Source: a virus
IMG/VR virus record: IMGVR_UViG_3300045125_000161
Location: 1 to 36,391 of that record
Reading direction: 5' to 3' (one strand)
Length of the DNA stretch: 36,391 nucleotides
The notes under the pieces are model-generated. The model ran no database searches, had not been told where the DNA came from, and saw only the letters and a program-made list of their open reading frames with translations. Of this stretch, positions 1 to 36,391 are shown piece after piece (the first letter of the stretch is position 1; every line of letters starts with the position of its first letter). The position numbers and the translations under genes are program-made.

Positions 1-525
1 TGTCAATTTTCCTGATAGGACCATCTTTTTTTAAATGCATATTGCCAACAATTCCAACAGATTTATCTTGAAATAAATCAATAATTGGCTCAATCCAACC
101 TTTGTACAACTGTATCAGCATTCAAAATATTAAATAATCGCCCGTTGCAAATCTACTGGCAGCGTTACAAGCTTGTCCCATAGCCTAAATTTGTTGTGTT
201 GTATAAAAGCGCTTCCTACTGGTTTCTCGATTTCATGTCTTCTTTTAATCCAAGAGTCTAAGACATAATTTGAAGAATTGTTCGACAATGATCATCAATA
301 AAATAATTTCAACTTTAATGCTTCTCGTTCAATGGAAAAGATTTAACGAGATCATCTATAACTAATTGGCTTTTAGCAAAGAGGGATGATTATTGATACA
401 TACCTGCCTTTCAACTGACCTAAACCAGTCTGGCATACTATATTCTTTACATATATTTGGCTCATGAAAAAACTATTCCTCAACCATTTTGCCATAGGCT
501 GTAATGGCAGAGATTTAGGGTTCAT
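1..525 (-). CDS. Family 2 (GT-A) glycosyltransferase, 3' end cut by window edge
   Basis: The N-terminal part of a GT2 glycosyltransferase, which transfers a sugar from a nucleotide-sugar donor. After joining frames it begins MNPKSLPLQPMAKW, then shows the first Rossmann strand VSIIIPL (about residue 44), VEIILIDDH (the GT-A acidic strand), then GYGQACNAASRFATGDYLIF and LNADTVVQ (the acceptor DxD-like region), then VGIVGNMHLKK. These are in the order expected for GT2. At least three frameshifts interrupt the frame, so no long open frame is visible. The gene runs off the left edge and its C-terminus is missing. It follows two unknown genes on the same strand behind a late promoter box at 1821. 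Family assignment is firm; the acceptor (capsid, DNA or host glycan) is unknown. Confidence 0.72.
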
Positions 526-547
526 TTTGGATAATTAAGATTTGTTT

Positions 548-1171
548 TTATAACTGCTGTATCTGAAGCCTGTACTGATTTGCCAAAGACGAAATTTTTT
601 GGCAGTAATCGCTATTCATTGCAGGTTGTCCGTTAATGCTTTTTTCATATAATTTTTCAAATAATTCATCTAGACTTTTATTGGCATTATGAGTTAGTTT
701 TTCAATCTCATGTTGATGCCTATTTTCTTGCCCAACCTTAGTAGGGTCGCTCGATGTTGGCGGAGCAACACCAGCAGCCCCCTGAAATTTGATTCATAGG
801 CAAATTGGCTTGAAGGAGTAACCACCTGGCCCGATCTGATATAAATTCAATAAAAGTTTTCACAAATTTATTGAGGTCTCATTTGCACCGTAGCAAAGCC
901 TTCTTTGATACGATGCACTCAAACCATAGTCGCTAGAAAGTTCGTGAATTATATTGGTTAATAAAGTGACCGCTTGTTGCTTTGACATATTGGTCTGCGA
1001 TAGCTTGGCATAAAGTTTGCCAAGAATTGGCCGAAGTTGACTTTTTTATTGCCTCTACTCCTGGATCTATATTTGCTTGACCTACTGGAACTTGGCATGC
1101 CAGTACCTGTAGGCTGTTGGATTCCCATCAGCCTTCTTTCATTAAACGAAATCTGCAGGTATACTTAACAT
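548..1171 (-). CDS. Hypothetical protein
   Basis: About 207 residues once frames are joined, with no family recognised. The start is chosen at 1171 because GAGGAA lies eight bases upstream; the protein opens MLSIPADFV and soon reads GIQQPTGTGMP, then ANIDPGVEAIKKSTSANSW, then LYAKLSQTNMSKQQAVTLL and IIHELSSDYGL. The C-terminal third (VGQENRHQHEIEKLTHNANK and SLDELFEKLYEKSINGQP) is hydrophilic and probably helical. It ends RLQIQQL with TAA at 548-550. Several frameshifts break it. It sits between another unknown gene and a GT2 gene on the same strand, probably in one late transcript. Confidence 0.5.
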
Positions 1172-1209
1172 ATTTAAAATTCCTCGCTTGGGTGACCAGT
1201 ACGAGCATT

Positions 1210-1812
1210 TTATTTTTTTGTGAATTCTTTTGGTTTGTCTTGCTTTTCGACCTTTTCTAAAGAATCTTTTATCTTTTTCCTTACAACGAATAATTTTTCT
1301 CTGCAGGAACATCTAATAATTCTGATAAACCATCAGAGTTATTTATGACTTGTAAAAAATTATCCCAAAATGTATCACTGATTCCATTGCCAGTACGAAT
1401 TGCAGACATTGCCTTGTCATCAGCAGGTAGGTCATACCAAGTCTTCCATTTGCGCAAACTCCCATAATCTTTGAAATGAAAACATTTTTTCCTCGTATGT
1501 GAAAACCGTAATTGTCTCCATATCCCGGTGCCGATCGTAGGATATGGATATTCCCCTGTGTAAACTAAGCCTTTTTTAATGCAGGGACATTTTTGCTTCG
1601 GATGAGGCATCCTTGCTGATATGCCTAAAAATTCTTGTCTGGATCAAACTCCACTGTTCCTTTCTGGTACGGTGGAGTGTTTTGTACATCTCTTTGGATC
1701 TAGTTCCCATTAAACCATAGGCAACATCAATATTAGAACGATTGTCCACATATTTCTCCCCCGCCTTCAGGAGAGATAATTGTGACAAAAATTCTTTGAA
1801 ACTCATAAACAT
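1210..1812 (-). CDS. Hypothetical late protein beginning MFMSFKEFLSQL
   Basis: Two overlapping open frames (1842-1576 and 1610-1281) plus a short third frame make one protein of about 200 residues: MSFKEFLSQLSLLKAGEKY near the start, LMGTRSKEMYKTLHRTRKEQ in the middle, then DDKAMSAIRTGNGISDTFW and LLDVPAEK, ending in a lysine-rich tail (KVEKQDKPKEFTKK). No family is recognised. The N-terminus resembles the capsid-targeting leaders of other proteins in this window but lacks a clear (L/I)xE. A late promoter box at 1821-1828 lies only nine bases before the ATG at 1812, so the message would be nearly leaderless, or the start is at 1806 or further in. Frameshifts fall near 1600 and 1290. Confidence 0.5.
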
Positions 1813-1820
1813 GGTAAAGT

Positions 1821-1828
1821 TATTTATG
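1821..1828 (-). promoter_or_regulatory. T4-type late promoter box CATAAATA
   Basis: On the minus strand this reads GGCATAAATAACT, matching the T4 late -10 consensus TATAAATA at seven of eight positions. It precedes the 1812 to 1 gene group. The same GCATAAATAA context recurs before other genes in the window. Confidence 0.6.
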
Positions 1829-1847
1829 CCATCAATAACCAAAAAAA

Positions 1848-1880
1848 AAACGAGCCTGAGATTTAATCCCAGACTCGTTT
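1848..1880 (-). terminator. Rho-independent terminator ending the vWA/Dam operon
   Basis: Inverted arms AAACGAG and CTCGTTT with an inner CTG/CAG pair around ATTTAAT form a hairpin. On the minus strand it is followed by a run of T (the A run at 1841-1850 on the plus strand). It lies just beyond the stop of the vWA gene at 1929 and before the next late promoter. Confidence 0.75.
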
Positions 1881-1928
1881 CAAAATAAACTAAAAATCAT
1901 TTTTCCCATTTTACCGCTGCAGCATTTC

Positions 1929-2729
1929 TTAAAAGACTTTGCCGCCAGTATAAACAGGAGATTCAGTTGCAACATATTTTGGAATCTTAGGATTGAATAT
2001 CGTCAAACTTCGCTTCTTTCGCTTGATTGACCATAGAATTCAAATTGACTTCAGAACTTTGCAAGCCCGACACTGTAATCGGCAACAGCATCATTGTCGC
2101 TCGCAAAACCCTTGGTGGAAAACGAACCCAATTCTCGTTCACTAAAATATTTGCTCCACTACGCGCGACTGAATTACTAAAGCTCCTCTTAAACAGATTC
2201 TGAATTCGAATTATCCCATGCAGCCATATTTGAAACTGAAGTCCCTGTCATTTCAGCAACTTTTTTCCAAATATTCCTTGCCACAACCCATGTAAGTGTA
2301 AGTCCATTTATTGGATGATTCACACTTCTGAACTAATTCTTTCAAAATCTTCTTGTCATAATGCCTGTCAGCATTCGTTTCACCATCAGAAATCGTAACG
2401 ATTAAATACGCGGCGATCAGGATCATTGTAGTCCGTCGTATCAATCAATTTTTGTGTCACGTAGCCAACAGCATCCATCATCGCTGTAGAACCACATGGC
2501 ATAAAATCAGATTCACTGGCTTCTTCAAGCTTTTCGACGGGAACATTCCATAAATGCTCAAAACTTCCCGTTAAAAGTTACCAATGAACACAAAATATCT
2601 TGAGTTTGTGCATTGATCTTCATCTGCTGCACTTGCTCGTTAAATCCAGCAATCGCAGCAGATTTTGTGCTAGCCATTGATCCAGATTTGTCTAAAATAA
2701 TCGCAACGTGTGTTTTTACTTTTTACTCA
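1929..2729 (-). CDS. von Willebrand factor A (vWA) domain protein
   Basis: About 266 residues forming a single vWA fold, a metal-dependent protein-binding domain. All three parts of the MIDAS site are visible after frame joining: DKSGS in VAIILDKSGSMAS (about residues 8-20), the threonine in CGSTAMMDAVG, and the aspartate in YLIVTISDGETN. The rest reads KKILKELVQKCESSNKWTY, MGCGKEYLEKVAEMTG and AWDNSNSES, ending VYTGGKVF. The start MSKK at 2729 has AGAGAGG upstream; a frameshift follows directly. It is the last gene of the operon that includes the Dam methylase and is closed by the terminator at 1848. Partner and role in the phage are unknown. Confidence 0.78.
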
Positions 2730-2732
2730 TAA

Positions 2733-2945
2733 TTATAGACCTCTCTTAGCGCGTGTTGCCCATTGTACCTGCGTACCCTGCGACAAAGGATTATCAGATT
2801 TGCCTAACTTTATTTTAAGTTTTGGTAAATCTCCAGTCTTCTGCAAAGTATCAAATTTCAAAGCCGTTGCACGATAACGTTTTCGCAACAGATTTTTAGC
2901 ATCAAGATTAATTGCCATGTCCATCAAATCGTGCAGCAAGCTCAT
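2733..2945 (-). CDS. Small hypothetical protein, basic
   Basis: A short basic protein (70 residues from the ATG at 2945) rich in Lys and Arg: NLLRKRYRATALKF, then LPKLKIKLGKSDNPLSQGTQ, ending TRAKRGL. No family recognised. The true start may be the downstream MDMAINLDAK ATG, which would overlap the stop of the upstream gene near 2908. Its 3' end carries the ribosome binding site of the vWA gene, so the two are likely co-translated. Confidence 0.5.
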   Translation of the reverse strand: MSLLHDLMDMAINLDAKNLLRKRYRATALKFDTLQKTGDLPKLKIKLGKSDNPLSQGTQVQWATRAKRGL

Positions 2946-3627
2946 GAGTAATTTTCAACTCGCCAATTTCAATCCCAACACGAATGAATTGACGAAGAAA
3001 AGATCAACTCCCTGCCATGATCTTCCAAGTTGATCACGTTCCATCAGGACGAAGTGGACGACCAACGTAAATTGGATTTTCATCAACATAATTGTCAGGA
3101 ATGTCGCCAACACAATATGTTTTCTTGATTTCTCCATTCACCTCGTAATCTGGACGACCAGAATAACCAGATTTTAGTTCTTGAAGGAGAATTAATGAAC
3201 TTTTTGTGTCTAAAATTCTGCCATCTGAATAAATCAAAAATGGTTGATTTTTAGAAATTTGCGACAGACGAATGCCTACAGAATTTGTTGGATCTTCTGG
3301 ATCAAACGCCTCCAACAGTTCTTGAGGAGTCATTCGATCAGCTTTTTTAGATGAAATTGGACGATTTTCATCTACTTTGTCGCCGCGAAAGATTGTTGCA
3401 AGTTCTTTCGCCAAGACACGAGGTTTAACACCATTTGGACCTGCTGGCATACAGGCTAGGATATCCTCGTGAGACAGTGCGGAAAGCCTTTCTTCGCTTG
3501 TGCCTCCGCTTGCTTTGATACAAGCAATCAAATCATCAGGGTTCAAATACCCCGGTTTGTCAACACCAATAGCGTCATTGTGCTGACGGATCGCTGACAA
3601 CGCAGCATCCATACGATCTTCGTACAT
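2908..3627 (-). CDS. Hypothetical protein
   Basis: About 240 residues. The first 197 are in one clean frame: MYEDRMDAALSAIRQHND, GYLNPDDLIACIKASGGTSE, then KKADRMTPQELLEAFDPED and ENPIYVGRPLRPDGT. After a frameshift near 3034 the protein likely continues DQLGRSWQGVDLFF, then FIRVGIEIGELKITHELAAR and ends FDGHGN at 2908. The start has GGTGG upstream. No family is recognised; it is acidic and soluble with no membrane segment. It is separated by 15 bases from the small gene upstream and belongs to the Dam/vWA operon. Confidence 0.6.
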
Positions 3628-3642
3628 AATCCACCTACTTCT

Positions 3643-3949
3643 TTAACGTACTTCTTCGTCTGTTTCAGGAACATCCTTCGCACAGACAGGCGATTTTCCG
3701 AATTCTATCCAAAAATTTTCTCCTGTCAAGCCAATCTTGGAACAAATTGAACATCGACGTAAGGATTTATTATTTGAGAATCGGCAGCTTTCCTCTCGCC
3801 AACAGCTTCCAAAGCATTTGCAACGTCTTTTGGCTGATGGTTGCCACAAATATACAAAGTCACATCTTCTAAATAGACGCCTGTGAAAATCCACTTTTCT
3901 TGGTCACTTTGCTTACTTTGTTGCGGCATCCCTGAATTTGGCACTTCAT
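3643..3949 (-). CDS. Small protein with possible zinc-binding cysteines
   Basis: About 100 residues. Starting at the ATG at 3949 (AAGGATGAG upstream) it reads MKCQIQGCRNKVSKVTKK, then after a frameshift WIFTGVYLEDVTLYICGNHQ (CxxH), then PKDVANALEAVGERKAADSQ and, after a second shift near 3726, GLTGENFWIEFGKSPVCAKD with the end ETDEEVR. The paired C-x4-C and CxxH could bind zinc, but this is inferred only. It lies 14 bases after the Dam stop in the same operon. An alternative start at 3944 (MPNSGMPQQSK) is in the frame of the middle section but has a poorer ribosome site. Confidence 0.45.
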
Positions 3950-3962
3950 AATACTCATCCTT

Positions 3963-4720
3963 TCAAAAATTCTTCCAAATAATTTCAACAATTTTCTCTT
4001 TGGAATTCTCAATCTTCTTTTTTTCAATATTCCAATCTTTATACAAACGATTGTACAGAGGAGATTGGCATCCACTTATTATAGCATTCCCCTTAAAGGA
4101 ATTCAAGGCATGAGACAACTCAATGTGATCTTCAGTCGTCATCTCTGATGAGTGACACTGTTTTTGATACCTTCATCTCATGCAAATATGGAGGATCACA
4201 ATAAATCAATGTTTCCTTTTTCATCAAAAGCTTGAATTACCTTCAAGGCAGGCTTATTAAATATATATACTTCACTAAATCTAGTCGATAAGTTTGGCAA
4301 GCTTTTTAAATTTTTTTGCCAAGAATTTATTTTTTCTCATCAAATGACTTTTTACCAGAATTCATCAAATTGTATACAAATTCGTTAACCGCTTGATCTA
4401 AATAATCGTCGAATTGATTCTTGGTTATCTTTGCAACACAACGTAAATATGTTTCCTCAGAGCATTTACATAAATTCAATCTTCTTAGAAATTCTTTGGG
4501 TTCATCTCTTAAAGCTAAATAAATGTTGAGCAATTTTGAATTTACATTATTCACAACTTCGACTTTGGATCGCATTTTATTCAATAAAATAGTCCCTGAT
4601 CCAGCAAATGGCTCTACATAAGTCATTTGTTCGTAGTTCTCAGGAAAATGTGAAATAATCCAAGGACTAAGGGCGTGCTTGGTTGGAACAAGATTTTAAA
4701 ATTGGCTGAATAACCTTCAT
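3963..4720 (-). CDS. dam: D12-class DNA adenine N6-methyltransferase (Dam type)
   Basis: Transfers methyl from S-adenosylmethionine to adenine N6 in DNA; in phages it protects DNA from restriction or replaces host methylation. About 252 residues after frame joining. Visible in order: MKVIQPILKS at the N-terminus, WIISHFPENYEQ, the SAM-binding motif YVEPFAGSGTILLNK (about residues 35-50), NSKLLNIYLALRDEP, the catalytic motif IYCDPPYLHEMKV, and the family C-terminus EDHIELSHALNSFKG, IISGCQSPLYNRLYKDW. The length suits the family. The start at 4720 overlaps the upstream stop as TAATG. Frameshifts occur near 4660, 4330 and 4140. The recognition sequence cannot be read from the protein. Confidence 0.85.
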
Positions 4721-4919
4721 TAAATTTCCTTGGTTTTTCATGAACTTTATGTCCACATTTTTCGCAAATAAAGTCAAATGGACCATAGCCTCTTTTTGAG
4801 CCTTCCCAAAACCATCCTAATGTTGGAAATTTTTTATGACAATCACAACATAAAACATTAATCGTTCGTTGTTCCTCAGGAAGTGTTTCATCCATATAAA
4901 ACCAACAATTTTCTTCCAT
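4720..4919 (-). CDS. Zinc-ribbon protein
   Basis: A short protein, first gene of the Dam/vWA operon. It reads MEENCWFYMDETLPEEQR, then two CxxC pairs 29 residues apart (VLCCDCHKKF and FICEKCGHKVHE), a typical zinc ribbon. I place its end at about 4720, where a TAA overlaps the Dam ATG after a small frameshift; the uncorrected frame continues to 4623 across the Dam start, which is unlikely. The binding partner is unknown. Confidence 0.6.
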
Positions 4920-4935
4920 AATTCAAAATCTCTAT

Positions 4936-4943
4936 CATAAATA
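4936..4943 (+). promoter_or_regulatory. Late promoter box CATAAATA
   Basis: TATCATAAATAAAAAG on the plus strand, 30 bases before the ATG at 4974, with AGAGAA as ribosome site between. It has the same box as the minus-strand late promoters. Confidence 0.5.
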
Positions 4944-4973
4944 AAAAGACTAACGATAATAGAGAAATATATT

Positions 4974-5317
4974 ATGAGTTTTAATAAAGATGCTTGCTCC
5001 GCTGTAGAATATTTGGCAAAAAGCAACTAATTGCTCTCTTGCCTTCAAAAATTGATACGTCTAAAGTAATTGTCAAAACTACCGGCGAAGTAATTGATCT
5101 CTCAAATGTCTCGCCAACTATTGCTAAACAGAATATCAATAATGGTTCTTGGATTTTTTATGAAACATTGATGCCAAGAAGAATGCTTTTAACTAATCCT
5201 AACTGGGTAATAAATAGTTTTGACTCTAAAGCAAAAGTAGCTTGCGTAATCATGTACTCAAAAAATGGATCAAATCACTTTTCATTCTCGCTTAATCCCC
5301 CATCAATCAAATTTTAA
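4974..5317 (+). CDS. Hypothetical protein
   Basis: About 114 residues: MSFNKDACSAVEYLAKSN, then after a frameshift IALLPSKIDTSKVIVKTTGE, LSNVSPTIAKQNINNGSW, RRMLLTNPNWVINSF and the end NGSNHFSFSLNPPSIKF. No family recognised. It is mostly beta-like and soluble. AGAGAA lies upstream of the start and a late promoter box at 4936. It meets the aminotransferase gene tail to tail with a four-base overlap. Confidence 0.55.
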
Positions 5318-6536
5318 ACAACTTTTTTAATGAAATTGATAGCATTATTCACGTCAGATCTGGAAAATGTCAATGGCGGTCTTAAACGAATTGATTTTTC
5401 TCCACAAGCAAGAACAGTCATATTTTCTTTAACTTAAATAAAACATAATCCCTGATTCCATAATCCGGCAAATCAAACGCACACATTAAACCAAGTCCAC
5501 GTACATTCGAAATTCTAGAAACTTTTTTTAGAGATTCTAAAAATACTCGCCGATAACTCTTGCGTTTTCTATTAAATTTTCTTCTTGAATAATAGAAATA
5601 ATTTTACTGAATCGAATCATATCAACAATATTGCCGCCCCATGTTGAATTTATCCTGCTTGATTCAGTGAAAACATTGTTTAAAACATTGTCAATTCGAT
5701 TAGTAGATGCAAAGCCGCAAACTTGAGTCTTTTTGCCGAATACAAGCATGTCTGGAATCACTCCAAAATGCTCATATGCCCACATTTTGCCAGTTAAACC
5801 TACGCCGGTCTGAACTTCATCAAATATAAGCATCGCCTCATACTTGTCTGCTAATCGTCGCAAAGCTGCAAAATACCTTGGCGTAAAATGGTTGTCACCC
5901 CCTTCACCTTGTATAGTTTCAAGTATTATTGCAGCTACCATATTAGTTTTTAAAGCTTCTTCAGCCTTTTTTAAACTAATCTCCTCTAAGTTTGCGACTT
6001 CGCCATCTACTAAAGGAAATTTTATTGCAGGATTCTTAATTCTAGTCCATGCAAATTTTGGAAATAATGCAGTTTTATTCCTCGCAGTATTCGTTAAAGA
6101 TAAACAATATCCAGTTCTTCCATGAAAAGCTTGCTCCAAATGAATTACATCTAAATCATTTACTTGCTCCTCACATAATCCTAATCTCTTCGCTTTCCAG
6201 TCAAATGCAGCCTTTAACGCATTTTCAACCGCTACACTGCCGCCTTCAACAAAAAAGAAATGCTTGAAGTCTGGCAAAATCGAAGCAAATTTTTCAATAA
6301 ATTCAGCTAATTCTTCACTGTAAAAATCTGAATTGGCATACTTGTGCAATAAATTATCAATATGCAATTTGGGATGATTCCAACCTAAAGGTAGACTTGC
6401 ATATTGGAGTCGAACAATCAAGATATTCGCCTGTTGTTTTATCGACTAAATAAGATCCATGGCTCTTGGATGCGTCAATGACTATATCCTCGCCGTCTCC
6501 TATTGTATGTTTTCCTATAATTTGATGAATATTCAT
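5314..6536 (-). CDS. lat: L-lysine 6-transaminase-like class III aminotransferase
   Basis: A PLP-dependent enzyme of the lysine epsilon-aminotransferase type, which in characterised bacteria moves the side-chain amino group of lysine to 2-oxoglutarate. About 407 residues, slightly short for the family. Motifs in order: SHGSYLVDKTTGEYLD, YASLPLGWNHPKL, HFFFVEGGSVAVENALKAA, EQAFHGRTGYCLSLTNT, AAIILETIQGEGGDNHF, the PLP aspartate in LIFDEVQTGVGLTG, the Schiff-base lysine in VFGKKTQVCGF, and SSRINSTWGGNIVDMIR. The C-terminus RGLGLMCAFDLPDYGIRDYV and RLRPPLTFS is recovered after frameshifts near 5537 and 5440; another is near 6420. The start overlaps the upstream stop as ATGA. The exact substrate (lysine, ornithine or an amino sugar) is inferred from motif resemblance. 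Confidence 0.82.
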
Positions 6537-6895
6537 TGCAAAAATATTCCTGCTGTGTTGATTAAACAAATTTGATGAAGCAGTTGATCAAATCCTATAG
6601 TGATAAAAAACATTCGATAATTTTTATCAATCCAAAATCTATGAGAAATTTTGCTAGTAAAAAAATCTACAAAAGCATGCAAAACGGCATTCAATAATAA
6701 AAAATTAATTAAGTTTTTAATATCAAAATTAGATAAAGGATTTACTAGAACTAAAAATAAAACAAATGTATAGAAAGAAACATGTGAATGCAAAGCCTTT
6801 AAATCACTATGTTTGTTTTCTGCCATCCATGAATTTTGAGAAACAAAATCTGCGAGCCAATGTGCAGTTAAAATTAAAATAATTGTGTTTGTCAT
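6533..6895 (-). CDS. DUF3307-like small membrane protein
   Basis: About 120 residues with several hydrophobic segments: NTIILILTAHWLADFV at the start, SFYTFVLFLVLVNPL, LINFLLLNAVLHAFVDFF and MFFITIGFDQLLHQI. The motif HWLADFVSQNSWMAENK followed by LHSH is typical of the DUF3307 family of predicted membrane proteins. The ATG at 6895 overlaps the upstream stop (ATGA), and its own stop overlaps the aminotransferase start, so the three genes are translationally coupled. Function unknown. Confidence 0.7.
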   Translation of the reverse strand: MTNTIILILTAHWLADFVSQNSWMAENKHSDLKALHSHVSFYTFVLFLVLVNPLSNFDIKNLINFLLLNAVLHAFVDFFTSKISHRFWIDKNYRMFFITIGFDQLLHQICLINTAGIFLQ

Positions 6896-7185
6896 ATCCA
6901 ACCAGTCTGTATTGCTGCTTTGATATCATTCATCGAAACTTTGCGACCAAGAAATTCTGAAACAGATTCTGTAAAATGCTCCTCAATACTACGCTGAATT
7001 TCTCGTTGATACATCGGACCCATTTTCATCGCGTCAAAATAAGAATTCATATCCACTTGCCAATCAAGTAGCTCGCCACCAATAAAAATGGCTTTTTCAA
7101 TTCCGCCTGCTCCATCGGATCGCATCTTGACTTCAAATCGCTTCTTGCCTAAATTTTCAGGAGATTCATTTATTTGTTCATTCAT
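6892..7185 (-). CDS. Conserved phage hypothetical protein
   Basis: An intact 97-residue frame: MNEQINESPENLGKKRFEVK, then SDGAGGIEKAIFIGGELLDW, MNSYFDAMKMGPMYQREIQR and a C-terminus HFTESVSEFLGRKVSMND. It looks like a small soluble phage protein of unknown role. It heads the operon with the membrane protein and the aminotransferase. The divergent gap of 35 bases to the plus-strand gene at 7221 must hold both promoters; TATAAT-like and CTAAATAAT stretches are present, but neither is convincing. Confidence 0.65.
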   Translation of the reverse strand: MNEQINESPENLGKKRFEVKMRSDGAGGIEKAIFIGGELLDWQVDMNSYFDAMKMGPMYQREIQRSIEEHFTESVSEFLGRKVSMNDIKAAIQTGWI

Positions 7186-7220
7186 AATAATTATTATAGC
7201 TAATTGTGCTAAATAATTGT

Positions 7221-7745
7221 ATGAATTTTATTGAATATTTACAAGAAACAAATTTACAGGATTTATATCATAATACTGTTCAGGCATTCCCGCGAACTAC
7301 ACGTAGGCAGCATTCTATAGATGAAATTCATATTATGGAAGTGCAATTAACTCCTTTTCTTGGAGTCAAAACCTTATTTGTTAAGGGATTAGCGAGAAAT
7401 ACCGGAAATGGACATGAATATAATCCAATTGTACTTTTTAAAAATGTAAAATATCACTCTGAGAAAAATCAAAATTGGATCGAAGCAATTGCAAAAGATG
7501 GTCAAAAATTTTTTCTTTGAAAAATTAAGCCAAAATGATGTCACAATTCGATGTAATTGCAATGATTTCTTTTGGAGATTCAATTATACAGACCGTCTAG
7601 ATAAATCTCTATATGGAAGGCTTAGAAAAAATATGAAGCAATTCACAGTCCCGGATCAAGCAATCCTTTAGAACTTTCTGGCATGTGCAAACATATTATT
7701 AAACTTGTAAAATCTCTACATCATTCAAATATTTTGGAGGATTGA
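7221..7745 (+). CDS. SWIM-like zinc-finger protein
   Basis: About 174 residues in three frames. N-terminal part MNFIEYLQETNLQDLYHNTV, LARNTGNGHEYNPIVLFKNV. After a shift at about 7505 it reads VTIRCNCNDFFWRF and, after another near 7640, SGMCKHIIKLVKSLHHSN. The CxC ... CxH arrangement (CNC then CKH) is that of SWIM zinc fingers, which bind nucleic acid or protein. The first frame stops at 7520 and the second at 7671, so two separate open frames are seen. No strong ribosome site precedes the start. The role in the phage is unknown. Confidence 0.6.
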
Positions 7746-7749
7746 ATAG

Positions 7750-8124
7750 GTGGAAAAGGAATTTGGAAATTTAATCGATACTTTGAAAAAATTTGAAGGA
7801 TTAGAAATTATAGACTTTAATTTAATCCCTAAAGTTTATGTGCATTTTAAACTAGATTCTGAAGATACATTGATGAAAATCACAAAAGTTGTCTCAGAAC
7901 TCAAAGAATATCACTCATGTGTCCTCTTGGTTCTATCTAGCAAAAATATTAAATTCTCATATCAACTTCTCATAGACGCAAAAGATGAACTTGCTGCAGT
8001 AAAAGCACTCAATAAACATTTTTATATGATTCAAAATGATACTAAAAGTGACTTTGGAATACCAGATCTTTCTTTGGTAACTATGAGGCAAATTGCTAAT
8101 GAACTTAAAAAAGATCAAACTTAG
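7750..8124 (+). CDS. Hypothetical protein with GTG start
   Basis: An intact 124-residue frame: MEKEFGNLIDTLKKFEGLE, VYVHFKLDSEDTLMKITKVV, SCVLLVLSSKNIKFSYQL, ending NELKKDQT. The GTG at 7750 is supported by GGAGG eleven bases upstream (TTGGAGGATTGAATAG). No family recognised. The stop at 8124 may itself be a frameshift artefact, because a protein-like frame continues directly (next entry). Confidence 0.6.
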   Translation: MEKEFGNLIDTLKKFEGLEIIDFNLIPKVYVHFKLDSEDTLMKITKVVSELKEYHSCVLLVLSSKNIKFSYQLLIDAKDELAAVKALNKHFYMIQNDTKSDFGIPDLSLVTMRQIANELKKDQT

Positions 8125-8294
8125 TATTTGCTCTCGTTTGGATAGAAGATTCTGAAAGAGATAATATTGCCGTAGAAGGAAGTGGAAATCCGACACAATT
8201 AGTCGGCTTGCTCACTAGAGGAACACATATGGCAATCGATTGGGCAGATAAAAATATTAAATTTTTTAAACCTAAAGACGATGAAGATGTTTAA
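8083..8294 (+). CDS. Small conserved-looking hypothetical protein
   Basis: Read as MRQIANELKKDQT, shift of one base, then LVFALVWIEDSERDN, AVEGSGNPTQLVGLLTRGTH and MAIDWADKNIKFF, ending DDEDV. About 70 residues. It is either a separate small gene starting at 8083 or the C-terminal end of the 7750 gene after an indel near 8115. It ends tail to tail with the minus-strand gene at 8291. Confidence 0.45.
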
Positions 8295-8620
8295 TTTCCA
8301 GTCTTTATGATTGCAAAATTTACTCTAGAGCCAGAATCTCCGTTGATCGTGAATTTCCAATTTCCGCCTTTTGTGTTTAAAGATAAATCGGAAGAAACGT
8401 AAGTTGGAGATGCTGAATAACTGGTAATAATAATAATGTAATCATTCGGAGATCCAATTAATGATGGGAAAAATACTTCAGTTGATGAACCGCTCAACCA
8501 AACACTACTAGCATAAGACACTTTTGGACCAACAAGTTTCGATATATCTAAATTGGAATTGCTGGACTTTTTGTCGTCAGCACTCCCCGGACCTGTGCCT
8601 TGTGTTGTTGTTGCTTCCAT
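8291..8620 (-). CDS. Putative virion surface or decoration protein
   Basis: An intact 109-residue frame. The N-terminus is low-complexity (MEATTTQGTGPGSADDKKSS), then an all-beta-like stretch rich in Ser, Thr and Val: VSYASSVWLSGSSTEVFF, DYIIIITSYSASPTYVSS, ending GSRVNFAIIKTGN. A T4-type late promoter (8656-8663) and GAGGAA ribosome site precede it, so it is expressed late and is probably structural. No family recognised; the structural role is inferred. Confidence 0.55.
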   Translation of the reverse strand: MEATTTQGTGPGSADDKKSSNSNLDISKLVGPKVSYASSVWLSGSSTEVFFPSLIGSPNDYIIIITSYSASPTYVSSDLSLNTKGGNWKFTINGDSGSRVNFAIIKTGN

Positions 8621-8655
8621 ATTTTCCTCAATCTATTCGAGTTTCTATGTAAAAT

Positions 8656-8663
8656 TATTTATG
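8656..8663 (-). promoter_or_regulatory. Late promoter box CATAAATA
   Basis: Minus strand reads TGGCATAAATAATTTTAC, giving a leader of about 30 bases with GAGGAA before the ATG at 8620. This is the clearest example of the GGCATAAATAAT form. An AATAAATA on the plus strand at 8668-8675 could serve the divergent gene at 8707. Confidence 0.68.
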
Positions 8664-8706
8664 CCAGAATAAATACTTTTGGTTAAATTTTTGCGAAAAG
8701 GATTTT

Positions 8707-9279
8707 ATGACATATCAATGTGGACCAGTACTAAAAGATAACCAAAAACAAATTCTTTATGGAACTATTCTTGGAGGATCATCCGTTGTTTGTCCATCAA
8801 AAGGCAAAAATTGTTACTTGGCAATGAGAGATAAAAATAAAATGTGGATTCAATACAAAATTGAATGCCTCAAAGATTTTTTAAAATAGATGAAAATACA
8901 ATAAAAAAAGATAAAAATACCTACCGTTGTTATAGCGTATCATACCCAATATTCAATGAAGTTTATAGTCTGTTTTATGAGAATAAAAATAAAAAAATTC
9001 TCCCAGAAATACTCGAATCACTGACCGATGAAGCGTGGATGATATGGTTTATTGATTCTGGAAAAAAAAGCAAAAAAAGTTTATCTCAGAACTCAAAAAT
9101 TTGGACCAGAAGGAACAAAAATTATCGCTGATTATTTTAATTCCTTAGATTGTGAATGTGATCCCCATTTAAGCAGAGGTCGTTGTGAATTAGTCTTTAC
9201 AGTAAAGGGATCTTATGAATTTATGACATATGTTGCACCGAAAATTCCAAATTTTATACTGCAAGATTATGAAAATTAA
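8707..9279 (+). CDS. LAGLIDADG-family homing endonuclease, motif acidic residues changed
   Basis: About 191 residues in three frames (shifts near 8875 and 9065). The first helix motif reads QILYGTILGGSSVV (residues 15-28), followed by NCYLAMRDKNKMWIQYKIEC as in LAGLIDADG proteins; the second reads LTDEAWMIWFIDSGK (about 110-124). The C-terminal part VYLRTQKFGPEGTKIIADYF fits the second half. Canonical motifs end in an acidic residue plus Gly (LLGDG, IWFMDDG); here the acidic position is Gly in the first and Ser in the second. AAAAGGATTTT precedes the ATG. It is free-standing, not inside an intron or intein, between two minus-strand virion-type genes. It may be inactive or a variant subfamily. 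Confidence 0.68.
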
Positions 9280-9281
9280 TA

Positions 9282-9470
9282 TTATTGCATGCTGCCTGAA
9301 GCTGTTGCACCGTTGCATGGACCGGGACCACCGCCTACTCCACAATTATGAGGTCTTGGCTTTACAAATCGCTTCGGACCAACTATAAATGCCGTTTTCC
9401 CCGGCTCGGCTTTTCCATTGCTGATCCAACCACTTTCCTCAATCTGCTTAATCCACTCTTTAAAATTCAT
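9282..9470 (-). CDS. Small putative internal head protein with capsid-targeting-like leader
   Basis: An intact 62-residue frame. The leader MNFKEWIKQIEE resembles the T4 capsid-targeting sequence (MKTYQEFIAE in T4 internal proteins) and ends in IEE, a fit to the (L/I)xE site cut by gp21-type protease, before SGWISNGKAEPGK. The mature part is short with a Gly/Pro/Cys-rich tail (NCGVGGGPGPCNGATASG). Its ATG overlaps the upstream stop (ATGA), so it is coupled to the next gene, which carries a similar leader. Targeting is inferred from the motif and shared context. Confidence 0.6.
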   Translation of the reverse strand: MNFKEWIKQIEESGWISNGKAEPGKTAFIVGPKRFVKPRPHNCGVGGGPGPCNGATASGSMQ

Positions 9471-9718
9471 TTTTTTGATGTCGTTACAAGTTTTACAAAT
9501 TCACTATTGCTAAAAGAAGTCTTTGGATTCCTTAAAATTTTATCCATAAGCTCTTTGCCCTTTTCTGTATTTAATCTTTCCCATAAAAATTTACGAGTCG
9601 GAAGATCAAATTCATCTAAAATCTTTCTCAAAGCATTCACCAAATCATTCATTCCCTTGGCTTTGCTGCTACTCTTGCTGGCTTCATTTAATTGTCGATA
9701 TTCTTCTAGTGATTTCAT
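9467..9718 (-). CDS. Putative internal head protein with capsid-targeting-like leader
   Basis: An intact 83-residue frame. It begins MKSLEEYRQLNE, then ASKSSSKAKG: a T4-like targeting leader with a possible protease site LNE before Ala. The rest is charged and helical (DLVNALRKILDEFDLPTRK, ELMDKILRNPKTSF). AGAGG lies seven bases before the ATG and a late promoter box at 9734-9741. It is coupled to the 9470 gene by ATGA. The role as packaged head protein is inferred. Confidence 0.6.
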   Translation of the reverse strand: MKSLEEYRQLNEASKSSSKAKGMNDLVNALRKILDEFDLPTRKFLWERLNTEKGKELMDKILRNPKTSFSNSEFVKLVTTSKK

Positions 9719-9733
9719 AAATTACCTCTATAT

Positions 9734-9741
9734 TATTTATG
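9734..9741 (-). promoter_or_regulatory. Late promoter box CATAAATA
   Basis: Minus strand ATGGCATAAATAATATAGAGG, directly followed by the ribosome site and ATG of the 9718 gene. It lies in a 41-base divergent gap. Confidence 0.62.
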
Positions 9742-9759
9742 CCATTAGGTAAATAAATT

Positions 9760-10453
9760 ATGATAAAGAGATTAAATTTTTTGATTCTTGCTATTATTCT
9801 GTTTGCAATAATGCATAAACAAGATGTTCCGCCGCCCACAATCATTCTCGCTGGTGGAGGAACTCTGTCTGAAAATATTTATCAAAAATTCAATAACCTC
9901 GCAAGAAATAATATCGTTATTATACCCAAGTGGAATGACTAACCCAAAAGCTATTCCCGAACGTTGGAAAAATGCTAAAGTTTTACACGCAGAATCCAGA
10001 GAAGAAATTAATGAAGAATTTGCCGCTCCACTTAAAAATGCAAATGGAGTCTGGATTTTAGGTGGAGATCAGTTGAAATTAAGTAAATTGTACAAAAATA
10101 CACCCGTAGAAATTGAAATCAGAAACTTGCTTAAAAGAGGTGGTGTCGCAGGTGGAACAAGTGCTGGTGCATCTATTTTTAGTAAAGTAATGGTCTATAA
10201 TAATAGCCATGAAATAGGTCTAGGAATCTTAGATCTTATTATTGATCAACATTTTACAGAAAGAAATAGATTGCCTAGATTGAGAAAACTTATCAAAAAA
10301 TTCCCATCCAGAATCGGACTTGGTATCGATGAATGTACCGCTGCAATAATTCATCAAAACAATATCGAAGCAATTGGACTTGGAAATGTATTTGTTTGCT
10401 CAGATGAAAATATAATTCAACTTTCCGATGGAGATAAATTGGAAATGGAATGA
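9760..10453 (+). CDS. Cyanophycinase-like serine hydrolase (peptidase S51 type) with membrane anchor or signal
   Basis: About 231 residues. An N-terminal hydrophobic segment (LNFLILAIILFAIMHK, residues 5-20) suggests export or anchoring. Family motifs follow: IILAGGGTLSENIY, after one frameshift near 9930 IPSGMTNPKAIPERW, then GVWILGGDQLKLSKLY, the nucleophile elbow GGVAGGTSAGASIFS (Ser of GTSAG), IIDQHFTERNRLPRLRK and RIGLGIDECTAAII. This set matches cyanophycinase, which cleaves the Asp-Arg storage polymer cyanophycin, and related S51 peptidases specific for aspartyl bonds. TTAGG lies before the ATG. It diverges from the 9718 gene and meets an HNH gene tail to tail. Substrate in this phage is unknown. 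Confidence 0.8.
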
Positions 10454-10825
10454 ATGTTTTTCGTGAATTGTAAGTTTCAATCCTGTGACAATTTGCACAC
10501 AAAACTTCACATTTTTCAATTTCTGAAATTATCTTCTTTTGGAAAAACCCTTGTTTGTTGCATCACCAATATTAAATTGCTTCTCATCTATATGGTGAAA
10601 CTCAAGAACCCTAAAATCACTGTTCCCGCATTTTAAACAAGATAAAGTTTTTTTATAAGATTCTAGCCAATTTGCACATTTTTTAGTCCGAATCCTCTTC
10701 GTTTTTTGATAACATATCTGACATTTTCTTCGACGATAAGGAATGCCGTTCTTGATGCCAGCACTTGGAAACTTATCAAGCGGAAATTCTATACTACAAT
10801 ATTTGCAAATACGTGTTTCACTCAT
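10454..10825 (-). CDS. HNH homing endonuclease with N-terminal zinc ribbon
   Basis: Begins MSETRICKYCSIEFPLDKF with CxxC and RRKCQICYQK (second CxxC), then the HNH module: LSCLKCGNSDFRVLEFHHID and, after a frameshift near 10529, EIEKCEVLCANCHR. The HH of LEFHHID and the CxxC / CxxCH pairs are those of HNH endonucleases. It nicks or cuts DNA and is typical of free-standing phage homing genes. The 3' end is not resolved: the open frames run on into the cyanophycinase gene, so the stop is taken near 10454. Confidence 0.68.
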
Positions 10826-10852
10826 AACATATTATATTGATATATAAAAAAA

Positions 10853-11707
10853 ATGAACCAGATTTTCTCAGATATTGATGAAAATAATATATTCCATATC
10901 TTTGAATGGGATATTATTCGACATTATTCCCCGCATTACCAAAAAGCACTCATCTTTCAAAACAATATTGACAAAAATCATCCAACTCAAAAATGGAGAT
11001 ATTTTGTCATGAAAAAACTCTATGGATCTGCCGAATACACACAACAAAAATATGCCTCGCCATTAACATTCGGAGGATTTGATTGCTTTAATTTCATAAA
11101 ATACAAACCTAACTATCATCTTCTCAATATCTACCACAAATTAAACCCCAAACGATCTGGTAAATACATCCTACTCGTTCAAAGAAATGAAAATGATCGA
11201 TATCTTTACGATTATAATACCAAATTAGATCTGCAAACATATCTAAATACTAAAAAATTCAAATTGCCCGTAAAATGGTGCAATTTCGAAAATCTTACTC
11301 CAGAAGAACAATACGAAATTTGCTCAAGTGCCGCCTTATTCATCTCCGCACATGGCTCAGCATGCACTAATCTCATTTTCACGCCAAAACAAACGCCCTG
11401 TATCGAAATTAATTTCAGAAAATATTGGTATTGCGATAATGTCTGTGATGATCACTTTTATCAAAAAATATCCATTAATCAAAAATGCCATGGAAAATTG
11501 AATTATTGCAGCTATTTTCATAAGGCAGATTATCACAACTTATGCTATTTGCTTGGTAAAAAACATGTCGAAATGGAAGCAATAGAATATGGAGGAAAAT
11601 TTAATAGCAGAAATCCAATCTCTAAACAACAAATATATATCGATGGAAATGCTTTGGAAAAACATATCAATGAACTTTTAAAAGATATTATTTGGCAAAC
11701 ATGCTAA
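10853..11707 (+). CDS. GT61-like glycosyltransferase (DUF563 type)
   Basis: An intact 284-residue frame. The C-terminal half has the pattern of the GT61/DUF563 family: KYILLVQRNENDRYLYDY (residues about 103-120), FENLTPEEQYEICSSAALF, ISAHGSACTNLIFTPKQTPC and IEINFRKYW. It would transfer a sugar to a protein or glycan acceptor; the acceptor is unknown. The N-terminal half is not recognised. The start at 10853 has no good ribosome site (a run of A). It diverges from the HNH gene and overlaps the stop of a tiny minus-strand gene at 11704. Confidence 0.62.
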   Translation: MNQIFSDIDENNIFHIFEWDIIRHYSPHYQKALIFQNNIDKNHPTQKWRYFVMKKLYGSAEYTQQKYASPLTFGGFDCFNFIKYKPNYHLLNIYHKLNPKRSGKYILLVQRNENDRYLYDYNTKLDLQTYLNTKKFKLPVKWCNFENLTPEEQYEICSSAALFISAHGSACTNLIFTPKQTPCIEINFRKYWYCDNVCDDHFYQKISINQKCHGKLNYCSYFHKADYHNLCYLLGKKHVEMEAIEYGGKFNSRNPISKQQIYIDGNALEKHINELLKDIIWQTC

Positions 11708-11790
11708 ATTACTGCAGCTATAATTATTGCCAAAACAATCGAAGCAAATAACCAAAAGACTAAACTCGCTGAAAATTCGCTCTCATTCAT
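11704..11790 (-). CDS. 28-residue single-span membrane peptide
   Basis: A very short gene: MNESEFSASLVFWLFASIVL followed by eight more hydrophobic residues (AIIIAAVI). Residues 8-28 form one membrane span with a short acidic N-terminus. A strong ribosome site GGGGGAG lies five bases before the ATG, which is the main reason for calling it. It overlaps the last bases of the GT61 gene tail to tail. A lysis-associated or inner-membrane role is possible but not shown. Confidence 0.5.
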   Translation of the reverse strand: MNESEFSASLVFWLFASIVLAIIIAAVI

Positions 11791-11956
11791 AATTCTCCCC
11801 CAAAATACTATATACTTACAACTGTTCTACAATTAAGGAGAATTATGGCAGAACTATGGCTTTGGGAGATAATGGAAATGGTGCTTTAGGAGATGGCACG
11901 ACAGAAGATAGATCATCCCCTGTACAAACAATTTCAGGTGGATTAAAACAGTAAAA

Positions 11957-11968
11957 AAAATCTTGTAA
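11957..11968 (+). repeat. Left terminal inverted repeat of TnpB-like element
   Basis: AAAATCTTGTAA, the exact reverse complement of 13297-13308 (TTACAAGATTTT) at the right end. Such a repeat is not usual for IS200/IS605 elements, which carry subterminal hairpins instead. Confidence 0.6.
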
Positions 11969-11985
11969 AAAATTTGAAAAATATC

Positions 11986-12028
11986 TAACATTATAAAAAA
12001 TATGGTGGTAGAACACTATATAATGTTA
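11986..12028 (+). promoter_or_regulatory. Hairpin covering the tnpB start
   Basis: Perfect 10-base arms TAACATTATA (11986-11995) and TATAATGTTA (12019-12028) with a 23-base loop. The A of the tnpB ATG is the last base of the right arm, so the folded RNA would restrict ribosome access. It could also be the left-end hairpin of an IS605-type element. Confidence 0.5.
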
Positions 12029-13280
12029 TGATAACCTTAAAGTTGAAACTCACTCAACCAATAAACATTGAAAAATATCAAAAGCAATTTACTAATATTC
12101 GTAATTTTGCCTTTAATAGATTTATTGAAGGTATGTCGCAAAATCAAATTGAACAAGAAGTAAAAAATAAACTCAATAATATCGAATTAATGGATGTTAG
12201 CCTGCAAAAAGAAGCTGTTAATGATGCAAGAACTCTAATTAAAAAAGATCAAAAAACAGTTATCTTTGGAAGTAAGAAAAATTGGCAAAATTATAACAAT
12301 AAAGTTATTTCAAAAGAAGAATACAAAAAAAGAAAACTTTGCAGTATTATTGTTCGAGGCGAAACTGGTCGAGGTAATCGCAAATTTAAACTTGATGCAA
12401 AAAATAATCAAATCATATTTTCTCCAAATAGAACAAACAAAATAATCTGTCAATATGAAAAAACTAAACGTGATAAAACATTGCTCAAATTGCAACAATT
12501 ATGTGAATTAGGAACAACGTATTTTACGGCAAGACTTGATGAAAATTATGTTTATATCACATTTGATGAAACAATCCTCAGAAAAGAAAAATACAAATCA
12601 ATAAAAAAAGAATTTGTGCAATCGACATGAACCCAAATTATATTGCGGTTGTTGTTCGTCATAATGAAAAAATATTGTACAAAGAAATTATTGGAACATA
12701 TAAACTTAACAAATGTAAAAATACTAATAAGAAAAAATTTGAAGATTATGAAATAGTAAAAAAGTTAATCAATATAGCCAAGCATTACCAATGTGAATAT
12801 TTTGCTTATGAAAAACTTGATATTGAAAGTGGAGATAAAGGCAAAGGCAAAAATTTCAATAGAATGTGTAATACTTGGCGACGTAAAAGATTGACAGAAG
12901 GAATTACGAAATGGTGCAACATTCTTGGTATTAAAATTCAAGAAGTCATACCTGAATATAGTTCTTTCATGGGACAAATAAGGAATGAGAATGATTATGA
13001 TTCTATAGCAGCAGCAATTGAATTATCAAGACGAGCATGGTTGTTTGTGAGTTATTATCATTATCAAGATATAAAAGAAGTAAAGGGAAACATTGTAGGT
13101 ATAATGCGTAAACTGCCCGAGCATTTGGTGGATCGTTGGAAGAAGAAATTAGATGCAAAGAAATTTACGACTTACAAATCTGTTTACCTTGAAATAAAGA
13201 AACGTGAATACAGCTACCGTCTTCTTTTCGATCCAAAATCGTTTTCTTGTAGGTTAAAATCTAGGAAATCTTTTGATTGA
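12028..13280 (+). CDS. tnpB: TnpB-like RNA-guided nuclease, zinc ribbon absent
   Basis: About 417 residues in two frames joined near 12620. The N-terminal half (MITLKLKLTQPINIEKYQKQ, RNFAFNRFIEGMSQNQIEQE) fits the TnpB wedge/REC region. The RuvC-like nuclease shows its three acidic sites: Asp in AIDMNPNYIAVVV, Glu in YFAYEKLDIESGDKG, and Asp in NENDYDSIAAAIELSRRA. Between the second and third sites, where typical TnpB proteins carry a CxxC zinc ribbon, there is only VIPEYSSFMGQIR, so this belongs to the zinc-less type. A C-terminal extension of about 75 residues follows. TnpB proteins cut DNA using a guide RNA from the element's right end; here the guide would read into the RCC1 gene. The TnpB assignment rests on motifs. 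Confidence 0.75.
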
Positions 13281-13296
13281 CATTTATTGTCCTTCA

Positions 13297-13308
13297 TTAC
13301 AAGATTTT
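13297..13308 (+). repeat. Right terminal inverted repeat of TnpB-like element
   Basis: TTACAAGATTTT, the partner of 11957-11968. It can also pair imperfectly with GAAATCTT at about 13265-13272, making a hairpin at the right end like those of IS605-type elements. Confidence 0.55.
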
Positions 13309-13887
13309 CTAACTTTTAAATAGCTGGCTATTTTATTTCTGCTCTCAAAACTGATGGAACTCTTTGGACTTGGGGATATAATGGTTATGGTCAACTTGGC
13401 GATGGAACAACAACCGATTCCTCGTCGCCTGTACAAGTAGCAGGAAATAACTGGATCGAAGTTGCTTCTGGCTATGCTCATGTCATTGCTCGTAAGTCAG
13501 ATGGCACAGTTTGGACATGGGGAAGCAATTACGCTGGAGAACTTGGCAACGGAGAATCATCTTATGGTGCCTCAAGCCCTATCCAATTAGGAACAAATGC
13601 CACATGGACACAAGTTTCTTCTGGATATTACCATACAGCAGCATTGAGTGGTCCATTGTCGCCGACACCAGAAGTTAGTACATCTTGTGCCAAAACAACT
13701 TGTGCTGGTCAAAAAGGTTTTGCATGTTTTAAACCAGATAGCACCTGCACCTGTGCTAAATGGAAATTCTTTAATGCTAATTGTACAAGATCGCAAAATG
13801 CTCTTGGAATTTGCAGTTCATTGTCAGGAGCTTATGTTCCAGCAATTACAGTTTGCAATCAAAGACTTTACTAATTATAGATTTCCT

Positions 13888-13928
13888 AATTGCACAAGAA
13901 TAGCAAATGTTCTTGTGCAATTTTTTTT
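13888..13928 (+). terminator. Rho-independent terminator after the RCC1 gene
   Basis: Perfect 13-base arms AATTGCACAAGAA and TTCTTGTGCAATT, nine-base loop, then a run of eight T. It starts 14 bases after the RCC1 stop. Confidence 0.85.
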
Positions 13929-13931
13929 GTT

Positions 13932-14661
13932 GTGAGAAAATTGAAATCAATATATTTTGTTAGAAGAAGTGAGAATTGGGCAAAAACATATGACGTTGAT
14001 TGCCAAGATGCAAAACAATTAGAAAAAACTTGGAATTCAATCTTCAATATAACCTATAGCAATTTTCGTCAAAAACTGAATGCAATAAGATTGGAAAATG
14101 TTAAAAATTGCAAAGGTTTTTCTGAAGTAACCGAATCTTATAATTTCGATATACAGAAATTAAAAGAAAAAAATATACAATTTTTCCAACTGATGATGAT
14201 GATTGGTTCCATGATGATATCGTTGAATTAGTTCAAAATAACCTGCAAGCAGATAAAATTGCGATTCGCTGGAGATATCTTCAATGGGGAAATGAATATC
14301 TAAATCTTAAAAAAAATGATAATTGGTGTCCTTATTTCTATTATCAAACAAACAATTATGCAATTTTTACGCCATCTGATTTCTTACTAATAAATGATCA
14401 TCGTAATGCCGATAAAAATTACGACTTTGGAATCAAAATAATTTAGAACAATTTGTAGATGAAAATTGGTCCATTCATAATAAATCCTATGCTTCAAGAT
14501 CTTTATGGCATCACAAACAATTAGATGCAGACAATCTTTTTAATGAAGCACTGAAGAACAAAGATTTATCAATTCCAGCAGAAATTCCTTACGTTTTTCA
14601 CAAATATATTGATATGATGAATGAATTGACCCATAAATTATTTAAGAAAATACTGTTGTGA
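13932..14661 (+). CDS. Putative GT-A glycosyltransferase with DDDDW motif
   Basis: About 243 residues from a GTG at 13932, in three frames. It begins RKLKSIYFVRRSENWAKTYD, continues NSIFNITYSNFRQKLNAIRL, and after a shift near 14185 shows FFQPTDDDDWFHDDIVELV, an acidic cluster like the metal-binding DxD of GT-A glycosyltransferases. Then comes IRWRYLQWGNEYLNL, NYAIFTPSDFLLIN and, after a shift near 14430, WSIHNKSYASRSLWHHKQL. The start has no ribosome site and lies just after the RCC1 terminator, so the true start is uncertain. The glycosyltransferase call is inferred from the acidic motif and layout. Confidence 0.5.
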
Positions 14662-14698
14662 TCTAATAATTTTTCATTTTTTTCCAAGTTTTATTTCT

Positions 14699-15859
14699 CT
14701 AATTTTTTCTTGTCATCTCGTTCTTTTGCTTTTTGCGACGACATGTTTTGCAGAGAGTTGTGCGACCATCAATCTTAGATGAATCCAGATCAAATTCTTC
14801 AAATGGTTTTACTTGCTTACAATCAATGCCGTTACACTGTTTCTTACCTTCTGCAGCATAAGGATTTACTTTACGCAATTTCAATTTTGGTTTTGAGCCA
14901 CTGATAAATCCTCCATGTTTTTCGCAAATATATTTACCATTGTTTCTGGCAATATTAGCTTCATATGTTTTGCGAAGAGGATAATGAGTCTCTTGACAGT
15001 ATTCGCAAAAAACTTCAACTTTATCAATTGCAATTTTAGTATCGTAGTGTTTTTTTGATTTTTTCTGAATATTTTCTTTTCGATAAGATGCAAAATCAAT
15101 TTCGAAGTTTTTCTTGCAATATTCATCTGCTCTATCTCTTTGCAAGCTTCCAATTTGAAATTCCAAGTTGTTCTTCAGACCAAATTTCAAAAATCCAACC
15201 TTGGCTTTTAGCATAATGTTCGCTGTCAGTCATTTGTAGAATATTTTTTTCTTCACTCAGTCTCTTTTTGGCTTTATTTCGACAGCTTTTTTATTGCCAT
15301 CAACATACGTAATTAATACATCTAAACTGTGTGATCGATTATTTATTTCATAATAAACCTGCATTTCATATGAAGCAATATTTGGATCTTTTTCTAAGAT
15401 ATCTTCGCAAGCAATAAATTCTGCTGAAGAAAGACACACTCTGACTTGATTATTATTCTTGGCAGAAATAAAAAAGATTTTTTCTTTTTGACTTGTCTAA
15501 TTTTCCAGATGCATGCTGTTTTGCAATTCTTTTAGAATATACTTTTTTCTGATTTCTCCCTCTGGAGTAGCCCAATTTTTTTTGGCGACAGAAGAGATTT
15601 TTTGTTTACTCTCAGTAGAATGTTTTTTTCCCAAGCGACCCAATCGTTGTTTTTCTTTAACGTCTTCGCCTCTAGGATGATCCAAATGATTTTGTTTTGC
15701 AGAACAAGAACGGTCAATATAGCATCCATTCTTAAGTATGTTTGCTTCAGCTTTCTCTCTTGAAAGCATGTTTTCTTTGCCACAAATATCGCAATAAATC
15801 TTTATTTTTGTTTTTTGTCCAATGTGTTTAAAATTTTCTTCAAATTGTTCAATATTCAT
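14699..15859 (-). CDS. Putative homing endonuclease: zinc finger, NUMOD3-like and TnsA-like PD-(D/E)xK domain
   Basis: One protein of about 387 residues broken into several open frames (shifts near 15500, 15250 and 15140). In order: an N-terminal CxxC zinc knuckle (KIYCDICGKENML), a NUMOD3-like DNA-binding repeat (GRLGKKHSTESKQKIS), a PD-(D/E)xK nuclease core (HSLDVLITYVDG then KAVEIKPKRD, giving D...ExK, followed by GWIFEIWSEEQLG as in TnsA-like nucleases), and two further zinc-binding parts (VFCEYCQETHY, CNGIDCKQVKPFEEF with TLCKTCRRKK). Such a set is typical of free-standing phage homing endonucleases. The ATG overlaps the upstream stop as ATGA. Joining the frames is an inference. Confidence 0.65.
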
Positions 15860-16205
15860 TTTTGATCCTTTTGTTTGGCTTTTTTAACATTTTCGCTAAT
15901 TTTTCGCTTCGTTTCTTCTGAATGTTTTTTACCTACACTATGTTCTTCCGCCCCGCCTTGTTTCAGTTTCCCAACCAATATTCAGGGTGATCAAGCATGA
16001 ATTGACTCTTCTTTTGCAAAACTTCGTCAGTCTGAAGTTTTTTCAAGGAATTGCTCAACTTCTTCTTGTGATCATCAGACTTGACTTTTCCAGATTGACA
16101 GCAAACTTTGCATATCTTGACAAAAGGGGGTTCGCCTTTCATCCAAGGTTTTTTTGCTGCTACTTCTCTGCTCTCGCCACATGCAGGACAAATCACTTTA
16201 AACAT
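15856..16205 (-). CDS. Zinc-finger/NUMOD3 DNA-binding protein, coupled to endonuclease
   Basis: About 116 residues with one frameshift near 15963. It opens with MFKVICPACGESREVAAKK and FVKICKVCCQSGK (two CxxC pairs), then two NUMOD3-like segments: VKSDDHKKKLSNSLKKL and HSVGKKHSEETKRKISENV. NUMOD3 motifs are DNA-binding parts of homing endonucleases, but no nuclease core is present here. AAGGAAAAG precedes the ATG, and its stop overlaps the next gene (ATGA), so it may be a partner subunit or a split relic. Confidence 0.6.
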
Positions 16206-16364
16206 ACTTTTCCTTAAAGAAAAAACAAACCTCTCCTTTCATCATAGTATCAACAGTTCTGAAGATCAAGATTTTTTTGAAAAAAATAGCTTAAAATTTG
16301 ATGCCTTCTTAAGAAACCAAGTCTAATAGTGTATCAATTCCCTTGCAAGGACAGAAAAATATGC

Positions 16365-17809
16365 CTATAATTCAAATTTCCATCTGATCTTTCCGCAATC
16401 CCAAATTCTCGCAAGTCCGTGTTGATGTGCCCAAGCATATTCTGTCATTTCTTTGGGACAATTTGTATTAGACTTCTTTTGACTCTGCTTGCTGATTCGC
16501 TTAGTGGGACTTTTCACATTTATGTAGCAATAATCTGGATAATATTCTTTTTCCATTTTGAAATTTAAGGCTTTATAAACATTGCCGACACTCCAGCGAT
16601 TATCACTGAAACTTATAATTGATTTATGATTATTTTGTTTCGCCCATGTGATGCATTTAGAAAACAATTTACTTGCGCCGCCGACAATCTGCACTCCATC
16701 TTTAAAGCATAATCGATCAAGAACAAGATTATCATATTGACGATTATGACGACCAAGAGATATTGCCCCAACCAATTCGTCTTTATAAAATAAACCGAAA
16801 AATATAAAGCCTAAAGAGTTTTTGCCTTGTATGTGATATTTTTCGAAAAAGTCTCGCCCAGCTTTTTTTGTCAATTTCTGTGATCTTACAATTTCTGGCA
16901 AATATTCGAATATCATTAATTCCCAAAACTGCCTTAATGTGTCCTTTGCACTGTTCTTGACGATCCAACCACTCATCGGAAAATATTGTCAATAATTGGA
17001 CTTGATTTTCCATGCATTTTTTATATTTATTATAATGATATTTGGGATTCTTTTCTTGATTCTGATGAAAATTCATGATGCCAATTTAAGCCACAATATT
17101 CGATAGCTATTTTTTTGGCGGAATCATACATGTCAATTTCAAAACCTTGCACAAGAGATCTATTAGATTGAAATTAAATCCAAATGAATTTAACCATTCT
17201 TCTATTTCTTTTTGAGTTTTCCCATAATTACTGACGGGAAATTTTCCATGATTTGAAAGGCATGTTTCCATGGCTTTTTGACGAAATGCTTCCAATTGGA
17301 GGGCGTGACGAACCCCATAAATTATTTCATTGGTGTTTTCTTGTTTGTTTTTTATCGAAGCATTCTGAGTGGGATTTTTTACACCATATTTTAATATATT
17401 TTTTTCAGCGATTCTGTTCTGAATTTCTGTGCTGCCAAAAGGATTTCTTGTTCCTAGTGTTTTCTCACAACTATCTTCTTGTCGTTTTTTAATGTCAGGA
17501 TTTTTCATGACATTATCAACTCCATATTTAATCTTTACAGTATTTTTTATAGCTGCTTTGATGTTTTCATTTTGAAATCCGTTGTCAGTTCCGAACAAAA
17601 TTCTGTTAGATTCTATTCGTTTCTTCTGAACGCAAATCTTATTGCTACAACTATCACTTTGTGTAACCTTATGTGAACGTTCGATATTGTGCTTCATTCT
17701 TTCAAAAACTTCACCACAATAATCACATTTTACAGAAAATTTTTTCTTTTTGATTGGCTTGTGAGAAATTCTTTCCGAGAGATTCAAAAGTTTTTTCATC
17801 CAAAATCAT
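16365..17809 (-). CDS. Vsr-like (EDxHD, I-Bth0305I type) homing endonuclease with GNAT-like C-terminal domain
   Basis: About 480 residues in four frames. N-terminus with zinc-binding CDYCGEVFERMKHN and CSNKICVQKK. Then short repeats around the form KYGVxNxxxNxxIK (RILFGTDNGFQNENIKAAIK, KYGVDNVMKNPDIKKRQ, KYGVKNPTQNASIKNKQ), typical of phage homing endonucleases. The nuclease part reads IAIEYCGLNWHHEF, YHYNKYKKCMENQVQLLTIF, SDEWLDRQE and IRIFARNCKITEI, as in the Vsr-like EDxHD family. The C-terminal 200 residues (FFEKYHIQGKNSLG, IVGGASKLFSKCITW, SFSDNRWSVGNVYKALNF) form the GNAT-like domain often fused to these enzymes. AGGAG lies six bases before the ATG at 17809. It lies just beyond the capsid gene terminator. 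Confidence 0.78.
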
Positions 17810-17960
17810 GATTTGCTCCTAAAAATTTACAATTATCTAATTATAGTTTCACTAGGTGTACAAATCAAGAATAATTTTCACTTATCATATAACAAACAGC
17901 AAAAAAGTCTCCTGATAACATGGTTTCAAAGCAGCAAAGTTTCAATTGGTGTAAAAATAA

Positions 17961-17997
17961 AAAAACACCCCATTACAAGGAGCAATGAGGTGTTTTT
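17961..17997 (-). terminator. Terminator after the major capsid gene
   Basis: Arms AAAAACACCCCATT and AATGAGGTGTTTTT with a nine-base loop, about 65 bases past the capsid stop. A and T runs on both sides mean it can work in both directions. The rest of 17810-18062 shows no gene. Confidence 0.8.
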
Positions 17998-18062
17998 CGT
18001 GTTTTTAAGTACTTATAGGTCAAGCACTTAGGATTTTGCCTATATAACAAAATTGGCTATAC

Positions 18063-19489
18063 TCATGTATCATAAAACTTTGCTCCCTCACGGAGAAGTT
18101 TTTTGCCGTATCTTGTTAGTATCCCTTTTCTTGGACAGAAGCTCTCTGGATCGAGAACAACTGGTGTTTGCGTGAGAGGAACATATGGACAGTAGAAATA
18201 ACCTGAATCCATATAGCTATCACCCTTATAACCCATCAACAATTGGTTGGTTGGGAATAGTGGATCTTTATATAGTCTCCAACGGTTATTGACTGTACCA
18301 ACGTATTGAATACCTAGCGAGCTTGTGAAGGTTTCGGCTAGGGGCTGGTGCGAAACCGGCTGTTGCTGTTTCGAAGATCGAAGCAACTTCAGGGCTGGTA
18401 ACGATCCAGTTAGCTCCACCACGCAAGGTTTTACGATGGATAACGTTTGAAACTTCGACGACTTTAACATAGAGTGATTCATACTTTTCCTTGATGGTTT
18501 CACCGAGGGCAGTATTGAAGTCCCAAGCAGTAACAGTACCAGCTGTTGTTACGAAGATCGGTTAGAACTTCGCGGTCGATTTCGAGGTTGATTTCTTGAG
18601 CTAGAACAGCGGTTAGTTCAGCTTCAGCATCAAGATTGTGCTGTGAGCGGAGGTCTTGCTGAGCTTCATACGACCAAACAGCCTTCAACTTACGGGTCTT
18701 AGCAGCGATTTCTTCTGATTCGATCACGAGGTTGATTTCTGGAAGATCTTGGTTACATTCCATGTTATATTCATAGGAAACAACAGCATGGTTAACACCG
18801 GGAGTGCCACCATTCCAAGCGATCTTAAGTTCGCCTGTGGTGAGATCGAGCATTGAACCTGCGGTCTGACCCTTGATTGCTGGAGCACCGATATCAACGA
18901 AGTTAACTGAACCACCAGCGGTAACAACGAATGTTTGAACAGCGACGGCACCAACATAGAGTGTACCAGTAACAGTACCAGCTAGGATTGGGGTGTGTTC
19001 GAGTGGAGCATAGGTTGTGACCATACCAAGACCAGCGTCAGTTGAGCTTACTTCATTCTGAACGAACTGGCTGGAGTAGAAGATGTCCAAGTTAGCAGTA
19101 CCGTCTGCCAATTGCATCAAGCTGTTAGCGTCATCGCCGGGGAATCCACCGATATTGCTAGCACCACGGGTTGCGCCCCTTGTTGCTGCTGTATCTAAAT
19201 CGCAGGTAGTAGACCAAACCTGTTGGACCGAGCAATGAAGCTGAACAGAGACGATCTTGTTAGCGATTAGCTGTGGATAAATACGACGAACGAGAGGGAT
19301 GCTGATACGCTTGAACTGAGCGATATCGCCTGTATCTGTTGAGACTTCGTTCATAAGTCTTTGGTTTTCGAGTAGAACTGCTGTGGCACTACGAACATAA
19401 CGGTCTTGAATACCTTCGAGGAGACCTGTCTTGCCCCAACGTGTTTCTAGCTCCTTAGCCTCGTTTAAAAATCGAGAATTTGCGTTCAT
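18063..19489 (-). CDS. 23: Major capsid protein, T4 gp23-like
   Basis: The hexamer-forming shell protein of the T4-type head. About 475 residues in several frames (shifts near 19230, 18550, 18500 and 18340). It begins MNANSRFLNEAKELETRWGK, then SATAVLLENQRLMNEVSTDT and the conserved VRRIYPQLIANKIVSVQ, followed by LLGPTGLVYYLR in a shifted frame. The gp23 core is clear: EIAAKTRKLKAVWSYEAQQD, LRSQHNLDAEAELTAVLAQE, INLEIDREVLTDLRNN. The C-terminus reads IQYVGTVNNRWRLYKDPLF, GYFYCPYVPLTQTPVVLDPE and RYGKKLLREGAKFYDT. LNE and LLE near the N-terminus are possible protease sites. It is last in the gp21-gp22-gp23 order and followed by a terminator. Confidence 0.95.
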
Positions 19490-19519
19490 ATATTTCCTAA
19501 AAAATTTCTAAGGGACTAA

Positions 19520-20415
19520 TTATTTGGTTGATTTAACACCTGATAGGATCAACATTTGATCTAGATCAGGATTTGATGGTGCTGTACTTTCCGCAATAAC
19601 AGCTTCATCTAAGGATGTCTTACCCTCCCCGTTACATTCTCTGCTTTCGTTGCTCTTTCATTCTGTTCTGTGATAACGCCTGACTTCTTAGCTTTGGAGA
19701 CAGCTTTGCGGCTTTCCGAGATAAGTTCTTGGGCTTGACGCACAGACTCATTTAGTTTGGTATTTTCTGTGGAGAGACGAATATTACGGGCTTCCATAAT
19801 TCGGAGTTGCCCCTTCATTTCTTCAACAGTCTTTACAGCTTCTTCCAACTTACTGGATGAAACTGCATTGATACCTTCATCTGATAGATAAGAGGATGTT
19901 AGATCAACAATCTTATCTAGTGTGACTTTGTGTTCAGCCATACGAGGATCATTTAGAACATCGCGTTTAGCTTGTTCATAAATTTCTGATCCCTTGAACT
20001 GTAGGAACTGATCAACCTTGTCAACGATATATTCCTTCATTTCAGCAAGTTTGCGATCATATTCTTCATACATATCGACTTCGAGTTGCTGATTCTTAGC
20101 TTGTTCTGCCTTGAGCATTTGGTATGCTTCTTCATAACCTTCTTCAAGGGCAGCTTTATATTCTTCGCCTTGAATTTCCAAACGATTACGTAGATCGCCG
20201 ATGATGGCATAAGCTTCTTCGTAACCTTGTTCTGCTGTTTTTTCAGCATCTGTCAATTCAGTGGTAAGCTCAGCATAGGCTTCTTCAAGTTTCTGATTAA
20301 ATTCAGCTTCAAGATCTGCCTTAGCCTGCTCCAACATTTCATTTACAGCGGCTGATACTTCTTGGATCTCAGACTCTGGTAGGAGCTTTGATAATGCTTC
20401 AGTAATTTTGTCCAT
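19520..20415 (-). CDS. 22: Prohead scaffold (core) protein, T4 gp22-like
   Basis: About 298 residues, strongly acidic and almost wholly helical or coiled coil: MDKITEALSKLLPESEIQEV, DLEAEFNQKLEEAYAELTTE, EGYEEAYAIIGDLRNRLEIQ and QLRIMEARNIRLSTENTKLN, with repeated EEAY blocks. The last 30 residues (TSLDEAVIAESTAPSNPD, DQMLILSGVKSTK) follow a frameshift near 19610. Scaffold proteins fill the prohead core and are degraded by the gp21-type protease before DNA packaging. Identity rests on position between protease and capsid genes and on composition. It starts six bases after the protease stop. Confidence 0.85.
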
Positions 20416-20420
20416 TTAGC

Positions 20421-21089
20421 CTAACCTCGCTTTATATTGCTAGTTTGTTTCTTGATTATTCCGCCCAAGCAAGCAATTAGTGCTTCTTTGTTGGTGTACT
20501 TATGTATGCTGCTCGATTCATTTTTTGCAACATTTTTTACATAATTTTGTGTCGGAATATAATTTTCTTTTTTCGCAACGACTTTCTCCTGAAAGGCGTT
20601 GTATGTGGAAGGATCAGCAACAGCATCAAATGTAATCAGTTTATAGCTTTCGCCAATAACTAGAATTCCATTTTCATCACTGCGACCATTGCCAACACCA
20701 CGACTACTGATTCCTACCCGAACACCATCGGATATGAGGCTCTTGAGAATACGACCATGAGGCGTATTCAAAATTTCACCTTCACCCATGAGATTGTTAC
20801 CTTCCCACCATAGCTTAGTAATAACGTGGGAACATTTCTCAAAGTGAATAATACTATCAGTTGGGTGATCTAATTCACCAACTAATCCACGAGCTTCAAC
20901 GATTGGCATTAGCTTCTTGAGATTTTCATCAAGAACACCAAAGGGGTAGATTCTTTTATTCTTGTTTACTGCTTCGGCTTCTTGAAATTTTCCTTTGAAT
21001 TTAGTGAGACCTTTATCGGTTGACTCATTAAGATTCATGGAGAATCCGCCATTGTCGCAGCAATCAACGAGTAATGTCATATTGTCCAT
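20421..21089 (-). CDS. 21: Prohead core protease, T4 gp21-like
   Basis: An intact 222-residue frame. It cleaves core and shell proteins at (L/I)xE during head maturation. Family motifs: KFKGKFQEAEAVNKNKRIYP, the catalytic His in GLVGELDHPTDS, GEGEILNTPHGRILKSLI, and the catalytic Ser in VRVGISSRGVGNG, followed by LITFDAVADPSTYNAF. The fold is the herpesvirus assemblin type. CAGGAG lies six bases before the ATG, and a late promoter at 21126 sits inside a 7-base inverted repeat. The C-terminal 35 residues (NESSSIHKYTNKEALIACLG) are probably a trimmed regulatory tail. Confidence 0.92.
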   Translation of the reverse strand: MDNMTLLVDCCDNGGFSMNLNESTDKGLTKFKGKFQEAEAVNKNKRIYPFGVLDENLKKLMPIVEARGLVGELDHPTDSIIHFEKCSHVITKLWWEGNNLMGEGEILNTPHGRILKSLISDGVRVGISSRGVGNGRSDENGILVIGESYKLITFDAVADPSTYNAFQEKVVAKKENYIPTQNYVKNVAKNESSSIHKYTNKEALIACLGGIIKKQTSNIKRG

Positions 21090-21116
21090 AATACTCCTGT
21101 TTTTTTATATATTCAG

Positions 21117-21143
21117 CACGACAGTTATTTATGCATTGTCGTG
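21117..21143 (-). promoter_or_regulatory. Late promoter CATAAATA inside a 7-base inverted repeat
   Basis: CATAAATA (minus strand, 21126-21133) lies between exact arms CACGACA (21117-21123) and TGTCGTG (21137-21143). It precedes the protease, scaffold and capsid genes. The flanking palindrome looks like an operator or RNA hairpin; no other late promoter in the window has one. Confidence 0.62.
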
Positions 21144-21159
21144 TTGATTTTTTATAAAA

Positions 21160-21189
21160 AAATACGTCTGGACTTAACCAGACGTATTT
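21160..21189 (-). terminator. Terminator between head-core gene and protease operon
   Basis: Perfect 12-base arms AAATACGTCTGG and CCAGACGTATTT with a six-base loop (ACTTAA). On the minus strand a T-rich run follows. It lies 15 bases past the stop of the head-core gene. Confidence 0.88.
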
Positions 21190-21203
21190 CTATTAAGTTA
21201 ACC

Positions 21204-23018
21204 TTACATATCAACAACTAAATCATCGGACTTAGCTTTTTGGAAAATCGGCTTTTGGAGCATATGGATTCTGTAGATTTGGCTCATGTATCATTTGATT
21301 GGAATCGGCTTAAATCACTTTCACCACTATTTGCAGCGGAAGGTTCTTTCATTTTGAAATCACCAGCTTTAGGAATATAAGGATTGCTGACTGCTGGCTA
21401 GACTTGATCTCCCCCCATGCTCATCCAAGCATTATTTCTCATTTCATCAGCTAGATTATTATGATAGCTTTTTCCATCTGAGACTGGAGCGGGATCATTC
21501 CAATCGCCATTATACTTTGAAGGAACTGCATCAGTAACTTTAGCGTTCATGAGTGTTCGTGGATGTTCGCCATTGACAGAAATGTGTGTAGTGTTAGTAA
21601 CATCCCACTTATCTGACGAACCCATAACATTACTTTCAACGATATCGTGTAGGAATGAAGCGATAGATTCAGCTAAGTTTAGATCGACAGCATTTTGACG
21701 ATTTATAATAGCTTGGCATTCGTACATATAACCTTCAACGGTATCTTGAGTGGCTTGATCGCCCAATTCAAGAGCAGCACGACGAACTTCATTGAGTGCT
21801 TTTAGAAGATCTGAGAAAACTCGTAGTTCTGTTTCTTCTGATTCATCGAGCTTTGTAGAAGGAATTCAGTGGAAACATTACGGAATTCTTGGTATGAATC
21901 TTCGCAGGTCTTGCATTCAGCAGTGATATCAGTTTCTGCTCCTGCAAGTTGACCGATCTTGCGAACGCGATCAGTATAAGCATTATGTGCAGTGCGCAGG
22001 ATTGCTTCAGCCATGAATTGACAGGTATTATCATCAAAATTGGTGATATTGGCACTTTCAAGAGCGACAGCAATTTGATCAGCGAGTTCAGATTCTGTAA
22101 CATAAATAACATCTGGCCAACGAGAAACGATAGCTTCGAGAGTTTCTTCAAGTGCATGATTATCAGAAATATTATTATGTCTCTTGAGATCTGACATTGC
22201 TCTTACGAAGTTTTGGTCTTCACTAATTGTTTTCTTAGCATTTCCGCGAACGATCTTGAGGTCATGATCCAATGTTTTCCAATTGAAATTAAGAATTTTG
22301 GCTTCATTTCGTTTTTGCAATGTAGGAATAGCAACTGCAGTAATATTTCCTTTTGCGTCTGTTTGAACTTGCGATTCGCCCAAAAGAGGACCAAATTGCT
22401 TATAATCAATGAAATCGATGACATTTTCGCACATAACAGCCCATTCTTTCATGGTTGCTGGCTTAATTTTTTTAGCAAATGGATTGGATTTGTGATTTTT
22501 GCCTTTCTTAGCAGCAATCATCGCAAAGAATTTTCGTTGTTTTGCGGTCATTGGCTTTTTGTTTTTTCCTTTCTTTTTCATAAAGAATGGAACATCTTTG
22601 TCATCTTCATTCTTTGCGGATTCATTAACGATTAAACCACGGCGAACGGATGGCATAGAAAGATATGCTTCAAATTGATGGCTTGCTTTAGCATCATTGT
22701 TATCCAAGAGCGATTCCACCATATTGTTAAGAAGTTGGCGAGCATTTTTCTTTTCGCTTTCTTCTTCGATAACAAGTTGCTCAATATTTTCAAGAACCAA
22801 TTGATCCTTATTGAGTGTATAGGTGGCATGAATATATGTGCCATCTGGAGCTTTCCATAAGTAACATCTGATTCGCCAAATGTTGATAGTCTGAGATCGT
22901 CTGTTCCCAATGTTTTGGCGAGAACGTCTTCAGCCCCGATTAATTCATCTTGGGCATTAGTAAGTGAATTTTCTTCGATTTTCTTAAAAGTATCGAAGCT
23001 GATGAGTTTTCTTTTCAT
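21204..23018 (-). CDS. Large putative head-core protein with capsid-targeting-like leader
   Basis: About 605 residues after joining five frames. The leader MKRKLISFDTFKKIEE resembles a T4 targeting leader and ends in IEE before NSLTNAQ. Next: YGKAPDGTYIHATYTLNKD, LLNNMVESLLDNNDAKASHQ, a lysine-rich patch (FFMKKKGKNKKPMTAKQRKF), a helical central region (AIVSRWPDVIYVTESELADQ, NTCQFMAEAILRTAHNAYTD), YMYECQAIINRQNAVDLNLA, and a Pro/Asn-rich C-terminus (NPYIPKAGDFKMKEPSAANS, NPYAPKADFPKAKSDDLVVD). GGGAG precedes the ATG at 23018. It lies between portal and protease. No family recognised; packaging in the prohead core is inferred. Shifts fall near 22850, 21850, 21400 and 21300. Confidence 0.65.
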
Positions 23019-23148
23019 AATCAATTGACTCCCTGTGCTGTTGTTAAAAACTTAAAAATTGTTCATGCAACTGGTGCCTGTAATGCAAATATGTATTATT
23101 GTCAAAATATTTTTTTCTTAAATATTAAAAAAAATGAATGCTAATATA

Positions 23149-23156
23149 TATTTATG
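23149..23156 (-). promoter_or_regulatory. Possible late promoter box CATAAATA
   Basis: Minus strand ATGCATAAATATATATT, about 130 bases before the head-core gene at 23018. The box matches, but the leader is long. The 186-base gap 23019-23204 is otherwise very AT-rich with no gene seen. Confidence 0.45.
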
Positions 23157-23204
23157 CATTTACCAAGATAGTTGATGCCTGAAAATATTTAAAAAGGGAG
23201 CGAA

Positions 23205-23534
23205 ATGGAAAGCTTTAGAGAATTTAAAGATAGGTTAGATGAAATCAGTTTATCCCAAATAGGAAAAGGCACATTTGGTCGCACTCCGTCAATCAGCACT
23301 CAATCCGCCGATGCATTGGAAACAGTATTACAAGGTTTTATGGAATTATTGGCATTTAAGCCTGCTAAAGTATTCATGTTTCTAAAAACAAATTCAAATG
23401 ATCCAAAAATTCATGCAATTGATCCTGAGACATTTAATGATCCTGCATTAAAATCACGAGTGAGACAAGCTTCTCGTAAAGTAGCACAAGGATTAGCAAA
23501 AACAGAAACTGAACCACCAACAACTGAATTTTAA
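23205..23534 (+). CDS. Putative internal head protein with capsid-targeting-like leader
   Basis: An intact 109-residue frame. It begins MESFREFKDRLDE, then ISLSQIGKGTFG: an aromatic/Glu/aromatic leader with LDE as a possible gp21-type cut. The mature part (TVLQGFMELLAFKPAKVFMF, SRVRQASRKVAQGLAKTETE) is basic and helical with a short acidic end. AAAGGGAG lies six bases before the ATG. It is followed after three bases by a second gene with the same kind of leader. The packaged-protein role is inferred. Confidence 0.65.
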   Translation: MESFREFKDRLDEISLSQIGKGTFGRTPSISTQSADALETVLQGFMELLAFKPAKVFMFLKTNSNDPKIHAIDPETFNDPALKSRVRQASRKVAQGLAKTETEPPTTEF

Positions 23535-23537
23535 TTT

Positions 23538-23905
23538 ATGAAAAGTTTTTTGAATATATCAGTGAGAAACACCAAGATCAGATTGGCGACGATCAAGATT
23601 CTGAATACAATGCTGCTATTGATGCTTTTCAAATTATTTTGAAAAAGAAAAGCGAGCATGCAACTTCTTTCCTTAATAACATGAAAGAAATAATGCCAGA
23701 GCTTAAGCCTGTGTTGCAAAAATATGGTTTAAATGCTTTTTCTCCGCTAGATACAAAAATTTACAAGCATCGACACAAGTTTGATAACACAGGTTTAGGA
23801 GATAAATCTGTGGACATTGCCGCTTCTGGATCAAGTGCAGGAGATATTGCAAAGGGTGATGATGTTGTGTTGCCAAATGTCGCAGATGGCTATTCACAAA
23901 ATTAA
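23538..23905 (+). CDS. Putative internal head protein, leader MKSFFEYISE
   Basis: About 122 residues; one base is missing early (near 23551). The corrected leader MKSFFEYISE closely parallels the T4 internal-protein leader MKTYQEFIAE and ends in ISE, a protease site, before KHQDQIGDDQDSEY. The rest: AAIDAFQIILKKKSEHATSF, LNNMKEIMPELKPVLQKYG, TKIYKHRHKFDNTGLGD and a Gly/Ser/Asp tail (VDIAASGSSAGDIAKGDD). An uncorrected reading sees only 23639-23905. It is likely co-transcribed with the 23205 gene. Confidence 0.62.
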
Positions 23906-23973
23906 GAATAATTAACAATATAATTTTAATTGTTTTTACTACATATAATTTGTCTAACCATTGGTGGCATCTC

Positions 23974-24890
23974 ATGGACAAATTTTCTGTAGTCACTGTT
24001 TTTTAACCCTGCTGGATACTCATCTCTGCTGCAAAATTATTTTATTTTTGCAGAATCTTTAAAAAAGAAAAATATTAATCTTATTACTGTCGAATGTGCT
24101 TTTAACGACGGTTCTTTTACATTCCAGAAGATAAAAATGTATATCGTTTAAGAAGCAATAGTATTATGTGGCAAAAAGAACGTCTCATTAATTATGGCGT
24201 TTCTAAATTGCCAGATTCTTGTGATTATTTTGCTTGGATTGATTGTGATGTTTTATTTTTGCAAGATGATTGGGTAGAACAAGCTTGTGAAAAATTGAAG
24301 ACTGCCAGTATTATTCAGCTTTTCAAAAAAATATTTTATATGCCTAAGGGTATGGTAAAATATGATGGAACAAAGATTCCATTTTTTCAGGGAGTGGCTT
24401 GGCAATATAAAATTCACAAAAGTTGGTTAAATCGACGCAAGATAAATGAGTTGCCATTTTCTGCACTGGGATTTGCTTGGGCTTGTCGCAGAGAGTTATT
24501 TGCAGACATTGGCGGAATTTATGATAAAAACATTGTTGGAAGTGGAGATACATTTTTAGTAGATTGTTTATTAGATTCTTGGGACATTCATGGATTTGCC
24601 AATAAATTCAACGAAAAAATGAAAGTTGATTTAATGGCATATTGTTCGAAATTTAGACAAAAGAATCCAATTATCGATTATATTCCTGTAGAAATTACGC
24701 ATTTATGGCATGGTAATTTAAAAATAGAAAATATATGGATCGACATGATGTCATTAAAAAGTATGACTATGATCCTATAGCGGACATAGAATTGATTAAT
24801 GACGTTTATGAATGGTCATCAGACAAATCAGAAATGCATACAGATATACGTCAATATTTTTTTGAACGGAAAGAGGATTCAGAAGTTTAA
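23974..24890 (+). CDS. GT-A type glycosyltransferase
   Basis: About 305 residues in four frames. It opens MDKFSVVTVFFNPAGYSSL, the first strand of a GT-A fold, then NINLITVECAFNDGSF, MWQKERLINYGVSKLPDSC and the metal-binding motif FAWIDCDVLFLQDDW (DCD as DxD). Further on come FSALGFAWACRRELFADIGG and GSGDTFLVDCLLDSW, typical of the acceptor side. The C-terminus (PIADIELINDVYEWSSDKSE, RQYFFERKEDSEV) is read after a shift near 24740. GGTGG precedes the ATG. It is a plus-strand insert within the head block; the acceptor is unknown. Confidence 0.75.
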
Positions 24891-25131
24891 TTTCTTTTTC
24901 CGAACCAAAAAACATTGGCTTTTTTAGCACGCTTTCGTTGAGTTCAAATCCGCACATATCACCAATTACGGTATCAACTCCGCATAATGGACAGATGACA
25001 GTTTTTCCGTTGTCTGTATATTCTTTGATATCTTTTACATCGAACATTTTAACACAACAAAAACAACCTGCTTTTTTTGATTGTTCGACAATATTTCGAT
25101 TATTCATTGCCATTTGGGGGAACTGATTCAT
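24796..25131 (-). CDS. Small zinc-ribbon protein
   Basis: The first 80 residues are convincing: MNQFPQMAMNNRNIVEQSKK, then GCFCCVKMFDVKDIKEY (CxxC) and VICPLCGVDTVIGDMCGFEL (CxxC), a zinc ribbon seen in small bacterial and phage proteins with the CGVDTVIGD signature. The last 30 residues overlap the end of the glycosyltransferase gene and are doubtful; a frameshift near 24880 probably hides the true stop. The ATG overlaps the portal stop (ATGA), so it is coupled to the portal gene. Confidence 0.6.
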   Translation of the reverse strand: MNQFPQMAMNNRNIVEQSKKAGCFCCVKMFDVKDIKEYTDNGKTVICPLCGVDTVIGDMCGFELNESVLKKPMFFGSEKEIKLLNPLSVQKNIDVYLYAFLICLMTIHKRH

Positions 25132-27625
25132 GATTCCTCAACGCTATAATCAATATCTTCGAGATCCTGTTCGCTTTCGTAATCTTGCAGTTCCAAGTCA
25201 TATTTCTTTATGTCATCTGGATTTGCATCTGGCAAGCTTGCGGCTTCTGGAGCTTGAATTTTGGGAGTATTTTCTGTTTCAGGTGTTGGGGCTTGAGGAG
25301 TCTCAGGGCTTTCAGGAGGAGCACCTTCTTCTGGTGAAGGCATAGGAGTTGGACCGCCTGCTTCTGCGCCCAATTCTTGAGACTTTTCTTCGGTTCCGGG
25401 AATGCCAACGCCAAGAAGTTGCGGATTCTGACCCAAAACTTGCAACTTAAGATCTTCAAGTTTTTGAACTTTAAGTCTTGCGAGCATTTCTTCTGTTTCA
25501 TCATCAGAATATCTTAATATTTTAGTCATGATGTCATAATCAGACATAAGCTTGACTTCCTTTAAGAGAACCAGCATTTCCATATCTTGCATTGACAACT
25601 TCTGCTCTAGATAATTCTCTCCAATCGGATGGAGGAGTCATTTTTATTTTCAGATCTTGGTAGGAATCTTCAGGGAATCCTCTTAGTTGCAGGTGTCTTT
25701 CTGCTAATTCAAGCAACTCCATCTTCGAATGCAGATTGCAAGCGTTCGATCATCCTCGCGAACTTGACATCTTGTGATGAAAGTGTAATTCTTGTTGCAT
25801 TAGCATCTTCATTATTGAAATAATTTTTAGGAAAATTGAGTGCGGTGAGTAATTTATTTCTGAAATAAACTGCATCATCAATTTCGCCAAGATTTTCAGC
25901 CCCCGGCAAAGTTTCAATTCTTGTATTGCTATTAGGCGAATTGGTAGCCAGTAATCTTCATCTTGTGCTGGCGGCATCCATCGTTCTTCGACTTGGTTTG
26001 CTCCGGTTCCTGAATTACTCGTTGTTTTTCTTTTGCGGAATTGATCTTTAATTCGGTCTATAAATGCTTCTGCCTTGAATGGCGGCAATTGACCAACATC
26101 CACATAAAAAACACGTCGTTCTGGTGCTCTAACCAATCTATAAACAACCATTGCGTCTTCCATGAGTCTAAGGCTATGAGCAGGACCACGTGCAGGCTCA
26201 ATCAAACTTTGACCATATGGGAAGAAGGTTTTTCTATCATTCCGATTCGAAGTGAACAATTTGACTGGAGCAAAACGAATTGTATGGTGGTTTGGTTAAT
26301 TCAGTTTCATTTGTCCTGTAATTGGTCCGCGAACAAGTGCTTGATAATCTGGTCCTTCTTTTGACTGTTGGAATTCAATTAATTTTCCTTTAACAGTTTC
26401 AATCCGATACATTGTTTCTGGAGGTAAAGGAACTGCTCTATAAACACCTTCTTTGGGATTATCAGGATTAACAACTATTTCTACGAACCAATCACCTGCG
26501 ATGCACAAATTTTTAAACCATGTCCATCCATTCCTATTTAAATTAAGCATTTTGCGATGTAGCAAGAAAAAATTCGGCATTCTTTTTAACTTCATCATTA
26601 TTGGTTTTGACTTTGAAAATATTTCCTTCTTCATCTTTTTTGGCAATTATGAAGGATTACGGAATCAGTTGCAAAACATTGATGATCTTCAACGCTGATA
26701 TCATAAACTTCTTGTTCGGGACCGGGTTCAACACCAACAATTCGACGATGATCTTTTTGGAATTTATAAAGCTGTCGAATTTCTCTATGTGTAAATCCTT
26801 CTTTTTCCAGCCAATTTTCAACAGTTGCCCAATCTTTTTTGAAATCTTTCGCCGATTTGTTTAATTTTTAATTGACAACCGATCATTCGGATGGCTTTGC
26901 TGACATTTTCATAATGTGGATTGGTCTTGCTGCTTTTCCATTCATCTACAAATTGTCGTTCATGCATCCAACCTCGTTGATTGCTGAATATTCTTGGATA
27001 TTGATTATGTCGCCATTTTGTATTTGCTGGTAATCTATAAAATGGCATTAATTCATCGCCAAATTTTAATTGTCCAGCTTCTATCCAAGTGCCATTTTTA
27101 AGTAAAACTCTATGATCTTCGGTGGCTGTAAACTTGCTTCCATTGTCTAAAATAATTGTGATTGTTTTTGCGACTTTAACAAATCTTGGAGCGAATGCCC
27201 AACCGAGAGTATAATCATTCTTTTTAAAATCATAGCAATAAACCAAGAATCGTTCATCGCCTCTTTTTCTGCTAGTTCTTTGATGGCATATAAACCGAAT
27301 GGAGTTGCAATTTTTGTATCACCTGCAACACAAGCTTCATCCGAGTAAACGGTCATAGCCATTTCAATTTCTGGCACATTACGAAGTCGTTCATACTCTT
27401 TATATCGCATTTGGCGGTTTGTGAGAGTAGTTGTGTCAATCATATCGTTTGTTTGACGATAGCTTGATTGACCGCCCGGACCAGTACCTTGACCGAAATC
27501 AGTTCCTAGAGCATCTGGCTGCGCAATGCCTGCTGTAGGAAATTGTTTGGGATCTTTTCTTGCTGATAATGGATCTTTTTCACTACTGTATGTGAATAAT
27601 CGAAAAAATCACTCCAAAGTGGCAT
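25128..27625 (-). CDS. 20: Portal vertex protein, T4 gp20-like, with intein
   Basis: Forms the dodecameric DNA gate of the head. About 600 residues after removing a 229-residue intein (26646-27332). N-terminus MPLWSDFFDYSHT, GQGTGPGGQSSYRQTNDMID, RYKEYERLRNVPEIEMAMTV then YSDEA before the intein. After it: WTWFKNLCIAGDWFVEIVV, and the portal core TFFPYGQSLIEPARGPAHSL, RLMEDAMVVYRLVRAPERRV, FYVDVGQLPPFKAEAFIDRI, VEERWMPPAQDEDYWLPIR, PGAENLGEIDDAVYFRNKLL and TALNFPKNYF. A Pro/Glu-rich tail (PTPMPSPEEGAPPESPETP) extends the C-terminus beyond T4 gp20. The start has GGCGG upstream and a TATAAGTA at 27639-27646 that may be a late promoter. Frameshifts are numerous. Confidence 0.93.
26646..27332 (-). 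other. Intein in the portal protein
   Basis: A protein-splicing element of 229 codons. It starts at Cys-1 (CVAGDTKIATPFG, block A) and has block B GSKFTATEDHRVLL with the TxxH motif, LKFGDELMPFYR, block F VYDISVEDHQCFATD and block G VILHN, followed by Cys as +1 extein residue. The joined extein reads YSDEA-CQKDEEG. Between the splicing halves lie about 100 residues (ANTKWRHNQYPRIFSNQRGW, NPHYENVSKAIRMIGC, WLEKEGFTHREIRQLYKF) with no intact LAGLIDADG or HNH motif, perhaps a worn-down endonuclease. Frameshifts near 27260, 26850 and 26640 cancel or are sequencing errors. Confidence 0.9.
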
Positions 27626-27720
27626 CTATTTCCGCCCTTACTTATATCTTGAAAATTTTAAAACACACTGTCATAATAGTATCTAGGTCTGGATTTATGT
27701 TTTTGGATAAAATTCTATCA

Positions 27721-28317
27721 ATGAATAAAATTGTTTTTTTATGTAGTCACGAATATTCTGGCTCAAATTTTTTATATGAATCTATGGACAAAAATCCAAG
27801 AATTCAGGGATATAAAAATTTATCATTTATTTACACTAGTCCCAATGAATTAATTTCACTCACTCAGCAAAAGCATAAATTAGAAAATCGTGCAGCAATT
27901 TATATGGATGAAATTCTTTATAACTGGCAATTATTTGACAAAAACACATTCAAAGTATGCAAATTTATTCATGTGATCAGGAGACCAGAATCAGTTTTAA
28001 ATTATTTCAGTGAATACAAAAAATTATCTCCAGAATTTGCTTCGAGATATTATTTGTTTAGATTGCGGCGGATATGTGAAATTGCCAAAAGAACTCCTGA
28101 AGCCGTTCTTTTGACATATGATGATTTGATTGAGGGCAAGGGAATGAATTTAATTGAGGATTATTTAGAGTTAAAAAATCCTATTGATTTTCATTTTAAT
28201 GATTTGCCGGAAGTAAAATCTAATTTTCCGATGAAACTAATAAACGAAGCAGAAACCGCATATGAAAGATATTTATATTTTTTGAAAAATCAAAATCTTG
28301 TTTTTACGTCTAAATAA
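27721..28317 (+). CDS. Sulfotransferase-like protein
   Basis: An intact frame of 198 residues from the ATG at 27721. It opens MNKIVFLCSHEYSGSNFLYE, the strand-loop-helix that binds the 5'-phosphosulfate of PAPS, and has FIHVIRRPESVLNYFSEYKK (about residues 81-100), the expected 3'-phosphate-binding part with Arg and Ser. Then come AVLLTYDDLIEGKGMNLIED and EAETAYERYLYFLKN. It is short for a sulfotransferase but complete in fold order. An in-frame ATG at 27697 has a slightly better ribosome site. Sulfation of a glycan or protein is inferred; the acceptor is unknown. Confidence 0.62.
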   Translation: MNKIVFLCSHEYSGSNFLYESMDKNPRIQGYKNLSFIYTSPNELISLTQQKHKLENRAAIYMDEILYNWQLFDKNTFKVCKFIHVIRRPESVLNYFSEYKKLSPEFASRYYLFRLRRICEIAKRTPEAVLLTYDDLIEGKGMNLIEDYLELKNPIDFHFNDLPEVKSNFPMKLINEAETAYERYLYFLKNQNLVFTSK

Positions 28318-28336
28318 TATAAACAAAGGCGGATTT

Positions 28337-28579
28337 ATGTCATTTACAGAATGGTTTAAACAACGAATAAAAGAAAATTATGGAGGCTCTGCCAACAGTC
28401 CATCAAATGTAGAGGACGAGGGCGATGGTGGAGATGGCGTTGAAAAACGAAGAGAAAAGCCTGCTGGAAATCCAAGCCAAGGCTATCCATCATATTCGTT
28501 AAACAACAGCGACTTGCCTATCACAAGAAAAAATAAAATTAATTACACAAAAAGAAATGTAATTGCAAATAATTATTGA
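28337..28579 (+). CDS. Small putative internal head protein with capsid-targeting-like leader
   Basis: An intact 80-residue frame with AAAGGCGG six bases before the ATG. The leader MSFTEWFKQRIKE ends in IKE before NYGGSANSP, again a T4-like targeting leader with a protease site. The mature part is disordered: acidic Gly-rich (VEDEGDGGDGVEKRREK), Pro/Ser (PAGNPSQGYPSYS) and a basic end (ITRKNKINYTKRN). It closely follows the sulfotransferase gene. Confidence 0.6.
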   Translation: MSFTEWFKQRIKENYGGSANSPSNVEDEGDGGDGVEKRREKPAGNPSQGYPSYSLNNSDLPITRKNKINYTKRNVIANNY

Positions 28580-29186
28580 TATTCTTTGATGAAACAAAAT
28601 TCAGCCGAATTAAGCAACATAAAATTTTGCCATAGTTTCCAATATTTCCATTCTTTTTCATATATTCGGAAACCAATCTTCTTTGATCTTCATCTGTTGT
28701 GTTTTTGTTTAAGCTAAATCGACTTAAATTTAAATTCGATTGATGTAGTTTTGGAAGATAAATTCTCACAAAATGATTCCACAACCATGCAGATTTTACA
28801 CGATCATGCTTCATTCCTTCTAAAGTATGTAAAAAATAAAAAGAATAAAGCTCCTTGCTCATAGGTTGTCTAAACGAATTTTCTTCACTAGGAATATCAT
28901 CATATTGATAACCTATTGTAGAATAAGACTTTAAAATCACTCGTTCATCAGAAAATATCTTATTTTTTGCAACACGGAATTCAGTCATCGGAGGCAAAGC
29001 TTGACTTGATGAGCAGTATTCCAAATTCCAATGTTTAACAGAATAGTATTCGCTTTTTTGAATTCTTCGCTTATTGTTATGACAAGTTTGCTTAAATCTT
29101 CTTTATGAAACAAAAAAGCGAACACGGAATCTGTAACAATTCTTTGGCGATATTTTTTCTGATTAAATATTCACTTGCAGGATTCA
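28539..29186 (-). CDS. Hypothetical protein coupled to the poly-Asp gene
   Basis: About 215 residues; the start MNPASEYLIRK at 29186 overlaps the stop of the poly-aspartate gene. After a shift near 29130 it reads IVTDSVFAFLFHKEDLSKL, ISEEFKKANTILLNI, then from about 29025 EYCSSSQALPPMTEFRVAKN, DERVILKSYSTIGYQYDDIP, KELYSFYFLHTLEGMKHDRV and RIYLPKLHQSNLNLSRFSLN. The true stop may be near 28608 (GKFYVA) rather than 28539. No family recognised. It is only supported by coupling and by long protein-like frames. Confidence 0.5.
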
Positions 29187-29187
29187 T

Positions 29188-29496
<309 letters not shown>

Positions 29497-29524
29497 AACA
29501 AGTTCTCCTTTTTAGGTTTCAAAC

Positions 29525-29532
29525 AATAAATA
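29525..29532 (+). promoter_or_regulatory. Possible late promoter box AATAAATA
   Basis: CAATAAATATCAT followed by AGGAGGG and the ATG at 29548. It has one or two mismatches to TATAAATA and a very short leader. Confidence 0.35.
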
Positions 29533-29547
29533 TCATAGGAGGGAAAC

Positions 29548-29999
29548 ATGAAAAAAGTTTCAATTATTTTGTTTTTTTTAATAATTTTCAAATAGGATGT
29601 TCCTAGCTCCAATTTTGGAAACAGCTATAGCACCTATTACAACTGGAGTGATAGCATGGAACAATTCTCAGGCTTGTAAATATTACGACGAAGAGGCTCC
29701 TGTAATTTATCGAAGTTTAAAATCTGCTCTTAAAGAATTGGATCACAAAATAAAAAGTGATGTGATGTATAAAGACGGAAGTTACTATATTATTGCTGGA
29801 GGCAAAGACTCCTTTTAAAATTGAAATAAAAAAAGTACAATCAAATATCACTGAGGTAAAAATACGTGTCAATTTCCTTGGCGACAAACCGTATGCAGAA
29901 TTAATTTACAAAAAGATTGATTCAAATCTTGATGTAATTAATTTTGATGTTGAAGGAAAGCCGACGAAATTTACCGAAAAAATAAATCTCAATCAATAG
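29548..29999 (+). CDS. DUF3568-like lipoprotein
   Basis: About 150 residues with three frameshifts. It has a signal peptide (MKKVSIILFFLIIF) and a lipobox ending IGCS once one base is restored near 29590, so the protein is probably lipid-anchored. Next: LAPILETAIAPITTGVIAWN, YYDEEAPVIYRSLKSALKEL, DGSYYIIAGGKD, then IKKVQSNITEVKIRVNFLGD and AELIYKKIDSNLDV. The late part resembles DUF3568-type lipoproteins with the VRVxxxGD strand. AGGAGGG precedes the ATG. Phage lipoproteins often block superinfection; that role is a guess here. Confidence 0.65.
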
Positions 30000-30003
30000 A
30001 AAA

Positions 30004-31698
30004 TCAACAAACTTTTCTAGATGCGAATCCGCCAGATTTATAAACTGTAATTCCTCCCACTTTAACTGGAGTGTAACATCCAGTTTTTGGAGGAACAGGA
30101 ACAGGCGGCGGATTACAATCACATGATTTTGGTTTGCAATTTTTTTGAACGCACTTAACACAGCCTGAATTATTTGCAGGCTTCCACGGTTTATTATATT
30201 CTGGTTGACCGGGAATACATGCATTTGATCGACCGCACGTGCAAACAATCCTTTTCCTGATAAGCTTCCCCTGATCTTCATCAAACAGAGCTTGGTCATG
30301 ATTGCCTACAAGTTTATTTTCATGAAGTAGATTTAAACACGTTAAAGCCGAATCAATAATTTCATCATCATTGCTTTCGGAAATTCCTGTCAATTTATCA
30401 TCTTCAAAATAATATGCAGTTTGATTTGGAACTTCAATTTCTAAATTGTAAAGAGGATTATTACTTAAAGTTAATATTTTATTTGTATTTGCGATTTTGA
30501 TTTTTTTGGTGTTTAATGTGCGAATTATTTTTTCATTTCCACCAATTGAAATTTCGTGCGGTTCTTGAATGCTTTTAAGCACTTCATCAGCATTTATATC
30601 GCTCAACATTAGTATTTGTGGTTTAATAAGATTTCTTTCGACAAACAAATCTTTTAAAATTCTACTGTATTTACCTCCAGATTTTTGGTCACAATGCAGA
30701 ATTTGGCGACAAAAGGCATCAAAAAATCTTATTGTGGCGGGGCAATTTTTGGTTGCCTCTACCAGATAATTCAACATAATATCACGAGCAATTTTAATTC
30801 CGTTTTTGAGATTGTCTTGTTTTTCTGCAATGCGAATAATTGCTTGATAAAATGCACTTGCCAAGAATTCTGCTAAAACTATGAGGCTCATTGATAATTT
30901 TGTTATCAGGTCCAGAAGTTGGCAAATTTTCAGGAATTTCCATATTTATAACAAATAGAAAGATCTCTTAGGCAATTCGATAGTCCTCCGTCTCTGCCTT
31001 GTGTCAAAGTATGTAATCCTTGACCCATTTCTGCTGCTAAACGTGTTACAATATTGGAATTGTGCAAGTTGCCATTTGTTTCTTTTATTGCATAGTCAAT
31101 AATTTCATCAAAATCAAGCAATGACAACATAGCTGTGGCATCGCCAAAAAATTCATGGAAAGCCCAAAGTTCACTAGCTTGTACATCCCAAAAATCAGGA
31201 CGCAAAATGTCTAAAAATGCATGTCCGAATTCGTGAACGACTACAGAACGTGAATCACAAGCAAAAACAACTTTATTTTTAGCATTTCCAAAATAGAAGA
31301 ATCTGAGAGATGATCGATCATAATATGCGTTAATATCTTGTCCTGCTCTCGCCATGATCGTCAATGATTTTACTGCTGACCAATCATGTACTGGTGATGA
31401 TTTTGACATTAATTTCAATGCATGGTTTACCATTTGCTTGCATGCCAAAGATTGTTGTTGAATGCTTCCGAGTGGAAATCCGCAAACCTCCTTCGCCAAC
31501 AGCAATCATAGGCAGAATGCTATCAGCAACACACATTTCCTCGCGAATAAGTTGGGGAGTGGTCGGATCATTAAGATAGACTGTATTAGTGTCTTTAGAA
31601 CTTTGGATTGAAACAATTTCTTCTAATTGAATTGGCTTTATTGGTAGAACATCTTGTTTTCTTATAATTTTAATCCAATTCCAGATAGTTTTAAACAT
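30004..31698 (-). CDS. Gluzincin (HExxH) metalloprotease with Cys-rich tail
   Basis: About 565 residues in three frames (shifts near 31450 and 30920). N-terminus MFKTIWNWIKIIRKQDVLPI, STRKHSTTIFGMQANGKPC. The zinc site is SVVVHEFGHAFLDILRPDFW (HEFGH) with the downstream Glu in LWAFHEFFGDATAMLSLL, as in M4/M36-like gluzincins; NEPHSFSRILASAFYQ follows, like the family's His-bearing substrate part. Middle: LNYLVEATKNCPATIRFFDA. The C-terminus is Cys- and Pro-rich (CTCGRSNACIPG, CVKCVQKNCKPKSCDCNPPP) and ends GGFASRKVC. No signal peptide is seen. GGAG precedes the ATG. It may process virion proteins or act on host material. Confidence 0.75.
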
Positions 31699-31756
31699 AC
31701 TAAAATTACTCCATTTGATGGCACTATGAATATATATGCATGAGGGATCAGCATGA

Positions 31757-32336
31757 ATGAAAGAACAGATGCTTAAGGAGCTAAGAACCAATGAAGCCAT
31801 GAAAAAGGGCTACATGGGACTTGAGGGGCATTTAGCAGTTATTGCAAAACGATTGGGAAAACCTATATTTCGTCAAGGGAATTTATCTTTTGATCAAAAT
31901 TATTTAGACGATCCTTTTGACGTGCATGATGAATATGAAATGCCAACTCTAGATGAAGACGCGAGTTCTTATGAAATTGGTTTGCAATTTGATGGATTAA
32001 CTAGTGGAATCAACATGACAATTTCTGTAAACTTTTATTTGCAGGAAATTAAATGTGTATTTGAAGGAAATATAGTTTATCATGAAATTTCTGGAGAATT
32101 AGAAGGATATGCACCTGACGCAATTTGGGAATCCAAGATTGACAAATTGACAACTTTAGCAAAAACAATAGAAAGAAACAAAAGCCCAAAGAGCGACAAA
32201 CAATTAATTGAAGCTACAAATAAGAAAAAACAGAAATTTTAGAACATTTAAGAAAAAAGTGGGGTTTGAATTAGATGGAACAAAATTTACAAAATTTGAT
32301 GAAAATGGATTTTATAATTTATCCACAAGAAAATAA
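31757..32336 (+). CDS. Hypothetical protein
   Basis: About 193 residues; a shift near 32230 moves the end to 32336. It begins MKEQMLKELRTNEAMKKGYM, then AVIAKRLGKPIFRQGNLSFD, DEYEMPTLDEDASSYEIGLQ, MTISVNFYLQEIKCVFEGNI and, after the shift, EILEHLRKKWGFELDGTKF, ending NGFYNLSTRK. No family recognised; it looks soluble and mixed alpha/beta. GAGGG lies upstream of an ATG at 31753 as well as of 31757; either may be used. It starts a run of small plus-strand genes. Confidence 0.6.
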
Positions 32337-32481
32337 ATTTATTGTTGAAAAAATAGCGGTAGAGGGAAACTCTAATACATTGAAGCCAATTGAATTTGAA
32401 ACTTATGAATTAGCTTTAGAATATGCTGTTTTTCGTTTAAATCCAACAAAAAGAATGGCAACCCATTATAAGATACAATAG
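32305..32481 (+). CDS. Small hypothetical protein
   Basis: 58 residues from an ATG overlapping the end of the previous gene: MDFIIYPQENKFIVEKIAVE, then PIEFETYELALEYAVFRLN and TKRMATHYKIQ. No family recognised. A longer reading from 32275 is possible but would overlap the upstream gene more. Confidence 0.5.
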   Translation: MDFIIYPQENKFIVEKIAVEGNSNTLKPIEFETYELALEYAVFRLNPTKRMATHYKIQ

Positions 32482-32485
32482 AGGA

Positions 32486-32626
32486 TTGGGGATAGAGTAC
32501 AAAAATTTGCCAACAATTTTTGCAGAAAATCGTGAAAAAGCATTAAATATTGCAAAAGTTAAAGCAGAGTCATTAAAAGAATGTCAGGTTTTAGAAGTAA
32601 AAGTTTTTCCAAAATTTAACATTTGA
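32486..32626 (+). CDS. Very small hypothetical protein
   Basis: 46 residues from a TTG, 5 bases after the previous stop, with AGAGG just before: GIEYKNLPTIFAENREKALN, IAKVKAESLKECQVLEVKVF, ending PKFNI. Too short for automatic calling. The second part resembles the neighbouring gene in layout (ExALxxA). The start codon is weak and could reflect a base error. Confidence 0.4.
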   Translation: MGIEYKNLPTIFAENREKALNIAKVKAESLKECQVLEVKVFPKFNI

Positions 32627-32665
32627 AGGATAGATAAGGAAAACGTCTTTAAGAGGAAATATATT

Positions 32666-33122
32666 ATGGACGACAACATGCAGAAAGAAAAGTGGACATT
32701 AGAAGATGGGCGTCGAGCCGAACGTCGCGTCGTAGAAAATGCATTAAATGGCGAAACAGAACGTGTGATTGAGCTTCACGTTGAGGATGAGCGTCCATTG
32801 CGTTTGCAGCAGCGAGTTGTTGAAAAGAGCAAGCCAATTGTTTATGAACGAAAGGTTGAAACAGTAGATCCTGCTACAGGAAATGTTATAGAATCGAAAG
32901 TTGAATCTATTGAGCCAAAAGTTCAAATGCAATTAGTAGAACATGTCAAGAGTTTGTCAAATGATGTTCCTGTTACAAGACAAGAAATGCTTGTCGCACA
33001 GTATAAGCCGGGCAATTAAAGCAGGACGCGAAAGTTCGCCAGACGTCTCAATTCAATCAATTCCGGTGCCGAAGTTTCTCGATCGTTTGCAAACATTAGG
33101 CTTGGCAGATGAAATTACATGA
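32666..33122 (+). CDS. Hypothetical acidic/basic repeat-like protein
   Basis: The first 117 residues are in one frame: MDDNMQKEKWTLEDGRRAER, RVIELHVEDERPLRLQQRVV, VYERKVETVDPATGNVIES, VQMQLVEHVKSLSNDVPVTR. That frame ends at 33019, but a protein-like frame continues after a likely indel near 33005: AIKAGRESSPDVSIQSIPVP, KFLDRLQTLGLADEIT, stop at 33122. AGAGGAAAT precedes the ATG. It is highly charged with alternating beta-like strands; no family recognised. Confidence 0.55.
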
Positions 33123-33226
33123 ACGTGTTCAAGAATGTGGATCAAGTACAACTGACAAAATTCTTATTAGTAGTGATTGCAGTCATGGTTGGATTTTGTG
33201 GGTTACATGGCTTACTTATCATGTAA
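33119..33226 (+). CDS. 35-residue membrane peptide
   Basis: MNVFKNVDQVQLTKFLLVVI followed by AVMVGFCGLHGLLIM: a short polar N-terminus and one membrane span. The ATG overlaps the upstream stop as ATGA, the arrangement used throughout this window. A competing frame (33108-33240, MKLHERVQECGSSTTDK) is less well placed. It is followed by a terminator. Confidence 0.42.
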   Translation: MNVFKNVDQVQLTKFLLVVIAVMVGFCGLHGLLIM

Positions 33227-33242
33227 TTTCGGCAGAATGAAC

Positions 33243-33273
33243 AAAAAAGGCTGTCTTGACAAGCCTTTTTTTA
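33243..33273 (+). terminator. Rho-independent terminator
   Basis: AAAAAAGGCTGTC and GACAAGCCTTTTTTT pair with one bulge around a TT loop, followed by a T run. It closes the 31757-33226 plus-strand gene run. Confidence 0.8.
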
Positions 33274-33287
33274 TTGAGAGGCAACAA

Positions 33288-33495
33288 ATGTCATTCCAAT
33301 CTATTATGCAAAAAATTTGAATGAATGGGGAAATAATTATATTTTGCATAATATTCCTTTTGCTTCTGATGCTGTCAGCGGGAAAAATGTAATTTGTCGA
33401 TAGTTTCTGTTTACGAAATTTACAAAAAATCAGCAGCTAATTGGAATTATCCCGACTTTAAAAAACAAGCCCTATTTCAGATAGGGCTTGAATAA
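33288..33495 (+). CDS. Small hypothetical protein, frameshifted
   Basis: About 65 residues: MSF at the ATG (GAGAGG upstream), then in a shifted frame YYAKNLNEWGNNYILHNIPF, ASDAVSGKNVICR, and after another shift VSVYEIYKKSAANWNYPDF. The apparent end runs through the hairpin at 33466, so the true stop is probably a few codons earlier. No family recognised. Confidence 0.38.
33466..33490. terminator. Bidirectional hairpin terminator
   Basis: Arms CAAGCCCTAT and ATAGGGCTTG around TTCAG. On the minus strand it is followed by TTTTTT and lies just after the stop of the 33877 gene; on the plus strand it ends the small 33288 gene. Confidence 0.72.
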
Positions 33496-33496
33496 T

Positions 33497-33877
33497 TTAT
33501 CTTTTTTGTGCGAGATGCATTGGACCCCAACTACCACCCTCAGATAAATTCTTTTTTTAATTTAAAATCCAGTCTTGATTATGTCCGCGAGTGGCTTCCG
33601 CACCGAACGTGCTTTTTTCAGGAGCTGCTCTTCTAATTGGATTTTCTGCTCGCAAAATTAGCTCCTCTTAGCAATCTTACATCGACAATATGTTTTGATA
33701 GGGGCTTTTTCTTTGGCAATCCTCAGTGATTGTGCCTTTCTCGCAACTCTACATCCCTTTGATGTATTCATTCGTCGATTCAGTCACTAGTACAGTTCCG
33801 TCTGACTGCATGGCTATGGCTACCCTTGTAGAAAAATTTTGCAACAGGGGCAGATTTTTTACGATTTCATATTTCAC
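33497..33877 (-). CDS. Hypothetical protein, frameshifted
   Basis: About 127 residues pieced from four frames: KYEIVKNLPLLQNFSTRVAI and MQSDGTVLVTESTNEYIKGM from a GTG at 33877 (AGAGAG upstream), then RVARKAQSLRIAKEKAPIK, ENPIRRAAPEKSTFGAEATR with GHNQDWILN, and finally SEGGSWGPMHLAQKR, stop at 33497. No open frame longer than about 45 residues survives. No family recognised. Minus-strand terminator follows at 33466. Confidence 0.42.
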
Positions 33878-33919
33878 AGTTCACTCTCTACTTTCTTATT
33901 TGAAAAAAAAACATTTCCA

Positions 33920-34401
33920 TTATATTACTTGAAAAGAATTCTTATTCAAGAAGCCAATCCCGCCAAAAATCTCTTCTTTGATAATGATCAACATCTTCTC
34001 AGGACTATGTTCTATTTGTTTTTCCAGAAAAATTTCCCCGCCACTTTCCATCAACTGTTCCCAACGCCTCTGCTTGGAGAAATTCCTACTTCCATCATTA
34101 ATTTTCAACGACTTGTTTTTCCATTTCTAGGGCATATTGAAAAATTCTCTGGGCATTTTCAAGCTTTGGAAAGGAGCGGCTTAATCACTGTTGGAGTTTC
34201 ACCTAATCCAAAAAATCATATCAGAAAACTCGGTGACGTGATTCATTTCACTGGCAGCTTCTTTCTCAATAGAAATTCTCTGAGTTCTTCTCGGGATGCA
34301 AATCCAGTTATAGCACTTGCATGATAAAGATAAAAATGCATATGCATATATTCATTCATAAGATCATTGTTTAGCTGATTTAGCAATTCTTCTCGTGTCA
34401 T
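33920..34401 (-). CDS. Ferritin-like diiron protein (bacterioferritin type)
   Basis: About 155 residues in several frames. The first two helices are clear: MTREELLNQLNNDLMNEYMH, MHFYLYHASAITGFASREEL, then after a shift KEAASEMNHVTEFSDMI with the ExxH motif, GLGETPTVIKPLLSKLENAQ, and YALEMEKQVVENY. The last part reads QLMESGGEIFLEKQIEHS. The Glu of helix 1 plus ExxH of helix 2 fit the diiron centre of ferritins, which oxidise and store iron. A frame ending DWLLE near 33949 may be the true C-terminus. Divergent from the terminase gene. Confidence 0.65.
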
Positions 34402-34419
34402 TTGGTTTGTCGAGTCCTA

Positions 34420-34427
34420 TATAAATA
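34420..34427 (+). promoter_or_regulatory. Perfect T4 late promoter box TATAAATA
   Basis: CCTATATAAATAAGG on the plus strand, 30 bases before the terminase ATG at 34458. It matches the T4 late consensus at all eight bases. Confidence 0.7.
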
Positions 34428-34457
34428 AGGTTCAAGTTAAAAGAAAAGTTTCGAAAA

Positions 34458-36356
34458 TGGATGAACAATATTTCAAGAGCATACACGATTCAGTTTGGAG
34501 AAGCAAGTATAAAAGCCCCAAAGATTTTTATTTAAATGGGGGCGAAGTCGATCCCAAAACTGGTCGCCTACAATATGATCCCCAGTATACAGCTTCGACA
34601 AATATGAACTTTCCATAGATCCAGATGAAGATATGGAAAATGTAGAAAACTATGATTCTCACCGGCAGCAGCAAGAAATTGTCAAATGCTGCAATAGTTT
34701 TGCTTATTTTTGTCACAAATTCGTAAAAATTCTTCATCCGATGAAAGGGGTTGATTCCTTTGTTCTTATTTAACTATCAAAGAAAGACAATCTGAGATTA
34801 TGAAAACTTCTGTTTTAACATCATCGCAAGTTTCGACAAGGAGGCTTAACCACTGTCACTCTTTTGTGTGGGTCTGTGGAGATGCATGTTCCAGATGGAT
34901 CAACAGATCATGCTTGTTGTCCAAAACTGACCGTGAAGCAACCGACGTTGGGCATGATGGTAGATCGGGCTTGCGAGACATTTTCCTTCATGGCTAAAAC
35001 CCAAAAAAGATGAAGGTAAATGGAATGACCATTTAAAAGCAGTTTACGGACACAGGTTCCGCAATTAAATTTTATAGCACCAGAAGCAGGCTCGCGGTAA
35101 GTCAGTGACTATTTTTGATTGATAGACGAAGCTAGCGTTCATTGATGATATGGACGAAAGCACTGGAAAGTCATGTGGCTGATTCTTCGATCTGGTGGTT
35201 CTTGTACACTTGTAATATCAACGGTTAACGGTCTTAGGAAATTGGTATGAACAAACATTATCGACGACGCTAGAGAAGGCAATAACAAATTTCATGTTAT
35301 TGATTTGGATTATTGGGAGCATCCTGATTACAACGATGAAGATTGGGTTGACCAGAGCAAAAGCTCAATTAGGGGAAAAGGCTTTCTTGCAGGAAGTGCT
35401 GACGAGAGTTTCTCGGGTCCGGGCGAAACTTATTTTCAGCAAGAGATAATTACACAACTGACTGAAGTCACTAGAAATAATTATCCAAGTCGAAAGCTTG
35501 TGAATAAATGGGTTCGAAATACTAGCGGTCGTATGGCTCAACTAGAAAGCGAGCAATGACAAAGGAGCAATGTGGGTTTGGAAAGAACCTGTTGAAGAGG
35601 CAGGAGTACATTATTGAGTGCAGATGCAGCAGAAGGACAAGGACGAGAATAATGATAGTTCTTGTTTTCAAATTGTTGATACATCGACATTGGAACAAGT
35701 GGCAGAATTTATTCTAATTTGATTGTGCCACATGAACTTGCACAAATATTACAACATGTTGGAGTCTACTATAATAATGCATTGGTCGTAACTGAAATAT
35801 GGGAACCACGGCGAGCAGTTCTTAGCACCCACAACAGACGACTTCTTTACAGAAAACTTATATTATGGAAAAGCAATAAATCCGCAAATCAAAAGCCGGG
35901 TGTAAAAGTAAATCAGACAAATAGAACTTTATTTCTTGAATCATTGCAGAATCGTCTTTTGGAATCAGACGGTTAGAATTAAACAGTATAAGATTTGTTA
36001 CTGAATTGCAAACATTTGAATATAATCCTACAACGAGAAAGGCGCGAAGCACAGAAAGGAAAAGCATGATGGATGCATCATTGGCGAATGTGTGGTACTC
36101 TTCATGTACCAGCGATATAATATCGTACAGAGATATTCCTATGGGAGCAGAAACTCCTAAAGAAATAAATCCTGCAACTTTAAAATCGGAAGTTTTTATG
36201 AAGAAATCAAGCGTGAATTGATGGAAGGTAGACCAGAAGATTGTATTGATAGAGGATGATTTAGATTTGTTTAGCAGACAATACCCTCATTTCATGCCCG
36301 GTGAAGCGGCGCACGAAAACGCGAAAGCGTTTCACGATAAATGCGAAAACGGTTAA
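34458..36356 (+). CDS. 17: Terminase large subunit, T4 gp17-like
   Basis: The DNA-packaging motor: N-terminal ATPase and C-terminal nuclease. About 630 residues, close to T4 gp17 (610), but in many frames. N-terminus MDEQYFKSIHDSVWRSKYKS, then NSFAYFCHKFVKILHPMKG and FNYQ (adenine-binding part), a worn Walker A (RQGGLTTVTLL), AGSRGKSVT-like text before the Walker B and catalytic Glu region IDEASFIDDMDEHWKVMWLI, then SGGSCTLVSTVNGLGNWYEQ, VIDLDYWEHPDYNDEDW and SFSGPGETYFQQEI. The nuclease begins HYIIGVDAAEGQG with Asp, DSSCFQIVDTSTLEQVAEFY. The C-terminus (DDLDLFSRQYPHFMPGEAAH) ends at a TAA near 36354; the last few hundred bases are especially error-rich, so the end is approximate. Confidence 0.88.
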
Positions 36357-36391
36357 ACACACTCCGAGGTGCAAACTGGTACCCATAATAC

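Follow-up and report, generated by a model that had tools for sequence, protein, structure and literature searches.

A candidate exported cyanophycinase-like S51 hydrolase carried by a T4-like huge phage

Cyanophycinases break down cyanophycin, a polymer in which bacteria store nitrogen. Among solved structures, CphB of Synechocystis PCC 6803 (PDB 3EN0, 7UQW) is, by sequence and by fold, the best match to the phage protein reported here. A passage in PMC3235067 that cites Law et al. 2009 gives Gln101, Ser132, Asp172, Gln173, Arg178, Arg180 and Arg183 as critical residues of CphB. The Pseudomonas enzyme CphE is an extracellular cyanophycinase of about 43 kDa that acts on external cyanophycin and has Thr replacing Gln173 (PMC3235067). 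The S51 family is functionally varied and also includes PepE and MccG (PMC9239234). Exported S51 proteins are further found in planctomycetes; those of Gemmataceae have two domains in tandem and about 540 aa, and one other (locus L093) has a single domain. Where does the phage protein fit among these?

The phage protein compared with known S51 enzymes

The DNA analysed, hereafter the window, is the whole 36,391-bp viral record IMGVR_UViG_3300045125_000161 of IMG/VR. The capsid protein it encodes shares 68% identity with its counterpart in LR756511, an uncultured phage of 595 kb, and is distantly akin to those of T4-like phages. A relative is encoded at 379 IMG/VR loci, of which the best 80 show 71-91% identity and some are on contigs 343 and 533 kb long. 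Because of this capsid kinship the window is identified, on sequence, as part of the genome of a T4-like huge phage. The features that matter here are:

9467 to 9718, minus strand: phage gene to the left of the S51 gene, with a homologue in phage contig L070
9760 to 9927, plus strand: N-terminal part of the S51 gene, a predicted signal sequence or anchor (MIKRLNFLILAIILFAIM) and then the first strand of the fold (TIILAGGG), from the open reading frames and the AlphaFold2 model (helix 2-18, strand 27-31)
9924 to 9930, plus strand: frame break in the S51 gene, a +1 shift from the frame of ATG 9760 into the one that ends at 10453, probably due to faulty assembly
9928 to 10453, plus strand: catalytic part of the S51 gene, with GGDQ, GGTSAGA (nucleophile Ser134), DQHFTERNRLPRL (Asp162, Gln163, His164, Arg168, Arg170, Arg173) and GLGIDE (Glu191)
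18072 to 19489, minus strand: major capsid protein gene, split by frame breaks, which marks the contig as that of a T4-like huge phage

The frame that opens at ATG 9760 (frame 1) stops at 9942, and all catalytic motifs lie in another frame, which ends at 10453; with a +1 shift near 9925 allowed for, the gene gives a continuous protein of 230 aa. The original prediction, of complete S51 motifs preceded by a hydrophobic N-terminus, thus holds for the motifs, and the N-terminus is present too but in a different frame, joined to them only via the shift. The protein matches Pfam PF03575 at 57.3 bits (gathering cut-off 23.9) and the TIGR02069 cyanophycinase model at 120.6 bits (E 7.5e-35), which is under the 126.6-bit equivalog cut-off; with the PepE model it scores 17.5 bits against a cut-off of 156. 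In a phmmer comparison it matches cyanophycinase 3EN0 at E 8e-19, and its best PDB sequences are the cyanophycinases 3EN0, 7UQW and 7UQV.

The motifs GGDQ, GGTSAGA, DQHF-x2-R-x-R-x2-R-L and GLGIDECTA all lie on the plus strand and are far above chance. The G-x-S-x-G nucleophile elbow is present, and the triad Ser134, His164 and Glu191 does not vary among 39 aligned proteins, nor do the equivalents of the critical CphB residues (Gln104, Ser134, Asp162, Gln163, Arg168, Arg170 and Arg173). It should be borne in mind that the related structure 7UQV carries the motifs and yet is titled 'pseudo-CphB', so that the motifs are not proof of activity. An AlphaFold2 model (pLDDT 95.8) had as its top solved match in Foldseek the covalent complex of CphB with a cyanophycin dimer (TM 0.82); the match to PepE (1FY2) was 0.67. 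A search of PHROGs gave a single weak match, to a family of unknown function.

The phage protein thus shares with CphB the S51 fold, the Ser/His/Glu triad and equivalents of all the pocket residues, but differs in having an N-terminal signal or anchor, in a loop before DQHF that is about 20 residues shorter, and in grouping outside the CphB clade. This loop is shorter in both known phage proteins of this type than in every bacterial relative aligned, so the substrate site may differ. Like CphE the phage protein appears to be exported, but it keeps the Gln (Gln163) and is smaller (230 aa, about 25 kDa). The aspartyl dipeptidase PepE and MccG have the same family and fold, but the structural match is weaker and the PepE-model score low. 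With the exported planctomycete proteins, its nearest bacterial relatives in the tree described below, the phage protein shares a signal sequence, the GGGxLP start, GVWFSGGDQ and a short loop; most of them, however, have tandem domains and a longer loop, whereas the phage proteins have one domain. In the tandem proteins of Gemmataceae loci L087, L089 and L090 the first domain is intact and the second has GGRQ for GGDQ and a change in the last pocket Arg.

Export, viral relatives and links to planctomycetes

A hydrophobic N-terminus, defined as a 12-mer with mean hydropathy of 2.0 or more before the domain, was found in both phage proteins, 8 of 10 planctomycete proteins, 7 of 10 in class ii and 18 of 20 other exported ones, and in none of 42 canonical CphB proteins. 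It is thus common across the clade, which makes the signal a lineage trait. The window protein has neither a lipobox nor a clear cleavage site. Its prediction as an exported or anchored cyanophycinase-like protein is nevertheless well supported, and agrees with what had been proposed for it: the hydrophobic N-terminus is typical of the clade and absent from intracellular CphB, and the homologue in a related phage has a lipobox-like sequence.

S51 genes of the cyanophycinase-like kind appear to be extremely rare in viruses. None was matched in 50,697 phage records, no predicted viral structure matched the window protein at E <= 0.001, and the literature searched yielded no cyanophycinase-like enzyme encoded by a virus. 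Scans of IMG/VR with S51 queries and alignments, plus profile searches of 33 related records, gave only two other viral copies; the scans relied on short conserved patterns, and more distant copies may have escaped.

One of the two copies is in IMGVR_UViG_3300047160_036266 (G018), a 343-kb record of the same phage family whose capsid protein is 78% identical. This S51 gene is intact and encodes 257 aa; the product scores 138.9 bits with TIGR02069, which passes the 126.6-bit cut-off, and is 45% identical to the window protein. Its N-terminus (MLRYCIFLLLCFALFAC) has a lipobox-like end, LFAC, and is a lipoprotein-type signal. Some 130 kb separate the gene from that of the capsid protein; close to it are coding sequences for a methionyl-tRNA synthetase, an M24 peptidase and glutathionylspermidine synthase. 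The two phage proteins are alike in being exported, as judged by their N-termini, and in their short loop; G018 differs in its intact frame, its lipobox, its high G+C and the distant position of the gene in the genome.

The other copy (L200, 4965-5663) represents a different sort of viral S51 protein. It is CphB-like and cytoplasmic, has 232 aa and no signal sequence, carries DSHF for DQHF and GLSE for GIDE, and is encoded on a 344-kb phage contig that has no homologue of the window capsid protein.

A tree built from 87 proteins pairs the window and G018 proteins with support of 95/96, and the pair nests in an exported planctomycete clade (99/93), mostly of Gemmataceae. Canonical CphB, comprising cyanobacterial proteins and planctomycete proteins linked to cphA, forms a separate clade (99/99). 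Forcing the phage pair into the canonical CphB clade gave a borderline p of 0.056 in the AU test; the window branch is long. A cyanobacterial origin of the phage gene was considered and rejected, the cyanobacterial CphB proteins being in a separate clade. A planctomycete or similar bacterium may have been the host or, failing that, the source of the gene, which would hint at a planctomycete connection for this abundant family of huge phages. A Cys-rich secreted peptide of the related phage L070, sought as host evidence, had two weak matches in 195 planctomycete genomes.

Among the same 195 genomes, cyanophycin synthetase is present in 25 and an S51 match (E <= 1e-20) in 63. The high-scoring CphB-like S51 proteins occur in 20 genomes, all of which have the synthetase, and in most the two genes adjoin. 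The lower-scoring, mostly exported class is found in 49 genomes, 38 of which lack the synthetase, although it is still weakly positively associated with it (odds ratio 2.7, p 0.03). All eight planctomycete genomes that bear the nearest relatives of the phage proteins lack the synthetase. The exported class is therefore mostly unlinked to the cell's own store. Pfam analysis of the neighbours of Gemmata and other planctomycete S51 genes revealed no beta-aspartyl peptidase context; an amidohydrolase gene adjoins the S51 gene of L087.

Possible functions

What, then, might the phage protein do? From sequence comparison and modelling our preferred explanation, to which we give about even credence, is that it is an exported, signal-anchored or lipoprotein-like S51 serine exopeptidase that resembles cyanophycinase and is of the type that planctomycetes export, which a T4-like huge phage carries as accessory cargo and which cleaves its substrate outside the cytoplasm. 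The infected host would export the protein, and Ser134, His164 and Glu191 would then cleave, extracytoplasmically, the alpha-peptide bonds in a backbone of Asp whose basic side chains are beta-linked. The target would be cyanophycin or a similar beta-aspartyl polymer, and the beta-Asp-Arg dipeptides released would be taken up by the infected cell as nitrogen and carbon. In this scheme we infer the activity, the substrate, the benefit to the phage and the planctomycete host. An active enzyme would give huge phages a nitrogen-polymer hydrolase as a further tool, and its export would point to phages that alter the uptake of external material by the infected cell. The protein also poses a testable, structure-ready question about the substrate of the uncharacterised exported S51 proteins of many planctomycetes.

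The closest alternative keeps export and changes the substrate: the enzyme might act on beta-aspartyl or isoaspartyl cross-links of the envelope or S-layer, or on short Asp peptides, and so alter the cell surface, for example in release or in exclusion of other phages. We consider this possible though unlikely; an envelope polymer with beta-aspartyl bonds had already been named as a second option in the original proposal. The S51 proteins of both phages seem to be exported, the loop deletion is specific to the phages, the TIGR02069 score of the window protein falls under the equivalog cut-off, and the diversity of the family (PepE, MccG; PMC9239234) allows for other substrates; set against this, the Arg-binding set of CphB is fully kept and PepE-type structures match less well.

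By analogy with CphE, our best guess is that scavenging of external cyanophycin, or attack on another external polymer, fits the data better than digestion of the host's store. A more specific version, in which huge phages have an infected planctomycete-like host export a cyanophycinase of their own and the cell scavenges cyanobacterial cyanophycin as nitrogen for phage growth, is a speculation that we rate as doubtful; were scavenging to be the true reading, the gene would let a phage draw on a storage polymer outside the cell instead of on the metabolism of its host.

It had originally been suggested that the host may store cyanophycin and that the phage could mobilise this store during infection. 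The complete set of CphB residues, the presence of synthetase in 25 of the 195 planctomycete genomes and the cytoplasmic CphB-like protein of the different 344-kb phage are in keeping with this idea, and an exported enzyme could meet the granules when the host lyses. The phage protein nonetheless has a signal or anchor sequence, and the phage pair groups with the exported class and not with the cphA-linked one, in which the synthetase accompanies the gene in 20 of 20 genomes; moreover the eight closest genomes all lack it. An exported enzyme would also miss cytoplasmic granules. The suggestion is unsupported, and digestion of an intracellular store is in our judgement improbable.

Integrity and neighbourhood of the gene

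The frame break within the coding region of the S51 gene, and the occurrence of the gene in only two family members (the window and one of the 33 other records searched), could mean that it is a decaying pseudogene, acquired by chance and without function. Frame breaks are, however, frequent in the window. When open reading frames of relatives were searched against it, a portal-like gene was found in six segments, the capsid gene in three, that of a 600-aa protein in three and a scaffold gene in two (examples of broken essential genes are at 18072-19489 and 25134-27608). In phage contig L003 each of these is a single open reading frame, with 90-98% identity to the window over most segments. 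There are about 14 breaks in the 10.7 kb covered by L003 proteins, or about 1.3 per kb, so that about one break would be expected in a 0.7-kb gene from assembly error alone. Because capsid and portal genes are equally broken in the window and intact in so close a relative, the break in the S51 gene is, on this comparison, most likely an assembly error. As the catalytic residues are all kept and a related phage carries an intact homologue, decay strikes us as quite improbable. A programmed frameshift was rejected as the likely cause since essential genes are broken at an equal rate, and an altered genetic code was rejected because translation tables 4 or 15 barely alter the longest frames. The frequent breaks in essential genes mean that readings of this record based on open reading frames need care.

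That the S51 gene is bacterial DNA misassembled onto a phage contig, as its rarity in viruses might suggest, is scarcely credible given that genes of the phage family flank both sides, that its G+C content (34%) is close to that of the window (35%) and that its nearest homologue is in another phage of the family. The flanking genes that other phages of this family also carry lie at 7.2-9.7 kb and 13.3-29 kb; together with the complete catalytic and Arg-binding residues they bear out the proposal of a cyanophycinase-like S51 protein in a phage. The counterpart of the left neighbour in L070 adjoins a flavodoxin-like gene, which occupies the position of the S51 gene in the window, so the site resembles a slot for cargo genes.

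A MKTFxEYLxE-like tag stands at the start of many unrelated proteins in the family; it was counted 88 times in 1.01 Mb of phage DNA and once in 0.64 Mb of bacterial DNA. Carriers include window genes 9467-9718 and 23205-23534, L070 gene 12547-13587 (start MKTFVEYLAETTKN), and others in L003 and elsewhere. We take the tag to resemble the capsid-targeting sequence of T4 internal proteins, an analogy which suggests that tagged enzymes such as the flavodoxin-like protein of L070 may be packaged in the capsid. The S51 protein has a signal sequence in place of this tag.

Another recurrent protein of the family has a short N-terminal part and a long poly-aspartate tail of variable length with scattered Trp and Tyr. 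It is encoded in the window at 29188-29496 (minus strand) and at no fewer than 12 other loci (L003, L051, L052, L055, L057, L068, L074, L076, L077, L078, L080 and L081).

Other window genes may be noted. The portal-like gene, which in its intact form in L003 encodes 833 aa, contains an intein-like segment (ACVAGDTKIATPFGLYAIKELAE...) at 26818-27443 (minus strand). A frame-broken aminotransferase gene of the lysine 6-transaminase or acetylornithine transaminase type lies at 5317-6403 (minus strand), with 63% identity to the copy in LR756511. Finally, two adjoining open reading frames at 12028-13280 (plus strand) look like a transposon gene of the IS605/TnpB type, and are possibly one gene cut by a frame break.
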